Below, one piece after another: positions 1 to 64,000 of a stretch of 64,000 nt of DNA. The DNA is taken from NCBI GenBank assembly GCA_947649645.1, contig CANSSP010000007.1, forward strand, positions 62,001 through 126,000. The letters are read 5' to 3'. The notes beneath the pieces were generated by a model. That model saw nothing but the letters and a program-made list of their open reading frames with translations, was not told where the DNA came from and searched no databases. The stretch comes from an uncultured Roseburia sp. (GTDB lineage Bacteria > Bacillota > Clostridia > Lachnospirales > Lachnospiraceae). The translations under genes and the position numbers were made by a program. Numbering within the stretch: position 1 is the stretch's first letter; every line of letters begins with the position of its first letter.

Positions 1-685
1 GAAAATAATCGATATAATAGCCCGGATGCGACAGGAACGTATTATCCTGATATTCACAGGCGTCTCTGATATACTGTTTTAAACGCGCTTCCAGATCACG
101 GATGTCCTCCCAGACATGTTCCTCCCCATCCGGATCAGAAAGATAAACCGCCAGCTCCGTCAACACGCCTTTAAGACGCCTTTCCACGAGACGCATGTGC
201 GCGATCAGTTCCTTTTTAAAATTCCCATTGTCATGAAACAGATTCAGAATAACCGCCATCGTAATGCCGATGAGCACAAGCAGCGATTCATTGACGATAA
301 AGGCCTGGTCAAACTCCAGGCTTGTCAGAAAATGCGCCCCGATCACGGCATTGACAGACAATGTCGCCCCCCAGCCAGGCAGTTCACATACGATAACGAC
401 CAGAAAAACAAAAATGCCGTAGGCCGCCCACTCGTTGTCAATGTGTGTGAACACAAGCCAGGCCAGTGCGATGGTAGAGCACAGTGTAATCACACGAAAC
501 AGCGACAGCTTCACGGTTTCCCATTTTGTGGTCAGAATCGTCAGTAAAGTAATCGTCCCCGCCGAGATCTCATACTCAAGCCCGAGTATCATCGCAATGT
601 AAATGGCTGCACTGCTGCCGAGTGCGATTTTGAGCGCTTTTAAAAACAGTTTTGTATATTTCGTTCTCCTCCCCACGTAACTCAT
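1..685 (-). CDS. Aromatic acid exporter-like membrane protein (ArAE_1/FUSC type), 3' end outside window
   Basis: The minus frame is open from an ATG at 685 to the window edge, giving 228 residues without a stop. The N-terminal part has about four hydrophobic stretches (around residues 18-34, 40-55, 60-78 and 83-110), then another near 130-147, followed by a charged helical region (FKKELIAHMRLVERRLKG). This hydrophobic-then-helical layout fits the aromatic acid exporter/FUSC-like family (ArAE_1), thought to move small aromatic acids out of the cell. The ATG follows a GGGGAGGGG ribosome site. The C-terminal domain is missing because the window ends. The family call is from recognition of the pattern; the substrate is unknown. 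Confidence 0.7.
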   Translation of the reverse strand, partial: MSYVGRRTKYTKLFLKALKIALGSSAAIYIAMILGLEYEISAGTITLLTILTTKWETVKLSLFRVITLCSTIALAWLVFTHIDNEWAAYGIFVFLVVIVCELPGWGATLSVNAVIGAHFLTSLEFDQAFIVNESLLVLIGITMAVILNLFHDNGNFKKELIAHMRLVERRLKGVLTELAVYLSDPDGEEHVWEDIRDLEARLKQYIRDACEYQDNTFLSHPGYYIDYF

Positions 686-900
686 ATCTGCCCCTCCCCG
701 GTTTCAGTATAATAAAGGATGCCCTTTTTTTCAATATATACATTATATACATTCCGATTTGTATGCACGAACCGGTTGCATTTCTTTTCTTTTTTTAGTA
801 TGATACGTGTTGACGCGGAATCTGCAGTTATTTCAGAAAAAACAGCGCAGAAATTCCGCGCGGCTGCCATCCAATTCAGAAAAAGTCAGGAGAAATAAAT

Positions 901-2541
901 ATGATCAGCACAAGCAACGTTACACTGCGCCTTGGAAAAAAAGCTCTTTTCGAGGACGTGAATATCAAATTTACGGAAGGAAACTGTTACGGCCTGATCG
1001 GCGCCAACGGAGCCGGAAAATCTACATTTTTGAAAATATTATCCGGCCAGCTCGAACCCACAAACGGGGACGTCATCATAACACCGGGACAGCGTCTTTC
1101 CTTTCTGCAGCAGGACCATTTCAAATACGATGAATTTACGGTGCTCGACACCGTGATCATGGGAAACAGGCGTCTCTACGACATCATGAAAGAAAAAGAC
1201 GCCATTTATATGAAAGAGGACTTTACCGACGCGGACGGAATCCGCGCCAGCGAACTCGAGGCGGAGTTTGCGGAGATGGACGGCTGGAACGCGGAATCCG
1301 ACGCAGCCACCCTCTTAAACGGACTCGGAATCCCGACCGAAGAACACGGCACGACAATGGCAGACCTGCCCGGCGCGATGAAAGTGAAGGTTCTTCTCGC
1401 ACAGGCGCTTTTTGGAAACCCGGATATCCTCCTTCTTGACGAGCCGACCAACCACCTTGATCTGGACGCCATAAACTGGCTCGAGGAATTTCTGATCAGT
1501 TTTGAAAATACCGTGATCGTAGTCTCCCACGACCGCTATTTTCTGAACAAGGTCTGCACCAATATCGCAGACATCGACTACGGAAAAATCCAGCTCTACG
1601 CCGGTAACTATGATTTCTGGTATGAGTCCAGCCAGCTCATCGTAAAACAGATGAAAGAGGCCAACAAGAAAAAAGAAGAAAAGATCAAAGAGCTGCAGGA
1701 ATTTATCTCCCGCTTTTCCGCGAACGCCTCCAAATCCAGACAGGCGACTTCAAGAAAACGCGCTCTGGAAAAAATCCAGCTCGACGAGATCCGACCCTCC
1801 AGCCGCAAATACCCGTATATCGACTTCAGGCCAAACCGCGAGATCGGCAACGAAGTGCTGACTGTCGAAGGGCTGACCAAAAGCATCGACGGTGTAAAGA
1901 TTCTCGACAACATCTCCTTTATTGTCGGGCACAACGACAAAATAGCTTTTGTAGGCGGAAACGAGCTTGCAAAGACAACGCTGTTTAAAATCCTCACCGG
2001 TGAGATGGAGCCGGATTCGGGTTCCTACAAATGGGGCGTAACGACAAGCCAGTCTTATTTTCCGAAGGACAACACAGAAATCTTCGACACAGATCTGGTC
2101 ATTGTCGACTGGCTGACACAGTACTCCGAGATCAAGGATGCCACTTACGTGCGCGGCTTCCTCGGACGCATGCTTTTTGCCGGAGAAGACGGCACGAAGA
2201 AGATGCGCGTGCTCTCCGGCGGTGAAAAAGTCCGGGTTTTACTCTCCCGCATGATGATCATGGGAAGCAATATCCTGATTCTCGATGAGCCGACCGATCA
2301 CCTGGACATGGAATCGATCACTGCGCTCAACAATGGCCTGATTAAATTTCCGGGCGTCATCCTGTTTGCCTCCCGCGATCACCAGGTCGTACAGACCACC
2401 GCAAACCGCATTATCGAATTTCTGCCGGACGGAACCTTTATCGACAAGGTTTCCACTTACGACGAATATTTAGAGAGCGACGCAATGGCGAGAAAACGGC
2501 AGGTCTACTCCATGTCCGAAAACGATGCGAACGACAACTGA
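901..2541 (+). CDS. ABC-F family ATPase (YkpA/YbiT-like)
   Basis: A 546-residue soluble protein with two ABC ATPase domains and no membrane segment, the layout of ABC-F proteins that act on ribosomes. The first Walker A (GANGAGKST, about residues 34-42) and Walker B (DILLLDEPTNHLD) are intact. A charged linker rich in Lys and Glu (about residues 245-310) matches the ABC-F interdomain linker. Oddities: the first signature is LPGAMK instead of LSGGQ, the second Walker A is GGNELAKTT, and the second H-loop reads SRDH; the second signature LSGGEK is normal. Similar degeneracy is, as I recall, usual in YkpA-like members. The start has an AGGAGA site. It is the only plus-strand gene in the first 15 kb and ends at a bidirectional terminator. 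Confidence 0.88.
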   Translation: MISTSNVTLRLGKKALFEDVNIKFTEGNCYGLIGANGAGKSTFLKILSGQLEPTNGDVIITPGQRLSFLQQDHFKYDEFTVLDTVIMGNRRLYDIMKEKDAIYMKEDFTDADGIRASELEAEFAEMDGWNAESDAATLLNGLGIPTEEHGTTMADLPGAMKVKVLLAQALFGNPDILLLDEPTNHLDLDAINWLEEFLISFENTVIVVSHDRYFLNKVCTNIADIDYGKIQLYAGNYDFWYESSQLIVKQMKEANKKKEEKIKELQEFISRFSANASKSRQATSRKRALEKIQLDEIRPSSRKYPYIDFRPNREIGNEVLTVEGLTKSIDGVKILDNISFIVGHNDKIAFVGGNELAKTTLFKILTGEMEPDSGSYKWGVTTSQSYFPKDNTEIFDTDLVIVDWLTQYSEIKDATYVRGFLGRMLFAGEDGTKKMRVLSGGEKVRVLLSRMMIMGSNILILDEPTDHLDMESITALNNGLIKFPGVILFASRDHQVVQTTANRIIEFLPDGTFIDKVSTYDEYLESDAMARKRQVYSMSENDANDN

Positions 2542-2580
2542 TCTCCTCCATATCATATAAGAAATGTTTCCGATATGACA

Positions 2581-2607
2581 AAAAAAGAGTGCCCTGCACT
2601 CTTTTTT
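2581..2607. terminator. Bidirectional rho-independent terminator
   Basis: A 12-bp perfect stem (AAAAAAGAGTGC with GCACTCTTTTTT) around a 3-nt loop lies between the convergent ABC-F and SSB-like genes. A-tract and T-tract flank the GC part, so it can end transcription from both sides. Confidence 0.9.
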
Positions 2608-2629
2608 CTATTTTCACGCACACACAAAT

Positions 2630-3265
2630 CTATGCCTGATCATCTATAAAATCCACCTTACTCACAGAGACCTCATAGGCAATACGCTTTTCCGTCTCCG
2701 TCTCGGACAGTTTTTTTATGTACTCTCTGCTCTGAATGCGCCCCCACACCTGTACATGGCCCCCGACCTCAAAACCCGATGCAAACCGCGCATTTCTTCC
2801 CCAGCAGATACATGGGATATAATCTGATTTCCCATAAGAACGGTTTACCGCAATGAGCAGGTCAGCAATCTCACGCCCCAGCGGCGTCTTGCGGTAAATC
2901 GGCTCTTTGCAGATATAGCCGTCCAGAAAGATCTGATTACTCTTAACATCCTCCTGTACTTCGTCCAGAAATTCGATTTCCCTCGCAAATACAGACAGAA
3001 CCAGACGGTTCTTCTTTTCCTCATGCTGATTGAAGGAGCGGAACTGTCCCGTGACATAGACATTCTGTCCGATATAATCGGCCGTCACATCAATCAGTCT
3101 CTCGGAAATCATCAGCGGTATGTAGTCCATATAGTTGCTCAGGCGGTTTACTGCCACATCCACCATATAGAATCCCTCTCCGTAGACTTCGTGGCTGAAT
3201 CTGAAATCAGAGACAACCTCTCCTACAATTGATACCTGGTTGTTTTCAAAAATTTTATCTGCCAT
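2630..3265 (-). CDS. SSB-like protein with two OB-fold segments
   Basis: A 211-residue protein. Residues 1-105 read as one OB-fold (NNQVSIVGEVVSDF near the N-terminus, VYVTGQFRSFNQ later) and residues about 110-211 as a second (NQIFLDGYICKEPIYR, GREIADLLIAVNR, IPCICWGRNARFA, GHVQVWGRIQSREY). The second half resembles the single-stranded DNA-binding protein core. There is no acidic DDxIPF-type SSB tail. It is therefore probably a paralogue of the main SSB, for replication, repair or competence, rather than the housekeeping copy. The ATG has an AAGGGAGA site. It stands alone, convergent with the ABC-F gene. Confidence 0.75.
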   Translation of the reverse strand: MADKIFENNQVSIVGEVVSDFRFSHEVYGEGFYMVDVAVNRLSNYMDYIPLMISERLIDVTADYIGQNVYVTGQFRSFNQHEEKKNRLVLSVFAREIEFLDEVQEDVKSNQIFLDGYICKEPIYRKTPLGREIADLLIAVNRSYGKSDYIPCICWGRNARFASGFEVGGHVQVWGRIQSREYIKKLSETETEKRIAYEVSVSKVDFIDDQA

Positions 3266-3635
3266 GAATTTTTCTCCCTTCCTCTTACGCCGCGCACTCT
3301 TTTTGTTTTTTGTGCGGCATGCCTGACATCACTATTTTTATCATCTCAGCCGGTCAGAATTTTCATGGAACCGGTCGATAAGAAAAAGAATGAAATGGGA
3401 GATTTTGTCATGCCATGGAAGATGATCCGGCAGGCTCCATGCCTTTAGGGCAATAGCGGCTCCCCACCCTGCAGAGCCGGGCATATAAGAACCTTCTGTG
3501 TCCTGCGCCATACGGAAATCGCCTTTTTCATCTGGGAATTTTATTGTTTAAAGATGTGTAATATTGAACTGATTCTGCCGCCCTGTGACCTCTACGGGAC
3601 AGTCTGAAAAGATGTATCCAGGTGCTTTTCACATA
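3266..3635. other. 370-bp gene-free region with a possible structured RNA
   Basis: No convincing reading frame. Next to the SSB-like gene the minus strand can form a GCCGCAC/GTGCGGC stem (3289-3325). At about 3439-3493 a nested structure is visible: ATGCC/GGCAT enclosing GGCTC/GAGCC, with a one-sided asymmetric bulge. Neither matches a riboswitch or small RNA that I can name. The stretch may hold the SSB-like gene's promoter and leader or an unannotated RNA. Confidence 0.35.
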
Positions 3636-3678
3636 CAAAAAACAGCGGCTGTTCAGCATGTGAACAACCGCTGTTTTT
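3636..3678 (-). terminator. typA terminator
   Basis: Read on the minus strand, ACAGCGGTTGTTCA pairs with TGAACAGCCGCTGT (one G-U pair) and is followed by a run of T. It begins about 15 nt past the typA stop codon. Confidence 0.88.
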
Positions 3679-3693
3679 CGTGCAGATATGACG

Positions 3694-5532
3694 TTATTTT
3701 TTCATCGCCGCACGTTTTCTTAAAGTCGGATCCAAAATACGTTTGCGGATGCGCAGACTCTTCGGCGTGACTTCCAGAAGCTCATCGACATCAATGAAAT
3801 CAAGTGCCTGCTCCAGACTCAGTATTTTCGGCGGAACAAGCGTCAACGCTTCGTCCGCAGAGGAAGAACGTGTATTTGTCAGGTGCTTCTTTTTACAGAC
3901 ATTCAGCTCGATATCCTCCGCTCTCGAAGAAGAACCGATCACCATTCCCGCATACACTCTCTCGCCCGGACCGATAAACAGTGTTCCGCGGTCCTGCGCC
4001 GAAAACAGGCCGTAAGTGACGGATTCTCCCGTCTCGAAAGCAATCAGGGAACCGAGCTTACGATATGCAATCTCCCCCTTAAACGGCGCATAATCGTTAA
4101 AAATTGTATTGATAATACCGTTGCCCTTTGTATCCGTCAGAAATTCGCCACGATAGCCGATCAGACCGCGGGAGGGAATGTTAAATTCAAGCCGTGTATA
4201 ACCGCCGGTAATCGGCCTCATATTTGTCATCTCCCCTTTGCGCTGACTCAGCTTCTCGATGACCGCACCGGTAAATTCGTCCGGAACATCGACATAAGCC
4301 AGCTCCATCGGTTCTGCCTTTCCACCGCTTTCATCTGTGTGATAGAGTACCTCCGCTTTGCTCACGGCAAACTCATATCCCTCGCGCCGCATATTTTCAA
4401 CCAGTACGGACAGGTGCAGCTCGCCCCGGCCGGACACCTTAAAACAGTCCGGACTTTCCGTCTCTTCGACACGCAGGGAAACGTCTGTATTCAGCTCACG
4501 GAACAGACGGTCACGCAGATGGCGGGACGTGACGTACTTCCCGTCCTGCCCTGCAAACGGGCTGTCATTGACCATAAAATTCATCGAGAGCGTCGGCTCT
4601 GAAATCTTCTGAAACGGAATGGCCTCCGGTGCTTCCGCGGCGCAGATCGTGTCACCGATATGAATATCTGCGATGCCGGAAATTGCGACAATGGAACCAA
4701 TTCCTGCCTCCGCGACGTCAATTTTATTCAATCCGTCAAATTCATAGAGTTTACTGATACGTACTTTCCGCTGTTTGTCCGGCTCGTGATGGTTGACAAC
4801 GACGGCTTCCTGACCGACTTTCAGACACCCGTTGTCCACTTTTCCGATACCGATACGTCCGACGTACTCATTGTAATCAATCGTACTGATCAGTACCTGT
4901 GTATTTTCCTCCGGATCGCCTGTCGGGGCCGGAATATAATCAAGAATTGTCTCAAACAGGGGCGTCATATCTTTTTTCGCATCCCCCAGCCGCTCCAGCT
5001 CGTTTACGGCGTAGCCATCCCGCGCAGACGCAAAGACAAAGGGACAGTCAAGCTGTTCATCAGAGGCGTCCAGATCCAGAAACAGCTCTAAAACCTCATC
5101 TACAACCTCGCCGGGGCGCGCCTCCGGACGGTCAATCTTATTGACACAGACGATAACGGGAAGCGCCAGTTCAAGCGCTTTCATCAGAACAAATTTGGTC
5201 TGTGGCATAACTCCCTCAAAGGCGTCCACAACCAGAATGACGCCGTTTACCATTTTTAAAACACGCTCTACCTCGCCGCCGAAATCCGCGTGTCCAGGGG
5301 TATCGATAATGTTTATTTTTACATCCCCGTAGGTAATTGCCGTATTTTTTGAAAGGATCGTAATACCGCGCTCCCGCTCGATATCATTCGAATCCATCAC
5401 GCGTTCTTTCACTTCCTGATTCTCGCGGAACACACCGCTCTGTTTTAAAAGCTCGTCCACCAGCGTCGTCTTTCCATGATCAACATGGGCAATGATTGCG
5501 ATATTGCGGACGTCTTTCCGTTCTATTTTCAT
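3694..5532 (-). CDS. typA: Ribosome-associated translational GTPase TypA/BipA
   Basis: A 612-residue GTPase of the TypA/BipA family, related to EF-G, that helps ribosome assembly and growth under stress. The N-terminal G domain shows AHVDHGKTT (P-loop), ERERGITI (switch I), DTPGHADF and NKIDRPEA. The translation-factor domains follow, including GRGELHLSVL and PITGGYTRLEFNIPSRG, with the usual LRIRKRILD C-terminus. The frame is open 42 codons further upstream, but that part lies in a repeated leader. The ATG at 5532 (MKIERKDVRN) follows ATGAGGAT and matches the family's N-terminus and length. It is a single gene with its own terminator. Confidence 0.97.
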   Translation of the reverse strand: MKIERKDVRNIAIIAHVDHGKTTLVDELLKQSGVFRENQEVKERVMDSNDIERERGITILSKNTAITYGDVKINIIDTPGHADFGGEVERVLKMVNGVILVVDAFEGVMPQTKFVLMKALELALPVIVCVNKIDRPEARPGEVVDEVLELFLDLDASDEQLDCPFVFASARDGYAVNELERLGDAKKDMTPLFETILDYIPAPTGDPEENTQVLISTIDYNEYVGRIGIGKVDNGCLKVGQEAVVVNHHEPDKQRKVRISKLYEFDGLNKIDVAEAGIGSIVAISGIADIHIGDTICAAEAPEAIPFQKISEPTLSMNFMVNDSPFAGQDGKYVTSRHLRDRLFRELNTDVSLRVEETESPDCFKVSGRGELHLSVLVENMRREGYEFAVSKAEVLYHTDESGGKAEPMELAYVDVPDEFTGAVIEKLSQRKGEMTNMRPITGGYTRLEFNIPSRGLIGYRGEFLTDTKGNGIINTIFNDYAPFKGEIAYRKLGSLIAFETGESVTYGLFSAQDRGTLFIGPGERVYAGMVIGSSSRAEDIELNVCKKKHLTNTRSSSADEALTLVPPKILSLEQALDFIDVDELLEVTPKSLRIRKRILDPTLRKRAAMKK

Positions 5533-5617
5533 AATCATCCTCATTTCCGGGTTGCTTTTGCACATGGGCGACTTTATGACAGGCAGCGCGCAGACACAGA
5601 TCGCCATGTGAAAAATC
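5533..5617 (-). repeat. Dispersed leader element, copy upstream of typA
   Basis: This sequence closely matches the stretch upstream of dapL (12170-12255). They share an exact 19-mer, caggcagcgcgcagacaca (plus strand), here at 5580-5598, plus several shorter blocks, and both end in a GAGGAT ribosome site just before the start codon. It is non-coding by position. Confidence 0.7.
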
Positions 5618-5775
5618 CATACCCTGGTGTTCTTTATCGCATATAGCTTCCAGACCACCTTAATTTACTCAGTATACCTGAAACCAGCCCACTTATTCTA
5701 CCATATTTAAGGAAATGCGCAAGTATTTCTTTTCCGGGGACTCCCGATTGCAAGCTGCAGGGCTATGACAGCAGG

Positions 5776-5816
5776 AAAAAGACTGCCGCACCGCTCTCCC
5801 GGCGCAACAGTCTTTT
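5776..5816 (-). terminator. Terminator of the CZB chemoreceptor gene
   Basis: On the minus strand AAAAGACTG pairs with CAGTCTTTTT, with further inner pairs including G-U, around a short loop. It lies about 30 nt past the stop at 5845 and ends in a T-run. Confidence 0.85.
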
Positions 5817-5844
5817 CCATGGACAATCTATGGCACAGCAGACA

Positions 5845-7194
5845 TTATCTCACAAGCTGTACAATTTTCTCCAGATCCGCAATCAGCTCTTTTGAGTATG
5901 CCTCCGCCTCGCGGTAGAGCTGCTCCGCCCGCATGTAATCCTCGTCATACAGACACTTGATCACATCGGAACCAAAGGCATGAAAACGCTTGTGCTTATC
6001 GCCGAGGACATCCCAGACGGAACGCACCTGTGGATTTTTCGGCGTCATGGCGTAATAAAAATGTCCGAACCCGCATTTGGACGCGTTCAGCTGCAGAGGC
6101 AGCACCGTCCTCTCAGCCACCATTCTTCTGAGATTATCAAGCCATGTCCGGTGTGCGGTAATCGCACTCGTCACATATTTCGCGAACTCTGACGCTTCCA
6201 GACTGTAAAACGCATCGTCCGTCATCACTCCCATGCTTTTTACAGCCTCATCCAGTATCTTCTCAATCTCCACGACCGGCTTTGTCGCTTTCTGCATTTC
6301 CTCGCCGACATTCTGCATCACAGACGTGCTGTCTTTAAGCTGATTCTCCATCTCCGTCATGGAACTGCTGATCTCTTCGCTGACCGCCGCAAGCGAGCTG
6401 ACCGATTCGTTGACCTTGGACACATGCCTCTGGTTTTCGTCATTGATCTCCCAGACATTGCCTATTTTTTCCGTCATACTGCCAAGCGCCTCCACCGTGC
6501 TCGCGGCGCTCTTCCCGCTCTTCTGCGATGCCGTCTTGATCCCTTCGACAAACTCTCCCATCGTGTTTGTCAGCTTCTGGGTCTCTTCCGCCAGGCCGCG
6601 GATCTCATCGGCGACAACGGCAAACCCTCTGCCGGCCTCACCCGCTCTCGCTGCTTCAATGGACGCATTCAGAGCCAGAAGATTCGTCTGAAGCGATATG
6701 GAATTAATCCCCCCGATCACCTCATTCATGCGGTCGATAATCTGGAACAGTTCATCCATATCCTTCTGCATCTCGCTGGAAATGCCGATCGCCTGCGTCG
6801 AGAGTTCCTTTATGTTCGTCAGTTCGCTCTGACCCTTTTCAATCTTTTTATATACTTCCTCCGTCTGTTCGGACGCTTTGATAATCGTATTTGTCAATTC
6901 CTCAACCGGATTATGTCCGCTCATTCCCACACCCGATCCGAAAATCATCTCGGTAGCCTTTGTAACATTGCGGGATATCTCAAGAATCTTGTCGGTCTCA
7001 TGCTGCAGCATCAGATCAAGAGAACTGATCTGCATCACGGCTTTCATATTCTTTTCAATAATATCTTCAAACTGCCTTCTTCCTTTCAGCAGCCTCTGAT
7101 ATACTCCGGCCAGCTCCGGATCCCGGGAATAATCCTCCTCCCGAAGTTCTGCAACTGCTCTGATCAGTCTCCTGTTGTTGAACCCTAATCCCAT
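5845..7194 (-). CDS. Soluble methyl-accepting chemotaxis protein with C-terminal CZB domain
   Basis: A 449-residue chemoreceptor without signal peptide or membrane segment, so a cytosolic sensor. Residues about 100-320 form the signalling domain with the conserved hairpin tip [18 protein letters not shown] and [14 protein letters not shown]. Residues about 335-445 form a chemoreceptor zinc-binding (CZB) domain: His in [11 protein letters not shown], Cys in [12 protein letters not shown], and HKRFHAF supply the expected His/Cys ligands. CZB domains bind zinc, and known members sense zinc-linked or oxidant signals. The start ATG follows AGAGGTTACG. It is a single gene with its own terminator; its partners CheA and CheW are not in the window. 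Confidence 0.92.
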
Positions 7195-7303
7195 ATTCGT
7201 AACCTCTTTTTGTTTAATTTTGTCGTATCAAAAATATTACCTCACTATACCTATTTTTTATCATAATCCACCAGTTGTCAACATATTTTATGATTTTCTT
7301 TGA

Positions 7304-8416
7304 TTATTTTTTCTTTCCGTCCCCAGTTCCCCGCTCTGAAGCCTTGTTTTCCTCTTCTCCGACACTTTGTTCCCGCATTTCAAATGTCCTTCTCCATTCT
7401 TTTGTGCCTTCTACTTTATGTACCTCTGAACGGTTTTTATAGAGGAACCTTGTCAGATTATAGCAGTCCACCCAGATTTCATTATTTCCTTCCTTCTGCG
7501 ACTCATCGAAAATAAGCTGCAGGCCAAAGTGAAGGTGAACGGTATCTATGTTGTTTACATTTTCAGTCGCACTGTATCCAGTGTGGCCCATGTATCCGAT
7601 GACATCACCTGCCGTTACAATACTTCCCTCCTTCAGCTTCTCCTGATAGGGATAATTCTGGCGCAGATGCGCATAGTAATAATATCTTTTTCCGTCAAAA
7701 CTGCGAATCCCGATCCGCCAGCCGCCATACTGGTTCCAGCCAAGAGCTTCGACATAACCGGACTCTACGGCGATTATGGGCGTGCCAACCTGCCCCATCA
7801 TGTCATGTCCCAGATGCTGTCTGCGGTAACCATAACTGCGTGATACGCCGAAATCGTCATAATCGCTGTACTCAAATCCCTTTGCTACCGGAGAGAATGC
7901 CTTCAGACCATATTTTTTTACAAATTCCCCTCCGGCCTTTTCCTGCATTTCATACTCCCCCACAAAGCCGCCCAGAACTGCCCGATAAGCTTCTCTGTAA
8001 TAAGAATAATTCTTCAGACCGGCGGCAGCTTTGTCAATTGTAGTCTCTTCTGCCAGTATTTTTTCCGCAATGTTGCCGATTTCTTCTGCCGATTTTGCGG
8101 AAAAATCTCCTCCGTTTTTTGCCGCCACATAAGCCAGAAGATCAACCCAGTCGAGGTGAACCGGCTGTCCGTAAGTATCCACATCATACGTATACGCCTT
8201 ACAGAGTGCCTCGTAAGACACATTAAAGTCTACCCATTTAATAAAGCCGTCTCCTGTCACCTCCAACGTTTTACCGTCCTGGTAAACATTCTTTCCGAAA
8301 AGAAACACCACAACAGCCAGAAGCAGCACCGCCTCGACCATAACCGCTGTCTTTACCCTGCTGCCTCTGCTCTTTCTTTTTAAAAACATCGGGTTCTGTC
8401 TGGATTTTATCTGCAT
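7304..8416 (-). CDS. Membrane-anchored M23-family metallopeptidase (LytM-like)
   Basis: A 370-residue protein with one N-terminal transmembrane anchor (about residues 24-41) and an outside domain. A peptidase M23 core covers about residues 195-310: HLGHDMMG carries the first zinc His and Asp, and HLHFG carries the His-x-His pair, with YYYYAHL and GDVIGYMGHTG between. All metal and catalytic residues seem present, so it may cleave peptidoglycan cross-bridges or stem peptides. The C-terminal 40 residues are charged and low in complexity. The start codon has only a weak ribosome site (GGCGG), so the N-terminus is less sure. It has no operon partners. Confidence 0.85.
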   Translation of the reverse strand: MQIKSRQNPMFLKRKSRGSRVKTAVMVEAVLLLAVVVFLFGKNVYQDGKTLEVTGDGFIKWVDFNVSYEALCKAYTYDVDTYGQPVHLDWVDLLAYVAAKNGGDFSAKSAEEIGNIAEKILAEETTIDKAAAGLKNYSYYREAYRAVLGGFVGEYEMQEKAGGEFVKKYGLKAFSPVAKGFEYSDYDDFGVSRSYGYRRQHLGHDMMGQVGTPIIAVESGYVEALGWNQYGGWRIGIRSFDGKRYYYYAHLRQNYPYQEKLKEGSIVTAGDVIGYMGHTGYSATENVNNIDTVHLHFGLQLIFDESQKEGNNEIWVDCYNLTRFLYKNRSEVHKVEGTKEWRRTFEMREQSVGEEENKASERGTGDGKKK

Positions 8417-8529
8417 ATACCGCCATAATATCTTTTTTTCTCTATTATATGAATTACTTTCCGTTATATGAGACAGAATCCCGCCGCTTTTGAATTTGTG
8501 CCGGGAGCTTTAAAACATTTTCAGATGCA

Positions 8530-8958
8530 TTAACAGTCGCTGCCGCAGCTCCCTGCCTCATGCCCTCCACAATGATGCTCTCCGTGATGGCCACAGTGAT
8601 GCTCTCCGCCGTGCTCCGCGTGATGGCTGCACACAATATCCGGATCGTATGCAAGCGTGCCCTGCAGGCAGGCTGCAACATTCTCATCGGCATTTCCCGA
8701 AACACCGGGATAAAGCATGATTTCTGCCTCTGCAAGGGCCGCTCGCGCTCCGCCGCCGATTCCTCCGCAGATCAGCGCCGTAACCCCTTCATTTTTCAGA
8801 AATCCTGCCAGCGCACCATGTCCGGCACCTTCTGTTCCGATCACCTTCTCCGACTGAATCGCACCGTCTTCCACCTCGTAAATCTTGAAAGTCTTTGTGT
8901 GTCCGAAATGCTGAAATACCTCTTTCGTCTCTGCTTCATAAGTCACTGCTAACTTCAT
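8530..8958 (-). CDS. NifX/NifB-type iron-molybdenum cofactor-like protein with His-rich tail
   Basis: A 142-residue protein. The first about 105 residues match the dinitrogenase Fe-Mo cofactor family (MKLAVTYE, FGHTKTFKIYEV, ALICGGIGGGARAAL). The tail after residue 110 is very rich in His, Cys and Gly (HHAEHGGEHHCGHHGEHHC), a likely metal-binding extension. No nitrogenase genes are near, so a role in metal handling is more likely than nitrogen fixation. The ATG at 8958 follows AAGGAGGTTGATG with good spacing; the longer frame to 9006 would overlap the Fur gene. It is the last gene of an operon after the exporter and the Fur-family repressor. Confidence 0.85.
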   Translation of the reverse strand: MKLAVTYEAETKEVFQHFGHTKTFKIYEVEDGAIQSEKVIGTEGAGHGALAGFLKNEGVTALICGGIGGGARAALAEAEIMLYPGVSGNADENVAACLQGTLAYDPDIVCSHHAEHGGEHHCGHHGEHHCGGHEAGSCGSDC

Positions 8959-9002
8959 AATCATCAACCTCCTTTTTCTGACGATCCACCTGCACTTCTT
9001 AC

Positions 9003-9440
9003 TCAAAACGACACGGATTCCCCCTCAGATACCCGCCCGCTGCACTTCTGACATGTCCCGTACAGAATGGAATTTTTACACTGCAGTACAAATCCGTGAT
9101 CTTTACGGATATGTTCTGCAATTTCACCCATAAAAGCGCACTCCAGGTGAAGAATACATCCACATTTCACACATTTTATATGCAGATGCTCATCACAATG
9201 ATGCCCCGGTTCCACATACTGATAAACCGCCTGACTTCCTCTCCCGTCTGCATAGCGGAGCACAGCCCCTTCTCTTTCCAGCTTATCCAGATAGCGATAA
9301 ATTGTAGTCAGATTCACCTTGCTGTCTTTCACTGCCAGATACCTGTCTATATCGGCAGCCGTCACAGTCTGACTGCTGTTTTTTTTCAGAAACTCCAGTA
9401 TTTTCCTCCGGCTCACCGTCTCATAGCTGTTTCCTGCCAT
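9003..9440 (-). CDS. Fur-family metal-responsive transcriptional repressor
   Basis: A 145-residue Fur-family regulator. Residues about 8-80 are the winged-helix domain (VTAADIDRYL, NLTTIYRYLDKLEREGAVLRY). The C-terminal domain holds HHCDEHLHIKCVKCGCILHLEC, which carries regulatory His ligands and one CxxC, and a second CxxC (YGTCQKCSG) for the structural zinc. The type of metal (zinc, iron, manganese, or peroxide through PerR-like oxidation) cannot be read from the sequence. It sits 30 bp after the exporter gene and 44 bp before the NifX-like gene and probably controls this operon. Confidence 0.9.
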   Translation of the reverse strand: MAGNSYETVSRRKILEFLKKNSSQTVTAADIDRYLAVKDSKVNLTTIYRYLDKLEREGAVLRYADGRGSQAVYQYVEPGHHCDEHLHIKCVKCGCILHLECAFMGEIAEHIRKDHGFVLQCKNSILYGTCQKCSGRVSEGESVSF

Positions 9441-9470
9441 CTTCCCTCTCCCGCATTACCGCTCTCACTC

Positions 9471-10325
9471 TTAAAAAGCGATATTGGCAAAATCAATCAT
9501 TACCCCCCAGAATACGCCTGTTCCGTATAATACAGCTACAATACCGGCATTCTGCTTCCAGTTCCTGTTCAGCTTAAACAATACAAGCAGACCGACTCCT
9601 GCATTTACCAGAAGCCCCGCCATCATGGCTCCCGCCCCGATAATGTTTTCGAGATAGAGCTTTGTGATAACCACAGAGGATGCGCAGTTCGGAAACAGGC
9701 CCACCAGGGCCGCAAGCATTTCTCCCGCCACAGGGATGCCGGAAAAAATCCCTGCGAGCACTTCATCGCCCACAATAAAAATCAGCACGTTCAGTAAAAG
9801 CGACAGCAGAAACAGATACAGAAATATATTCGCCGTATGCTTTAACGCAGACCGAAAAATCCCGTCCTCGCAATGGCATCCTTCTTCCTCACAGACTGCA
9901 TGAATGTCCATCTCTTTTTCTTCTCTTTTCAGAAAAGCCGTATACAAAAACTCAGTCAGAAAACCGGACACAACGGCAACCACCGCCTTCACTGCGAGAA
10001 TCTTTGCAATCGTCTGTACAGGAACCGCTTCTGCAATCAGAATCGGCAGCATTTCATCCGACGTAGACAAAAAAACGGCGAACAGCGTGCCCACTGTAAT
10101 CACACGCCCGGCATACAGACTGGAAGCGGCAGCCGAAAACCCACACTGCGGCGCCAGCCCCAGAATGCTTCCCCATACCGGCCCCATCTTCCCCGCAGAA
10201 CGGATGTATCTCTTTGTTTTTTCCCCGGTACGGTGCTCCAGCTCCTCCATCAGAAGATAGGTGAAAAATAAAAACGGCAACAGCCTCGCACTGTCTTTTA
10301 CCGTATCCAATAAAACAGCAAACAT
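9471..10325 (-). CDS. Putative heavy-metal/manganese exporter, 10-TM permease family
   Basis: A 284-residue protein with about eight to ten hydrophobic segments in two related halves. Each half has a motif with a cysteine in a membrane turn: GLAPQCGFSAAASSL in the first and GLFPNCASSVVITKL in the second. This matches the family of putative 10-TM heavy-metal exporters (ArsP_2-like, also annotated as putative manganese transporters). A His/Cys/Glu-rich loop (HAVCEEEGCHCED) in the middle could bind metal. The ATG at 10325 follows TTGGAGGATGT, so the frame's first 21 codons are dropped. It is the first gene of the operon with the Fur regulator and the NifX-like protein, behind the promoter at 10406-10433. 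Confidence 0.8.
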   Translation of the reverse strand: MFAVLLDTVKDSARLLPFLFFTYLLMEELEHRTGEKTKRYIRSAGKMGPVWGSILGLAPQCGFSAAASSLYAGRVITVGTLFAVFLSTSDEMLPILIAEAVPVQTIAKILAVKAVVAVVSGFLTEFLYTAFLKREEKEMDIHAVCEEEGCHCEDGIFRSALKHTANIFLYLFLLSLLLNVLIFIVGDEVLAGIFSGIPVAGEMLAALVGLFPNCASSVVITKLYLENIIGAGAMMAGLLVNAGVGLLVLFKLNRNWKQNAGIVAVLYGTGVFWGVMIDFANIAF

Positions 10326-10405
10326 ACATCCTCCAATCTGCATAATATCGGCCCGCAGCTTTTTTCTGCACTTTATATGCATTTGCAACTGACTTGCTTT
10401 TTTGT

Positions 10406-10433
10406 ATTATACACAGATCGGAATGTCTGTCAA
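10406..10433 (-). promoter_or_regulatory. Sigma-A type promoter of the metal operon
   Basis: On the minus strand TTGACA (10428-10433) and TATAAT (10406-10411) are both perfect, with a 16-bp spacer. Just downstream GCAAGTCAGTTGC is an imperfect dyad that could be an operator for the operon's own Fur-family protein; this is inference. The -35 box overlaps the stop codon of the preceding gene. Confidence 0.85.
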
Positions 10434-10924
10434 GTCCCGCTTTCCGCTTCCCCTGGAAAAGGACGCTGTTTTGCGGAAAATTCCGCCACCGACAGCCTGA
10501 TGACATTGACAATGGAAACCAGTCTGTCGTCAAATACAAAATCTTTTCCGGTCTGTGTTTTCATCAATACGGAAAGCGCTTTCTTTTTCTCCTCGACGTC
10601 TTCTACAATTACCGAAAATCCTCTTCCCAGCACACTGGCATATGCCGTCCCATATTGGCAGGCCATTCTCCCTTCAAAGGGAACGACATCGCACTCTAAG
10701 GAAAAAAACGTCCTTGGATTTCTCCTTATTACTTCATATTTATATCCATCCACAGCGCCATGCAGATAAAAAATGAGTCTGCCTTCCTCAAAGACATAAC
10801 CATAATTCATCGGCACCACATAAGGCCATTCCCCGTCGCACAGCCCCACATGAATGATCTTTGCCTTTTCCAGAATATCACGGATCGCATTTTCATCCGT
10901 CACTTCACGTTCTCTTCTCCTCAC
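10430..10924 (-). CDS. Pyridoxamine 5'-phosphate oxidase-like flavin-binding protein (NimA-like)
   Basis: A 164-residue protein of the split-barrel flavin-binding fold. It has the typical run from DILEKAKIIHVGLCDGEWPYVVPMNYGY through RLIFYLHGAVDGYKYEVI to VPFEGRMACQYGTAYASV, as in the family that includes NimA 5-nitroimidazole reductases. It may bind FMN or F420/heme; the substrate is unknown. The start is GTG at 10924 behind CAGGAGATAAAA. It follows dapL by 24 bp and is probably read with it. Its stop codon overlaps the -35 box of the next promoter. Confidence 0.8.
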   Translation of the reverse strand: MRRREREVTDENAIRDILEKAKIIHVGLCDGEWPYVVPMNYGYVFEEGRLIFYLHGAVDGYKYEVIRRNPRTFFSLECDVVPFEGRMACQYGTAYASVLGRGFSVIVEDVEEKKKALSVLMKTQTGKDFVFDDRLVSIVNVIRLSVAEFSAKQRPFPGEAESGT

Positions 10925-10948
10925 TTTTATCTCCTGTCCCTTTCCCTC

Positions 10949-12169
10949 TTATAAACCAAGCTTCCGGATACGCTCCAGCGCTGCAATGGTATTCTCATAT
11001 GCGCCAAATGCAGTCAGCCTGAAATACCCTTCTCCGCTCGGACCAAATCCCGCCCCCGGCGTCCCGACAACATTTGCTCTCTCCAGCAGATAATCAAAAA
11101 ACGCCCAGGAAGTCATTCCTTCCGGTGTTTTCAGCCAGATATACGGTGCGTTTACTCCGCCGAAAACCGTGTATCCTGCTTCTGTAAGCCCGTTTTTAAT
11201 GACCGCCGCATTTCTCATATAGTAAGCTACCTGTTCCTTTAACTGCGCTTTTCCTTCCTCCGAATAGACTGCCTCTCCGGCGCGCTGCACGATATAGGGA
11301 GCCCCGTTAAATTTGGTGCCATGCCGTCTTGCCCACATGGCGTTCAGAGAAACATCACCACATTTCAAATCTTTTGGAACAACGGCATAACCGAGACGTA
11401 CACCGGTAAAACCAGCATTTTTGGAAAAACTTTTCAGCTCAATCGCACAGGTCCTTGCCCCTTCACATTCGTAAATAGAATGTGCCACCTCTTTTTCAGA
11501 AATATACGCCTCATAGGCCGCATCATAGATAATGACCGCTTTACATCTGTTAGCATAGTCTACCCAGCCCTGCAGCGCATCCTTCGTGATCGTCGTCCCT
11601 GTCGGGTTGTTCGGCAGGCACAGATAAATGAGATCGGGTGTTTCCCTGGGAAACTCTGGTACAAAATCATTCTCCATTGTACATGGCATATAGATGACGT
11701 CACTCCATGTTTCCGACACAGCGTCATAAGTTCCGGTCCGCCCGGCCATAACATTGGAATCCACATAAACCGGATACACGGGATCACAGACTGCAATCCG
11801 GTTATTCTTTGCAAAAATTTCCTGGATATTTCCAGAATCACTTTTTGCCCCGTCAGACACAAAAATCTCATCAACTGCTATATCACAGTTTCTCGCCAGA
11901 TAATCATTTTTTACAATAGCACTCCGCAAAAACTCATATCCCAGATCCGGCGCATACCCGTGAAACGTTTCTGCACAGGCCATCTCATCTACCGCCTTGT
12001 GCATCGCCTCAATTATGGCGGGCGCAAGCGGCTGTGTGACATCCCCGATGCCGAGACGAATCATTTTTTTATCCGGATTTGCCTCAGAATAAGCGTTGAC
12101 TTTTCTGGCAATTGTGCTGAACAGATAACTTCCCGGCAGTTTCTGATAATTTTCATTTACCTTAACCAT
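10949..12169 (-). CDS. dapL: L,L-diaminopimelate aminotransferase
   Basis: A 406-residue PLP-dependent aminotransferase that makes L,L-diaminopimelate from tetrahydrodipicolinate in one step, for lysine and peptidoglycan synthesis. DapL hallmarks are [52 protein letters not shown] and the PLP lysine in [15 protein letters not shown]. The C-terminal [18 protein letters not shown] binds substrate carboxylate. The longer frame starts 12 bp upstream, but that ATG is part of the ribosome site GAGGAT, so 12169 is chosen. It is preceded by the dispersed leader element and a promoter. DapL in place of the DapCDE route fits Clostridia. Confidence 0.96.
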
Positions 12170-12255
12170 ATCGATCCTCATTTCTGCGCCGCCTTTTGCT
12201 CATGCGCGAGTTTGTGGCAGGCAGCGCGCAGACACAAATCGCCGTGTGAAAAAGG
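12170..12255 (-). repeat. Dispersed leader element, copy upstream of dapL
   Basis: It has the same order of blocks as upstream of typA: ribosome site ATGAGGAT, then CTTTTGC, then the 19-mer caggcagcgcgcagacaca at 12218-12236, then ATCGCC and TGTGAAAAA. The GC-rich arms ctgcgc and gcgcag suggest a stem-loop in the 5' leader. Confidence 0.7.
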
Positions 12256-12315
12256 AGCTGTCGGGCTTCTTTTCACACTATATCCCTACTTTCTGAAAAT
12301 CGTCATTTCACAGCT

Positions 12316-12344
12316 ATAATACCACTCCCATTCCTCTGCCGCAA
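12316..12344 (-). promoter_or_regulatory. Probable dapL promoter
   Basis: On the minus strand TTGCGG (12339-12344) and TATTAT (12316-12321) are 17 bp apart. This gives a leader of about 140 nt that contains the dispersed element. Confidence 0.55.
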
Positions 12345-12375
12345 GCAATTTTTGTTTACCAGGAATCAAAACTAA

Positions 12376-12921
12376 TTACAGAAAAAGACTTAAAATCATC
12401 TGAGCGGTCTCCGTCATCCCGGTTCCATTATCCATACTGCGTTTCTGTATATAGCGGTGTGCCTCCGCTTCCGACAGGTTATTGCGCTCCATCAGAAGTG
12501 CCTTCGCCCCCGCAATCAGCATATCTTCTTCTCTGGAACGTTTGATCGGTTTTGCTTCTGGCTTTTTTCGTCTGTGCGAAATCGTATATTCCATCATCTC
12601 AACTGTCTGGAGCAGTTCGTATACCTTTACCGGCATGGACAGACAGACCAGATTTTCCACCTGACGATTCACACAGTTTCCAGGAGATGCCACAAGCAAT
12701 ATCTCAAATTGCCCGTGCAGATACTCGCATAGCTCCGGGTAAACCATATCGGGAAACCGGCAGCCGCACACAAGAAGGCCGCTTCCGAGCTCGCCTGCAC
12801 TCTGCAGCACCTGCGCTCCGGTCGTACAGAGAGCAGCCACCGGATAACCGTTCTGTATCAGAATTTTTTTGATGCTGCGGGCGTTATCCAGTCTGGGAAA
12901 TGCTATGATAATGTTTGTCAA
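12376..12921 (-). CDS. ANTAR-domain RNA-binding regulator with degenerate receiver (NitR-like)
   Basis: A 181-residue protein. Residues 1-110 look like a response-regulator receiver, but the phosphoacceptor region reads GLLVCGCRFPD, with Cys where Asp is expected, so it may not be phosphorylated. Residues about 130-181 form an ANTAR three-helix domain (AKALLMERNNLSEAEAHRYIQKRSM). ANTAR domains bind paired hairpins in nascent RNA and prevent termination. The gene starts 25 bp after glnA and is probably co-transcribed. In Clostridia an ANTAR protein next to glnA (NitR) controls nitrogen genes, and that is the likely role here. No clear two-hexaloop target was identified by eye. Confidence 0.85.
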   Translation of the reverse strand: MTNIIIAFPRLDNARSIKKILIQNGYPVAALCTTGAQVLQSAGELGSGLLVCGCRFPDMVYPELCEYLHGQFEILLVASPGNCVNRQVENLVCLSMPVKVYELLQTVEMMEYTISHRRKKPEAKPIKRSREEDMLIAGAKALLMERNNLSEAEAHRYIQKRSMDNGTGMTETAQMILSLFL

Positions 12922-12946
12922 ATTTATTCCCCTTTTCCGCCGTCAG

Positions 12947-14278
12947 CTAAATTTTATAAAGATAGTGATCAATTTCCCAATTCGTCACCTGTGCCCGATA
13001 ATCTGCCCACTCCGCCCGCTTAGCCTCAATGTATTTCCGGGACATATCCTTTCCGAGAACCTGCTGCAGATAAGTATCTTTCTCAAATTCTGCAATCGCT
13101 TCCCCAAGATCAGCCGGAAGATTTTCAATACCAAGGGCATGTTTTCTGGAAAGGCGCATTTCAAACACGTTCTCCTTCACTGCCGCAGGCGGCTGAATCT
13201 GCCGGCGGATTCCGTCAAGCCCCGCCTGAAGGCATGCCGCCAGAGCCAGATACGGGTTTGCCGCGGGATCCGGACAGCGCAGCTCTACCCTGGTTCCCTC
13301 TCCCCTTGGAGCGGGAATCCTGATCAGCGGACTGCGGTTTGACGCTGACCATGCAATATAAATCGGCGCTTCATACCCTGGAACAAGACGCTTATACGAG
13401 TTTACCAGTGGATTTGTAATGGCCGCCATTCCTTTGCTATGCGCTAAAATCCCTCCGATAAACCAGTATGCCTCCTGTCCAAGCCCGAGCACATCGCCGG
13501 TGTCCCCAAAAATATTTTTTCCGTCTTTCCACAGGGACATATTCAGATGCATACCGGACCCGTTAACCCCATATCTGGGCTTTGGCATAAAACTGGCAAA
13601 CAGACCATGACGTTTTGCAATCGTCTTCACCGCAAGTTTAAACGTCATGATATTGTCAGCCGTTTTTACCGCCTCATCATATCGAAAATCAATCTCATGC
13701 TGCGCCGGAGCAACTTCATGATGTGACGTCTCTATCTCAAACCCCATATCTTCCAGCGTCAGTACAATATCTCTCCTGGCATTTTCTCCCAGATCCACCG
13801 GCCCTAAATCAAAGTAACCGGCCCGTTCCGTGCTGAAAGTGGTCGGCTGACCGTTTTCATCCTGATGAAACAAAAAAAACTCACACTCGGGCCCCACGTC
13901 AAAACGATATCCCATGCTCTCCGCATCTTTAACCGCTCTCTTTAAGATATAACGTGGATCCCCCTCGAACGGCTCACTGACAGAAGTATAAATGTCACAG
14001 ATAATTCTCGCCACTTTCCCCTGCTGCGGCCTCCACGGAAAAATCACAAAAGTATCCAGGTCCGGATGCAGATACATATCCGATTCCTCAATCCGGACAA
14101 ATCCCTCGATCAGCGAACCGTCAAACATGCATTCATTTCTCAGCGCCTTTTCAAGCTGACTCGCCGTAATCGCCACGTTTTTCAAAGTCCCGAACATATC
14201 TGTAAACTGCAGGCGGATAAATTCCACATCCTCTTCCTTTACGATGCGCACAATATCCTGTTTTGTATAATTGTTCAT
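12947..14278 (-). CDS. glnA: Glutamine synthetase, type I
   Basis: A 443-residue enzyme that makes glutamine from glutamate, ammonia and ATP, the normal length for the GSI-alpha form of Firmicutes. Hallmarks are [15 protein letters not shown], the metal-binding [11 protein letters not shown], the ATP-binding region [33 protein letters not shown] and [12 protein letters not shown]. No adenylylation tyrosine motif is seen, as expected for this form. The frame is open 42 codons further upstream, but the ATG at 14278 follows TGGAGATGAAT and fits the family start. It is upstream of the ANTAR gene and downstream of a hisA-like gene. Confidence 0.96.
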
Positions 14279-14354
14279 ATTCATCTCCATTCCGAAGCGT
14301 CTGCGCAGCAAAGTGCTTTCTTCACACAGATTTGTGACGCTCCGGCACAAATTT
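14279..14354 (-). repeat. Dispersed leader element, second subtype, upstream of glnA
   Basis: It shares ctccattccgaagc followed by tctgcg, and the block cggcacaaat, with the stretch upstream of the BlaI-type gene (54010-54075). The GCGTCT/AGACGC arms suggest a stem. The ribosome site TGGAGATG lies at its inner edge, as in the typA/dapL subtype. Confidence 0.55.
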
Positions 14355-14407
14355 ATGTCTGAAAACCAGGTATAATCGAAGACCTGCCGGTTCATTGCCT
14401 GCATGCA

Positions 14408-15193
14408 TCAGCCTTCACTCCCGTTCACAAAGCTTAACACCTCTTCATAAGGCATGGATCCGCCAAACAAATCCAGTGCACTTCCAATTGTCACATTCAG
14501 CCTGTTTTTCCCAAGCTCTCTTATTTTTTTCAGATCCTCGAAATTTCCGACACCCCCTGCGTATGTAATCGGAATCTTTCCCCAGGTGCCAAGCTTTTCT
14601 GCCAGCTCCGCTTCAATTCCCCCTGCTTTTCCCTCCACATCGACCGCATGAATCAGAAACTCGTCACAATATCCTGCAAGTTCATCCAGAAGAGCTTCCT
14701 CTACCGCCACATCTGTAAATTTCTGCCAGCGGTCCGTCACAATATAATAAGCTCCTCCGCGTTTCCGGCAGCTTAGATCCAGAACCAGGTGCTCCCTACC
14801 TACCGTCTCTTTTATTTTCTGCAGATGCCGCAGGTGGATGCGCCCTCCCTGGAACACATAAGACGTAACAATCACATGGCTTGCTCCTGCCTGCAGAAAT
14901 TCTTCCGCGTTTTCTGCCGTGATCCCTCCTCCCGCCTGGAGTCCTCCCCGATATGCCCGCAACGCCTCTTTCGCCTGCATTTTTGTCGCCTCATAATATT
15001 CGCTTTCCTTTGCATTTAAAAGAATGACATGCCCGCCGCGAATCTTATCTTTTTTATACAGCCTGGCAAAAAAAGCGGCATCTGCAGCTGCCACATAATT
15101 TTCCACGGCATGATTTCCCTGGTCTGTAAGACTTGCGCCCACAATCTGCTTCACTTTCCCGTTGTGAATATCTATACAAGGCCGAAACTCCAT
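14408..15193 (-). CDS. hisA: Phosphoribosylformimino-AICAR-ribotide isomerase, eukaryotic (HIS6) type
   Basis: A 261-residue TIM-barrel protein. MEFRPCIDIHNGKVKQIVG at the N-terminus, RGGHVILLNAK and GGLQAGGGIT in the middle and PITYAGGVGNFEDL near the end match the ProFAR isomerase branch typical of fungi and plants (HIS6), also found in some Firmicutes. The standard bacterial HisA signature is not seen. It would catalyse the fourth step of histidine synthesis, before HisF/HisH at 45-47 kb. The ATG at 15193 follows AGGAGGTGC; the longer frame is discarded. It stands next to glnA, away from the other his genes. Confidence 0.85.
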   Translation of the reverse strand: MEFRPCIDIHNGKVKQIVGASLTDQGNHAVENYVAAADAAFFARLYKKDKIRGGHVILLNAKESEYYEATKMQAKEALRAYRGGLQAGGGITAENAEEFLQAGASHVIVTSYVFQGGRIHLRHLQKIKETVGREHLVLDLSCRKRGGAYYIVTDRWQKFTDVAVEEALLDELAGYCDEFLIHAVDVEGKAGGIEAELAEKLGTWGKIPITYAGGVGNFEDLKKIRELGKNRLNVTIGSALDLFGGSMPYEEVLSFVNGSEG

Positions 15194-15229
15194 ATGCACC
15201 TCCTGTATGATTAAAATTTTCGTATATAA

Positions 15230-16891
<1,662 letters not shown>

Positions 16892-16997
16892 AATACTTAC
16901 CACGGAAGCCTTGCGTATCCGTTTTTCTGCTCTCTGTCGTATCAGAAGGATAAAGGCTTCCCTGAAATCAGATTAAACAAATATGAGGTGAAATTAG

Positions 16998-18278
16998 TTG
17001 GACTCAGGCGCCATATTTCAAATTATTTTTTTATTGCTTCTTTTAGCCCTTTCTGCCTTTTTTTCCTCTGCAGAAACTGCTCTGACAACCGTAAACCGCA
17101 TTCGTATCCGTACTCTTGCCGAAGACAACGACAAACGCGCTGCGAGGGTACTGCGCATCACCGATGACTCGGGTAAGATGCTCTCTGCCATCCTGATCGG
17201 CAATAATATCGTAAACCTTTCGGCTTCTTCCATCGCCACGTCTCTCGCGATCAGACTGTGGGGAAGTGTGGGTGCCGGGGTCGCTACAGGTATTCTGACG
17301 ATCCTTATCCTTATTTTTGGTGAAATCTCCCCAAAAACACTGGCAACCATTCATGCAGAAAAAATATCTCTGCTTTACTCCGGCTTTATAGAATTCCTGA
17401 TGAAATTCCTGACTCCGGCCATTTATATTATCAACCGGCTCTCCATCGGATTTCTGTTTCTGCTAAGAGTCGACCCGAACGCCGGAGCACAACAGATGAC
17501 GGAAGAGGAACTCAGAACGATTGTTGATGTCAGCAAAGAATCGGGTGTCATCGAGTCCGAAGAACACGAAATGATCAACAATCTCTTCGACTTCGGCGAT
17601 GCCCAGGCAAAAGAAGTCATGGTTCCGCGCATTGATATGACTTTTGCAGATATAGCCAGCTCTTACGATGAGCTGATCGCAATCTTTCAGCAGGACAAAT
17701 TTACCAGACTTCCCGTTTATGAAGAGACAACCGACAATGTAGTAGGGATTTTAAACATGAAAGATCTTCTTCTTTATGAAGATAAAGCGCACTTTTCCGT
17801 CCGGGATGTCATGAGAGAACCCTATTTCACCTACGAGCATAAAAATACGGCAGAATTATTTATGGAAATGCGCAAATCCTCTATCTCGCTGGCAATTGTC
17901 CTGGACGAATACGGCGCAACTGCAGGTCTGATTACACTGGAAGATCTGCTGGAAGAGATTGTCGGCGAGATCAGGGATGAATACGACGCCGATGAAGAAG
18001 ATCCGATTGTACAGCTCAACGAGCGCGAATTTATTGTGCTTGGTTCTACAAATCTGGAAAGTCTCTGCGACGCTCTGGATTTAAACTTTACCTCAGAAGA
18101 TTATGACACGATTGGCGGATATCTGATCGGTCTTCTGGATCATCTTCCGGAAAAAAATGAAATTATCATCACAGATGACGACGTTCTTCTCCGCGTCGAT
18201 CAGATGGATAAAAACCGGATCGAAAAGATTTATATCAAAAAACCGGAATCTTCTGTCCGCAAGCCCGACGAAGCCTGA
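16998..18278 (+). CDS. CNNM/CorC-type transmembrane protein (hemolysin family)
   Basis: A 426-residue protein. An N-terminal CNNM domain has about four membrane helices between residues 5 and 155, with the motif FFSSAETALTTVN and NNIVNLSASS. Two CBS domains follow (about residues 205-330; KEVMVPRIDMTFAD, ISLAIVLDEYGATAGLITLEDLLEEIVGEI), then a CorC_HlyC domain at the C-terminus. The family is linked to magnesium or other cation efflux; the older name hemolysin is misleading. The start is TTG at 16998 after GAGGTGAAAT. The 106 bp after guaB can form a large hairpin (GGAAGCCTT/AAGGCTTCC), so the two genes may be read together or separated there. Confidence 0.88.
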   Translation: MDSGAIFQIIFLLLLLALSAFFSSAETALTTVNRIRIRTLAEDNDKRAARVLRITDDSGKMLSAILIGNNIVNLSASSIATSLAIRLWGSVGAGVATGILTILILIFGEISPKTLATIHAEKISLLYSGFIEFLMKFLTPAIYIINRLSIGFLFLLRVDPNAGAQQMTEEELRTIVDVSKESGVIESEEHEMINNLFDFGDAQAKEVMVPRIDMTFADIASSYDELIAIFQQDKFTRLPVYEETTDNVVGILNMKDLLLYEDKAHFSVRDVMREPYFTYEHKNTAELFMEMRKSSISLAIVLDEYGATAGLITLEDLLEEIVGEIRDEYDADEEDPIVQLNEREFIVLGSTNLESLCDALDLNFTSEDYDTIGGYLIGLLDHLPEKNEIIITDDDVLLRVDQMDKNRIEKIYIKKPESSVRKPDEA

Positions 18279-18299
18279 TCGGTTTTCATCTATAAAACG

Positions 18300-18356
18300 C
18301 TCTTTCCGGACTGGCCTGCAACATTACCGGTCAGCCGGAAAGAGGTTTTCTATTTT
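18300..18356 (+). terminator. Terminator after the CNNM gene
   Basis: CTCTTTCCGG pairs with CCGGAAAGAG, extended by CTG/CAG across a bulge, followed by GTTTTCTATTTT. It slightly overlaps the 3' end of the convergent B-repeat gene. Confidence 0.8.
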
Positions 18357-20755
18357 AAAAACCGTTCAAAAAAGCGCTCCAGTGCGCCGCTGTCCTTTGT
18401 CTTTCCTGCTCCTTCTGCGTCTATATACTCTTTCATTTTTATTACTTCCTCATGTGTAATGATATAAGTCTGTTCCGGCGTACAATTCTTCATATTCGCA
18501 AACGCGCTCATAAGCGTTGCCATATACTCTGGCCTTGTCTTCCAGACAGACTCATCCTTTAATCCTCCCTTCTCATATGGAGCATTCAGATACGTTTCAT
18601 TGATAAACCGCGTGGTGCCTTCTGGTTTTACAGCCACCGCCTCCGTATCCACAACGTATACTCTGATCTGTTTTTCATAAATGCTGCCAGCACTATCCAC
18701 CACAGTCAGATTTTCCGTACAGCTCCCACCATGTTCAAACTGTGTAAAATCTGCCGCCCGGTAATCCGGGATGGAAAAAGATGTCCCGTCCCGATGGAAC
18801 CCCGGTGCAATCGGACTCCCGTCCTCCCTGTCTGAAGCCGTCGCATGACGTAACAGTTCTGTCTCTGTAATATACCCGCTCTGCGCCTGTTCCAGCGTAT
18901 AATAAAGATCTTTTGCAGCTATCCAGGGACAATCATCCCACACCGCATACAACAGCACAACCGCGTCTTCCTCTTCTGCCAGATTCTTCACAGACTGCCC
19001 CGCCTTCCACTGTGGTGTAAACGAATCCTTTCCGTTCTCAGGCGCCCATCCCAGAAACACGGATGGATATACCCTCTCTTCAATCGTCGTCTCCGACGGC
19101 ACAATCGTTCCATCCTGCATCTGTGCAGTGACATCCACGCCACCGCGCGTATATTTCCGATAAGCAGCCGAACCGTCTGGCAAAACGATATCCTGATCAT
19201 ACTGCACGATCCAGTCATCTATATGCTCCACTTCCATTCCTCCATTTGGAACAAACCGGATTGTATATGGATTCGCCTCTGCGACGGCAGTCATTTCTAC
19301 ATCCATTGCCGGCATCTCAAATGAAAAGACTGCCGTATCCGCCGAATAAGCCCCGGTCCAGTCCTTCCACCGGTACCCAGGTCTGACCGAGGCCATTACT
19401 GTAACCTCAGAACGATAGGCATAGCGTCCGCTGCCATCTACAGACGCAATCCCGGCTCCGGCATTGAGTGCGACATGGTAATGATTGATCCTCCACTGTG
19501 CATACAGTGTCAGATTTCCGGTGTCGCTGACTTTCTGCGCATCCGCGTATGATTTTCCTGTTCCTTCCGGAATCGTATTCCATCCGGCAAAAGAATATCC
19601 TGTTCTGGTAAATCCATTGGCTGTCAGGCGGCTGGTTTTTCCATAATTACAGATCATATCAGCTGTGGAACCGCCATCTGCCCCGTTTCCTTCAAAGTGA
19701 ACGATGTACGTGTCCATCCACTGCGCATACACCGTAATGGATTTTTCTCTGAATCTGGTTCCATCCGTAAAATCCAGATATGTGGCAGCCCGATACGCTA
19801 TATCCTGATCAAACGATTTTCCGCTGCCATCTGCTTTTGTGTTCCATTCCGCCCCGTCTTTACGCCGGTAACCTTCTCTGACCAGGCCAAATGCCGAAAA
19901 GTTGTGAAGATCATCCGACTGATCATACTTTATTTTTCTGGTGCGTGTGATATTGCCGCCTGTTGCACCATTGCCGTCATACTTGATCTCCAATTGGGGA
20001 TGACGCAGGTTAATCGTATAAACTCCCTCAACTGCATGACTGCCGTACACGCCGGTCTGCACCAGACTCAGCTGCATGGTAAACGTCTCTGTCCTTGGCG
20101 CGTGATAAACTTCCCTGCACAGCGATGATTCTCCCTGATTTTTCCAGCCATCCTCACCATCATAAAACTTTGTGTTGAATCTGGTCAGCCCGTCCCAGAC
20201 TTCCTGCTCCGGTGCCGGATAGGTAAACGCCTCTCTCTCATATGAAAATTCGATCACAAGAACCATATACTGATTTGTCTTGTAGATCACCTCTCCGTCT
20301 TCGCCTGTGCCAGTCACATAATTACCATTTTTGTCTTTCCATGCTTTTTCAATATATCTGGTGGAGCCTTGTTTTGTCCTATGCACATTTACGATCTTTA
20401 TATTGTGATTATTTACAGTTCTGCCCTTCACCACTGACAGTTTTACTGTCTGCGGCTTTGTATCGTCCGTCGATTCATATTCTGCTTTTATCTTTACTGA
20501 TGACATTTTATCACCGATGACTTTCAGCGTAAAATAACCCGTTTTCTTCCAGATCTCCATGTCTTCATCCTGTTCAGGATACTCTTTTTCTACATTCGGA
20601 TGTGATTTCGCCCCAACCGCCAGAGTCTCTTTCCACTCTCCGCCATAGACGCACTGTATGACGCCGCCCGGCAACGGCAGAAAAACCGCAAGGCTGCACA
20701 ACAGCAGAAAAACTGCCGCCCGCACCACACTTCTTCGTGATCTATCTCTTTTCAT
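18350..20755 (-). CDS. Large secreted B-repeat (Listeria-Bacteroides repeat) protein
   Basis: An 801-residue exported protein. Residues 1-38 form a signal peptide (basic start, then AAVFLLLCSLAVFLPL). Several InlB B-type/FLG repeats follow, recognised by GYSFAGWNTIPEGTG ending in LTLYAQW, an earlier unit ending in ITVYAQW, and a third near VFLGWAPENG ending in LLYAVW. The C-terminal about 180 residues are not recognised. No LPXTG motif, lipobox or C-terminal membrane anchor is seen, so it is either secreted or held by the neighbouring pilus. The ATG at 20755 follows AAAGGAGAT. It is the last gene of the Tad-like locus, and its partner at 20934 ends in the same repeat type. Confidence 0.8.
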   Translation of the reverse strand: MKRDRSRRSVVRAAVFLLLCSLAVFLPLPGGVIQCVYGGEWKETLAVGAKSHPNVEKEYPEQDEDMEIWKKTGYFTLKVIGDKMSSVKIKAEYESTDDTKPQTVKLSVVKGRTVNNHNIKIVNVHRTKQGSTRYIEKAWKDKNGNYVTGTGEDGEVIYKTNQYMVLVIEFSYEREAFTYPAPEQEVWDGLTRFNTKFYDGEDGWKNQGESSLCREVYHAPRTETFTMQLSLVQTGVYGSHAVEGVYTINLRHPQLEIKYDGNGATGGNITRTRKIKYDQSDDLHNFSAFGLVREGYRRKDGAEWNTKADGSGKSFDQDIAYRAATYLDFTDGTRFREKSITVYAQWMDTYIVHFEGNGADGGSTADMICNYGKTSRLTANGFTRTGYSFAGWNTIPEGTGKSYADAQKVSDTGNLTLYAQWRINHYHVALNAGAGIASVDGSGRYAYRSEVTVMASVRPGYRWKDWTGAYSADTAVFSFEMPAMDVEMTAVAEANPYTIRFVPNGGMEVEHIDDWIVQYDQDIVLPDGSAAYRKYTRGGVDVTAQMQDGTIVPSETTIEERVYPSVFLGWAPENGKDSFTPQWKAGQSVKNLAEEEDAVVLLYAVWDDCPWIAAKDLYYTLEQAQSGYITETELLRHATASDREDGSPIAPGFHRDGTSFSIPDYRAADFTQFEHGGSCTENLTVVDSAGSIYEKQIRVYVVDTEAVAVKPEGTTRFINETYLNAPYEKGGLKDESVWKTRPEYMATLMSAFANMKNCTPEQTYIITHEEVIKMKEYIDAEGAGKTKDSGALERFFERFLK

Positions 20756-20820
20756 CAATCTCCTTTCTCAGATTTTATTCCACATCTCATTCCCCTCTTC
20801 CGTTCCCGTCCTCTGCCTGC

Positions 20821-20855
20821 GCGGCAGCTGATTGCGTTCCGGTGGCAGCTGCCGC
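20821..20855 (-). other. Intercistronic stem-loop before the B-repeat gene
   Basis: GCGGCAGCTG and CAGCTGCCGC form a perfect 10-bp stem around a 15-nt loop in the 178-bp gap between the TadE-like and B-repeat genes. No T-run follows on the minus strand, so it more likely affects mRNA processing or stability than termination. Confidence 0.5.
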
Positions 20856-20933
20856 ACACCTCAGGGGCTGCGAAGAGCAACGTGATCAGATGGTTATTGT
20901 TTCACCTTTACAGGTAAAACTTTTGCTTTGCAA

Positions 20934-21542
20934 TTATCCCCACTGGGCATAATATACCCGTTCCTGTTCCACCGGCAGAGAAAAGTCAGCCATGTAATCA
21001 TTGCTGTCCTTCCAACCAAGAAAACGCCCGTTTCCACTGAGCGGTTCTGCCGGAGCAGCAACCCGGTCGCCTTCCATCACGGAATAAACCTTGTAACATT
21101 CCCCGCCGGAAAGCATCGCTTCTTTTGTCGGGTAAAAACGCACACTGCAATATACCGGCTCTTTTGTCTCGCATGGTTCCCATATTACCATTCGCTCCCA
21201 TTCCTCCACTCCGGTGCTGCCATCCGGCTGTACAAATTCTTCCTGCACGCGGACGGCCAGCGCTCCTTTTTCCACATCTGCTTTCATCACCTGCACCGTA
21301 ACCTTTGAATCAGTGTCCAGCGCAGCCGCGAGCATCTCAACACTTTCTGCCACAGCTTCCTCCTGCGTATCGGGATACAGATGATTTTCTGTCATCATAC
21401 GTTCAAGTGTTTTTTCAAGCGCCGACGACAGGCTGCTTTCCAGTTCCACTCTTCGGTTCATCCTGCCCATCACTGTCATAAGAATGGCCAGCGTCAGCAC
21501 CCCGGCCGCTGCACTCATAAATATTATAACTATATTCTTCAT
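20934..21542 (-). CDS. TadE-like pilin-type protein ending in a B-repeat
   Basis: A 202-residue protein with an N-terminal membrane helix (about residues 4-24) followed by a helical stretch (RMNRRVELESSLSSALEKTLERM), the layout of TadE-like minor pilins. The last about 55 residues look like an InlB B-repeat: GGECYKVYSVMEGDRVAAP, GRFLGWKDS, ADFSLPVEQERVYYAQW. So the exposed end carries the same module type as the large protein that follows. The ATG follows AGGAGGATGTGAA. It starts 2 nt after the preceding gene ends, so the two are translationally close. Family assignment is by layout, not by a strong motif. Confidence 0.6.
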   Translation of the reverse strand: MKNIVIIFMSAAAGVLTLAILMTVMGRMNRRVELESSLSSALEKTLERMMTENHLYPDTQEEAVAESVEMLAAALDTDSKVTVQVMKADVEKGALAVRVQEEFVQPDGSTGVEEWERMVIWEPCETKEPVYCSVRFYPTKEAMLSGGECYKVYSVMEGDRVAAPAEPLSGNGRFLGWKDSNDYMADFSLPVEQERVYYAQWG

Positions 21543-21543
21543 T

Positions 21544-22035
21544 TCACATCCTCCTTTCGTTTACCGGCACCGCGATAATGCATGTACTTCTTTTTCTTCT
21601 GGCATCCACCGCAGTCACTTTTAAACGGTAAATTCCGGAATTTCGAAAATCCACCTCTTTCGTTCCCGGAAGAACAGGAAAAAAGGTCCCGCCTGTACCA
21701 GGTTCACTGACCGCAAGCAGACTCACGTGAAGCTCCTCTCCGTCCGCATCCCTTGCCTTGATCTGATCTGAAACCACAAATATGCCGGTATACACAATGC
21801 CGGTATTCTGATAAACAATCGTGGGCATCGCTCTGCCTGCCTCACTCTGATACACCTCAAATTCTCTGTATACCTTATTTTCTGTTTCACCTGTTTCCAG
21901 CTCTGCGCCGATAATGGAAAAAATACCTCTGTTTCCCTCATCGTCTTTTATCCCGGCAAATAGTAATAAAAAAAGCAGACCGAGCAAAACTGCATCCAGC
22001 AGAAACATTCCGTATGACACAATAACCTGTTTCAA
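21544..22035 (-). CDS. Single-pass membrane protein of the Tad-like locus
   Basis: A 163-residue protein with one N-terminal membrane helix (MFLLDAVLLGLLFLLLFAG) and an outside part predicted to be rich in beta strand (MPTIVYQNTGIVYTGIFVV, SGIYRLKVTAVDARRKRSTCIIAVPV). I do not recognise the family. Its position between the mini-proteins and the TadE-like gene suggests a minor pilin or assembly factor. The start is TTG at 22035 behind AGGAGTGCG. The gap to the upstream mini-gene is 9 bp. Confidence 0.6.
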   Translation of the reverse strand: MKQVIVSYGMFLLDAVLLGLLFLLLFAGIKDDEGNRGIFSIIGAELETGETENKVYREFEVYQSEAGRAMPTIVYQNTGIVYTGIFVVSDQIKARDADGEELHVSLLAVSEPGTGGTFFPVLPGTKEVDFRNSGIYRLKVTAVDARRKRSTCIIAVPVNERRM

Positions 22036-22044
22036 TCCGCACTC

Positions 22045-22191
22045 CTATCCACAAATACCATTCATATACAAACCGACAATCTCACACAAAACACCTCCAC
22101 GCTCCAGAAAAGAAACGTACAGTGCAATCAACGCCATCCCCGAGACAATCTGAAGAAATCCCGTTCCATAATGTTCCATAATATATTCCAT
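22045..22191 (-). CDS. 48-residue membrane mini-protein of the Tad-like locus
   Basis: A short frame starting at ATG 22191 behind a strong AGGAGGATC site, coding 48 residues: MEYIMEHYGTGFLQIVSG, then a hydrophobic stretch and a Cys-containing tail. The first residues (E-x-x-M-E-H-Y-G) resemble the 54-residue mini-protein at 25335-25499 (MEQVMKHYGNA), so the two are likely paralogues. The size and single hydrophobic helix fit a Flp-type pilin. It is 9 bp from its downstream and 12 bp from its upstream neighbour. Confidence 0.65.
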   Translation of the reverse strand: MEYIMEHYGTGFLQIVSGMALIALYVSFLERGGVLCEIVGLYMNGICG

Positions 22192-22203
22192 ATCCAGATC
22201 CTC

Positions 22204-22317
22204 CTAAACAGCACAGACATAACGCAGCAGAGCAATCAGCAGGCCCACAGCCAGCCCGCCTGCCAGAAGTCCAAGCAATGCCTCTCCCAGTTCTCCCGTC
22301 ACAATTTCAAATCCCAT
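22204..22317 (-). CDS. 37-residue hydrophobic mini-protein of the Tad-like locus
   Basis: The frame starts at ATG 22317 behind AAAGGAGAAGAGA and codes MGFEIVTGELGEALLGLL followed by a hydrophobic end. Nearly the whole chain after residue 10 could cross the membrane. Neighbour spacing (12 bp downstream, 54 bp upstream) and the strong ribosome site argue that it is real. Its function is unknown; a small pilin-like subunit or assembly peptide is the simplest idea. Confidence 0.55.
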   Translation of the reverse strand: MGFEIVTGELGEALLGLLAGGLAVGLLIALLRYVCAV

Positions 22318-22371
22318 TCTCTTCTCCTTTCCTGACACCGGACGAATAAACGACCGTCGCTCTTCCCTCTT

Positions 22372-22707
22372 TTACCGTGCAATCCCTCTTGTAACTCTTG
22401 TATGCGAAATCCCAAGAAGAGGTATTTCATACGTATAGGTCAGTATCACCTCCGCCGAACACACATCCTGATTTTCATCATATATACACTTTGTCACAAC
22501 AAGGGAATATCCACACGCCGCGGCCTGTTTCCTGCAGCTTTCCACAACATCCGGATTAAAATTACTGTTCTCCAGCTCCGCAACTACAGCAGCCTTGTAT
22601 TCCCTTGCAGCGGCCACATCTCCGCTTACCGTAAGAACCGCAATACACAGAAAAAGATTTAAAACCAGTATCGTAAGCGTGGAGAACGCTCCTATAATAT
22701 GTTTCAC
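22372..22707 (-). CDS. Pilin-like single-pass protein of the Tad-like locus
   Basis: A 111-residue protein with an N-terminal hydrophobic helix (about residues 5-27, FSTLTILVLNLFLCIAVLTVS) and a short soluble part with three Cys (VESCRKQAAACGYSLVVTKCIYD). This layout fits a TadE/TadF-like minor pseudopilin, although the usual conserved Glu is not obvious. The start is GTG at 22707 behind GGAGGGATGTAA. It directly abuts the end of the TadB/TadC-like gene, which indicates an operon. Confidence 0.6.
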   Translation of the reverse strand: MKHIIGAFSTLTILVLNLFLCIAVLTVSGDVAAAREYKAAVVAELENSNFNPDVVESCRKQAAACGYSLVVTKCIYDENQDVCSAEVILTYTYEIPLLGISHTRVTRGIAR

Positions 22708-24246
22708 TTACATCCCTCCTGCAACTGCCAGCATTTTTAGCATCAGCACCATTCCGACTGTAAGATCCGTCAGAAGCTTTACCGTGGCAGCAGCCACCGG
22801 ATAAGAAAAAAGCAGCTTCATGCGAAATGCCGTCTTTTCATTCTCAATCTCATCTGCCATGCCCTGCATCTTCCCGACACGTTCGAGCAGATGTCCCATC
22901 TGTATTCTGATATTGCCCGCACCATTTTCCGCAATCGCATGGAGCATTTTCATACAGCTCTGCACTTCGGGCAGATCAAATTCTGAACAGAAACCGGTAT
23001 ATGCCTGCAGTTTTCCGGGCGACTCTTTAAGCCGCTCTGTCAAAAGCCTTAACTCTTTCTGCAATACTGGCGCCGCTCCTCCCATCGACCGCACAATAGA
23101 AACCTGTACATTATTGTTCTGCAGTAACAACGCCATTCCTGTCAGCCACTGTGGCAATGCCAGATACATCTCTTCCGTCACATCTTTCTTTGCCAGATAA
23201 TATCCCGTCTTATGCTGCAGCAATAGAAAAATAAAAAGAGACAGGCTGACCAGACAGATCGCGCGCTTCCCTGCAACAAACAGAATGACTGTCACGAGAA
23301 ATGCCGGGACCGAAAAAAGAATACTTTTCCGGCGCTCTTTCTTCTCGTCATATTGCGCGATCATATCATAACTTTTTTCGATATAGTCTGTTTCATGAAA
23401 AACCGTATCCTTTAACCAGTCGTCTGTAAGGTTTTTCGTACTCTTCACAAAGACATGAAGGAGAAACAAAATAAACAGAACAGATGAAATCTGGATAATC
23501 TGAATCTGAAACACATCTGTCGGACTTTGCACCGAAAACATCTGCTTCATCGCATCCAGCACATAGAGCGCAACAGCACATAACATGGTCGCAACAAGAA
23601 TGGAAATAATATTGTCCGTATGGCTCCTCTTTTTCTCCGCCTGTAAACGATAACCCCTCTGCTTCCAGCGCTCCACATCCTCCAGGAGAAAGAGAATGGA
23701 TTCATCCACCTCCCCGCCATACTCTTCCGCATTGATCAGAAGGTCATGCACCAGATGGATCTTCGTGCAGCGGTACGCCTCCTCAATGATTTCCAGACTT
23801 TCGCCATGGATTCTCTGTCCGTTTCCTGCCCTTCCGGCTTCCAGATGAAAAATCGCCGCATCCAGAACCTGCCGCATCTGCCCTCCGTCAAAAATCTCCC
23901 TGCTCTCCTTTAATGCACTGATCACTTTTCCCGTCTTCTGAAACGAGTACAGCATCTGTTCCATATAGGACGCCGCGTCTGCAAACCGCTTCTGCTCATA
24001 CATTTTCCGATACATATCCAGGACAAGAATCGGCAGCACAATCAGCACAGCCAAAACGACGGCTGAAAAACAGACCGGTTTTAACCGAAACAAAAAACCC
24101 ACCGCGCTGATACCCGCCAGCGTACCTGTAATCAGCAGTACGTGCGATTTCCATGAAAAATGATATCCATAAATATGCACCTCCTTCTCCAGATTTCTGG
24201 GATTCAGGAGTTTCAGATTCTCCCACAATCGTTTCTTACCGTGCAT
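22708..24246 (-). CDS. TadB/TadC-like inner-membrane platform protein (type II secretion F family)
   Basis: A 512-residue membrane protein. Two hydrophobic helices lie near the N-terminus, two pairs lie in the middle (about residues 210-265 and 300-335), and one or more at the C-terminus. Soluble helical domains between them (ASYMEQMLYSFQKTGKVISAL and LPQWLTGMALLLQNNNVQVSI) resemble the paired T2SSF domains of TadB and TadC. Tad systems usually have two such proteins of about 300 residues; here one chain seems to cover both halves. It would form the platform next to the ATPase. The ATG overlaps the stop of the ATPase gene by 1 nt (TAATG). Confidence 0.75.
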   Translation of the reverse strand: MHGKKRLWENLKLLNPRNLEKEVHIYGYHFSWKSHVLLITGTLAGISAVGFLFRLKPVCFSAVVLAVLIVLPILVLDMYRKMYEQKRFADAASYMEQMLYSFQKTGKVISALKESREIFDGGQMRQVLDAAIFHLEAGRAGNGQRIHGESLEIIEEAYRCTKIHLVHDLLINAEEYGGEVDESILFLLEDVERWKQRGYRLQAEKKRSHTDNIISILVATMLCAVALYVLDAMKQMFSVQSPTDVFQIQIIQISSVLFILFLLHVFVKSTKNLTDDWLKDTVFHETDYIEKSYDMIAQYDEKKERRKSILFSVPAFLVTVILFVAGKRAICLVSLSLFIFLLLQHKTGYYLAKKDVTEEMYLALPQWLTGMALLLQNNNVQVSIVRSMGGAAPVLQKELRLLTERLKESPGKLQAYTGFCSEFDLPEVQSCMKMLHAIAENGAGNIRIQMGHLLERVGKMQGMADEIENEKTAFRMKLLFSYPVAAATVKLLTDLTVGMVLMLKMLAVAGGM

Positions 24247-25322
24247 TACATCCCCTCTCTTATATACTTCTCCCAGTCTTTACACCGGAACGGCTCGCTG
24301 ATGCCCGCATACCGGAATCGCTTTTCAATCTCTGCAGGCAGTTCTCCCGACACCATTTCTCCGTCCTTTACAAGCATATAAACTCTGTTATTTGTTTCTT
24401 CCCGGCTGAAAAAGCAGACCTGGTCCATATATCGCTTTACCTTCCCGCCAGGCTGACGTATACACCGGATCAGAATCCCGACATCCACATACCGGTATAT
24501 CCGATTTTCCATCCGGTCTGCATCATTGACATTGTTCATCATATTCTGAATCCGGTCCGGAAGCTTCCTCACATCGTCCAGATGGATCGTGGTAAACCCG
24601 TTTACCCCCGTACTCCACTGTTCCAGAAGAGACGTCACCTCCACCGACCGGGCCTCGGAGAGCATCAGCCATTTCGGATTCTGCCGCAGACTGGCCTTGA
24701 TCGCGTCCGTATAGTCAAATCCCGGTCCAACCCTCAGCTCCACCGTATCCGCACCCGGATGTATCTCCCCATAGTGGATTTCCAGTGAATCCTCAATTGT
24801 GATAACACGCTCCTCTGCCGGTATAAACCGCATAAAAAACTTGGCACATTCGGTCTTACCCGCACCGGGTTCTCCGCCAAACACAAAATTCATTCCTGCC
24901 TTCACACAGTTGATCAGAAGCTGCAGGATCTCTTCATCACAATACCCGCCCTGAAGCATCCCCTGTATACTGCTTCTGACCACACAGGGGGATTTACGGA
25001 TGCAGATACTCGTCCCGGAAGCCGCCGCCGAATTATGGATAATACTGATGCGAAGCTCTCTTGTATCTGCCTCCAGTACTTTGTTGGCATTGTTAAACTG
25101 CCTGTTCACACAATTCGACATATTATGTGTAAACCGGTCGATAAACGACTCCGTAAGCTCATCCTCTGCGGGATACCGTCCTTTTTTCAGGTCTGTAATC
25201 CAGAGCCGGGAACCGTTATAATCGATATCCGTGACATCTTCCTGCGTGATATATTTCCAGAATACGCCAAACTGCTCTGCCGTCGGCTCAAATGTAACCA
25301 CTTCACGCATTCCTTCTCCCAT
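24246..25322 (-). CDS. CpaF/TadA-type secretion ATPase
   Basis: A 358-residue ATPase of the type II/IV secretion superfamily. Visible elements are the Walker A GGEPGAGKTE (about residue 150), the Asp box VITIEDSLEIHY, the Walker B region KWLMLSEAR, and the His box FTTIHLDDVRKLPDRI. CpaF/TadA drives assembly of Tad (Flp) pili. The N-terminal domain is short compared with many CpaF proteins. The start at 25322 has GGAAAGGG very close; ATG 25310 (MREVVTFEP) is an alternative with better spacing. It is read between the mini-pilin gene and the TadB/C-like gene. Confidence 0.88.
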   Translation of the reverse strand: MGEGMREVVTFEPTAEQFGVFWKYITQEDVTDIDYNGSRLWITDLKKGRYPAEDELTESFIDRFTHNMSNCVNRQFNNANKVLEADTRELRISIIHNSAAASGTSICIRKSPCVVRSSIQGMLQGGYCDEEILQLLINCVKAGMNFVFGGEPGAGKTECAKFFMRFIPAEERVITIEDSLEIHYGEIHPGADTVELRVGPGFDYTDAIKASLRQNPKWLMLSEARSVEVTSLLEQWSTGVNGFTTIHLDDVRKLPDRIQNMMNNVNDADRMENRIYRYVDVGILIRCIRQPGGKVKRYMDQVCFFSREETNNRVYMLVKDGEMVSGELPAEIEKRFRYAGISEPFRCKDWEKYIREGM

Positions 25323-25334
25323 CCCTTTCCGCCT

Positions 25335-25499
25335 TTACGGCAACACATTCATCTTTTCAAAAAAGCCGGTCAGCGCATTCTTAAACTCGGCTGCGACGTA
25401 GCCGTCCGACGAGAGTGCAGCGACAATAATTGCGCCGAGCGCCAGCAGCACAATAACAGCCAGTATGGCATTTCCGTAATGTTTCATTACCTGTTCCAT
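25335..25499 (-). CDS. 54-residue Flp-like mini-pilin
   Basis: The frame starts at ATG 25499 and codes MEQVMKHYGNAILAVIVLLA followed by an alanine-rich helix and a short polar tail ending in KMNVLP. Size, a single hydrophobic helix near the N-terminus and position just before the CpaF-type ATPase fit a Flp-type major pilin. Its N-terminus resembles the 48-residue protein at 22045. It is 12 bp upstream of the ATPase gene and is preceded by the dispersed leader element, which supplies GAGGAAG as ribosome site. Confidence 0.7.
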   Translation of the reverse strand: MEQVMKHYGNAILAVIVLLALGAIIVAALSSDGYVAAEFKNALTGFFEKMNVLP

Positions 25500-25568
25500 A
25501 ATCTTCCTCTTTTCTGCGCCGCTTTTCTCTGCAGATCTGTGGATGCGGCGCAGACACAGACCCGTAAC
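25500..25568 (-). repeat. Dispersed leader element, copy upstream of the mini-pilin gene
   Basis: On the minus strand a CTGCGCCGC/GCGGCGCAG perfect 9-bp stem encloses a 26-nt loop and is followed by AAAAGAGGAAG and the start codon. The gcgcagacacag block is shared with the copies before typA, dapL and purB. Confidence 0.65.
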
Positions 25569-25572
25569 TTAT

Positions 25573-26244
25573 TCACTTGTTTTTCTGTTCGCAAAGGGCC
25601 CCGCCATATACAAACCCGGTACGGCGCAGCAGAAATCGCGAAATTGTTTTTAACTCATCCAGAAACCGCTGGTTTCGCAGGCTGCCCGGCATGCGGTTCC
25701 TCCACACAAAATTCATGGCTCTGCCGCGTGCAGATGCATAATCAAATTCTGTATTTTCAGAAAGGATCATAATCTGCCCTCTCTCCGCGCGATACACCCG
25801 CTCAAGATATTGCCTGTCAAGCCTGGACTGACTGCAATAATTGGAAATCAATATCAGACTCTGCGGCAGAAACCGGGCTTCCTCCAGAAAAAAGTGATGA
25901 ATCTCCCGCTCATCCTGCCGCAGATTGACGACGACAAGTTCTGCCTGTTTTAAGATCCTGCGTTTTTTACAATCCATTCCGCTCCCACAATCGACAAAAC
26001 ACAATTTTTCCCGCATTTTACTTTCTGTGGCCGTGCTGTGGCATATTGTATAACTTCCAGGTCTTTCCGCAGATACCCGCCGTTTTCCCAACGGACTCTT
26101 CCCGGCCGTTCCGCGCCTCTGCGTATCCGCAGTGTACAGTCCAACCTCTACCTCAGGATACAGCATGGGAAATACACTGGCTATCGCACGCATATTGATC
26201 CCTGCATTACTCTGAGCGCTCTCTCCCCAGAACGCAACCTTCAT
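25573..26244 (-). CDS. TadZ/CpaE-like protein with degenerate P-loop
   Basis: A 223-residue soluble protein. The N-terminus MKVAFWGESAQSNAGINM has the shape of a MinD/TadZ-type P-loop, but the deviant Walker A Lys-Gly pattern is missing (SAQSNAGIN). FVDCGSGMDC and ELVVVNLRQDE match the second and third strands of that fold, while ILISNYCSQSRLD resembles the NKxD region. TadZ proteins mark where Tad pili assemble, and several are known to have lost ATPase residues. The ATG at 26244 is chosen because the ATG 12 bp upstream lies inside the GAGGAT ribosome site. It is the first gene of the Tad-like locus. Confidence 0.65.
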   Translation of the reverse strand: MKVAFWGESAQSNAGINMRAIASVFPMLYPEVEVGLYTADTQRRGTAGKSPLGKRRVSAERPGSYTICHSTATESKMREKLCFVDCGSGMDCKKRRILKQAELVVVNLRQDEREIHHFFLEEARFLPQSLILISNYCSQSRLDRQYLERVYRAERGQIMILSENTEFDYASARGRAMNFVWRNRMPGSLRNQRFLDELKTISRFLLRRTGFVYGGALCEQKNK

Positions 26245-26445
26245 ACAAATCCTCATTTCTACACAGACTGCTTCCGTTTCCTGCCTTTCAAATCCAGCGC
26301 AGGATGCAATCCCTCAGCTTATTGTGATCACCTGGGAATACCAATTGAAAAATAAGACTCCCCATCACAGATATATTTCCTGTGAATACGGGGACAGACG
26401 GAGAAAAACTCCAAATAACTACATGTATTTAAAAAAGATGATGTA

Positions 26446-26474
26446 ATCATACACTTTCACGCCCGATCTGTAAA
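26446..26474 (-). promoter_or_regulatory. Probable promoter of the Tad-like locus
   Basis: On the minus strand TTTACA (26469-26474) and TATGAT (26446-26451) are 17 bp apart. The transcript would have a leader of about 190 nt (26257-26445). That leader contains a TCACAG/CTGTGA dyad near 26363-26383 and matches no riboswitch that I recognise. The opposite strand carries the promoter region of the sugar-sensor-like gene, with TATAAT at about 26536. Confidence 0.6.
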
Positions 26475-26614
26475 GTATTTTTTATTCTTTTACTATTTTT
26501 ATCAAAAATTTCATTCTTTAACTTTTCTTTTTTGTATAATTCATATATAATAGTAAGAAATGAGCCCTGTGTTCTACAGCGTTCAAAATAATAAAATTAC
26601 AGAGGTGATCGTAT

Positions 26615-27460
26615 ATGGACCAGAGAAATCCCCTTCACACCATTGGACTGATACTTTCCAACGTAGCAAATGACTATTTCGGTCATCTGGTAGACCGGCT
26701 TGGAGAGCAATTTGCCGCTCAAGGTTACAGGCTGATCGTTTCCGTTACCGGACGCCGGGTCGAAAAAGAACGGGAACTGTTAAAAATGTATGCAGAAATC
26801 GCAGACGGCATTCTGATTGCCTCCGACGCTGCCGATTATGAAGAACTGTCAGACGCCGTCCCCAAAGATATCCCGGTGATCTTTCTGAATCGAAAACCGC
26901 AGGGCTGTCCCTGTACCAGCATCGTTGAGAGCAATTATTCCGCTGTTTTTCAGTGCATTCTTTCCAATTCTGCCAATGGAAATGATAAAATCGCCCTGCT
27001 GTGCGCCAACCGGCAGCTCTCTCTCGCCAGGGAAATCATTGACGCATACAAAAATGCCATGCGTTCCACTCCCTCCGGCTATCATGAGGACTGGATTTTT
27101 TATCCGGATAATGGTGTGACGGATCTGAAATCTCTGCTGTATGCAGTCCAGGAAAAAGGCTGCAACACCATATTCACCACTACCCAGACACTGACACGGC
27201 AGTTTCTGGATTACCTTCTCGTATACAACCTGCACACCGAACATCCGGTCTCGCTGATTGGCTTTGTAAACAAAGATACCCCGAACCGGACACAGCTCGC
27301 GTTTGACAGCATCAACCAGCCGCTCCACGAGCTTACGGATCTCGCGGTTCAGCAGATGCTCTACCAGATCAATTCCCCGGACAGCCCCATTCGTGAATAT
27401 CTGCTGAAATCCACTCTGCAGATTCACAAAGTAGATATGCTCAATTTTGATAAAAAGTAG
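26615..27460 (+). CDS. LacI/GalR-type ligand-binding protein without DNA-binding domain
   Basis: A 281-residue protein matching the periplasmic-binding-protein-like sensor domain of LacI/GalR regulators (HTIGLILSNVANDYFGHLVDRLGEQFAAQGYR split by later motifs such as ADGILIASDAADYEEL, PVIFLNRKPQG, PVSLIGFVNKD). The usual N-terminal helix-turn-helix of about 60 residues is absent, and the frame upstream of the ATG has no room for it. The ribosome site AGAGGTGATC fixes the start. There is no signal peptide, so it is cytosolic. It may sense a sugar and act on another regulator. It is divergent from the Tad-like locus and ends at a bidirectional terminator. Confidence 0.75.
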   Translation: MDQRNPLHTIGLILSNVANDYFGHLVDRLGEQFAAQGYRLIVSVTGRRVEKERELLKMYAEIADGILIASDAADYEELSDAVPKDIPVIFLNRKPQGCPCTSIVESNYSAVFQCILSNSANGNDKIALLCANRQLSLAREIIDAYKNAMRSTPSGYHEDWIFYPDNGVTDLKSLLYAVQEKGCNTIFTTTQTLTRQFLDYLLVYNLHTEHPVSLIGFVNKDTPNRTQLAFDSINQPLHELTDLAVQQMLYQINSPDSPIREYLLKSTLQIHKVDMLNFDKK

Positions 27461-27469
27461 TAAACGAAG

Positions 27470-27499
27470 AAAACCCCGCAGCTTTTGCTGCGGGGTTTT
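27470..27499. terminator. Bidirectional terminator between the sensor gene and purB
   Basis: AAAACCCCGCA pairs perfectly with TGCGGGGTTTT around an 8-nt loop, between two convergent genes. Confidence 0.93.
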
Positions 27500-27521
27500 A
27501 AAGGACATCTTTTCAAGACTC

Positions 27522-28973
27522 TTATACATTGATTTCGGCTTTTATGCCCAGTTCTTCACGGTTTGCATCCAGCACCGGCTTTACGACATCCGCAAGAAAT
27601 TTCTCCACCTGCAGCGGCGCACGTCCGATATATTTTGCAGGTTCCATCGCATCCTGAAGCTCCTGAAGCGTGAGATGAAACCCGGGATCGGCTGCGATGC
27701 GTTCAAGCAGATTATTTTCTTTTCCATCTTCTTTGACCGTCTTTGCGGCCTGCATGGACAACGTACGAATCCGTTCATGCAGCTCCTGGCGGTCACCTCC
27801 AAGCTTCACGGCATCCATCATAATATTTTCAGTCGCCATAAACGGAAGTTCCGCCATCATGTGCTTTCTGATCACCTTGTCATACACTACAAGGCCGTCA
27901 ACCACATTCAGACAGAGATCCAGAATCCCATCTGTCGCAAGAAATCCTTCCGGAACAGACAGCCGCTTATTTGCAGAATCATCCAATGTACGCTCAAACC
28001 ACTGTGTCGCCGAAGTCACGGCCGGGTTTAACGCATCTATCATCACATAGCGCGACAGCGATGCGATGCGCTCGGACCGCATCGGATTGCGTTTGTATGC
28101 CATCGCAGACGAGCCGATCTGATTTTTCTCAAACGGCTCCTCCACCTCTTTTAAGTGCTGCAGAAGCCGGATATCGTTCGACATTTTATGTGCGCTCGCC
28201 GCAATACCGGCCAGAACATTTACAACTCTCGTATCTGTTTTCCGTGAATATGTCTGGCCGGAAACCGCATAACACTCCCGAAATCCCATCTTTTCTGCAA
28301 TCATCGGGTCTATCCGGTCAATTGTCTCCTGATCGCCGTCAAACAATTCAAGAAAACTCGCCTGCGTCCCTGTAGTTCCCTTAGAACCGAGCAGTTTTAA
28401 GGAGCCCATAACGTATTCCAGATCCTCCAGATCCATCAGAAACTCCTGCGCCCAGAGCGCCGCACGTTTTCCGACTGTTGTAGGCTGTGCCGGCTGGAAA
28501 TGGGTAAAAGCCAGTGTCGGAAGCTCCTTATACTGATCCGCAAACGCAGCCAGCCTGGCAATCACATTGACCAGCTTTTTGTGGATAAGTCTGAGCGCTT
28601 CCCGCATCACAATGATATCGGTATTGTCGCCGACATAGCAGGACGTCGCCCCAAGATGAATGATCCCCGCCGCTTTCGGACATTGCTGTCCATACGCATA
28701 GACATGACTCATCACATCATGGCGCACCTGTTTTTCTCTCTCTCTGGCTACTTCATAGTTGATATCGTTCACATGCGCCCGGAGCTCGTCAATCTGCTCC
28801 TGTGTGATCACCGGTTTTCCGTTCTCTGAGAGCCCGAGCTCCATTTCCGTCTCCGCAAGAGCAATCCATAGCCGTCTCCAGGTCGAAAACTTCATATCCT
28901 GCGAAAAAATATACTGCATCTCCCGGCTGGCATAACGCTCCGACAGCGGACTTGTGTATCTGTCTGTACTCAT
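27522..28973 (-). CDS. purB: Adenylosuccinate lyase
   Basis: A 483-residue enzyme acting twice in purine synthesis: cleavage of SAICAR to AICAR and of adenylosuccinate to AMP. The fumarase-type signature is SSAMAYKRNPMRSE; the His-containing TSCYVGDNTD and LAFTHFQPAQPTTVGKR are also present. The frame begins at 28997, but the first eight codons lie in the dispersed leader; ATG 28973 (MSTDRYTSPLSERY) fits the family and follows GGGGAAAAT. It is the last gene of purC-purF-purB. Confidence 0.96.
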   Translation of the reverse strand: MSTDRYTSPLSERYASREMQYIFSQDMKFSTWRRLWIALAETEMELGLSENGKPVITQEQIDELRAHVNDINYEVAREREKQVRHDVMSHVYAYGQQCPKAAGIIHLGATSCYVGDNTDIIVMREALRLIHKKLVNVIARLAAFADQYKELPTLAFTHFQPAQPTTVGKRAALWAQEFLMDLEDLEYVMGSLKLLGSKGTTGTQASFLELFDGDQETIDRIDPMIAEKMGFRECYAVSGQTYSRKTDTRVVNVLAGIAASAHKMSNDIRLLQHLKEVEEPFEKNQIGSSAMAYKRNPMRSERIASLSRYVMIDALNPAVTSATQWFERTLDDSANKRLSVPEGFLATDGILDLCLNVVDGLVVYDKVIRKHMMAELPFMATENIMMDAVKLGGDRQELHERIRTLSMQAAKTVKEDGKENNLLERIAADPGFHLTLQELQDAMEPAKYIGRAPLQVEKFLADVVKPVLDANREELGIKAEINV

Positions 28974-29040
28974 ATTTTCCCCGTTTCTGCGCTGCATTAC
29001 TCTGGTTTGCTGTCAGGCAGCGCACAGACACAAACCTGTA
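28974..29040 (-). repeat. Dispersed leader element, copy upstream of purB
   Basis: It contains caggcagcgcacagacaca (29014-29032), one mismatch from the 19-mer upstream of typA and dapL. TGCGCTGC/GCAGCGCA arms form a stem just before the ribosome site. It fills nearly the whole purF-purB gap. Confidence 0.7.
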
Positions 29041-29047
29041 AGTAATC

Positions 29048-30499
29048 TTACCGCTCGTATTCTCCCCGGATATCCTCCTTCGGCGGGTCAAGCGGATACT
29101 TTCCGTCAAAACATCCCTTGCAGATGGAAAGCCCTTCCACCATCTCGTTGAGCCGGCCAATTTTTAAATAGCCAAGCGAATCCGCTCCGATCACCTCACA
29201 AATCTCATCAACAGTGCGATTGTATGCGATAAGCTGTTCCCGTTCCGGTATATCGGTCCCAAAATAACACGGCCAGAGAAACGGCGGTGCAGCGATGCGC
29301 ACATGCACTTCTGTAGCGCCTGCATCGCGCAGCATCTTTACAATCCGGTCCGAAGTGGTTCCGCGCACAATCGAATCATCAATCATTATAATACGTTTCC
29401 CGCTCACTGCCTCCTTAAGCACATTTAACTTAATGCGGACACTCGACTCACGGCTGCTTTGTTTGGGTTTGATAAATGTACGTCCCACATAACTGTTCCG
29501 CACAAAAGCCGTCCCATAAGGAATCCCCGACTGCAGTGAATAGCCGAGTGCCGCCGCATTTCCCGACTCCGGCACTCCCACAACAAGATCGGCGTCTGCC
29601 GGCGAATCCATAGCCAGAAAACGTCCCGCTCTGATTCTGGATGCATAGACACTGACACCGTCGATATGGCTGTCCGGCCTTGCAAAATAAATATACTCAA
29701 AGACACATCTCGCCTGCCCGTCTTCCCGGATCGCACAGGACATATCGGACATAATGCCATTTTCCGGCGTGATCGTAACGATCTCCCCCGGAAGGACATC
29801 GCGGACATATTCCGCACCGACCGTATCGAGCGCACAGGACTCCGACGCAATAATATAGGCATTGTCACGCTTTCCGATACACAGCGGCTTAAATCCGTAC
29901 GGATCCCTGGCGCCGATGAGTTTTCTCGGACTCATGATGACAAGCGAATACGCCCCTTTGATTTTCCGGCAGGCGCGCCCTACCGCTTCCTCCACCGTTT
30001 TTGACTTCAGCCGTTCCCTGGCGATATGATAAGCGATTACTTCCGAATCAATCGTCGTCTGAAAGATTGCACCTGTATATTCGAGATCTTTGCGCAGCTC
30101 TGCGGCATTGATCAGATTTCCGTTGTGAGCGAGTGCCAGCGTCCCCTTCACATAATTTAAAACGAGTGGCTGTGCATTCTCCCTGGTAGATGCGCCTGCA
30201 GTGGAATAGCGCACATGGCCCACACCGATGTCACCCCGCATCGGTTCCAGGTTTTCCTGCGTAAACACCTCATTGGCAAGTCCCATTCCCTTTAAGGATG
30301 TAACCTTTCCTTTCGGCCCGTCCGTCTCGCTCACCGCAATTCCACAACTCTCCTGCCCTCTGTGCTGCAGCGCAAAAAGTCCATAATAAATCGTGGATGC
30401 CACCGCGTTCCCGTCAAAATCGTATATTCCGAAAACGCCGCATTCCTCATGTAGTTTTTCTTCTTCCCCAATATTTCCCATCATACTATTCTTATCCAT
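29048..30499 (-). CDS. purF: Amidophosphoribosyltransferase
   Basis: A 483-residue enzyme for the first step of purine synthesis, PRPP plus glutamine to phosphoribosylamine. About 19 N-terminal residues precede the catalytic Cys of HEECGVFGIYDF, a propeptide that is cut off in this class. The PRPP loop is RIIMIDDSIVRGTT. The C-terminal ICKGCF supplies cysteines expected for the [4Fe-4S] form known from Bacillus. The ATG at 30499 follows CGGGGTAGTGA. It lies 41 bp after purC and before purB. Confidence 0.96.
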   Translation of the reverse strand: MDKNSMMGNIGEEEKLHEECGVFGIYDFDGNAVASTIYYGLFALQHRGQESCGIAVSETDGPKGKVTSLKGMGLANEVFTQENLEPMRGDIGVGHVRYSTAGASTRENAQPLVLNYVKGTLALAHNGNLINAAELRKDLEYTGAIFQTTIDSEVIAYHIARERLKSKTVEEAVGRACRKIKGAYSLVIMSPRKLIGARDPYGFKPLCIGKRDNAYIIASESCALDTVGAEYVRDVLPGEIVTITPENGIMSDMSCAIREDGQARCVFEYIYFARPDSHIDGVSVYASRIRAGRFLAMDSPADADLVVGVPESGNAAALGYSLQSGIPYGTAFVRNSYVGRTFIKPKQSSRESSVRIKLNVLKEAVSGKRIIMIDDSIVRGTTSDRIVKMLRDAGATEVHVRIAAPPFLWPCYFGTDIPEREQLIAYNRTVDEICEVIGADSLGYLKIGRLNEMVEGLSICKGCFDGKYPLDPPKEDIRGEYER

Positions 30500-30540
30500 T
30501 CACTACCCCGTTTTTGCCGCATATCATCAGGAAACCGTTC

Positions 30541-31410
30541 TTATAACGCCTTTCCTGTGAGCAGCTCATACGCCTCCTTATATTTCTCAATGGTCTTTTC
30601 GACAACTTCCTCCGGAAGCAGGAGATCGCTGTCCGGATTTGCCTTCAGCCAGTCCCTCACAAACTGCTTGTCAAAAGACGGCTGAACCCTGCCTGCCTCA
30701 TACCCCGCAAGCGGCCAGAATCTCGAACTGTCGGGAGTCAGCATCTCATCGCCAAGCACAATCTCACCGTCCTCATTCAGCCCGAACTCAAACTTCGTAT
30801 CTGCGATAATAATCCCTCTGCCCAAGGCATACTCCGCACACTTTTTGTAGAGCGCGATCGTCTTGTCGCGGATCTGTGCCGCGTACTCTGCCCCTTTCCC
30901 GGGATAAATCTCCTCCAGGATTTCCACACTTTTTTCAAAAGAAATATTCTCGTCATGCAGACCGATCTCCGCTTTTGTGCTTGGCGTATAAACCGGCTCC
31001 GGCAGACGCTCTGATTCCTTTAAACCTTCCGGCAGACGAATACCGCATACCGTCCCGTCCTTCTGGTAACTGGCCCAGCCGCTTCCTGTGATATATCCCC
31101 TCACGATGCACTCAATCGGCAGCATCTGAAGCTTCCGGCACATCATGCTGTTTCCGTCAAATTCTTCCTTTTGAAAAAACTCCGGCATATCCGCAACGTC
31201 CACGGAAATCATATGATTTTTTACAATATCGCCGGTAAACTCAAACCAGAACTTTGACATCTGCGTCAGAACCGTGCCCTTTTTTGTGATCCTGTTTTTT
31301 AAAATATAGTCAAATGCCGATATTCTGTCTGTCGCGACAATAATAAGACTGTCGTCGTTATCATATACTTCGCGCACTTTCCCCTCTTTCACTGGTCTGT
31401 ATTCCTGCAT
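30541..31410 (-). CDS. purC: SAICAR synthetase
   Basis: A 289-residue ATP-dependent ligase that joins aspartate to CAIR. The motifs VKEGKVREVYDNDD (ATP site), VATDRISAFDYIL, IECIVRGYITGSGW, and DTKFEFGLNEDGEIVLGDE are all present. It is of the longer SAICAR synthetase type that is also common in yeast and many anaerobes. It is the first gene of purC-purF-purB behind the promoter at 31508-31537; no purine riboswitch is visible in the about 100-nt leader. Confidence 0.96.
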   Translation of the reverse strand: MQEYRPVKEGKVREVYDNDDSLIIVATDRISAFDYILKNRITKKGTVLTQMSKFWFEFTGDIVKNHMISVDVADMPEFFQKEEFDGNSMMCRKLQMLPIECIVRGYITGSGWASYQKDGTVCGIRLPEGLKESERLPEPVYTPSTKAEIGLHDENISFEKSVEILEEIYPGKGAEYAAQIRDKTIALYKKCAEYALGRGIIIADTKFEFGLNEDGEIVLGDEMLTPDSSRFWPLAGYEAGRVQPSFDKQFVRDWLKANPDSDLLLPEEVVEKTIEKYKEAYELLTGKAL

Positions 31411-31507
31411 CTTCTCTTCCTCTTTTCCGGTGGATTGCTGTCACCCATAATTGTCCTATACTTTTGTCACACGATTGCACACCGCGGCCTTTCTTCTATA
31501 CCAAGAG

Positions 31508-31537
31508 ATTATAATACAGGGCCTTTGTCAAAGTCAA
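31508..31537 (-). promoter_or_regulatory. purC promoter
   Basis: On the minus strand TTGACT (31532-31537) and a perfect TATAAT (31508-31513) are 18 bp apart. A second TTGAC lies inside the spacer. The box is directly downstream of a strong terminator. Confidence 0.75.
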
Positions 31538-31538
31538 T

Positions 31539-31565
31539 AAAAAAGAATCCTGCCACACAGGATTC
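31539..31565 (-). terminator. Terminator upstream of the purC promoter
   Basis: On the minus strand GAATCCTG pairs with CAGGATTC and is followed by six T. It would end transcripts from the HTH gene at 31710-32147 and insulate the pur operon. Confidence 0.9.
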
Positions 31566-31627
31566 TCCGTCTGCGGCGGGCCGCCTCTGAGACTTCCTGC
31601 TTACCATGGACGAAATCTGCGAAACGC

Positions 31628-31693
31628 CCTCAAAGCATAAGTAAGGACGTGTCCCCGGACGCCTGTCCCGCCCGTCCTTGTGCTTTATTGAGG
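31628..31693. other. Long interrupted inverted repeat at the edge of the acquired-looking module
   Basis: CCTCAA (31628) pairs with TTGAGG (31688-31693), and AAGGACG (31643-31649) with CGTCCTT (31673-31679); AGCATAA and TGCTTTA between them pair partly. It sits between the pur operon and the module at 31.7-37.1 kb. It may be a secondary terminator or a junction mark; no T-run follows. Confidence 0.45.
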
Positions 31694-31709
31694 ATATGCG
31701 TCTTAAGGA

Positions 31710-32147
31710 CTAACAATTTATATTTTCCTGTTCACAGTCTTTCAGGAAAAATCGTAATGCCATAACCGTGACCGCAACTTTATACTTTATATCTTCTGAT
31801 ACTTTCCTGGGCGGATCTGACAGCATCCTCTCAATATCCTTTACCTCCACCCCTGCCATTTTCGCTATTGCTCGTTCAGACAGGCCATGACAGAAAAGAA
31901 GCACTTTCAGGAATGCACTTAATTTTAAGTCCTTATCCTCTGTAGCACTAAGATATAAAAACGAAATCTTATTAAAAATATTCAGACGGTATATCGGTTC
32001 TTCTGGCAAAAAGCCAACATCCCCCTCAGATAGTTCCCTTATCTGCTCCACTGGCAACTCCAGATATTTAGAAAGTGTGTGTATGCTAAACTCATATGTA
32101 TCAAGAAGTTCTTTCAGTTGCTCTGTCACATTATTTCTTTTATCCAT
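31710..32147 (-). CDS. Helix-turn-helix protein next to the ABC/two-component module
   Basis: A 145-residue soluble protein. The start MDKRNNVTEQLKELLDTYEFSIHTLSKYLELPVEQ contains a first HTH-like region, and SERAIAKMAGVEVKDIERML (about residues 90-110) a second. I recall relatives beside antimicrobial-peptide ABC transporter loci in gut Firmicutes but cannot name a function. It is divergent from the module at 32445-37084 and may regulate it. The stop is followed by the inverted repeat at 31628-31693 and a strong terminator. Confidence 0.65.
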   Translation of the reverse strand: MDKRNNVTEQLKELLDTYEFSIHTLSKYLELPVEQIRELSEGDVGFLPEEPIYRLNIFNKISFLYLSATEDKDLKLSAFLKVLLFCHGLSERAIAKMAGVEVKDIERMLSDPPRKVSEDIKYKVAVTVMALRFFLKDCEQENINC

Positions 32148-32444
32148 ACCATCTTACCTTTCAATCTATAATCCTCCCTGCCATACATCAAACTGCTCCT
32201 TTTTTGCATCCGGCAGTTCAGGTAAAAGAACGACAGGCTTCTCCCCACCCCCGCAATATGTATGGCAATAACAGCAAAGCAGATCATCATATTCCTTTTC
32301 ACAGAATTCAACTATTGCAAACAAATAAACCCTGATAATGCTTTCATATTTCTTATCTTGTATTATAACAAGATTTTAAAATAATTAAAGTATTAATTCT
32401 GAAATATCTTAAAGGCTTTCTTCAATGTAGAATGGATAGGGGGA
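32148..32444. promoter_or_regulatory. Divergent control region with a perfect dyad
   Basis: This 297-bp region has no convincing gene. ATCTTGT (32355-32361) and ACAAGAT (32368-32374) are perfect 7-bp arms around ATTATA, a typical size for a repressor site. The AT-rich sequence on its right (32375-32440) could hold the promoter of the rightward genes. Confidence 0.5.
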
Positions 32445-32618
32445 ATGAACAATATAAAGACGTATGCAAGGGAGATTGCAGATAAAAAATTATTTATCAA
32501 CAGGGAAAGGTGTATGACGAAAAGCAGGTATCGTACCTATTTCTTACACTTGTTATTATTCGCCATGCCGTATATAATTATACCGTTAAACTTTGAAGGA
32601 AGGATGGGTGACTTATGA
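32445..32618 (+). CDS. Possible 57-residue small protein (uncertain)
   Basis: An open frame from ATG 32445 to TGA 32618. The first half is basic (NNIKTYAREIADKKLFINRER); the second half has a hydrophobic stretch (YFLHLLLFAMPYIIIPL). Its stop overlaps the ATG of the small HTH gene by 4 nt (ATGA), which suggests coupled translation. The ribosome site AGGGGGA is too close to the ATG to be ideal. It could be a small membrane peptide or just leader sequence. Confidence 0.3.
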   Translation: MNNIKTYAREIADKKLFINRERCMTKSRYRTYFLHLLLFAMPYIIIPLNFEGRMGDL

Positions 32619-32794
32619 AATATATGTCTTGTACAGAAGCAGCGGACAAATCGGGCATTTCAGCAAGACGAGTGCAGAAACTTTGTGAGGGGGAACGCAT
32701 ACCGGGCGTTTCAAAATCTGGCAGTATGTGGCTGATACCGAAGAATGTGGAAAAGCCGATTGACGGCAGAACAAAAAGGGAAGGAGCGGGATGA
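32615..32794 (+). CDS. Small MerR/excisionase-like helix-turn-helix protein
   Basis: A 59-residue protein from ATG 32615. MSCTEAADKSGISARRVQKLCEGERIPG is a winged HTH typical of excisionase/MerR-like DNA-binding proteins, followed by the wing SGSMWLIPKNVEKP. The ribosome site GAAGGAAGGATG lies about 10 nt upstream. It ends 3 nt before the response regulator gene, so it is the first sure gene of the operon and a likely local regulator or a remnant of a mobile element. Confidence 0.75.
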   Translation: MKYMSCTEAADKSGISARRVQKLCEGERIPGVSKSGSMWLIPKNVEKPIDGRTKREGAG

Positions 32795-32797
32795 CAA

Positions 32798-33484
32798 ATG
32801 AAGCGATTATTTTTACTGGAAGATGATCTGAGCTTAATCAGCGGTCTTTCCTTTGCTGTAAAGAAACAGGGGTATGAAACAGACGTTGCCCGTACCATAC
32901 TGGAAGCTGATACATTATGGGCAAACGGGAAATATGATCTGGCTATTCTGGACGTATCGCTTCCCGACGGTTCTGGCTTTGACCTCTGCAAAAAGATAAG
33001 ACAGACTTCAAAAGTGCCTGTCATGTTTCTTACTGCTGCTGATGAAGAAACAGATATTATTATGGGGCTTGATATTGGCGGCGACGATTACATTACAAAG
33101 CCGTTCAAATTGGCAGTATTCCTGTCAAGGCTTAATGCGCTGCTTCGCAGGAGTGAAAATTTCAATACCGACGTTACGGAATTGAAATCCAGCGATATAA
33201 GTATAAAGCTTCTGAAAGGCGAGGTTTATAAACAGGGGAATCTGCTTGCCCTAACGGCGAGCGAGTACAAATTGTTATGTCTGTTCATGGAAAATCCCGA
33301 CCAGGTACTTTCCCCGGAACAGATTTTAGGGAAGCTCTGGGATTGCAGCGAAAATTACGTAGATAATAATTCCCTTACCGTATATATCCGCAGGCTCCGT
33401 ACAAAAATTGAGGACAATCCGGGGGAACCGAAACGGATTGTTACGGTTCGCGGCATGGGCTATAAATGGAATACGGCAGATTGA
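32798..33484 (+). CDS. OmpR-family response regulator
   Basis: A 228-residue regulator. The receiver domain has the acidic pair LLEDD, the phosphoacceptor Asp in LAILDVSLPDGSG, Thr in MFLTAADEE and Lys in YITKPF. The C-terminal winged helix (about residues 125-228) has LTASEYKLLCLFMENP and VYIRRLRTKIEDNPGEPKRI. It pairs with the histidine kinase that starts 9 bp after its stop. The context (BceAB-like transporter) suggests control of antimicrobial peptide defence. Confidence 0.93.
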   Translation: MKRLFLLEDDLSLISGLSFAVKKQGYETDVARTILEADTLWANGKYDLAILDVSLPDGSGFDLCKKIRQTSKVPVMFLTAADEETDIIMGLDIGGDDYITKPFKLAVFLSRLNALLRRSENFNTDVTELKSSDISIKLLKGEVYKQGNLLALTASEYKLLCLFMENPDQVLSPEQILGKLWDCSENYVDNNSLTVYIRRLRTKIEDNPGEPKRIVTVRGMGYKWNTAD

Positions 33485-33492
33485 GGTGCATG

Positions 33493-34530
33493 ATGAAAAT
33501 ATTAGCGAACCGAAAAATCAAATCCCTGTTTGTCAGTATTTTGTCTTGTATCATGGTTTTTATATTGATTTCAGCGGCATTGATAATCTTTGATATTCGA
33601 AATATGGTATATTACATTATCATTTGCGGCGTATGTATGGGGATTCTGATATTACTGCTCTGCTATGGGTATTTCAAAGAGCAGCATAAAATCATGGAAT
33701 TCGCCATAACGCAGATTACAGAATATATATCCGGCAACAAAGACGTTACGATTGAGTGCAACGACGAGGGCGAGCTGTACAGGTTATTCCATGAGGTAAA
33801 TTCTTTAGTAGCAATCCTGAACGCCCACGCTGAAAATGAAAAAAGTGCGAAGAAATTTTTACGCAATACCATATCGGATATTTCCCATCAGTTAAAAACG
33901 CCGCTCGCCGCCCTTAATATTTACAATGGGATTATACAGGACGAAGCAAAAGAAATCCCGGCCATTCAGAAATTCAGCCAGCTCTCCGAACAGGAACTTG
34001 ACCGTATAGAAACCTTAGTACAGAACCTTTTGAAAATCACAAAACTGGACGCGGGTACGATTATATTAGAAAAGTCTTTAGAAAATGTATCTGAACTTGC
34101 AGAGGATATAAAAAAACATTTCCTGTTCCGCGCCGGACAGGAGGGAAAAGAAATCTGTCTGTCGGGAAATGAAGATATTTCACTTTTATGTGATCGTAAC
34201 TGGATAATAGAAGCTATCAGTAACCTTGTAAAAAATGCTCTTGACCACACAGAAAAAGGCGGTGTTATCCGTATCGAATGGCAGGCTTTTACTTCTATTG
34301 TCCAGATAACCGTAAAAGATAATGGAAGCGGCATACACCCGGAGGACTTACACCACATTTTCAAGCGGTTTTACCGCAGTCGTTTTTCCAAAGACACACA
34401 GGGTATCGGACTTGGCCTGTCGCTTACAAAAGCGATTGTGGAAGCTCACAACGGCATAATCGAAGCTGACAGCACATCCGGCGCAGAGACCTCTTTCAAA
34501 ATGAATTTTCTGAATCCTACAAAATTGTAG
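33493..34530 (+). CDS. Membrane sensor histidine kinase
   Basis: A 345-residue kinase. Two membrane helices (about residues 10-31 and 36-58) are separated by only a few residues, so it has almost no outside sensor domain, as in intramembrane-sensing kinases that read the state of a partner ABC transporter. The H-box is ISDISHQLKTPLAAL; N-box NLVKNALDHT; G-boxes DNGSGIHPEDL and GIGLGLSL. The ATG at 33493 follows GAGGTG; ATG 33490 is equally possible. It is between the response regulator and the ABC genes. Confidence 0.9.
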   Translation: MKILANRKIKSLFVSILSCIMVFILISAALIIFDIRNMVYYIIICGVCMGILILLLCYGYFKEQHKIMEFAITQITEYISGNKDVTIECNDEGELYRLFHEVNSLVAILNAHAENEKSAKKFLRNTISDISHQLKTPLAALNIYNGIIQDEAKEIPAIQKFSQLSEQELDRIETLVQNLLKITKLDAGTIILEKSLENVSELAEDIKKHFLFRAGQEGKEICLSGNEDISLLCDRNWIIEAISNLVKNALDHTEKGGVIRIEWQAFTSIVQITVKDNGSGIHPEDLHHIFKRFYRSRFSKDTQGIGLGLSLTKAIVEAHNGIIEADSTSGAETSFKMNFLNPTKL

Positions 34531-34601
34531 GCTGATTGTAATATTGGTGTAGGATTTGTTTGTTATATTAGGGCTATCAAAACGAAAAGAGGTGTTTACA
34601 C

Positions 34602-35285
34602 ATGAACTTATTAGAAGTCAACAATATCTGTAAAACATACGGAAGCGGCGAAACTGCCGTACACGCTTTGAAAAAAGTCAGCTTTTCCGTTCCAAAGGGC
34701 GAGTATGTGGCTATCGTCGGGGAATCCGGCTCTGGAAAAAGTACGCTGCTCAACATGATAGGTGCGCTTGATGCACCTACATCTGGCAAGGTAAAGATTG
34801 GCGGCAAGGATATTTTTTCCATGGACGACCGCAAACTGACCATTTTCCGTCGGAGGAATATCGGCTTTATCTTTCAGGCGTTCAACTTAATTCCCGAACT
34901 GACTGTAGAGCAGAATATCATTTTCCCGGTGCTGCTTGATTATCAGAAACCCGATAAGAAGTATCTGGAAGAATTGCTTGCGGTTCTTAATCTGAAAGAA
35001 CGGCGTAACCACCTGCCGAGTCAGTTGTCCGGCGGACAGCAGCAGCGCGTGGCAATCGGACGTGCCCTTATCACGCGACCGTCCTTAATCCTTGCCGACG
35101 AGCCGACCGGAAACCTTGACACGCACAACAGCAGAGAAGTTATCGCCCTGTTAAAAGAAGCGTCAAAGAAGTATGAGCAGACCATTATTATGATTACCCA
35201 CAACCACAGTACCGCGCAGACCGCAGACCGGGTGTTACAGGTGTCGGACGGCGTTCTGACTGATTTAGGGAGGTGCCGGGAATGA
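34602..35285 (+). CDS. ABC transporter ATP-binding protein (BceA/MacB type)
   Basis: A 227-residue ATPase with Walker A GESGSGKST, Q-loop FQAFNLIPELT, signature LSGGQQQR, Walker B LILADEPTGNLD and H-loop ITHNHS. This subfamily works with FtsX-like permeases that act mechanically, for example in bacitracin and lantibiotic resistance. The ATG follows GAGGTGTTTACAC. The permease gene overlaps its stop by 4 nt (ATGA). Confidence 0.95.
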   Translation: MNLLEVNNICKTYGSGETAVHALKKVSFSVPKGEYVAIVGESGSGKSTLLNMIGALDAPTSGKVKIGGKDIFSMDDRKLTIFRRRNIGFIFQAFNLIPELTVEQNIIFPVLLDYQKPDKKYLEELLAVLNLKERRNHLPSQLSGGQQQRVAIGRALITRPSLILADEPTGNLDTHNSREVIALLKEASKKYEQTIIMITHNHSTAQTADRVLQVSDGVLTDLGRCRE

Positions 35286-37084
35286 AAAGTTATCTTAGTC
35301 TTATACCTATTTCGGCAAAGGTACACAAGCGGCAGAACAGAATGACCATTTTATGTATTATTTTCGCCGTTTTCCTGGTGACTGCCATTTTCAGTATGGC
35401 GGAAATGGGCATTAGAATGGAGCAGACAAGATTGTTAAATAAGCATGACGATTTGACATTGCAGGATATAATAAGCAGCACAACCGGACAAACGCTCTGC
35501 ATGGTTGCCATTGTATTCTTTGTGTTGGTGTTGACAGCAGGCGTATTGATGATTTCAGGCAGTATCAATAGTAACGTGACACAAAGGACAAAATTTTTTG
35601 GAATGATGCGTTGTATTGGAATGAGTAAACAGCAAATTATTCATTTTGTAAAACTGGAAGCTCTGAATTGGTGCAAAGCAGCCATTCCGACAGGCGTTAC
35701 ACTTGGTATTATCATCACATGGGGTTTATGTGCCGTTTTACGTTTTCTTGTCGGAGAGGAATTTTCTGACATTCCTCTTTTTGGTATCAGCATAGCCGGT
35801 ATCATCAGTGGAATTATCGTAGGTATTGTTGCAGTATTGATTGCTGCCAGAACCCCGGCAAAACGGGCAGCAAAAGTATCTCCTGTAACGGCGGCTTCTG
35901 GAAATTCAGAAATCACAGGAAATATAAACCATGCAGCAAAGGTCCGTTTATTCAAAATTGAAACAGCTCTGGGTATTCATCATGCGGTAGCGTCAAAGAA
36001 AACGCTGATACTTATGACGGGTTCATTTGCCCTTAGTATTATCCTTTTTCTGAGCTTTTCTGTTTTGGTAAAATTTGTTGGTTATATCATGCCGCAGTCT
36101 GCCGCCACCGCTGATATTAACATTTCAAGTGTTGACGTTTCAAATGGTGTAGATAGTGCTTTACTTGATACTATCGGCACAATGGACGGAGTAAAACGCA
36201 TTTTCGGACGCCGCAGCGTTTTTAACATTCCGGCGCAGCTAAATTCAAATACAGTTGAAATTGACATGATTTCTTATGATGATTTTGATTTGAACTGTCT
36301 TGTAAAAGACGATATGCTGAAAAAAGGCAGCGATATTTCTAAAGTATATGGAAACAGTCATTATGTGCTTGCGACATGGGACAAAAGCAGTTTGCTGGAA
36401 ATTGGCGATAAAATATTGGTTGCCGATGAAGAATTTGAAATTGCAGGTTTGCTGAAATATGATCCGTTCAACAGCGACGGGCTTACAAACGGAGATATAA
36501 CCCTTATTACTTCCGGTGATACCTTTATTGACTTAACTGGAATAACAGATTATTCTCTTATTATGATACAGACAACGAGTGACGCAACGGACGAAGATGT
36601 AACGGCAATTCGGGATATCTTAGACTATGGCTGCACCTTAAACGATTTACGCGGCCAGCGGACTTCCGGGACTTATATCGCATTTGTGTTCTGTATTTAT
36701 GCGTTTTTAGCCATTATTGCTCTGGTAACGGTATTAAATATTGTAAACAGCATTTCCATGAGTGTGTCCTCAAAAATCAAGTCATACGGGGCAATGCGGG
36801 CAGTAGGGATGAACGAACATCAGATAACCAAAATGATTGTTGCCGAAGCATTTACCTATGCTTTGCTGGGAGGTATTGTTGGCAGTATGGTCGGGCTGAT
36901 AGTTTACAGGCTGCTGTACAACATTCTTATAGGCACTCATTTCAGCTATGCAATATGGAGTCTGCCGGCAATTCCTTTACTGATCATTTTGCTGTTTGTT
37001 TGTATGGCAGCCATCATAGCAGCTTATATTCCGGCAAAACGGATTCAAAACATGGCAATAACCGAAACAATCAATGAATTATAA
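35282..37084 (+). CDS. FtsX-like ABC transporter permease (BceB-like)
   Basis: A 600-residue membrane protein. One helix near residue 25-45 is followed by an FtsX-type three-helix block (about residues 75-195), a further helix near 245-265, an outside domain of about 210 residues (residues 275-485), and a C-terminal three-helix block (about 490-600) with FtsX-like motifs (IKSYGAMRAVGMNEHQI). This layout fits transporters that free lipid II-cycle intermediates from antimicrobial peptides. The ATG at 35282 follows GGGAGGTGCCGG. It looks AT-richer than the flanking core genes, which supports horizontal transfer. Confidence 0.9.
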   Translation: MKSYLSLIPISAKVHKRQNRMTILCIIFAVFLVTAIFSMAEMGIRMEQTRLLNKHDDLTLQDIISSTTGQTLCMVAIVFFVLVLTAGVLMISGSINSNVTQRTKFFGMMRCIGMSKQQIIHFVKLEALNWCKAAIPTGVTLGIIITWGLCAVLRFLVGEEFSDIPLFGISIAGIISGIIVGIVAVLIAARTPAKRAAKVSPVTAASGNSEITGNINHAAKVRLFKIETALGIHHAVASKKTLILMTGSFALSIILFLSFSVLVKFVGYIMPQSAATADINISSVDVSNGVDSALLDTIGTMDGVKRIFGRRSVFNIPAQLNSNTVEIDMISYDDFDLNCLVKDDMLKKGSDISKVYGNSHYVLATWDKSSLLEIGDKILVADEEFEIAGLLKYDPFNSDGLTNGDITLITSGDTFIDLTGITDYSLIMIQTTSDATDEDVTAIRDILDYGCTLNDLRGQRTSGTYIAFVFCIYAFLAIIALVTVLNIVNSISMSVSSKIKSYGAMRAVGMNEHQITKMIVAEAFTYALLGGIVGSMVGLIVYRLLYNILIGTHFSYAIWSLPAIPLLIILLFVCMAAIIAAYIPAKRIQNMAITETINEL

Positions 37085-37137
37085 TTGCATTCCACTTTTG
37101 AAAATTTAATGTAACATCTGCCGGACGACGGCAAAAG

Positions 37138-37206
37138 AAAAAAGCCGCCGCTTTCTTTTTGCCTGTCGGCAGTCTGCGGCGACCCTGGAACCATAAAAAC
37201 GGCGGC
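37138..37206 (-). terminator. Terminator region between the permease and the flavoprotein gene
   Basis: On the minus strand GCCGCCG pairs with CGGCGGC across a long loop and is followed by six T, serving the flavoprotein gene. On the plus strand GGCAAAAGAAA and TTTCTTTTTGCC (37130-37162) form an alternative hairpin for the permease gene. The two structures share bases. Confidence 0.65.
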
Positions 37207-37278
37207 TTATGGAGGCACTCTGACCAATTGATCCGTGTCCGGATGAACTTCAGGCCCTGTCTCACCGCAAGCTGGAAC

Positions 37279-38979
37279 TCATTTCCGCCCTCCGTTCTGT
37301 CTTCCCCCTCGCCAGCCTCTTCCGTGCCCCCCGGCAGGGCCGTTTCCTCTGCCTGCTCCGGAACCGCTTTCTTTGCCTGCAGGCTGTTCTGATCTGTCAG
37401 AACTGACTCCCAGCGCATCCGCAACGGCATCCATAATGCTGTTGCTGGAAAATGTGGCGCCGCTGACCGCCTGTACATTCACGGACTGGGCGCTGATAAT
37501 TTCGCTGATGACCGTATCCTGCGCACGGGTAAAATATGAAACATCATCCGCATAAGAATTAATTGTAATATCCGTAATCGCCCCGTTTTCTACTGTGACG
37601 GAAACACTGGTGGTTCCGCGGAAACCGTTTCCCGTCCCCTCATAGACGCCGTCCGCGACAGAAAACTGACCTGATGCCGAATCGGATTCCTGCCCGCTGT
37701 CCGACGATTCTGATACATTGTCCCCGGAGGGCTGAGATTCATCTGAACCAGTCTGCTCCTGATTCTCACCTGCTTCCACACTGCCGTCCGAAGGATTGCT
37801 TTCATCTACAGGCTGCCCTGAGCTGCCAACGCTGCTTCCAAGCGCATCCGCAACGGCATCCATAATGCTGTTGCTGGAAAATGTGGCGCCGCTGACCGCA
37901 CTGACATTAGGCGTCTGCTCTGTAAGAATTGCATTTATCACGGCAGGTTGTGCTTTATGGAAAAACTCCTGGTCATCCTTAAAGGAAAGTATCGTAATAT
38001 CCGCAATATATCCGTCCTCCACCGTAACCTGCACTTCTGTCGTTCCCCGAAAACCTTCCCCCACGCCAGTGTAAACACCGTCTTTATAGTTCCCTTTTTC
38101 CTTTTTTTCCGTAACCTGCTGATCCGACATGGTTTCGGTAACGGGAAAGGATATCAGATTGCCCACAATGACCGTGCCGCCGATTGCTGCAGCGGCGGCA
38201 GTGCCTGCTATGGCACCCGCAGGACTGGCAGACAGGCTTTCTTTGGGGCATATGGAAAGACACTGCATGCACTGAATGCACTCCCCTGATATTACCGCAT
38301 TTTTTTCCGGTATACGGATTCCCATGCTGCAGGATCTCGTACAAAGCCCGCAATTTGTGCAGGAATCGCTTTGACGCCTTATTTTATAGAATCTCTTTCC
38401 GGAAACAACAGCAAGCAGCGCTCCCAAAGGGCACAGATAACGACAGAAAAAACGCTCCACAAACAGTGAACCAATCATAATAACCAAAAGCAGTGCAAAA
38501 CCCACAGTTGGTATAGCCAAAGAAATGATCGAAAAATTTCCTGAAAACAGAATCCCGAACACATCCCATGGATTCCACGAAGAATCTACAGGCAGCGCCA
38601 GTATCCAGATGCCTGCTACTATAAAAACAAGAATAAAATATTTTAAAAATTTCATTACGGAGTCAGACCGTTCCGGAATCCGTACCTTCCCGGAAATCAC
38701 CCGTCTGGAAAAAAAGAAGATAAGTTCCTGCAGCATTCCAAAAGAACAAAGAAACCCACAGAAAAAACGCCCCCACAGCGCAGTGACCAGAAATACCATG
38801 AAAACAAGGATCATCTGCGGAAATAGTTCACCAACCGAAAAGCTCCCATCCAGAAACGCCGCCAATATATCCCGCACTGCTGAAAACACCGTAATAAACA
38901 GTCCCGGAAACAGAATAAAAGCGGCAGCCTGAACCAGATGCCGGATGAATTGTGTGAAAAAACCGCGTTTGCTGCGCAT
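37279..38979 (-). CDS. Membrane Fe-S/FMN flavoprotein with two FMN-binding domains
   Basis: A 566-residue redox protein. Four membrane helices lie in the first about 180 residues (NapH/NosR-like, with FFCGFLCSFG and FFCRYLCPLG). Two [4Fe-4S] ferredoxin motifs follow at about residues 207-245 (CTNCGLCTRSC, CIQCMQCLSIC), then a fifth helix (about 255-280). Two FMN-binding domains come next (about 295-385 and 445-530), each ending in SGATFSSN, whose Thr is the site for covalent FMN. A Ser/Glu-rich linker and a Gly-rich tail complete it. With the ApbE gene 24 bp upstream this forms an extracytosolic flavinylation system that moves electrons across the membrane; the electron acceptor is unknown. 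Confidence 0.88.
   Translation of the reverse strand: MRSKRGFFTQFIRHLVQAAAFILFPGLFITVFSAVRDILAAFLDGSFSVGELFPQMILVFMVFLVTALWGRFFCGFLCSFGMLQELIFFFSRRVISGKVRIPERSDSVMKFLKYFILVFIVAGIWILALPVDSSWNPWDVFGILFSGNFSIISLAIPTVGFALLLVIMIGSLFVERFFCRYLCPLGALLAVVSGKRFYKIRRQSDSCTNCGLCTRSCSMGIRIPEKNAVISGECIQCMQCLSICPKESLSASPAGAIAGTAAAAAIGGTVIVGNLISFPVTETMSDQQVTEKKEKGNYKDGVYTGVGEGFRGTTEVQVTVEDGYIADITILSFKDDQEFFHKAQPAVINAILTEQTPNVSAVSGATFSSNSIMDAVADALGSSVGSSGQPVDESNPSDGSVEAGENQEQTGSDESQPSGDNVSESSDSGQESDSASGQFSVADGVYEGTGNGFRGTTSVSVTVENGAITDITINSYADDVSYFTRAQDTVISEIISAQSVNVQAVSGATFSSNSIMDAVADALGVSSDRSEQPAGKESGSGAGRGNGPAGGHGRGWRGGRQNGGRK
37412..37470. repeat. 59-bp direct repeat, copy 1 (second FMN-binding domain)
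   Basis: It is identical over 59 bases to 37841-37899. It codes the SGATFSSN site and the following MDAVADALG helix of the distal FMN domain. Confidence 0.9.
37841..37899. repeat. 59-bp direct repeat, copy 2 (first FMN-binding domain)
   Basis: It is identical over 59 bases to 37412-37470, while the domain parts before it differ clearly. This points to recent gene conversion or strong selection on this segment. Confidence 0.9.
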
Positions 38980-39003
38980 AAACAGATACCTCCCAAATAA
39001 TAC

Positions 39004-39927
39004 TCAATTGCTCTTCAAAAAAAACTTCCCCTGCAACCCGTGTGTGATCTTTACCTCCCCATCACTGTTTATAAAAACAGCCTCTATACCGCGTCTTTCC
39101 AAAAGAGGCAGACCGTTTTTCTCACCCAGAACACATATGCCCGTTGCCAGCGCATCCAGTTCCATGGCGCTGTCGCCGATCAGGGTTACGGACAGGAGTC
39201 CGGAATCCGCCGGCCAGCCTGACCGCGGATCGATAATATGATGATACCGCACGCCTTCAAAAAAGAACCCCCGCTCATAAGAGCCGCTTGTTGCAACAGC
39301 TTTGTTTTTTACCATAAGCTCTGCCATAGACACGCCGCTTTTCTGAAATGGGTTTTGAATGCCGATCTTTTGCTCCCTGCCCAAAGCAATAACGGTTCCG
39401 CCGAAATTAATAAGGGCATTATGTACCTTATATTTTTTCAGAGTCCGTACCGCCTCATCAGCCGCATACCCCTTTGCAATTCCACCCAGATCCATCTGCT
39501 GACCGTTCCTGCGTAAAAATGCAGTGCCGCCTGCTTCGTCCAATATTAAATCGGTCAGACCGCTCAGCCTGCGGCAGCCCGCAATATCCGACTCTGACGG
39601 AATTTGGGCGGAACGAATCGCATCCCTCCATAACCGGCTTGCCGCACCAGATGTAATGTCAAATGCTCCCTGTGTTTCCCGCCCATAAGATAATGCATGA
39701 AAAAGAACAAAAAAAGTATCCTGATGAACAGGCACCGCTTTTATACCAGCCTGCTCGTTTATTCTGAAAATATCGCTTCCTTGTTCAAAAAGCGAAAAAC
39801 GCCGGTGCAGATCCAAAACATGTTTTTTTACCTGTTCTGCTATTTCCGGAGCGAAACTGTCATAGAGCGTAATTGTGTTAACCGTACCAAGCGCCGGAAA
39901 AATTTTTTGTAATACTTTGCCTCCCAT
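39004..39927 (-). CDS. apbE: FAD:protein FMN transferase (ApbE)
   Basis: A 307-residue enzyme that attaches FMN to Thr of target proteins. ApbE landmarks are MGTVN-like FPALGTVNTITLYD, SLFEQGSDIFRIN, GAFDITSG, MDLGGIAKGYAADEA, INFGGTVIALG, SGSYERGFFFEG and HHIIDPRSGWPA, with TLIGDSAMELDALATG near the end. Unlike many ApbE proteins, no signal peptide or lipobox is visible at either possible start. The ATG at 39927 follows AGAAGAGAT; the frame itself extends to a GTG at 39945. Its substrate is most likely the flavoprotein encoded just downstream. Confidence 0.93.
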   Translation of the reverse strand: MGGKVLQKIFPALGTVNTITLYDSFAPEIAEQVKKHVLDLHRRFSLFEQGSDIFRINEQAGIKAVPVHQDTFFVLFHALSYGRETQGAFDITSGAASRLWRDAIRSAQIPSESDIAGCRRLSGLTDLILDEAGGTAFLRRNGQQMDLGGIAKGYAADEAVRTLKKYKVHNALINFGGTVIALGREQKIGIQNPFQKSGVSMAELMVKNKAVATSGSYERGFFFEGVRYHHIIDPRSGWPADSGLLSVTLIGDSAMELDALATGICVLGEKNGLPLLERRGIEAVFINSDGEVKITHGLQGKFFLKSN

Positions 39928-40055
39928 ATCTCTTCTCACATACACAACATTGATTTTTCTGCCGTTCCTGCATTGATCACAGTATCATACCTGCACACAT
40001 ACGCTATCCTCCAGATTACGGTTTCAGTTCATTTAATGTTGTTCCTCCTGCAAAA

Positions 40056-40469
40056 TTAATCAATTGCTTTTATTCCCTGTTCAGACAATTTCCTGAGATT
40101 TTCCAGCATATTATTCAATATTTCAGGAGAATGCCCTTTCCAGCCGACCACCTCTGCCACAATCTTCAGAGGTTGTTTTGATCGATACGATTTTGTCGGA
40201 TTTCCCGGAAATTTCTTATCTGTAACATTCGGATCGTCTTCAAAATCGCCTGTTGGCTCGACAACATATATCCTTTCCTTCCCCTCCCCTTCTGCCAGTT
40301 CCGCTCCCCAGACTGCCGCGTCCAGAGTCCCCGCAAAGTAGACATATTCAGATATTCTGTCATCATTATAATTCTTTTTCTTCCCTATAACTATCAAATC
40401 TCCCATTTTCAAATCCGCTCTTGTTCCATGAAAAAAAGAACCCCGGCTAAATACTATTTTTTCACTCAT
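40056..40469 (-). CDS. arr: Rifamycin ADP-ribosyltransferase
   Basis: A 137-residue protein matching the Arr family: FFHGTRADLKMGDL, RISEYVYFAGTLDAAVWGAELA, RIYVVEPTGDFEDDPNVTDKKFPGNPTKSYR (read as split blocks) and the C-terminal VVGWKGHSPEILNNML. Arr transfers ADP-ribose from NAD to rifampicin and inactivates it. The core His of FHGT and the Asp-rich EDDPN block are present, so it is probably active. The ATG at 40469 follows AAGGAGAAAAAC. It is a single gene, with no integron or transposase nearby, so it may be an intrinsic resistance determinant. Confidence 0.9.
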   Translation of the reverse strand: MSEKIVFSRGSFFHGTRADLKMGDLIVIGKKKNYNDDRISEYVYFAGTLDAAVWGAELAEGEGKERIYVVEPTGDFEDDPNVTDKKFPGNPTKSYRSKQPLKIVAEVVGWKGHSPEILNNMLENLRKLSEQGIKAID

Positions 40470-40712
40470 CTGTTTTTCTCCTTGACAACTTTCAATTTTT
40501 CGGCCACTCCCGACATCAAAACGATACCTCAATTATTCGAAAAATCAATTCCAACACATTTTCCATCCGATATTCTGTGATGATATTGCTCTTTACAGCA
40601 GTCTTACCGGACTTCGACCTGTCCGGCTTATCTTTGGCTATGCCTTTCCCAATGTCAGGGCACAGGGCAGACCGGACTTGCACCCTTCAGAAACATGCGC
40701 CGTCTGGCGTAC
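40470..40712. other. Unexplained 240-bp intergenic region
   Basis: No believable gene. CCGGAC (40607-40612) and GTCCGG (40621-40626) form a short hairpin, and CCGGACTT occurs again near 40672. The stretch lies between arr and the chemoreceptor terminator and may hold the arr promoter or a decayed element. I do not recognise it. Confidence 0.3.
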
Positions 40713-40743
40713 CAAAAATGCCCACAGATTTCCCAATCTGTGG
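40713..40743 (-). terminator. Chemoreceptor gene terminator
   Basis: On the minus strand CCACAGATT pairs with AATCTGTGG around GGGA and is followed by GCATTTTT. It lies about 40 nt past the stop at 40784. Confidence 0.85.
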
Positions 40744-40783
40744 ACACTTCATCTTCTAAGCTTCTTTCCGTTCCCTTCTTATT

Positions 40784-42472
40784 TTATGTATATTTTGCTA
40801 CCCTGAACTTCCGAATCAGCCCCTCGAGGTTTTCTGCCTGTCCGCTCATCTCCTGACTTGCAGCCGCACATTCATCCGACGTCTCAGAATTTGTCTTCAC
40901 AACTTCATTGATATGCTCGACGCCATCGTCAATCTGCGAAATGGCCGCCGTCTGCGCTTTCAGTGCATCCGCAACTCCGTTGACTTCCTGTGTAATCACT
41001 TTTGAGCTGTACACCACATTTTCAAGCTGCTGTGCCGTCTCGTCCGCGATGATCATACCCTTTTCGACGGCCCGCACAGACGTCTCAATCAGTGTCGTCG
41101 ACTCTTTTGCCGCGGCAGAACTCTGTGCCGCCAGGACAGACACCTGATCAGCCACAACGGCAAAACCTTTGCCCGCTTCCCCGGCGCGTGCCGCTTCAAT
41201 TGACGCATTCAGCGCAAGCAGGTTGGTCTGCGACGCAATATCATTGATCGTCGCGATAATTTTGCTGATCTGGCCGGACGACTCATTGATTTCACCCATC
41301 GAACTCACCATCTCCTGCATTTTCTGATTGCTCTGGACAATCTCAGCCCCAAGATTCTCCACCTTACGGCTGATCTCCTTGGCATTTCCGGCATTCTGCG
41401 AAACCTGTTCGGATACCGAGGCCAGCGTGGCCGTCAGTTCACCGGTGATTGCGGCCTGATCGGCAGCGCCCTGTGCGAGATATGTAGAACTTGATGCCAC
41501 CTGCTGTGCATCCCCCGAAACCTTGTCTGCCACTCTCTGAATCCCCTTTACCGTATCCGCCATACTCCGCTTAAACAATTCCAGAGAATCATGGATCCCC
41601 ACAAAGTCGCCTTTCCACTCCACTTTCGGCTGCACATCAAAATTGCCGTTGGAAAACTCTTCCATGGAATAAGAAATATCGTCTACATAAGAACCCAGTA
41701 TCTTGATGGATTTCCGCAGGCTGTGCGCAAGACTTCCGATCTCATCCTCAGAACGATATTCAACATTGCTGTGCAGATTGCCCGCTGCAAGCTCTCCCGC
41801 TACCGTCTCAAGCTCACGGAGCGGTCTTAAAATGGAATTTACAATACATTTTCCGATTCTGACCGCCATAATCGTTGCCACAACGACAAATAAAACAACC
41901 AGGGCAGCGCTCGCCACAGCAACGATCTGACTGACTCTTATCGAAGCTTCCTTTTTCTCCTGGGTTGTCTCATCCAGCCCCTCGATAATCTGTACGACGT
42001 CATTGAGAGCCGGCGCGCATTCCGTCAGAATCAGTCCGACCGCCGCCTCTTTCTCCCCGGCCTCAATTTTATCCATAATATCATATCCGACCACGCTCCA
42101 CCGGTCAAGCGCCGTGACATACTGCTGATACAATTCCGCCTCGATCACATCTGTTTTATCCAGAATCTCAAGCTGCTTCTCGACATCCGCCATTTTCAGA
42201 TCCACTGCATCCCTGTATCCTTTATACGCGGCGGTGCTTTCGTTCAGGGCCATTTCGCGGATATTGCGCGCCGCAATATTGACGTCAATGCGGCACATCT
42301 TTACCGCCGTATCCGCACTCTGCACGCCGTTAATATAACTATTCAGATTTCCATACAGATTTAAAAGTCCTGCAATGCTGATGATCCCTGAGATAATCAT
42401 CATTCCGATCACGATCGTATAACCATAATCCAGTTTTTTCTTCATTTTCATGCGTTCAATCCGTTTCAGCAT
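40784..42472 (-). CDS. Transmembrane methyl-accepting chemotaxis protein
   Basis: A 562-residue chemoreceptor. Helix one is at about residues 18-40, an outside four-helix-bundle sensor domain follows (about 45-180), and helix two is at about 188-210. A HAMP domain (about 212-265, RPLRELETVAGELAAGNL) leads into the signalling domain with the tip [18 protein letters not shown] and FAVVADQVSVLA. The ligand is unknown. Two ATGs are possible; 42472 has GGGAGA at good spacing, while 42478 has it too close. It is a single gene. Confidence 0.93.
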   Translation of the reverse strand: MLKRIERMKMKKKLDYGYTIVIGMMIISGIISIAGLLNLYGNLNSYINGVQSADTAVKMCRIDVNIAARNIREMALNESTAAYKGYRDAVDLKMADVEKQLEILDKTDVIEAELYQQYVTALDRWSVVGYDIMDKIEAGEKEAAVGLILTECAPALNDVVQIIEGLDETTQEKKEASIRVSQIVAVASAALVVLFVVVATIMAVRIGKCIVNSILRPLRELETVAGELAAGNLHSNVEYRSEDEIGSLAHSLRKSIKILGSYVDDISYSMEEFSNGNFDVQPKVEWKGDFVGIHDSLELFKRSMADTVKGIQRVADKVSGDAQQVASSSTYLAQGAADQAAITGELTATLASVSEQVSQNAGNAKEISRKVENLGAEIVQSNQKMQEMVSSMGEINESSGQISKIIATINDIASQTNLLALNASIEAARAGEAGKGFAVVADQVSVLAAQSSAAAKESTTLIETSVRAVEKGMIIADETAQQLENVVYSSKVITQEVNGVADALKAQTAAISQIDDGVEHINEVVKTNSETSDECAAASQEMSGQAENLEGLIRKFRVAKYT

Positions 42473-42589
42473 ATCCATTCTCCCTTTTCTGCAATCGTCT
42501 CCTAGAATAATAATATATTTATACTACATATTCGGCAAAAAATCAACTGATTGTTTCATTTAAATAGTACTTTTGTATTGTTTTTTAAC

Positions 42590-42617
42590 TTGCTTTTTTT
42601 TCGGGATCCCTTATAAT
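42590..42617 (+). promoter_or_regulatory. Promoter of the HAD phosphatase gene
   Basis: TTGCTT (42590-42595) and TATAAT (42612-42617) are 16 bp apart, about 40 bp upstream of the ATG at 42660. Confidence 0.65.
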
Positions 42618-42659
42618 GCTTATCATAACGATGAAATGGCACGAAAGGATAAACAACTC

Positions 42660-43502
42660 ATGAAAAAAGATATTCGTCTGATCGCCCTCGACATGGACGG
42701 CACACTTTTTAACAGACAGAGTCAGATCTCACAGACCGACCAGTCTGCCATCCGGCAGATGACAGAAAACGGAATCGAAACTGCCATCTCTACCGGCCGG
42801 CCCTATGCGGGCCTTCCCGTCGGCCTGCTGCTGGACATCGGTATCCGCTATGCCATCACCTGCAACGGGGCGGCCGTCTACCGTCTCTCTGACAGACACT
42901 GTCTCCACTCAGACTGCATGTCTCCTTCGCTTGTCTGCTCTCTTCTGCGCGAACTGCAGAAAAAAAGCATCCACATGGATGCCTTTATCGATGGTGACTG
43001 CTACAGCGTCAACGCCTGCGCCCAAAATATCGACCGCCTTGACATGCCGGAATCCATCCGCCGCTATATCAAGGATACACGGACTTTTGTCCCCGACCTG
43101 GCCGCATATATCCGCGAACACGCTCTGGACGTGCAAAAAATGACACTCAATTTCTACCCGCTTCCCGACGGCACGTTTCTGCACCGCGATGAAGTCATGG
43201 CGCTTCTCGCCGCCTGTTCCCGGATCACCTTTTTATCCGGCGGTTATCACAACCTGGAATTTACACGCAAGGGCGTCACAAAAGGGACAGGACTGCGCTT
43301 TCTTTGCCGTCATCTTGACATCGATATCCGCCAGACCATGGCCTGCGGCGACACACAAAACGATCTGGACATCCTGAAAACGGCCGGCATCAGCGTCGCC
43401 ATGGCGAACGCACAGCCGGAAGTCAGAGAAATCGCCGATTTTATCACGCTTTCCAACGAAGAAAGCGGTGTCGCCCATGCGCTGCAATGCCTGATCGGCT
43501 AA
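42660..43502 (+). CDS. HAD-superfamily Cof-type hydrolase
   Basis: A 280-residue soluble phosphatase of the Cof subfamily. Motif I is LIALDMDGTLF with the nucleophile Asp, motif II is the Ser/Thr region ETAISTGRPY, and motif IV is ACGDTQNDLDIL near the end, followed by ISVAMANAQPEVREIAD, typical of Cof proteins. A C2-type cap lies between. These enzymes hydrolyse sugar phosphates or flavin and pyridoxal phosphates; the substrate cannot be told. The ATG at 42660 follows AAAGGATAAAC. It is convergent with mnmA, 11 bp away. Confidence 0.9.
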   Translation: MKKDIRLIALDMDGTLFNRQSQISQTDQSAIRQMTENGIETAISTGRPYAGLPVGLLLDIGIRYAITCNGAAVYRLSDRHCLHSDCMSPSLVCSLLRELQKKSIHMDAFIDGDCYSVNACAQNIDRLDMPESIRRYIKDTRTFVPDLAAYIREHALDVQKMTLNFYPLPDGTFLHRDEVMALLAACSRITFLSGGYHNLEFTRKGVTKGTGLRFLCRHLDIDIRQTMACGDTQNDLDILKTAGISVAMANAQPEVREIADFITLSNEESGVAHALQCLIG

Positions 43503-43513
43503 GCGGACCGCCT

Positions 43514-44605
43514 TTACTTTCTTCCGGCACAAATCACGCCTCCCCCCGCTACGTATTCTCCGTCATAGAGCACAACGGCCTGTCCCGGCGTCACTGCCCG
43601 GACCGGCTCAAAAAATTCGCAGCGCAGGGAATCTTCTCCCGTCCGCACGACCCTGCATCTGCTTCCGGCATGAGAGTAACGGATTCTGGCCGTCAGGACA
43701 GCTTCACCGCAGAGATCCGGCAGAGACATAAAGCTCAGATGATCCGCAGACAATTCCGTGGAAAACACATCTTCCGCCTCTCCAAGCACGACTTCATTCG
43801 TCTCCGGCCGGATTTCCGTTACAAAAACCGGATGTCCAAGCGCAATTCCAAGTCCCTTGCGCTGTCCGATGGTATAGTGCGTGATACCGCGATGCCTTCC
43901 CAGCACCGATCCGTCCGCCGAGACAAAATTTCCAGAAGGCGACGCCGGTCCGCCGCACTCGCGGTCGATAAATCCTGCATAATCGTTATCCGGCACAAAA
44001 CAGATTTCCTGGCTGTCCTTCTTGCCCGCCACCGTCAGACCGATCTGTCCGGCAATTGCGCGTATTTCTTCTTTCGTGTAATCCCCAACCGGCATCAGAG
44101 TCCGTTTCAGCTGCTCCTGTGTCAGGCTGTAAAGCGCATAAGTCTGATCCTTCGCCTCCGTCACGGAACTGCGGATGGCATACCTTCCGTTTGCGAGTCT
44201 TTCTATCCTGGCATAATGTCCCGTCGCAATATAATCTGCACCGATCTCCATGCTCCGCTTTAACAGCGCCTCCCATTTCACAAAACGATTGCAGGCAATA
44301 CAGGGATTTGGCGTCCTCCCGCGCAGATATTCGGCCGTAAAATAGTCCATGACAGACGCCTTAAATTCCCGCTTAAAATTCATGACATAATAAGGAATAT
44401 CAAGACGCTCCGCCACCCTCCGGGCATCCTCCACTGCGCTAAGGCCACAGCACCCTCCGTTTTCCTCCTGTGCCGCCGTATCCTCATCCTGCCAGATCTG
44501 CATCGTAACCCCGATGACCTCATATCCCTGCTGCAGAAGCAGATATGCGGCCACGGAAGAATCGACGCCGCCGGACATTCCGACAACCACTCTCTTTCTG
44601 CTCAT
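43514..44605 (-). CDS. mnmA: tRNA-specific 2-thiouridylase MnmA
   Basis: A 363-residue enzyme that puts sulfur on U34 of tRNAs for Lys, Glu and Gln. The PP-loop is VGMSGGVDSSVAAYLL; the catalytic cysteines are in TPNPCIACN and SQEICFVPD; the C-terminal barrel follows TIGQRKGLG. The start overlaps the stop of ung by 4 nt, so the two are co-translated. It is the last gene of the hisH-hisF-ung-mnmA run. Confidence 0.96.
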   Translation of the reverse strand: MSRKRVVVGMSGGVDSSVAAYLLLQQGYEVIGVTMQIWQDEDTAAQEENGGCCGLSAVEDARRVAERLDIPYYVMNFKREFKASVMDYFTAEYLRGRTPNPCIACNRFVKWEALLKRSMEIGADYIATGHYARIERLANGRYAIRSSVTEAKDQTYALYSLTQEQLKRTLMPVGDYTKEEIRAIAGQIGLTVAGKKDSQEICFVPDNDYAGFIDRECGGPASPSGNFVSADGSVLGRHRGITHYTIGQRKGLGIALGHPVFVTEIRPETNEVVLGEAEDVFSTELSADHLSFMSLPDLCGEAVLTARIRYSHAGSRCRVVRTGEDSLRCEFFEPVRAVTPGQAVVLYDGEYVAGGGVICAGRK

Positions 44606-45285
44606 CCACGCTCCTCGTCTTCAATCTGCCAGTCAATCGGCTCCACACCATGTTCTCTGAGAAAATCGTTGGCCTGACTGAAATGCCTGCAGCCGAAAAA
44701 ACCACGAAACGCAGACAGCGGGCTCGGATGCGGCGCCTTTAATATCAGATGCTTCGGATTGGTAAGCATAGATGCTTTTGCCTGTGCCGGTCTTCCCCAC
44801 AAAAAAAAGACAATCGGCCGGTCCTGTGCATTGACAGCCTGAATGACTGCGTCGGTAAACTGCTCCCAGCCTTTTCTCTGGTGTGAATTTGCCTGGTGCG
44901 CCCGCACGGTAAGCACCGTGTTCAGCAGCAGAACGCCCTGTTCTGCCCATTTTTTCAGATAACCATTGTTCGGGATCCTGCAGCCCAGATCATCATGAAG
45001 CTCCTGATAAATATTCTGCAGGGACGGCGGGATATCCTGTCCGGGCAGCACAGAAAAAGACAGGCCGTGTGCCTGATTTACATTGTGATATGGATCCTGC
45101 CCCAGCAGCAAAACCTTTACCTTGCCAAGCGGCGTAAAATGAAACGCATTAAAAATGTCGTCCGCCGGCGGATAGATCACCGTTTTGTCATATTCTTCCT
45201 TTATAAAACTGTAAAGCTGACGATAATAGGGTTTTCGAAATTCCGCCTCAACCGCCGGCAGCCAGTCATTGTCTATCATTGCCAT
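44602..45285 (-). CDS. ung: Uracil-DNA glycosylase
   Basis: A 227-residue base-excision repair enzyme of family 1. Motifs are LLGQDPYHN with the catalytic Asp, GVLLLNTVLTVR, IVFFLWGRPAQ and HPSPLSAFRGFFG with the catalytic His. Length is normal. The ATG at 45285 follows GGAGGAAATGCG. It overlaps mnmA by 4 nt and lies 46 bp after hisF. Confidence 0.97.
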   Translation of the reverse strand: MAMIDNDWLPAVEAEFRKPYYRQLYSFIKEEYDKTVIYPPADDIFNAFHFTPLGKVKVLLLGQDPYHNVNQAHGLSFSVLPGQDIPPSLQNIYQELHDDLGCRIPNNGYLKKWAEQGVLLLNTVLTVRAHQANSHQRKGWEQFTDAVIQAVNAQDRPIVFFLWGRPAQAKASMLTNPKHLILKAPHPSPLSAFRGFFGCRHFSQANDFLREHGVEPIDWQIEDEERG

Positions 45286-45331
45286 CGCATTTCCTCCATC
45301 GTTCTTTCGCCCTTATTCCAAAACGTCCCTT

Positions 45332-46096
45332 TCACCGGGTCCGCACCGGCACGCCCCTGCCTGCAAGATAAGATTTCAGATCAGAAATCTCCAGCTCTTT
45401 ATAGTGAAACAAGGACGCAGCAAGCGCCGCGTCGGCCCCTCCTTCTGTCAGCGCGTCATAAAAGTGCGCTTTCTCCCCGGCGCCCCCGGAGGCAATCACC
45501 GGAATCGACACCTGTCCGGAAATCGCTTTCGTAAGGGCGATATCATATCCGTTTTTTGTGCCGTCGCCGTCCATGCTGGTCAGAAGAATCTCCCCGGCAC
45601 CCAGCCGGTCAGCCTGCATGGCCCACTCGACCGCATCCATTCCCGTATCGATCCGGCCTCCGTTCCGATAAACATTCCACCCCTGACCGTCCGGACGTCT
45701 TCGCGCATCAATGGCCACCACAACGCACTGGCTTCCAAACTTATCGGCAGCCCTCGCTATCAGATCCGGCTGACTGATTGCAGCAGAATTGACCGAAATC
45801 TTATCCGCTCCCTCGCGCAGCAACGCTTTAAAGTCCTCTACCGTCCGGATTCCTCCTCCCACGGTAAACGGAATAAATACCTTCTCCGCCACTCTGCGCA
45901 CCATATCTGCAACGGTATCCCTGGCATCAGAGGTCGCGGTGATATCCAGAAATACAAGTTCGTCAGCCCCCGCCTTATCATAAGCTTCCGCCGTCTCCAC
46001 GGGATCCCCGGCATCCTTTAGGTTGACAAAGTTAACTCCCTTTACCACCCTGCCGTTTTTCACGTCCAGGCAGGGAATGATCCTTTTCGTAAACAT
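45332..46096 (-). CDS. hisF: Imidazole glycerol phosphate synthase, cyclase subunit
   Basis: A 254-residue TIM-barrel protein that with HisH makes imidazole glycerol phosphate and AICAR in histidine synthesis. [23 protein letters not shown] includes the catalytic Asp11; the second catalytic Asp is in [23 protein letters not shown] and [16 protein letters not shown] bind phosphate. The ribosome site TGGAGGTTCGGT includes a small hairpin AGCCGCGCAGCGGCT just upstream. It follows hisH by 47 bp. The AICAR made here feeds the purine pathway encoded at 27-31 kb. Confidence 0.97.
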
Positions 46097-46143
46097 ACCG
46101 AACCTCCAGCCGCTGCGCGGCTTTTCCTCTCTCAGAATCCATA

Positions 46144-46761
46144 TTACAGAACGGCAAAATTTTCCAGAATTTTCAGTCCTGCCGCCCCGCTTTTTTCCGG
46201 GTGAAACTGACAGGCAAATATATTTCCCTGCTCCACCGAAGCGTGGATTGTTACGCCATACTCTGTTGATGCCGTCACGATACGCCTGTCTGATGCCGCA
46301 AGATAATATGAATGTACAAAATAAACGTATGGACCTGTCTGCTGATCGGCATAAAGCTCCCGGAACAGTCTGCCGTCCCCAGTCAATGTCAGGGAATTCC
46401 AGCCAATATGCGGTATCTTAAGCCCTTTCACGGATGGAATCCGCAAAATATCTCCGGGCAGAATGCCAAGCCCTTCCACGCCCCCGCTTTCCTCGCTGCC
46501 CGCAAACAAAAGCTGCAGCCCCAGACAGATTCCGAGAAAGGGAATCTGTTCTGCCGCGATTTCTCCGATCAACTTATCAAGCTCATATTTTTTGAGCTGT
46601 GACATGGCCTCGCCAAACGAACCTACCCCCGGAAGCACCACTTTATCGGCTCTGCGCAGCTCTTCACGGTCCCTGGTGACCGTACACTCCTGCCCGAGAA
46701 ACCGGAACGCTTTCTCCACACTTTTCAGATTTCCCGCGTCATAATCTATTATCGCAATCAT
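46144..46761 (-). CDS. hisH: Imidazole glycerol phosphate synthase, glutamine amidotransferase subunit
   Basis: A 205-residue class I glutamine amidotransferase that supplies ammonia to HisF. It has the nucleophile in [11 protein letters not shown], the oxyanion region [10 protein letters not shown], and the His/Glu pair in CQFHPEKSG. Length and order fit HisH. Its start overlaps the stop of the upstream acidic membrane protein gene by 4 nt, so the two are translationally coupled. Confidence 0.97.
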
Positions 46762-48641
46762 TTCTCCACCTTTGTCTGAAGACCCGCTCCGATCAGAATC
46801 CGGTAAACCTCCTCAGAATACTCGCTTCTGTCATCGTTTTCATAGAGCTCGAGCGCACGTTCTTCTGATATTCCGAAACTGCTGAGTGCACCAGATGCCT
46901 GGCCTCTCAACTGATCCAGCTCTCCGACACAGCCATAATACTCGGCATCCGGTCTGTATTTCTCACATCTGCCTACCGTGCGGATCAACGAATCCAGCGC
47001 CATGTCATACACTCCCGACTCCATAAAAGTCTGGTATGCACTGTACTGTCCGGCAGCATTCGCCATGATGCGATATCTCTCAAAAATATCCTGGTCTTTT
47101 TCTTCCAGCTCCATGCCGGAAATCTTCCGGTATGCCTCTTCATAATTGCCAAGGCCATAATCCCTTGCTGCCTCCTCAAAGCTGTTGGAATAACCAAACA
47201 GATTTGTTCCGATCAGAACTAGCGCCAGAAAAGAACCGGCCATCAGAAAAATAAGGAGAACCGGCACTTTCGGCAGAGGCGGCGTATTATCCCGCACCTT
47301 TGGAGGCTTCGGCTTCTTCTCTTTCTTTTCTTTTGGAGGTTTCTTTGCCTTTTTCTCGCTTTTCTCCTTCTTTTTCTGTTCCTTTTTCTCTTTCTTTTCC
47401 TTTGCCTTTTTTTCTTTCTCTTCTTTCTTTTTCTTCTTTTTATCATCTTCGGCAGATGACTTTGTCTGTGCTCCTGTCTCTCCGAGTTCTTTAAGTATCT
47501 GCATATTTTCATCATCCAGATTTTCGATATCGGAAGACGCGGCTCCCGGAATCTGGACTTTGCCGTCCTCCTCCTCGTCATCCTCGCCAAAGAAAATCCG
47601 CGACAATTTCTGTGCAAAACTCATATTTTCACCCGAATCTTTCTTTTTCCTTTTTTTGCGCTTTCCGCCCGGAGCATCTTCCTTTTCGTCCTCCTGCCCC
47701 GGCCCGTCAACCTCCAGCGCATCAAACCCGTCCATTCCGGCGTCTATAAGGCCATCCCCTTCCCCGACGGGTACATCCAGGTCTCCGATCTCCGAAAAGT
47801 CGTCTCCGGGTTCTTCCTTTATGCTCTCAAAAGCAGACAAAAACCCTTCCGACTCTCCCTCCTTCTCAGACATGTCTCCTATGGTATCCACCATAATATC
47901 CATGGAACCGTCCGTCTGCAGCGGATCCTGATCCGCCATGCCCTCCTTCACATCATTTACAATACTGTCCAGATTGTCAAGGAACGGATCTTTCGGCAGA
48001 TCGTCCCCGGATATCTCTGCATCCCCCAGACTTCCAAACGTATCATCCGCACCGATGGCACTCGACTCGCCGAGTGCTCCAAACGCATCGGTTCCTCCTA
48101 TATCACCGATTCCGCCGGATATATCCGGAGCCCCGAAGAAATCGCCGGATATATCACCGGCGCCGTCCGGCTCTCCGACTCCCATGCTCCCCGTATCTCC
48201 GGAAATGTCAGAATCAGAAAAAGCGTCAAAATTACCCATACCATCGAACGCATCATCCGATCCAAAAACCGGTCCTTCTGAAAAATCATCTGACCCGGCG
48301 TTGTCTGCCTCATCTGAAAATCCGATTTCCTCTGTCGCCTCTTTCGGCGGTACGGCCTTTCCTCTTCCGGCCGTGCTGTCCCTGCCCGTTTTACTGCCGA
48401 TATCATCCTGGAGCTCTCTCTCAAACTGACGCAGAAAATCGTCCGAATCTCCTCCCAGCAGAAGTTCCTGCTCAAATGAATCAAAAAAATCGTCATCCGC
48501 ACTTCTTTTCGGCTTTTCCTTTAAAGTCGCACGCTCCTGCGCCTCGTCCTCTAAGATCTCATCTTCCCACGAACGCTTTGACGCCCTGCCATTTTCTACC
48601 GAATTAAGTAATCCATCAAGATAGTCTTCTGACTTGCTCAT
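46758..48641 (-). CDS. Acidic, low-complexity membrane protein with TPR-like C-terminus
   Basis: A 627-residue protein of unknown function with a striking layout. Residues about 1-330 are acidic and disordered, rich in Asp, Gly and Ser, with repeated short units such as DISGD and DAFGALG. A Lys/Glu block at about 395-455 is made almost only of K and E with a few P. One membrane helix follows (about 465-485, VLLIFLMAGSFLALVLIG), then a helical tail with TPR-like pairs (DYGLGNYEEAYRKI, YDMALDSLIRTV). The long part should be cytosolic and the tail outside. The ATG at 48641 follows GGAGGTACAG. It is coupled to hisH, but no link with histidine synthesis is evident. Confidence 0.75.
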   Translation of the reverse strand: MSKSEDYLDGLLNSVENGRASKRSWEDEILEDEAQERATLKEKPKRSADDDFFDSFEQELLLGGDSDDFLRQFERELQDDIGSKTGRDSTAGRGKAVPPKEATEEIGFSDEADNAGSDDFSEGPVFGSDDAFDGMGNFDAFSDSDISGDTGSMGVGEPDGAGDISGDFFGAPDISGGIGDIGGTDAFGALGESSAIGADDTFGSLGDAEISGDDLPKDPFLDNLDSIVNDVKEGMADQDPLQTDGSMDIMVDTIGDMSEKEGESEGFLSAFESIKEEPGDDFSEIGDLDVPVGEGDGLIDAGMDGFDALEVDGPGQEDEKEDAPGGKRKKRKKKDSGENMSFAQKLSRIFFGEDDEEEDGKVQIPGAASSDIENLDDENMQILKELGETGAQTKSSAEDDKKKKKKEEKEKKAKEKKEKKEQKKKEKSEKKAKKPPKEKKEKKPKPPKVRDNTPPLPKVPVLLIFLMAGSFLALVLIGTNLFGYSNSFEEAARDYGLGNYEEAYRKISGMELEEKDQDIFERYRIMANAAGQYSAYQTFMESGVYDMALDSLIRTVGRCEKYRPDAEYYGCVGELDQLRGQASGALSSFGISEERALELYENDDRSEYSEEVYRILIGAGLQTKVEK

Positions 48642-48672
48642 CTGTACCTCCACTTACCTGCAACTTAAATGT

Positions 48673-48698
48673 GGGGATGTGATAACCATCACATCCCC
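48673..48698 (-). other. Stem-loop after cheV
   Basis: GGGGATGTGAT and ATCACATCCCC form a perfect 11-bp stem with a 4-nt loop about 15 nt after the cheV stop. The following minus-strand bases (ACATTTAAG) hold only a weak T-run, so termination may be partial. Confidence 0.6.
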
Positions 48699-48712
48699 TC
48701 TTCGCTCCAATC

Positions 48713-49621
48713 CTACTCCATACTCTTATCAATCAGATTATCTATTGCCGCTACAAGATTGCCGATTTCAGGTTTTGTCAGCTGGGCATCCGCTCCCAGT
48801 CGTGCACCCTTTATTCTCATTTCTTCATTAACCAGCGACGAAAAAATAATCACCGGAATCTTCCTCATAATGTCATCGGTTTTTACAAGCTTGGTCAGCC
48901 GGTGTCCGTCCATCAGCGGCATCTCGATATCCGTGATAAGGCAGTGAACCTTCTCGCGCACATTCCCCGCTCTGCGGTATTCTACCAGCTTATCCCACGC
49001 TTCCTGTCCGTTCATCGTAATCAGCAGATTCGTATATCCCGCCTTTTTGAGACAGTCTGTGATCAGCCTGCTCAGCAGCGGCGAATCCTCCGCGATCAGA
49101 ATCGGCGAATCACATCTCTCGCGCTCAGCCATATTTTCAACATCAGACACCTTAAGCCCTGTCTCCGGGCTGATGTCGGTGACAATTTTTTCAAAATCAA
49201 GTATAATGATCAGCTTATCCTCCATCTTGATCACGCCTGTGGAAGCGCTGTTCTCCTCTGTGTTGATCGTGGAATCCGGCTTGATAATCGACTCCCAGGA
49301 TACACGGTGTATTCCGAGCACCGCATCTACATGGAAAGCAATATTGAGTTTGTTAAAATTCGTGATGATGAACAGCCCTCTGTCCTCGTTGTTCTCCATC
49401 ATTCCAAGACATCTCTTCAGGTTTACCACACTAATCATCGTATCACGCGGCATGAAGATTCCCTCAATACATGGATGACCGTTCGGCACCGGCGTAATCG
49501 GCTGGTATGTCAAAATCTCTCTGATCTTGGCGACATTGATCCCATAGTGGTTATTCCCCAGGGTAAATTCCAGGACCTCCAGCTCATTCGTTCCTGACTC
49601 TAATAAAATATTCGTATCCAT
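48713..49621 (-). CDS. cheV: Chemotaxis coupling protein CheV (CheW-receiver fusion)
   Basis: A 302-residue protein. Residues about 12-165 form a CheW-like coupling domain (VLEFTLGNNHYGINVAKIREIL, MISVVNLKRCLGM). Residues about 175-302 form a receiver with acidic pair IAEDSP, phosphoacceptor Asp in CLITDIEMPLMDG, Ser in IIFSSLVNE and Lys in LTKPEIG. CheV links receptors to CheA and helps adaptation. It fits the two chemoreceptors in this window. The ribosome site is GGGAGGAGAAAACAG. It is transcribed alone up to the stem-loop at 48673. Confidence 0.95.
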   Translation of the reverse strand: MDTNILLESGTNELEVLEFTLGNNHYGINVAKIREILTYQPITPVPNGHPCIEGIFMPRDTMISVVNLKRCLGMMENNEDRGLFIITNFNKLNIAFHVDAVLGIHRVSWESIIKPDSTINTEENSASTGVIKMEDKLIIILDFEKIVTDISPETGLKVSDVENMAERERCDSPILIAEDSPLLSRLITDCLKKAGYTNLLITMNGQEAWDKLVEYRRAGNVREKVHCLITDIEMPLMDGHRLTKLVKTDDIMRKIPVIIFSSLVNEEMRIKGARLGADAQLTKPEIGNLVAAIDNLIDKSME

Positions 49622-49817
49622 TCTGTTTTCTCCTCCCGCGCAATATTACAACGCAATTTCAAAATAACGGTCTGTCCCGTCTCACTCTGCTGTCTGCCAT
49701 CCCCGGCCCGACAGGAAATGTCCTATGTATTCTTCGACGCGCTCATTCCTTATTCCGGAACTGCTCATTGCTTCCGTGGACATTATAGCATACCTCTGCT
49801 TGAAATTGCATCTTTTT

Positions 49818-50552
49818 TCACATATTTTCTAAATTTATTTGGTAATTTTCCCCGTTCAGCGTCACTTCAAGCACCAGGGAATCCGCCGACGCAACCGTCT
49901 CCGCAACCTGAAAGAGCAGCACCGTCTCTCTCGTCGCACCGGCATCCAGTGTATCTTCAAACGTGGAAAAATCACTCGTCAGAAGCGTCATCTCCGCCGG
50001 CACGGCCGGTTCACCATTGACGGACGCGCGAAATGCGGGCGCCAGCGCAAGAAAACTGACTTCCGCAGGCTCCGTCCCCGCGTTTGTGACATCAATCCCG
50101 ACGATCAGGAACGTATTCCCAGGATCAGCATCCATCGCATAGTACTCTTTTTCGATATACTCGCCCGAAAGTCTTGTACCCACGAACTCTACCCGGATAT
50201 TTTCCGCCCCGAACAGCTCTCCGAGCGATGCACTCTTAACCGCCTCCTCCGCAGGCAGTGCACCGCCTCCTCCGGCCGCCGGCGCACCGCCTTCAGGCGC
50301 ATCCGATTCTGTCTCCGGAACTGCTTCCGGCTCCTGTGTCTCAGAAGATGCAGGCTCCTCCAGCGATGCCAGATCCACATATTCCAGTCCGTCTTTCTGG
50401 TATCTGTTATGCTTCCCCACGATATGTGCAGAGTAATTGACGATCATCTGCTCTTCCTTTTCCGTCAGTTCGTAGGGCGCTTCCCCGCAGCCCCCAAGCA
50501 GAAAAATAAAAAGAACTGCCATGGCTGCCATCTGTAATTTTGATCTTTTCAT
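49818..50552 (-). CDS. Lipoprotein with DUF4352-like beta-sandwich domain
   Basis: A 244-residue lipoprotein. The signal peptide ends in a lipobox (FLLGGC, Cys at about residue 22). A Glu/Pro/Ala/Gly-rich spacer (about 65-110) leads to a C-terminal domain (about 118-244) with NTFLIVGIDVTNAGTEPAEVSFL, typical of extracellular immunoglobulin-like DUF4352 domains. The ATG at 50552 follows GAGGAGTCAT; the longer frame is discarded. It lies 46 bp after the histidine kinase gene and may be part of that operon, perhaps as an envelope stress target or ligand sensor. Confidence 0.75.
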   Translation of the reverse strand: MKRSKLQMAAMAVLFIFLLGGCGEAPYELTEKEEQMIVNYSAHIVGKHNRYQKDGLEYVDLASLEEPASSETQEPEAVPETESDAPEGGAPAAGGGGALPAEEAVKSASLGELFGAENIRVEFVGTRLSGEYIEKEYYAMDADPGNTFLIVGIDVTNAGTEPAEVSFLALAPAFRASVNGEPAVPAEMTLLTSDFSTFEDTLDAGATRETVLLFQVAETVASADSLVLEVTLNGENYQINLENM

Positions 50553-50598
50553 ATGACTCCTCACAAATTCTTTGTATACTATCTTATATGTTAGCATT

Positions 50599-52173
50599 TC
50601 ATTGGGAATATGGCAACCCAAAAAAAGAACTTTCTGCATCAAGTTCAAACCAGAACTCTACGCCGCCGTCCCGGTTGCTCACACCGCATTCGCGGTGGAA
50701 TGATTCCATTGTCGCCTTTACGATGGAAAGTCCGATTCCGCTGCCGCCGTACTCTCTCGTCCGCGCCTTATCCACCTTATAAAACTTTGTCCATATTTTG
50801 TCAAGATCATTTTCCGGAATCGGATCTCCCGTATTATAAACGCTCACCCTGACGAGTGCATCCCTGCGCTCACAGCGGACGGCAATCTCTTTTTTCCCCC
50901 GGGCATGGTGAATGGCGTTGCTCAGATAATTCGTCAGCACTTCCTCAACCATAAACTCATCCGCCCAGACATAAACCGGCTCCGTCGGACACGCCACAAT
51001 CCGGATGCCGTTCTGACCAAGCAGAATATCCGCCGAGTGGAGCACCCCCTGTATCAGCTCCGTCAGGTCAAACCGCTCCATCGCAACATTTTCCACCCCC
51101 GCCTCCAGCTGATTGAGTGTCAGAAGCTTTTTCACCATCCGGTTCATCTTGTCTGCTTCGTCCATGATAACTTCACAATAAAAATCCCGGCTCTCCGGAT
51201 CTTCGTTGATACACTCCTTTAAGCCTTCCGCATAGCCCTGAATCAGCGCAAGCGGTGTTTTTAATTCGTGGGAAACATTTGAGAGAAATTCCCTGCGCAT
51301 ATTGTCGACCTGCGTCTTTTTTTCAATATCGATCAGAAGCTGGTTATTCGCACTCTTTAACTCCGAAATCGTCCTCTCAAGAGCCATCGAAAGTCCGTTC
51401 ATATGTTCTCCCAGTTCGTCGATTTCATTTCTGCGGCGGCTTTTGGGACTGTACTTTACCTCAAAATCAAGCTCCATCATCCGCTTGGAAATATCCGTCA
51501 GCTTTTGCAGCGGCATCGCCACCCTCACCGACGCATAAAACGCGACAAGCGCGCTCACCGCAACCGCTATGGCGCCAACATATACAAGAAACTTATTTGC
51601 GATAACGACGCTCTCCCTGATACTCTCCAGCGCGGTGCGCATCAGAATCAGATTGCCGTTGGAAAGAGTGCCGTAGAGCACCAGATATTCCGAATCAAGG
51701 CGCTTATCCGTCTGGCGCTGTATTACATAGTTGTCGTCACTGGCCAGTATGACCGTCTCGTTCTGGTGCTCCCCGAAAATAATATCCGTAAACTCTATCA
51801 GAAGCTTTTGCGTATTGTTGACGGACGACCGCACAATCGTATGGTCCGAACTGATAATCATAATCGTGGTATTCCCATTCGCACACAGGTTGTCAAAGGT
51901 CACGTCAAACGCACCCGAATAGAGCTCTCCTGTCATCGCGGCAGCGTCAATCGTTCCGAAATCCGCCAGCAGAGAACGCTTTTTATTTGTCAGATAATAA
52001 CGCTCCAGAAAAACGGCGTTTAAAATCCAGCAGAGAAGTACCGTGCCTGTCACCAGACCAAGAATCACAAATACCAGCTCCCTGGTAAGGGAACCTTTTC
52101 TCCTCCATATTTTTTTCATACCACCTGCAGTCAGCTGCATTTTATTCTTTCTTTTTCTCATTGTCAACCGCAT
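50599..52173 (-). CDS. HAMP-containing sensor histidine kinase
   Basis: A 524-residue membrane kinase. Helix one is at about residues 33-55, an outside domain covers about 58-190, and helix two about 192-215. HAMP follows (RVAMPLQKLTDISKRMMELDF), then the H-box FLSNVSHELKTPLALIQGY, N-box NYLSNAIHHA, and G-box GGSGIGLSI. The layout is the common PhoR/WalK-like type without a PAS domain. The start at 52173 has GAGGCGCCGG; other in-frame ATGs downstream (for example 52119) are possible. It lies 43 bp after its response regulator. Confidence 0.9.
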   Translation of the reverse strand: MRLTMRKRKNKMQLTAGGMKKIWRRKGSLTRELVFVILGLVTGTVLLCWILNAVFLERYYLTNKKRSLLADFGTIDAAAMTGELYSGAFDVTFDNLCANGNTTIMIISSDHTIVRSSVNNTQKLLIEFTDIIFGEHQNETVILASDDNYVIQRQTDKRLDSEYLVLYGTLSNGNLILMRTALESIRESVVIANKFLVYVGAIAVAVSALVAFYASVRVAMPLQKLTDISKRMMELDFEVKYSPKSRRRNEIDELGEHMNGLSMALERTISELKSANNQLLIDIEKKTQVDNMRREFLSNVSHELKTPLALIQGYAEGLKECINEDPESRDFYCEVIMDEADKMNRMVKKLLTLNQLEAGVENVAMERFDLTELIQGVLHSADILLGQNGIRIVACPTEPVYVWADEFMVEEVLTNYLSNAIHHARGKKEIAVRCERRDALVRVSVYNTGDPIPENDLDKIWTKFYKVDKARTREYGGSGIGLSIVKATMESFHRECGVSNRDGGVEFWFELDAESSFFGLPYSQ

Positions 52174-52216
52174 CCGGCGCCTCAGAATTGTAAATCACCC
52201 CTGTCATCGTTTCCAT

Positions 52217-52900
52217 TTATTCGTTCACTTCGAATTTGTAACCCATTCCCCATATCGTCCGGATGTACTCTCCCTTTTCCCCGATCTTTGCACGCAGTTT
52301 TTTTACATGCGTGTCAATGGTGCGCGCGTCGCCGAAATAATCGTAATTCCAGACATTATTCAGTATCTTTTCGCGCGAAAGTGCAATCCCTGCATTTTCC
52401 ATGAAATAGACCAGCAATTCAAACTCTTTAAAACTCAGTTCCACCACATTTTCATCCACCGTCACAATATGGGCCGTTTTGTCTACCGTAATTCCCCCCG
52501 CCGAAAGCTTCTCTCCCTCCCTGTGCCCCGCGCCGCTCCTGCGCAGAATCGCGCCGACGCGGGCCACAAGGATTTTCGGGGAAAACGGTTTTGAAATGTA
52601 CTCGTCCACTCCAAGGTCAAATCCGTTGAGTTCGTCGCTCTCTTCCCCTCTGGCTGTAAGCATGATAATCGGAATCTTAGACGTCTCCCTGATCTCCCGG
52701 CAAACTTCAAATCCGTTGCGCTTCGGCATCATCACATCCAGAATTACCAGGGCAAAATCCTTTTCGCGGTAAAATGCATCCAGCGCGGCTTCCCCGTCTG
52801 CAGCCTCGGCCACTTCATATCCTTCGCGTGTCAGAAAATCTTTTACCAGCTTGCGCATCCTGCCCTCATCGTCCACGACCAGAATTTTTTCCTTTTCCAT
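52217..52900 (-). CDS. OmpR/PhoB-family response regulator
   Basis: A 227-residue regulator. The receiver has VVDDEGRMR, the phosphoacceptor in LVILDVMMPKRNG, Thr in IMLTARGEE and Lys in YISKPF. The winged helix has LSFKEFELLVYFMENAG and HVKKLRAKIGEKGEYIRTIWGMGYKFE. It pairs with the kinase gene immediately after it. Known targets are not deducible; the operon also includes the lipoprotein at 49818. Confidence 0.95.
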   Translation of the reverse strand: MEKEKILVVDDEGRMRKLVKDFLTREGYEVAEAADGEAALDAFYREKDFALVILDVMMPKRNGFEVCREIRETSKIPIIMLTARGEESDELNGFDLGVDEYISKPFSPKILVARVGAILRRSGAGHREGEKLSAGGITVDKTAHIVTVDENVVELSFKEFELLVYFMENAGIALSREKILNNVWNYDYFGDARTIDTHVKKLRAKIGEKGEYIRTIWGMGYKFEVNE

Positions 52901-52973
52901 GGCTTCCTCCCACTCATCCTAAGACGTTTTCTTTCATTTTAACCCATAGTTATGAAAAAAATGTGACCATTTT

Positions 52974-53567
52974 CTATTCCTCGCCTGTTCCAAGAGCGCG
53001 TTCCCGCTCCTTTACCGCGGCCTCCCGCTCTTTTAGTTCCTCTTCCCAGAACTCATAGCGGTCAATCAGTTTCTTCTCATAATTCAGAATCGTCGCATTA
53101 TCCGAAGTTGCCGTAATCACAAACATGGCAACGACACAGACCGCAAGCACCACACAGACCGCAAGCACCCCCTGATACTTTTTCCTGTATACCTGGCGCG
53201 CCGCGGCCAGCTTTGCCTGCTCCGCCCGGCGTCTTTCCTCCTGCCTGCCTTTCTCAGCCTCCATAAACGCATCCAGATCCCGGTGCCTTATCCGGATCGG
53301 CAGAATCGCCTCGTTACTGATTTCGGGAACAGATACCAGATATTCCTGCAGGTCTTTCAGATACGAATATCCCACCGCCGTCTCAAACAAATCCTGTTGT
53401 ATCATTCTATTATAGATCTGAAGAACCTCGTCCGGATTTCCCATATCTGTTTTCTCCCTGATATAGCGGATTCCCTCTTTTTCCTTTTTCGCCTGCTCTG
53501 CCTCCGCACTCTGTGAAAAGTAAAATCCTCCCACAACGATCCCTTTTCGCTCCCTGCTCTCAGCCAT
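52974..53567 (-). CDS. Tail-anchored-like membrane protein of unknown function
   Basis: A 197-residue protein. The start MAESRERKGIVVGGFYFSQS leads into a soluble helical domain (GIRYIREKTDMGNPDEVLQIYNRM split across the region, VGYSYLKDLQEYLVSV). One membrane helix lies at about residues 137-160 (GVLAVCVVLAVCVVAMFVITAT), followed by a charged coiled tail. I recall similar Lachnospiraceae proteins but no function. ATG 53567 follows GAGGGAAGGGA; the frame is open to 53741 and would add another hydrophobic stretch, but that part overlaps the BlaI-type gene. It probably forms an operon with that gene. Confidence 0.65.
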   Translation of the reverse strand: MAESRERKGIVVGGFYFSQSAEAEQAKKEKEGIRYIREKTDMGNPDEVLQIYNRMIQQDLFETAVGYSYLKDLQEYLVSVPEISNEAILPIRIRHRDLDAFMEAEKGRQEERRRAEQAKLAAARQVYRKKYQGVLAVCVVLAVCVVAMFVITATSDNATILNYEKKLIDRYEFWEEELKEREAAVKERERALGTGEE

Positions 53568-53694
53568 CATTTCCCTTCCCTCTTTTTCCATAAAAGTTAT
53601 TCCATCCACCGGATATCCACTATTATAAAAAATCAGAAAGAAGAATGCAATAAAAACAAGACAGACAAAGCCCCGTCTCCCGGACGCAGTCGTC

Positions 53695-54009
53695 TTACAA
53701 TTCCCCCAGACATTTCTTAAGCAGTTCCCCGTCATCATCAAACCACTCTTCTTTCAGCTCCTTCAGCCGTATTTTCCGATACTCCTCCAGCGCCATCATC
53801 GGGAAAAAATAGGTATCCCTCCCCCGCTTTTCCGCACGAAGATATCCTTTGCGGATCAGTCTCGACAAAAAGGTTGAAACCGTCTGCGGCTTCCATCCTC
53901 TTCCATAAGTCCAGTTCACATCCACAAGTACCTCTTTCATCCGCGGAGCCTTCTTGCTGCGGTAGACAATTACCAGCACCTTTTCTTCACAATCTGAAAT
54001 TTTTTCCAT
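53695..54009 (-). CDS. BlaI/MecI-type transcriptional repressor
   Basis: A 104-residue winged-helix repressor. ISDCEEKVLVIVYRSKKAPRMKEVLVDVN and GRGWKPQTVSTFLSRLIRKGYLRAEKRGRDTYFFPM match the N-terminal DNA-binding part of BlaI/MecI proteins; the C-terminal dimer region is short. No BlaR1-type membrane peptidase is next to it, and no beta-lactamase is in the window. The ATG at 54009 follows TGGAGAGTAAT; the longer frame runs through a leader element. A CTAC-N4-GTAG dyad in its promoter spacer suggests autoregulation. Confidence 0.88.
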   Translation of the reverse strand: MEKISDCEEKVLVIVYRSKKAPRMKEVLVDVNWTYGRGWKPQTVSTFLSRLIRKGYLRAEKRGRDTYFFPMMALEEYRKIRLKELKEEWFDDDGELLKKCLGEL

Positions 54010-54075
54010 ATTACTCTCCATTCCGAAGCATCTGCGTGGCGGAACGGCACAAATCCGAGATTTGCGTCTGCCGTC
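54010..54075 (-). repeat. Dispersed leader element, second subtype, upstream of the BlaI-type gene
   Basis: It shares ctccattccgaagc plus tctgcg and the block cggcacaaat with the leader of glnA (14279-14354). It ends in a GGAGAG ribosome site. Confidence 0.55.
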
Positions 54076-54132
54076 ACCCGAATCCTCCATGCCGGCTCAA
54101 TTGCCATCCTGAAATTATGAATCCTAATACAT

Positions 54133-54161
54133 AGATTATTCTACATCGGTAGGTTTTGCAA
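54133..54161 (-). promoter_or_regulatory. Promoter and likely operator of the BlaI-type gene
   Basis: On the minus strand TTGCAA (54156-54161) and TAATCT (54133-54138) are 17 bp apart. The spacer holds CTACATCGGTAG (54141-54152), a dyad like BlaI/MecI/CopY sites. Binding there would block RNA polymerase. Confidence 0.6.
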
Positions 54162-54220
54162 TACTTTTTCCTGAATTTCTGCCCTGACAAGAGTTTCCAC
54201 ATTTGTCGGCTCTTTTTTAT

Positions 54221-54248
54221 TTCATTACGGAAATTCTTATGGTATAAT
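54221..54248 (+). promoter_or_regulatory. Promoter of the small Xre-type gene
   Basis: TATAAT (54243-54248) is preceded at 16 bp by TTCATT (54221-54226). It lies about 70 bp upstream of the ATG. Confidence 0.5.
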
Positions 54249-54315
54249 ATTCCATATTAAACTACGCCGGACACAAGGAGTCTGCATCGCAAGGCGTATG
54301 AATGGAGGTACTAAA

Positions 54316-54519
54316 ATGATATCTTACAAACCACTGTTTCAACAACTGATCAAAAAAGACCTGACAAGAACACAACTGCGCAAGGCAGTCGGATTCGGCA
54401 CACGCCAGCTTGCCAACATGTCCAAGGGACAATACATATCTCTGGAAACAATCGATAAGATCTGCAGTTACCTGAACTGCAGCATAGAAGATGTAATTGA
54501 ACATATTCCCGAACCATAA
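54316..54519 (+). CDS. Small Xre-family helix-turn-helix protein
   Basis: A 67-residue DNA-binding protein made almost only of a Cro/C1-type HTH: LIKKDLTRTQLRKAVGFGTRQLANMSKGQYIS followed by LETIDKICSYLNCSIEDVIEH. This is the stand-alone form common in Firmicutes (YozG-like). The ATG at 54316 follows GGAGGTACTAAA. It has its own promoter and is convergent with the tmRNA gene. Target genes are unknown. Confidence 0.85.
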   Translation: MISYKPLFQQLIKKDLTRTQLRKAVGFGTRQLANMSKGQYISLETIDKICSYLNCSIEDVIEHIPEP

Positions 54520-54632
54520 GATGACAGCCCAAAACAGCCCGGCCTAAGCCAGGATGAAAAAACTGCCGTTTCACCGATAACAGGAAAATGATTGAGATGG
54601 TCAGAATTATCTGAGAAATGTTCCGATCGTTC

Positions 54633-54658
54633 AGAGAGTCCCGCAAGCGGGACTCTCT
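54633..54658 (-). terminator. Perfect stem-loop downstream of tmRNA
   Basis: AGAGAGTCCCGC and GCGGGACTCTCT pair over 12 bp with a 2-nt gap. It lies about 30 nt past the mature tmRNA end. No T-run follows on the minus strand, so its role as terminator or processing site is open. A second small hairpin, GCGGTAA/TTACCGC, lies at 54664-54683. Confidence 0.55.
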
Positions 54659-54690
54659 GTGTCGGCGGTAAAGAATCTTACCGCAGTAAG

Positions 54691-55029
54691 TGGACCAGAT
54701 GGGAGTCGAACCCATGTCCGAAGACAAATTCACTGCCCTTCTACGAGTGTATTCTGTGATTTGATATTCCCTCCGCCGCACCTCCGCAGACAAAGTTACG
54801 GTTTTGGTAGCTTCATATTACGCCCGCGGACTCAAAGCTTTGCCCGTGTCGTTTCCTGCATCGTCGAAGCCGCTGCCCCCGGGTACAGGTGCCCGGGGAG
54901 CGACTGCTGCTCAATTAGGCAGCGATTGCTAAATTATCTTCAGCGTTTAATTTTAAGTGTGGAATTTAACGCATCCCGTGCGACTCGCTTCTCCAGCTTC
55001 ATCATCCCCGTCGAAACCAGTACTGGCCC
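54691..55029 (-). ncRNA. ssrA: Transfer-messenger RNA
   Basis: About 339 nt on the minus strand. The 5' end GGGCCAGTACTGGTTTCGACGG and the 3' end GGTTCGACTCCCATCTGGTCCA are the tRNA-like parts; GGGCCAG and CTGGTCC form the acceptor stem. The mRNA-like part (54915-54944) codes the tag AEDNLAIAA then TAA, a clostridial-type tag. The terminal CCA is not encoded (discriminator A is followed by CTTA). With SmpB it rescues stalled ribosomes. Its first base is the last base of the smpB stop codon, so the two share one transcript and RNase processing must free the RNA. Confidence 0.96.
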
Positions 55030-55493
55030 TAAATATTTTTCACTTTGAAATCGCGCTCCGCCTCGCGCCGCATATCTTTTCTGGCGATATCCTGACGCTT
55101 ATCGTACAGCTTTTTACCACGCGCAAGGGCAATCTCTACTTTTACAAGACTTCCCTTAAAATATACTTCCACCGGCACGAGGGTATACCCCTGTTCTGCG
55201 CTTTTTCCGATGAGTCTGCGGATCTCCGTCCGGTGCATCAGGAGCTTTTTCGGGCGAAGCGGATCTTTATTGAAGATATTGCCCTTCTCATACGGACTGA
55301 TATGCATCCCGTATACAACAACCTCTCCGTTTTCTATCCGGATAAAAGCCTCCTTGATACTGCATCTGCCCATGCGCAGGGACTTCACCTCCGTCCCGTG
55401 CAGCGCGATGCCCGCCTCGTACCGCTCTTCCAGAAAATAGTCATGGTAAGCTTTTTTATTGTTTGCAATCAGCTTTTTTCCTGTTTTTGCCAT
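55029..55493 (-). CDS. smpB: SsrA-binding protein SmpB
   Basis: A 154-residue partner of tmRNA. It has [34 protein letters not shown] (read as consecutive conserved blocks), [29 protein letters not shown], and [13 protein letters not shown], and ends in the basic tail [15 protein letters not shown] 55493 follows GGGAGGATGGC; the longer frame crosses the smpB promoter. Its stop TAG overlaps the first G of tmRNA. Confidence 0.97.
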
Positions 55494-55537
55494 GCCATCC
55501 TCCCTTAAAAAGCGGCGAAGTCTTCCGCTTACATGAT

Positions 55538-55566
55538 AGTATAACCCGAAATCCGCTTTTCTGCAA
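55538..55566 (-). promoter_or_regulatory. smpB-ssrA promoter
   Basis: On the minus strand TTGCAG (55561-55566) and TATACT (55538-55543) are 17 bp apart, 45 bp upstream of the smpB ATG. Confidence 0.7.
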
Positions 55567-55610
55567 GACGCTTCCGCTTTTTTTTGCAGATTTCCCAACG
55601 GCTGCTACAA

Positions 55611-55652
55611 CGTCCGGCCCGCTTAATACCGCCTGCTGCGACGGGCCGGACG
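55611..55652 (-). other. GC-rich stem-loop between rnr and smpB
   Basis: CGTCCGGCCCG and CGGGCCGGACG form a perfect 11-bp stem around a 20-nt loop. No T-run follows; it may stabilise or process the rnr mRNA end. Confidence 0.55.
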
Positions 55653-55709
55653 CCGCGCCTGTGTGTTTCCCACGGTCAGCGCGGCCAGCTCGCAGAACTG
55701 CAGTCGGAT

Positions 55710-57842
55710 TTATTCTTCTCTGGCAACGCAAAACTGGATGGTGCGCATCATGCGGTCTGTGCTCTCTGCAACGACTTCGATTTTCTGTCCCAGCTTATAA
55801 CGCTTTCCCGTCGCCTGCCCGACCAGTTCGTACGTATCGCCGTCATAATAGAAATAATCTTCCGCAAGTGAAGTCACATGGACAAGACCCTCCACCGTAT
55901 TTGGAAGTTCCACATAAAAGCCCCATTCCGTCACGCCGGAGATCACGCCCGAAAACCGCTCTCCAAGCCGTTCCTCCATATACTCCACTTTTTTAAGCTT
56001 TTCCGTCTCGCGCTCTGCCTCCTCGGCACGACGCTCCGTCTCGCTCGAATGCTTTGCCACCTCTGGCAGCAGCTTTTCATAATGTCCGATCTTCCCGGCA
56101 TCCAGCCTGCCCCTTAGATGATCTTTTATAATCCGGTGAATCTGAAGGTCCGGATAGCGGCGGATCGGTGAAGTAAAGTGGCAGTAATAAGGAGCCGCAA
56201 GCCCGAAATGTCCCGTCCCCATTGTACTGTATTTCGCCTGTTTCATCGAGCGCAGCGTCAGCCGGGCAATCAGCGCCTCTTCCGGCGTCCCGTCCACCTT
56301 CTCCAGAAGCTTCTGGAGCTCCTTTGGATGGACTTCGTCCTGACCGATATGGATGGAATACCCGAAATTGTTGATAAACGCAGAGAGCTTTCTGATCTTT
56401 TCGTTGTCCGGATTATCGTGCGTGCGGTAGAGAAACGGCAGTTCCTGCCAGAAAAAATTCTGTGCGATCGTCTCATTGGCAATCAGCATAAAATCCTCGA
56501 TGATCTTTGTCGCCACATTGCGTTCATACGGCTTTATCTCAACGGGCTTCCCGGCATCGTCCAGTACCACCTTCGTCTCCGGAAAATCAAAGTCAATGGA
56601 ACCGCGTTTTCTCCGCTTCTGCCGCAAAATACCGGCCAGTTCCTCCATCCGCACGAACATCGGAACCAGATCTTCATACTTTTTCCGCTCGTCCGCGTCA
56701 CCATCCTCCAGAATCTTTTTCACACTTGTGTAACTCATACGACGGTCCACGCGGATTACTGTCTCGGCGATCACATGGTCTTTCACATTTCCCTTTCCGT
56801 CAATCGTCATCACACAGCTTAGTGCCAGGCGGTCTTCCCCTTCATTCAGGGAACAGATCCCGTTGGAAAGCTTATGCGGCAGCATCGGAATCACACGGTC
56901 CACAAGATAGACGGAGGTCCCGCGCTTTCTGGCCTCGACGTCAATTGCGCTGCGCTCCTGCACGTAATTGGCGACATCTGCGATATGAACTCCGAGCTTA
57001 TAATCCGCCCCCTCTTTTGTCAGGGTGACTGCATCGTCGAGATCTTTCGCATCCTCTCCGTCAATCGTCACCGTCTGCCAGCCGCGCAGGTCCGTCCGCC
57101 CTTCCAGATCCGCTTCACTGACCTCCTTTGCCACCCGCCCGGCCTGATTTAATATCTTCTGGGAAAATTCCGTCGGAAGCTCATAGGCTCTTACAATAGA
57201 AAGAATGTCCGTTCCCGGGTCATTGATGTGCCCCAGAATCTCGACGACCTTCCCTTCCGGATTTTTTCCCGTTCCGCCGAAATCGGTGATCTCCACGACA
57301 ACCTTATGCCCGCTGACCGCCCCCTTTGCGCGCTCGGCAGGAATAAAAATATCTCTTCCAAACTTTGGATTGTCCGGAACGGCAAAACCAAATGTCGGGC
57401 TCGCCTGGTACGTACAGACAATCTGCTGCGTACCACGGGAAACAATTTTTTCCACCGCTCCTTCTCTCCGTCTGCCTCTGCCGCTCTCCGGCAGCAGAGA
57501 AATCTGCACGGTATCCATATGAAACGCCCCGTTCACAAAAGCCTCCGGTATAAAAACATCATCCTCTTCGTCCGATATTTTCACAAAACCAAAACCTCTC
57601 GGATGTGCGTAAAAAACACCGGCAAGACCGCTTTCCTCCGATTTTATATACGTTCCCTTCGATGTGATCCTGATCTTCCCGTCCGCCAGCAGAGCATCCA
57701 GGACCTCCTGCAGCTCTCCCCGTTGTGCTTTTGGCACATTTAAAACGGCTGCAATCTCTTTTGCCTTCATCGGCACATACAGCTCGTCACACAGAAATCG
57801 ATATATCGTTTCTTTTCTCTCTTTCATTCGTTCCTGTTCCAT
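55710..57842 (-). CDS. rnr: Ribonuclease R
   Basis: A 710-residue 3'-5' exoribonuclease that degrades structured RNA and works with tmRNA on stalled mRNAs. From the N-terminus: an HTH-like region (about 1-70), two cold-shock-type domains (about 75-230), the RNB catalytic domain with WQTVTIDGEDAKDLDDAV and YFTSPIRRYPDL-like HFTSPIRRYPDLQIHR, and a C-terminal S1 domain (about 620-700; RFSGVISGVTEWGFYVEL). The ATG at 57842 follows GGAGGGAACG. It lies between secG and smpB, the classic Firmicutes order. Confidence 0.97.
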   Translation of the reverse strand: MEQERMKERKETIYRFLCDELYVPMKAKEIAAVLNVPKAQRGELQEVLDALLADGKIRITSKGTYIKSEESGLAGVFYAHPRGFGFVKISDEEDDVFIPEAFVNGAFHMDTVQISLLPESGRGRRREGAVEKIVSRGTQQIVCTYQASPTFGFAVPDNPKFGRDIFIPAERAKGAVSGHKVVVEITDFGGTGKNPEGKVVEILGHINDPGTDILSIVRAYELPTEFSQKILNQAGRVAKEVSEADLEGRTDLRGWQTVTIDGEDAKDLDDAVTLTKEGADYKLGVHIADVANYVQERSAIDVEARKRGTSVYLVDRVIPMLPHKLSNGICSLNEGEDRLALSCVMTIDGKGNVKDHVIAETVIRVDRRMSYTSVKKILEDGDADERKKYEDLVPMFVRMEELAGILRQKRRKRGSIDFDFPETKVVLDDAGKPVEIKPYERNVATKIIEDFMLIANETIAQNFFWQELPFLYRTHDNPDNEKIRKLSAFINNFGYSIHIGQDEVHPKELQKLLEKVDGTPEEALIARLTLRSMKQAKYSTMGTGHFGLAAPYYCHFTSPIRRYPDLQIHRIIKDHLRGRLDAGKIGHYEKLLPEVAKHSSETERRAEEAERETEKLKKVEYMEERLGERFSGVISGVTEWGFYVELPNTVEGLVHVTSLAEDYFYYDGDTYELVGQATGKRYKLGQKIEVVAESTDRMMRTIQFCVAREE

Positions 57843-57954
57843 CGTTCCCTCCTTCCCGCCTGCGGCAGGCCGCTTTTACAACTGTTTTCTTCTCCGGCGC
57901 AGGGCGGTCACGCCCGGAAGGTTTTTTCACATATGGAAGACACTTTCCTGTATG

Positions 57955-57981
57955 CAAAAAAACTGCCGCTTTCACGACAGT
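57955..57981 (-). terminator. Terminator between secG and rnr
   Basis: On the minus strand ACTGTCG pairs with CGGCAGT (one G-U) and is followed by seven T. Part of the secG transcripts should stop here, so rnr may depend on readthrough or another promoter. Confidence 0.8.
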
Positions 57982-57988
57982 CTTTCCC

Positions 57989-58228
57989 TCAGAAGATACC
58001 CATATTCAGGACGGCAGCAAGTATGATAAACAGAGCCACACAAAGCTTTGTGAGCCACACCAGCCTCCCCTCCATGGAGCGTCCCTTGTTCTTTCCCCAG
58101 TACGTATCCGCCGCGCCTGCGATCGCACCGAGCCCCGCCGACTTTCCTTCCTGCATCAGAATAACAACTGTCAGTATCAGACTGATAAATATAAAAATAA
58201 CGGTCAGAATCGTCTTTAAAATCTCCAA
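57989..58228 (-). CDS. secG: Preprotein translocase subunit SecG
   Basis: A 79-residue protein with two membrane helices (about residues 4-24 and 58-78) and a Gly-rich middle (GLGAIAGAADTYWGKNKGRS), the SecG layout. It supports SecYE in protein export. Its length and its place before rnr-smpB-ssrA match other Firmicutes. A promoter lies at 58279-58307. Confidence 0.95.
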   Translation of the reverse strand: MEILKTILTVIFIFISLILTVVILMQEGKSAGLGAIAGAADTYWGKNKGRSMEGRLVWLTKLCVALFIILAAVLNMGIF

Positions 58229-58278
58229 AATCGTTTCCTCCTGCGGTCCTTTGATTATAACTGATTATAACTCTGGAT

Positions 58279-58307
58279 ATTATAACATATGAAAATACTA
58301 TTTTCAA
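58279..58307 (-). promoter_or_regulatory. secG promoter
   Basis: On the minus strand TTGAAA (58302-58307) and a perfect TATAAT (58279-58284) are 17 bp apart. Two more copies of TTATAATC follow downstream, probably by chance in AT-rich leader. Confidence 0.8.
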
Positions 58308-58367
58308 CTACTTTTTTCCGAAACAGATAAGGCCTCTGTCATCCGGTCTGCCGCGGGCAGCAAAACG

Positions 58368-59864
58368 TCAGACCGGCGTAATCTTCAACACGACCGGAAA
58401 ACGCACATCCACCCCCGCTTCTTCCGACAACATCCCCGCATTGACGAAAAGCCCGTCTGTTTTTACCTCCCAGCAGAGTTCCCCCCGGTATCCTAAAATC
58501 TCTACCTTCCCGATCAGACCGTGAAATCCGCCCTTATCCGGATCACTGTTTTTTGCAAGCGAACGGATACAGAACATTCCGTCCCCGGGACATTTCAGAC
58601 AGGCCGCGTAGATTGCCCCGTGACCGGCCGTAAAACGGTAATCCTGCGGCGTATAAACCGTCTCCGTCTGATCCGAAAACGGACCCTGCTCTGCCTTTGA
58701 AGGGCCTTCCGACGACTGACGCCATACCTTTGCGCCGGTTATGGCCTCCCCGTTTACATGCATCCAGGCCGCAAGATCCGCAAGGATCCGCCGGTCTGCG
58801 TCCGGTATCGTTCCGTCCGCCTTCGGCCCGATATTGAGCAGAAGATTTCCGTTTTTGCTGACGACGTCGAGTAATGTACAGATAATCTCGCTGCTGCTCT
58901 TATAGTCCAGGGAATCTGTATAACACCAGGAATTGCGCGCTACCGCCGTATCTGTCTGCCAGGGATACGGCTTTGCCTCCGCAAAACCCCCGCGCTCCAC
59001 CTCGGCAATACCGCTTCCCGCCATCATCGCGTCATATTTATAGCAGATCATCACGTCCTTTCCCCAGGACTTACCGCAATTGTAATAAAATGCCGCGATC
59101 TTTTTCAGCCAGGGCTTAAACGCTTCATGCTGGATCCACCAGTCAAAATACAACAGTTCCGGACGATATTTTACGATAATCTCCGCCGTCCGGAGCAGCC
59201 AGTCTTCCAGAAACTCCTCCGTCGGATACGGCATACTGCCAAGATCGTGCGGATCGGGTTCCGGCATCGCCGGCCAGTAAAAATCACCTCTTGCCAGCGG
59301 CTCTCTCACGTCGCTCGCAAATGCCTTTCCGTGTCCCATAAAAAACCAGTGCTCGGCGCGGTGGCTTGAAGTACAGAACTTTATCCCACGCTTCCCGGCT
59401 GCTTTCTTTAGTTCGCCCAGCACATCTCTGCGCGGTCCCATCTCTTTTGCATTCCAGCGTGAAAGGCTGCTCTCATACATCTGAAATCCGTCATGGTGCT
59501 CCGCCACCGGAAACACATATCCGGCGCCTGCTCTTTCAAACAGCTCCATCCACGCGTCGGGGTCAAATTTCTCTGCGGTAAACAGCGGAATAAAATCCTT
59601 ATAACCAAACACATTCTGCGGCCCGTATGTCTTAATATGATGTTCATACGCAGGTGTTCCCCTGATATACATATTTCTGGAATACCATTCGCTTGAATAA
59701 GCGGGAACGCTGTAAACACCCCAGTGGATAAATATTCCGAGTTTTTCCCTGGAAAACCATGCCGGCACCTTCGCCTGCATAAGCGATTCCCAGTCCGGCC
59801 GGTATGGTCCCCGGGCGATCATTTCCTCCACGGCCGGCAGACTGTATTCCGACAGATCACACAT
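58368..59864 (-). CDS. Alpha-L-fucosidase (GH29)
   Basis: A 498-residue glycoside hydrolase. WFSREKLGIFIHWGVYSVPAY, NMYIRGTPAYEHH, and AEHHDGFQMYESSLSRWN are the conserved N-terminal barrel blocks of GH29. YFDWWIQ holds the likely nucleophile Asp, and SKNGNLLLNIGPKADGTIPD follows. No signal peptide is visible, so it should act in the cytosol on imported fucosylated sugars from mucin or milk glycans. ATG 59864 follows GGGAGGAAAGAAAG and overlaps the end of tgt by 8 bp. No transporter or fucose pathway is nearby. Confidence 0.9.
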   Translation of the reverse strand: MCDLSEYSLPAVEEMIARGPYRPDWESLMQAKVPAWFSREKLGIFIHWGVYSVPAYSSEWYSRNMYIRGTPAYEHHIKTYGPQNVFGYKDFIPLFTAEKFDPDAWMELFERAGAGYVFPVAEHHDGFQMYESSLSRWNAKEMGPRRDVLGELKKAAGKRGIKFCTSSHRAEHWFFMGHGKAFASDVREPLARGDFYWPAMPEPDPHDLGSMPYPTEEFLEDWLLRTAEIIVKYRPELLYFDWWIQHEAFKPWLKKIAAFYYNCGKSWGKDVMICYKYDAMMAGSGIAEVERGGFAEAKPYPWQTDTAVARNSWCYTDSLDYKSSSEIICTLLDVVSKNGNLLLNIGPKADGTIPDADRRILADLAAWMHVNGEAITGAKVWRQSSEGPSKAEQGPFSDQTETVYTPQDYRFTAGHGAIYAACLKCPGDGMFCIRSLAKNSDPDKGGFHGLIGKVEILGYRGELCWEVKTDGLFVNAGMLSEEAGVDVRFPVVLKITPV

Positions 59865-60993
59865 CTTTCTTTCCTCCCATCCGATCCAGTTTTTCTGCTT
59901 TGTAGGATGCAAAACGCCCGGCATCCAGCGCTTCCCTGATCTCTTCCATCATCGTGTTGTAAAAATACAGGTTGTGCAGCACGCAAAGCCGCATCCCCAG
60001 CATTTCCCCAGCCTTCAGAAGATGACGGATATATGCCCTGCTGTAGCGTCCGCAGGCCGGACAGCCGCATCCCTCCTCGATCGGACGCGCGTCTTTCTCA
60101 TACTGGCGGTTAAACAGGTTTAATTTCCCACTGTTTGTGTAGACATGTCCGTGGCGGCCGTTTCTGGTCGGATAAACGCAGTCAAAAAAATCGACGCCGC
60201 GCTCCACGCCTTCTAAAATATTTGCCGGCGTGCCCACTCCCATCAGGTACGTCGGTTTGTGAAGCGGAAGATGCGGCACCGTCTCGTCTAAAATGTGATA
60301 CATCTCCTCATGCGTCTCCCCCACAGCCAGACCGCCGACGGCATAGCCGTCCAGCTCCATCTCGGATATGCGTTTCGCATGATCCGTCCGGATGTCCGCG
60401 AAAATGGCGCCCTGATTGATGCCGAACAGCATCTGCCGCGGATTCACCACATTTTCCTGCCCGTTCAGCCGCTCCATCTCCTTCTTACAGCGCTCTAACC
60501 AGCGTGTCGTCCGCGCAACCGAATCCGCCACATAGCTGCGCTCCGCAAGAGCGGGAGCACACTCGTCAAACGCCATCGCGATCGTAGAGCCGAGATTGGA
60601 CTGAATCTGCATACTCTCCTCCGGCCCCATAAAAATCTTCGCACCGTCGACATGGGAGTGAAAATAAACCCCCTCCTCCCTGATTCTGCGGAGCCCTGCC
60701 AGCGAAAAAACCTGAAAACCACCGGAATCCGTCAGAATCGGCCGGTTCCAGGACATAAAGCGATGCAGTCCCCCCATCTCTCTGATCAGCCTGTCTCCGG
60801 GGCGCACATGCAGATGATACGTATTCGACAATTCTACCTGACATCTGATCTCTTCCAGGTCCTGCGTCGATACCGCCCCCTTGATCGCCGCCGCAGTTCC
60901 CACATTCATAAAAACCGGCGTCTGTATATCCCCGTGCACCGTGTGTAATACGCCTCTTTTCGCACGGCCCTCCCGCTTCAATAATTCGTACAT
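59857..60993 (-). CDS. tgt: Queuine/preQ1 tRNA-ribosyltransferase
   Basis: A 378-residue enzyme that exchanges G34 for preQ1 in tRNAs for Asn, Asp, His and Tyr. LTDSGGFQVFSL has the general base Asp; GVDFFDCVYPTRNGRHG has the nucleophile Asp; zinc ligands are in GCGCPACGRYSRAYIRHL and a later His (LCVLHN). The ATG at 60993 follows GAGTGAGGTATAGT; the frame starts 12 bp earlier at a GTG. It is directly preceded by an unknown coiled-coil membrane protein gene and overlaps the fucosidase gene. Confidence 0.97.
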   Translation of the reverse strand: MYELLKREGRAKRGVLHTVHGDIQTPVFMNVGTAAAIKGAVSTQDLEEIRCQVELSNTYHLHVRPGDRLIREMGGLHRFMSWNRPILTDSGGFQVFSLAGLRRIREEGVYFHSHVDGAKIFMGPEESMQIQSNLGSTIAMAFDECAPALAERSYVADSVARTTRWLERCKKEMERLNGQENVVNPRQMLFGINQGAIFADIRTDHAKRISEMELDGYAVGGLAVGETHEEMYHILDETVPHLPLHKPTYLMGVGTPANILEGVERGVDFFDCVYPTRNGRHGHVYTNSGKLNLFNRQYEKDARPIEEGCGCPACGRYSRAYIRHLLKAGEMLGMRLCVLHNLYFYNTMMEEIREALDAGRFASYKAEKLDRMGGKKDV

Positions 60994-60994
60994 A

Positions 60995-62179
60995 CTATAC
61001 CTCACTCAGACGGTCAATGGAAGTTAAAATGTCTTCCATCTGCGGTCTCTTATCTCCCACTTTGTTTAAAAGCTGCATAATCTCTCTCCTGCGCACCTTA
61101 AGCCCGTTTGCGTTGTACTCAATCCGGCCGCGGACTTTCTGCCGCCGTGCAATCAGGCTGTGCTTGATCTCCACCATCTCCTTCGGATCGACAAGCGCCG
61201 CCGCCTGCGCGACCCACACGCGGGAATCATAAAGCTGGTAGCCCGAAAGCTGACGCACAAGCTTTCCGTTGTAATATTCAAGATCTTCATTTGTCCGCTG
61301 AAAACGCTCGCGCTCTCTGACTGCTTCCAGATAATACTCCCACTGCTGCGCAAGTTCTGCGGAACCACGCACATGATATTTTTCACAGGCATAATCAACC
61401 GCATTTTCAATCCCCACATACTTTATCTTTACCTTATTCTGCAGCACGATGGCACGGTTGATGTGGCGCTCCGCAGACGTGATGTCCGTCTCGTCTGTCT
61501 GTATTTTCAGATATGCCGCGCAGATGGACACCGCGGAGAGAAATACAGACGCCATCCAGGCATACCGCAGATCCATCCGGAAGGCCGCCTGCAGCACAAT
61601 CAGCAGAACAGCCACCGCGACAGCCGTGCCCGAGAGGAGATAGAGCAGCATTTTCAGCCGCTTCTTCTGATGTCCCAGAAATTCTTTCCTGAGCGCCCAC
61701 TCTGACTTTTCACGGTCCAGATATTTCATATCCTTTTTTAAGGTATCGCGATACGCCTCATTTGCCGAAAAACGCCGGATTACCGCCGGCATCTCATCCT
61801 CTTCCAGCTGTATCTGGACAAACTGCGAATCCGACAGCTTTTTCGTCGAATTTAAAAAACTGGAACGCGAGTTATTGAGCTGCACGACACTCACCGCCGT
61901 CTCCTCGATCTTTTTCCGCTCCTCTCCCTGCAGATCTTCCAGAAGCTGCACATCGTTCAGATAAGCAGTCAGTCTGCGGTATTCCGCCTTTTCATCGTCG
62001 ATATCCCTGGCCGTCTCCATCATCGATTCCAGCTGTTCAACAATATATTGCTCTATTTTCCGCGCGCTCTGCGGGTTCTGCGGTGATATGAAATCCTGCT
62101 CTGTCAGAACCGATTCGTCGGCCGCTCCATATTTTTCTTCCAGCTCTTTCTCTTTTTTTCTCCACTTCCAGAAAAACAT
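60995..62179 (-). CDS. Coiled-coil membrane protein of unknown function
   Basis: A 394-residue protein, mostly helical and charged. Two membrane helices lie at about residues 178-198 and 208-225 (LLYLLSGTAVAVAVLLIVL, WMASVFLSAVSICAAYL). Long amphipathic helices lie before (about 35-175) and after (about 230-394), with Glu, Lys, Arg and Gln typical of coiled coils. Both soluble parts should face the cytosol. I do not recognise the family. It starts the run towards tgt (1-bp gap) and follows the TPR-like gene by 69 bp. Confidence 0.7.
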   Translation of the reverse strand: MFFWKWRKKEKELEEKYGAADESVLTEQDFISPQNPQSARKIEQYIVEQLESMMETARDIDDEKAEYRRLTAYLNDVQLLEDLQGEERKKIEETAVSVVQLNNSRSSFLNSTKKLSDSQFVQIQLEEDEMPAVIRRFSANEAYRDTLKKDMKYLDREKSEWALRKEFLGHQKKRLKMLLYLLSGTAVAVAVLLIVLQAAFRMDLRYAWMASVFLSAVSICAAYLKIQTDETDITSAERHINRAIVLQNKVKIKYVGIENAVDYACEKYHVRGSAELAQQWEYYLEAVRERERFQRTNEDLEYYNGKLVRQLSGYQLYDSRVWVAQAAALVDPKEMVEIKHSLIARRQKVRGRIEYNANGLKVRRREIMQLLNKVGDKRPQMEDILTSIDRLSEV

Positions 62180-62248
62180 CGTCTGACTCCTTCCCTAAAC
62201 AGGCTGTCCGCACGCGCCATTCGCAAAGGCGCCCGCCCGGACTCTGCC

Positions 62249-63103
62249 TTAAAACAATTCCTCGCGCAAAAGGCCTCCGCTCCTCCGGTAATTCTCTCTC
62301 CAGGTATCCAGAATGCGGTACGCCTCCTGTTTTTTCCCGTTCTCAAAATAACCCGAGAGCTTCTCCCCGAATGCGCTGATTTCTTCCCTCGCCGCGCGCT
62401 CGGCGCGCGTATTTCCCGCCAGTCCATACCTGCTTTTTAATTCAGCGCGCTCTTCCTGCGGAACCTCGTGCAGATCCGCCGTCTTTGAAAATCTCTCCTC
62501 GTCGCGCAGACACAGACATGCAAGCAGACACTCCCGCAGGGATTCCCTGTTCCGGTTCTGCCCGTAAGCACGTTCAAAGCAGGCTGCCGCCTCCCCGAAC
62601 TGAAACAGACGCGCATACGCCGTTCCCATATTGTGCCACAGATTTCCAGTCAGCAGCGGATCCTCCTCCCACTTTCTTAAAAGCCGCCGGTACTCCCTTA
62701 TGGCCGCGGCAGACATCCCGTTTTCCAGATAGCGGTCCGCCCTGAGCTTTGCACATTCCGACTCCGATTTGTATTCAATCTCCCGCAGACGGTTCACAAC
62801 TTCGCCAGGCGCCCCGCCCACACAGTACCCGGACGACGAGAGAATTACGGATACAAACTCCGTCAGACTTCCGTCCGCCGCAAGAATGCCGCGCAGCTTT
62901 CCGGCCGTCTCCTTCATTCCCAGTTCCTGCTCCACCCAGGCACAGAGGGCCTCGCTCATAAAGTTCCTTCCCAGAAGGTAAAGGTTATGTTCAATATAGT
63001 AACAGAGCTCCTCAATGGAATAGACATTGACAGAAGCCGCTTCGATATAAAAAGGCACTGCTGCGGACATCCGGTTACACAAAATCAGTTCGCCCACTCC
63101 CAC
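62249..63103 (-). CDS. TPR-like helical protein of unknown function
   Basis: A 284-residue soluble protein. Residues about 25-110 are helical (VYSIEELCYYIEHNLYLLGRNFMSEALCAWVEQELG split in blocks). A TPR-like region covers about 118-190 (KLRADRYLENGMSAAAIREYRRLL, NLWHNMGTAYARLFQFGEAAACFERAYGQN), and a charged C-terminus follows. It is likely a scaffold that binds a partner, perhaps the proteins coded beside it. It ends 69 bp before the coiled-coil gene and starts 20 bp after the gene cut by the window edge. Confidence 0.7.
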   Translation of the reverse strand: MGVGELILCNRMSAAVPFYIEAASVNVYSIEELCYYIEHNLYLLGRNFMSEALCAWVEQELGMKETAGKLRGILAADGSLTEFVSVILSSSGYCVGGAPGEVVNRLREIEYKSESECAKLRADRYLENGMSAAAIREYRRLLRKWEEDPLLTGNLWHNMGTAYARLFQFGEAAACFERAYGQNRNRESLRECLLACLCLRDEERFSKTADLHEVPQEERAELKSRYGLAGNTRAERAAREEISAFGEKLSGYFENGKKQEAYRILDTWRENYRRSGGLLREELF

Positions 63104-63123
63104 ACCCCCTTTTCCTTTTCTCC

Positions 63124-64000
63124 CTATCGGTCAGACAGGGCCATCACATAATCCCACGCTTTATCTGACCCCGGAAACAGCTCTCCGAATCCGAGATCCC
63201 TGATCCGGACCCGCACACGTGTATCCGAAAGCGGCTTTGCAGTAATTTTAAGACGCGTCGTCTTTGGCGGGCGCTCCGGCAGGTCAGAAAGCTCCAGACG
63301 CTCAATCTTTGCATCCCGGCTGTCCGGAGACTGCAGCCAGAAATCGACTTCCGGCGTACCGTCCAGAATCACTTCACACTCCCCGGCCGCTTCATACCAG
63401 TTTTCCCCGGCGCCGATCAGCGTAAAAAATTCCGGCGTGCCCATATTATACACTTTGAGAAAGACATTGACTTTCATTTCATTGTCGCCAAGATAGATAT
63501 AAGGCCATTCTTTTCTCTGATCTCTGACAGCCGCCGCATAACAGGCGCCTTTGGAGTAAAGATTTTTCCCGATAAAAACCCTGCGCCCCCGGCACAGGAA
63601 AGAAACCGAGACTTTCATCCAGTCGCCGTCAAAACCGTCGCCGACGAGATATACCGATGAAACCGCGTGGCCGCGGAAATATTCCTCCGCGATTTTCGCA
63701 AACGCTTCATCCCGTCCGGTCCCCGCAGGCGAAGCCCACTCTTCCGTCAGCGTCACAACCTGCGGCAGTGTGCGCGGATTGCGCGAAATCAAAAGGCAGC
63801 GCATCCGGTCCCCACGGTAATCAAACAGACCGATCTCCTGCCTCGTCAGCTCTTCCCTCTGACTGTAGGCAAAATAATAAAAACATTCCTTGCGGTCAAG
63901 CAGCATCACCTGCTCCGGTTTTAATTCCAGCTTCCCCGCCAGCCAGGCAAACAGTTCCGTCACCTCCCGCGAAAGCTGATCTAAGCAGACCGCCAGCCGC
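63124..64000 (-). CDS. C-terminal part of an unknown protein (DUF5716-like), 5' end outside window
   Basis: The minus frame is open without a stop from 63124 to the window edge (about 291 codons visible). A GTG at 63963 could be a start but has its ribosome site too close, and sense codons continue upstream (RLAVCLDQLSREV), so the gene most likely continues beyond 64000. The visible part holds LLISRNPRTLPQVVTLTEEW, VYLVGDGFDGDWMKVSVSF and, at the end, VRVRIRDLGFGELFPGSDKAWD. The last block reminds me of Lachnospiraceae proteins annotated DUF5716, some with an Hsp70/actin-like fold; this is recall, not proof. It sits before the TPR-like and coiled-coil genes. Confidence 0.55.
   Translation of the reverse strand, partial: RLAVCLDQLSREVTELFAWLAGKLELKPEQVMLLDRKECFYYFAYSQREELTRQEIGLFDYRGDRMRCLLISRNPRTLPQVVTLTEEWASPAGTGRDEAFAKIAEEYFRGHAVSSVYLVGDGFDGDWMKVSVSFLCRGRRVFIGKNLYSKGACYAAAVRDQRKEWPYIYLGDNEMKVNVFLKVYNMGTPEFFTLIGAGENWYEAAGECEVILDGTPEVDFWLQSPDSRDAKIERLELSDLPERPPKTTRLKITAKPLSDTRVRVRIRDLGFGELFPGSDKAWDYVMALSDR

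Follow-up and report, generated by a model that had tools for sequence, protein, structure and literature searches.

Little is known about how Roseburia and its relatives among the Lachnospiraceae, major commensals of the gut, attach. In the genome of an uncultured Roseburia sp., we analysed a stretch of 64,000 nt (the window) in which ten genes lying in one direction raised the question of what kind of machine they encode and how it is coupled to the large surface protein encoded at their end. According to the original prediction, they specify a Tad-like pilus or pseudopilus tied to B-repeat surface proteins. After our analysis, we favour, with a probability of roughly 55%, a type IV filament machine of Tad/archaeal type that builds a filament of micro-pilins and holds the surface protein g10 via a conserved C-terminal domain (CTD).

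Organization and recurrence of the locus

All ten described genes were found again in the ORF list of the window, running on the minus strand from 26244 to 18350 (all coordinates below refer to this strand), with small corrections to the starts of g6, g8, and g10. For g6, an ATG at 22317 (37 aa) is the most likely start compared to an upstream GTG, g8 starts with TTG, and g10 starts with an ATG at 20755, giving 801 aa. A purine-rich Shine-Dalgarno-like stretch precedes each of the ten ORFs, and the spacing between adjoining genes ranges from a 1-base overlap to a gap of 178 nt. Upstream of g1, a consensus scan revealed a promoter-like site (TTTACA-17-TATGAT, 26446..26474, 10/12 matches), which is weak, since the scan found 15 sites in the region compared to a mean of 12.1 in shuffled sequence. 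Curated cut-offs were reached only by the ATPase g3 (T2SSE, 8e-18) and the B-repeats of g10. As had been predicted, neither a peptidase nor a secretin family was matched among the ten genes (Pfam and NCBIfam profiles). The neighbours of the locus look like housekeeping genes when their ORFs are read by eye (guaB, hisA, CorC-like, purB, purF).

A search for the same gene set in other genomes, one of the checks proposed with the original prediction, showed that it recurs across 50 compared loci, with the platform gene in 49, g5 in 46, g9 in 44, and g8 in 41 of them, several of the misses being due to contig ends; this recurrence is more than chance. Two loci were left out of the comparison, namely L064, which duplicates L062, and L063, whose ATPase is limited to 28 residues. 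The alignments of relatives used 38/38 (A1), 18/23 (A2), 38/42 (A3), 31/35 (A4), 26/46 (A5), and 20/23 (A6) of the sequences listed. Among 200 genomes of the family, one genus each, 26 carried the platform gene and are called carriers here, corresponding to about one in eight sampled genera. Based on an ATPase clade of its own (see below), the recurring gene set, and the platform in 26/200 genomes, this is a discrete system, and almost all of its occurrences in the samples drawn fall within one family. A literature search by title and start of abstract, with most subscription journals outside the scope, gave no paper describing the gene set, which is weak evidence of novelty.

A mobile-element origin was rejected, as the platform had no match among 72,556 plasmid records and, in a set of 50,697 phage records, matched weakly to just two unannotated human faecal scaffolds named 'UNVERIFIED Bacteriophage sp.' A role in anti-phage defence was likewise discarded after PADLOC resulted in 0 matches for the 5 of the 10 proteins searched.

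Assembly ATPase, platform, and the canonical Tad locus

Gene g3 (24246..25322) encodes an assembly ATPase of the T2SSE/VirB11/CpaF type, scoring 64.7 bits against PF00437 (cut-off 24.9). Its PDB profile matches comprised 2oap, VirB11-like, and CpaF entries, the best being 2oap, which we take to be archaeal and which represents one likeness to archaeal type IV pili. In the ATPase tree, all 27 system rows formed one clade (support 100/100) apart from the sampled canonical TadA and PilB/PilT, and the 19 canonical TadA rows formed a separate, also fully supported group; relative to PilB/PilT, both groups adjoin in a tree in which long branches meet and which holds no archaeal rows. As the best NCBIfam model for g3 was VirB11 (91 bits, far below the cut-off of 250), a device for DNA uptake or transfer was considered, but it appears very improbable: the neighbours look housekeeping, the plasmid records held no platform match, and the coupled protein g10 is a surface protein. 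VirB partner genes were not matched among the ten genes (Pfam, NCBIfam).

The platform g4 (22708..24246), an undivided membrane protein of 512 aa, probably consists of two T2SSF-like halves. T2SSF matched 2 of 39 platform family members (best 1.2e-4), the g4 of the window not being among them, and DUF2207_C likewise matched 2 of 39 (2.8e-4), while the halves of g4 matched the TadB profile of the same genome with probabilities of 75% and 36% and TadC with only 4%. In the window, as in the relatives of alignment A1, the platform is a single gene with no TadB/TadC split.

The genome harbors a canonical Tad locus in addition (contig 15 of G000, L037) with peptidases, TadZ-, TadB-, and TadC-like genes, Flp1 with G|VGVVE, and TadG- and TadE-like genes, several of these roles being our own reading. 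Both loci have an ATPase of the CpaF/TadA type, pilins or pilin candidates of very small size, and probable minor pilins that bear head domains, and no secretin was seen in either; the window locus differs by its undivided platform, the lack of a peptidase, micro-pilins outside the Flp models, and the extra CTD protein. Whether it nevertheless represents an ordinary Tad pilus, diverged and badly annotated with nothing new in kind, can be judged from both sides. The profile of g3 matched TadA of the same genome with 99.8% probability, the tree places g3 with TadA rather than with PilB/PilT, the platform halves match TadB weakly, and each Flp model has sub-threshold matches to two micro-pilins. 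But the platform is undivided, the window proteins revealed no match to the TadV, TadE, TadF, TadG, or Flp families, the two ATPase groups are separate, and the canonical pilin Flp1 was additionally present in 26 of 26 carriers tested. We consider an ordinary Tad pilus improbable; several defining features set the locus, called Tad-like in the original prediction, apart from a Tad locus.

The first gene, g1 (25573..26244), encodes a soluble protein of 223 aa with a degenerate MinD/ParA-like look when read by eye. It had been labelled TadZ-like, which was too strong: g1 was matched by no Pfam family, its profile did not match the TadZ of the same genome, which was represented by one sequence, and a g1-type gene was detected in only 14 of 50 loci. 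It may be a TadZ analogue with an accessory role.

In Clostridia, Gram-positive tad-like loci without a recognised Flp likewise contain biosynthetic genes of Tad type and are described with tadV, tadZ, and rcpC (Imam et al. 2011, PMC3244431); unlike these, the window locus has neither tadV nor rcpC. One locus of our comparison, L191, harbored an A24 peptidase of 173 aa and, by our reading, a SAF-like protein, and fell outside the system ATPase clade. A further likeness to archaeal type IV pili is the single-gene platform with its probable two domains (PMC6668835), whereas the present system is bacterial.

Micro-pilin candidates and their probable processing

The tiny genes share a common start, M-x-E-I-x-E-E-Y-G, followed by a hydrophobic helix. 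The candidates are g2 (25335..25499; 54 aa), with MEQVMKHYG| before the helix, g6 (22204..22317; leader MGFEIVTGELG|), g7 (22045..22191; 48 aa; MEYIMEHYG|TGFLQ with Q at +5), and g8 (21544..22035; 163 aa), a minor pilin candidate with KQVIVSYG|MFLLD, D at +5, and an extracellular domain. Micro-pilin profiles matched one another at 86–97% (g2 versus g8 86%), so that all four appear as homologous micro-pilin candidates. The leader of the window's g6 has 11 residues, two above the usual length; an iterated g6 model showed it to be homologous to the g6 of relatives with 9-residue leaders, which in turn matched the g7 profile at 97.3%. In loci L057 and L068, g2 occurs in tandem copies upstream of the ATPase.

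Sequences entered the sets for further comparison if they had a start codon, the 9-residue signature, and a given class of residue at position 4, and if they passed a hydrophobicity filter that demanded, among the 20 residues that follow, VILFMA at 10 or more positions and AVILFMGCSTWY at 15 or more. This resulted in 50 g2 sequences with the N-terminal signature from 45 loci and 42 g7 sequences from 41 loci; the g6 set omits the window's own g6, and a few wrong rows are retained, such as a g9 sequence from L068 in the g8 set and, in the g2 set, a second row from L087 that is shifted upstream. Alignment A7 comprises 45 g2 and g7 sequences out of 83 listed references.

Prepilin leaders carry a glycine at -1. 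Processed pilins follow the rule of E/D at +5 (PMC3244431). In the micro-pilins, the glycine is near-invariant, and a polar residue was found at +5 after it in 17/42 g7 sequences but only once elsewhere in +2..+16; in g8, E/D occurred at +5 in 10/39 and at none of the other 14 positions. The filter depresses polar residues generally and not at one position. No polar +5 residue was present in g2 (0/50) or g6 (0/23). Hence, the idea that the small proteins are pilin-like stands in part: g7 and g8 seem to follow the prepilin pattern, while the two other types lack the +5 signal. As EYG resembles the core of Flp, a leaderless Flp with E5-Y6-G7 was considered as well; a glycine at -1 is preferred, because +5 after the glycine is the sole recurrent polar position within +2..+16, and the leaderless form is kept as a possible reading for g2 and g6. 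The window proteins had no match to the Flp models PF04964 or PF16982 at E up to 1, and among relatives 2/45 touched each model below threshold (best E 0.01).

A search for a prepilin peptidase elsewhere in the genome was successful: two A24 peptidases are encoded, both in the canonical Tad locus, so that a reading of a missing peptidase and unprocessed pilins is unsupported. An A24 peptidase was found in 25/25 carriers, which reveals no link to the system, since 199/200 family genomes have one. The micro-pilin leaders would probably be cut at YG| by a peptidase from the canonical locus.

Two further proteins may act as minor pilins. The single-pass candidate g5 (22372..22707; 111 aa; alignment A4) had no TadE or pilin Pfam match at E up to 1, and its profile matched the genome's TadG and TadE at only 4% and 0.2%, respectively. 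Candidate g9 (20934..21542; 202 aa) revealed in its AlphaFold2 model (mean pLDDT 89.6, pTM 0.58) a long N-terminal helix of 51 residues, a small alpha-beta head, and a C-terminal B-repeat (residues 129–202; 20937..21158), an outline that suits a pilin. Its former designation as TadE-like lacks sequence-family support: TadE, TadF, and TadG Pfam models did not match g5, g8, or g9 of the window at E up to 1 or any of 32 g5 relatives at 0.1, and were absent from the 25 of 29 matching families listed for g9 relatives. TadE, TadF, and Flp were also absent from the best 50 Foldseek matches of g9 and from a second look, which excludes nothing.

A non-filament envelope complex, e.g., an adhesion or signalling assembly powered by the ATPase with the micro-proteins as uncleaved single-pass subunits, would agree with the lack of a +5 acid in g2 and g6, the lack of a conserved cleavage glycine in g5 and g9, and a locus without peptidase. 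However, the near-invariant micro-pilin glycine and the +5 signal of g7 and g8 speak against it, as does the pair of assembly ATPase and platform, which is otherwise known from filaments, and we regard such a complex as decidedly improbable. Under the favoured filament, the system, with its undivided platform and its pilins approaching the lower limit in size, may come near a minimal type IV filament and be useful for the question of how such filaments start and get capped.

The surface protein g10 and its coupling to the machine

Gene g10 (18350..20755) encodes a secreted surface protein with B-repeats (PF09479, 1.6e-15; PF18998, 5.1e-11), whose N-terminus forms a hydrophobic helix of signal-peptide type, as read from the sequence and seen in the structure model. 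At its end, alignment A2 revealed a conserved, putative docking domain of about 86 residues (18353..18610), present in one copy in the genome. This CTD was found in 21 of 200 family genomes, i.e., in 20 of 26 carriers but only 1 of 174 others (Fisher 2.9e-21); the outlier G001 is an incomplete assembly, in which a contig of 4.4 kb has g9 immediately upstream of g10. A search with A2 matched 19 of 20 genomes; G861 and G122 are apparently one genome, and the match in G854 is a fragment of 57 residues. In several carriers with no g10 in the locus (L039, L054, L060, L062, and L071), the CTD protein lies on another contig, which argues for pairing with the machine and not for neighbourhood alone; the same holds for L049, whose genome has further system copies.

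Thus, the predicted coupling to a large surface protein was supported, and g10-type proteins do accompany the system, while a link via the B-repeat was not supported. Among the bodies of 21 g10 proteins, B-repeat Pfam matches were obtained for 12 and 6, others being beta-helix or subtilase, so the B-repeat was rejected as the link; the B-repeat of g9 does not account for docking either, since g9 ends before it in L043, L068, L074, and L077, which keep the CTD protein. In the sequences compared, the constant element of g10 is the CTD. A machine whose single, exchangeable surface protein can be recognised by the domain that links the two offers a direct handle on how these bacteria hold on to mucus, fibre, and each other.

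Most genomes have one CTD protein with an interchangeable body, including subtilases and beta-helix proteins, which would also fit a cargo tag. In such a pseudopilus, similar to the piston of the T2SS, a short stub of micro-pilins would push Sec-exported g10, recognised by its CTD, through the thick wall without a long filament. The very short micro-pilins agree with this, as does the contact of the HIJK pseudopilin complex with secreted proteins in the T2SS (PMC10191384). On the other hand, g10 has its own Sec-type signal, no outer membrane has to be crossed in a monoderm cell, and the tandem copies of g2 are as expected for a major subunit; we therefore consider export by a pseudopilus unlikely.

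Returning to the favoured filament machine, we infer its assembly as follows. From its seat on the undivided platform g4, the ATPase g3 would assemble a thin micro-pilin filament with g2 as the likely major pilin and g6 and g7 as small adapters. A tip complex of the minor pilins g5, g8, and g9 may initiate assembly and bear the head domains (the B-repeat on g9). Protein g10 would exit via Sec and be held on the machine by its CTD, probably at the tip, where its variable body may contact mucus, glycan, or other cells.

More tentatively, it is possible that these loci represent a separate class of bacterial type IV filaments, with an archaeal-like undivided platform, several co-assembling micro-pilins of about 35–60 residues (down to about 26 after cleavage), a CTD dock for unrelated surface proteins (B-repeat adhesin, beta-helix, subtilase), and a peptidase borrowed from the resident Tad locus. 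Independently of such a class, the pairing of the compact machine with g10 through the tail domain may represent a so far undescribed means by which adhesive or enzymatic proteins are displayed on Gram-positive bacteria of the gut.

By description, parts of this arrangement resemble known systems. The Kil Tad-like pili of Myxococcus xanthus use Flp-like pilins as adapters and have tip complexes of TadE/F/G-like minor pilins that are interchangeable, but belong to a diderm, and the part of the source consulted describes no separate Sec-exported CTD protein (PMC12075869). The tips of T4aP bear the large modular non-pilin PilC/PilY1, and adhesive domains are grafted onto modular pilins (PMC10191384), whereas in g10 the constant part is the small C-terminal domain. 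In the structure model of g10 (mean pLDDT 57.7), residues 27–381 are mostly unreliable, Foldseek matches were to general adhesin and cadherin-like repeats, and the CTD was modelled as helices with moderate confidence.

Gene set, ATPase clade and platform

The ten genes g1–g10 were confirmed to run in one direction as originally predicted, from 26244 to 18350 on the minus strand, with the ORFs present and a Shine-Dalgarno-like stretch before the start codon of each. Among their products, only g3 as a T2SSE ATPase (8e-18) and the B-repeats of the large secreted surface protein g10 (1.6e-15 and 5.1e-11) reached curated cut-offs. By eye, the flanking genes have a housekeeping look, with a hisA-like gene downstream, and the sole Rfam match at the gathering threshold within the window was a tmRNA gene (54688–55029, minus strand).

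When the same gene set was sought in other genomes, it recurred across 50 loci, with a constant order among Roseburia-like loci and a variable one in distant loci. The platform (g4) was present in 49, g5 in 46, g9 in 44, g8 in 41, and g1 in 14 of these, while the conserved C-terminal domain of g10 (its tail) was located downstream in 22 and upstream in 3, several absences being due to contig ends. Gene g5 was placed after g8 in L066, L067, L071, L072, L074, and L080, and g9 after g10 in L077 and L078. In the distant loci L067 and L074, g8 (374 and 364 aa, respectively) revealed a much longer extracellular part which, by eye, resembles leucine-rich BspA-type repeats. The locus is a real, conserved system that we place as a variant in the superfamily of type IV filaments, a filament being predicted; the strongest results were the ATPase clade, the signal at position +5 of g7 and g8, and the coupling of the tail domain to the system.

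In a tree of 67 ATPases, all 27 sampled rows of the system fell into one group (100/100) on a long stem, while 19 canonical TadA rows formed another (100/99) with four further ATPases nearby, and 17 PilB/PilT-type rows a third. The program warned that long branches meet, and archaeal and VirB11 rows were left out, so that the exact position of the clade is provisional. Comparison of the ATPase profile with the PDB ranked 2oap, which we take to be archaeal, best, followed by VirB11-like proteins and then CpaF. ATPases of other kinds, belonging neither to the system clade nor to the group of canonical TadA rows, were encoded at L191 and L192 (both G038) and at L193 and L194 (both G103), L191 also harboring an A24 peptidase and, in our reading, a SAF-like protein.

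The platform is encoded by one gene, which probably comprises two T2SSF-like halves: 2 of 39 members gave a T2SSF match, and a TadB profile from the genome aligned to each half (75% and 36%), TadC to neither.

Candidate micro-pilins and the +5 position

The micro-pilin-type proteins g2, g6, g7, and g8 share an N-terminus of M, about six residues rich in E, K, or H with I, V, or F, then Y or F, and G, directly followed by a hydrophobic helix. Profile comparisons linked g2 to g7 and g6 to g7 (97.3% each) and g2 to g8 (86%), and in an alignment of 45 g2 and g7 sequences, M1 and G9 were nearly invariant. Should this glycine occupy position -1 of a prepilin leader, position +5 would be expected to be acidic. 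At that position, 17 of 42 g7 sequences have a polar residue (E, D, Q, or N), with one occurrence elsewhere in +2 to +16, as do 10 of 39 g8 sequences, all with E or D and with none elsewhere in that range. After thinning to <60% identity, 15 of 39 g7 and 8 of 36 g8 sequences retained it; none of 50 g2 and none of 23 g6 sequences had a polar +5 residue. The copies in the window carry Q (g7) and D (g8) at this position. This pattern supports a pilin origin of the micro-pilin set and putative processing of at least g7 and g8.

Among the 45 aligned members, Flp_Fap and Flp1_like were each touched by two (best E 0.01) and Arch_flagellin was matched at E 0.049, all weakly and amid unrelated weak matches, and when the profiles of g2 and canonical Flp were compared directly, they matched in the C-terminal helix only (60%). 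In L057 and L068, g2 occurs as two nearly identical tandem copies upstream of the ATPase, as expected for a subunit required in quantity.

The tail domain of g10

The last approximately 86 residues of g10 are conserved among g10 proteins with differing bodies. The proposed link to B-repeat surface proteins held in changed form: many bodies have B-repeats, while the constant part is the tail. A domain scan of 21 g10 proteins revealed two B-repeat families (12 and 6), beta-helix (4), ChW (3), and subtilase (3) domains.

The tail profile A2 found exactly one copy in the source genome and matched 21 of 200 family genomes, namely 20 of the 26 platform-positive ones and G001. The assembly of G001 is 74% complete and includes a 4.4-kb contig on which g9 directly precedes g10. 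Co-occurrence of tail and platform was strong (Fisher, 20/6 vs. 1/173, 2.9e-21, with each genome from a different genus and no relatedness correction). In a search of 20 carrier genomes, i.e., genomes with the platform, A2 detected the tail in 19, one as a 57-residue fragment. Where g10 was not adjacent to the locus, the tail was located on another contig in G850 (contig 19), G857, G860, and G861, likewise in G038 of the 200-genome search, and also in G856, where, however, additional copies of the system are present. Six carriers of the 200-genome set gave no A2 match (G008, G034, G066, G143, G168, and G181); in G181 (L078) the tail was nevertheless found with a local model, and in G066 the contig ends early.

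Inspection by eye found no LPXTG-type end on g10, so that the tail domain may hold the protein to the cell. In many relatives, an extra protein of about 180–555 aa, absent from the window and secreted, lipoprotein-like, or membrane-anchored in appearance, precedes g10, either between g9 and g10 (L042, L047, L048, and L052) or directly before g10 (L151, L152, L153, L156, L157, and L158); this protein possibly serves g10 as an anchor or partner. L039, L046, L049, L054, and L060 have no adjacent g10, and the sequence downstream of g9 continues, by eye, toward a hisA-like gene, such as also lies downstream of the window locus; it seems that g10 was either lost here or relocated.

Relation to the Tad pilus and distribution

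The ensemble of parts fits a type IV filament machine, which would consist of an ATPase with its platform, a major pilin of small size, short pilins acting as adapters, head-bearing minor pilins, and a secreted capping protein. Parallels are the Kil pilus of Myxococcus, described with Flp-like adapters and exchangeable tip complexes (PMC12075869), and, for a large non-pilin tip protein, PilC/PilY1 (PMC10191384). The likeness to the Tad pilus lies in the working outline and in an ATPase nearer to TadA than to PilB/PilT. The system nevertheless departs from it by several defining features, namely an undivided platform, which in Tad proper is split into TadB and TadC (PMC6668835), no Flp family member, no TadV in the locus, and no TadE/F/G match among the window proteins. 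The TadE-like label initially proposed is thus not supported by sequence families. For Gram-positive 'no Flp' loci, Imam et al. describe tadV, tadZ, and rcpC (PMC3244431), whereas the window locus lacks tadV and rcpC. The system is possibly a class of its own, and the literature searched contained no name for it.

The prepilin peptidase sought elsewhere in the genome was found twice, as two A24 peptidases, one at each end of a canonical Tad locus (L037; contig 15, 14000–32000) that also encodes TadA and an Flp1 pilin (motif G|VGVVE) and, in our reading, TadZ-, TadB-, TadC-, TadG-, and TadE-like proteins. Prepilin peptidases are known to be common to several systems (PMC6668835); such sharing would explain why the window locus has none. 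By eye, a flagellin-looking gene and a gene for an FHA-domain protein adjoin L037, and contig 26 carries an additional ATPase that we read as PilT-like. Flp1 exceeded the cut-off in all 26 carriers tested, indicating that canonical Tad and window-type systems coexist.

The platform was matched in 26 of 200 family genomes (one per genus). A profile of 39 platforms matched 4 of 295 genomes of the order sample, all Lachnospiraceae, 7 of 391 of the class sample (two within the family, two strong outside it, and three marginal), and 2 of 398 of the phylum sample, namely the source genome itself and one marginal match, so that the system is largely confined to Lachnospiraceae. The two strong outside genomes, G798 and G571, possess most of the gene set, including the tail-domain protein (L158 and L159). 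The 25 loci recovered with the ATPase were labeled mostly Roseburia or Lachnospiraceae, so that a Roseburia-like host is very probable; Roseburia hominis An869 is one of the carriers (L062). Some genomes carry at least two copies (L039 and L052; L047 and L048; L049, L056, and L057). Two unverified human faecal 'phage' scaffolds, L196 (MT837507.1) and L197 (MT835474.1), which are possibly bacterial DNA rather than phage, also encode platforms with weak similarity to that of the window, at 30% and 21% identity.
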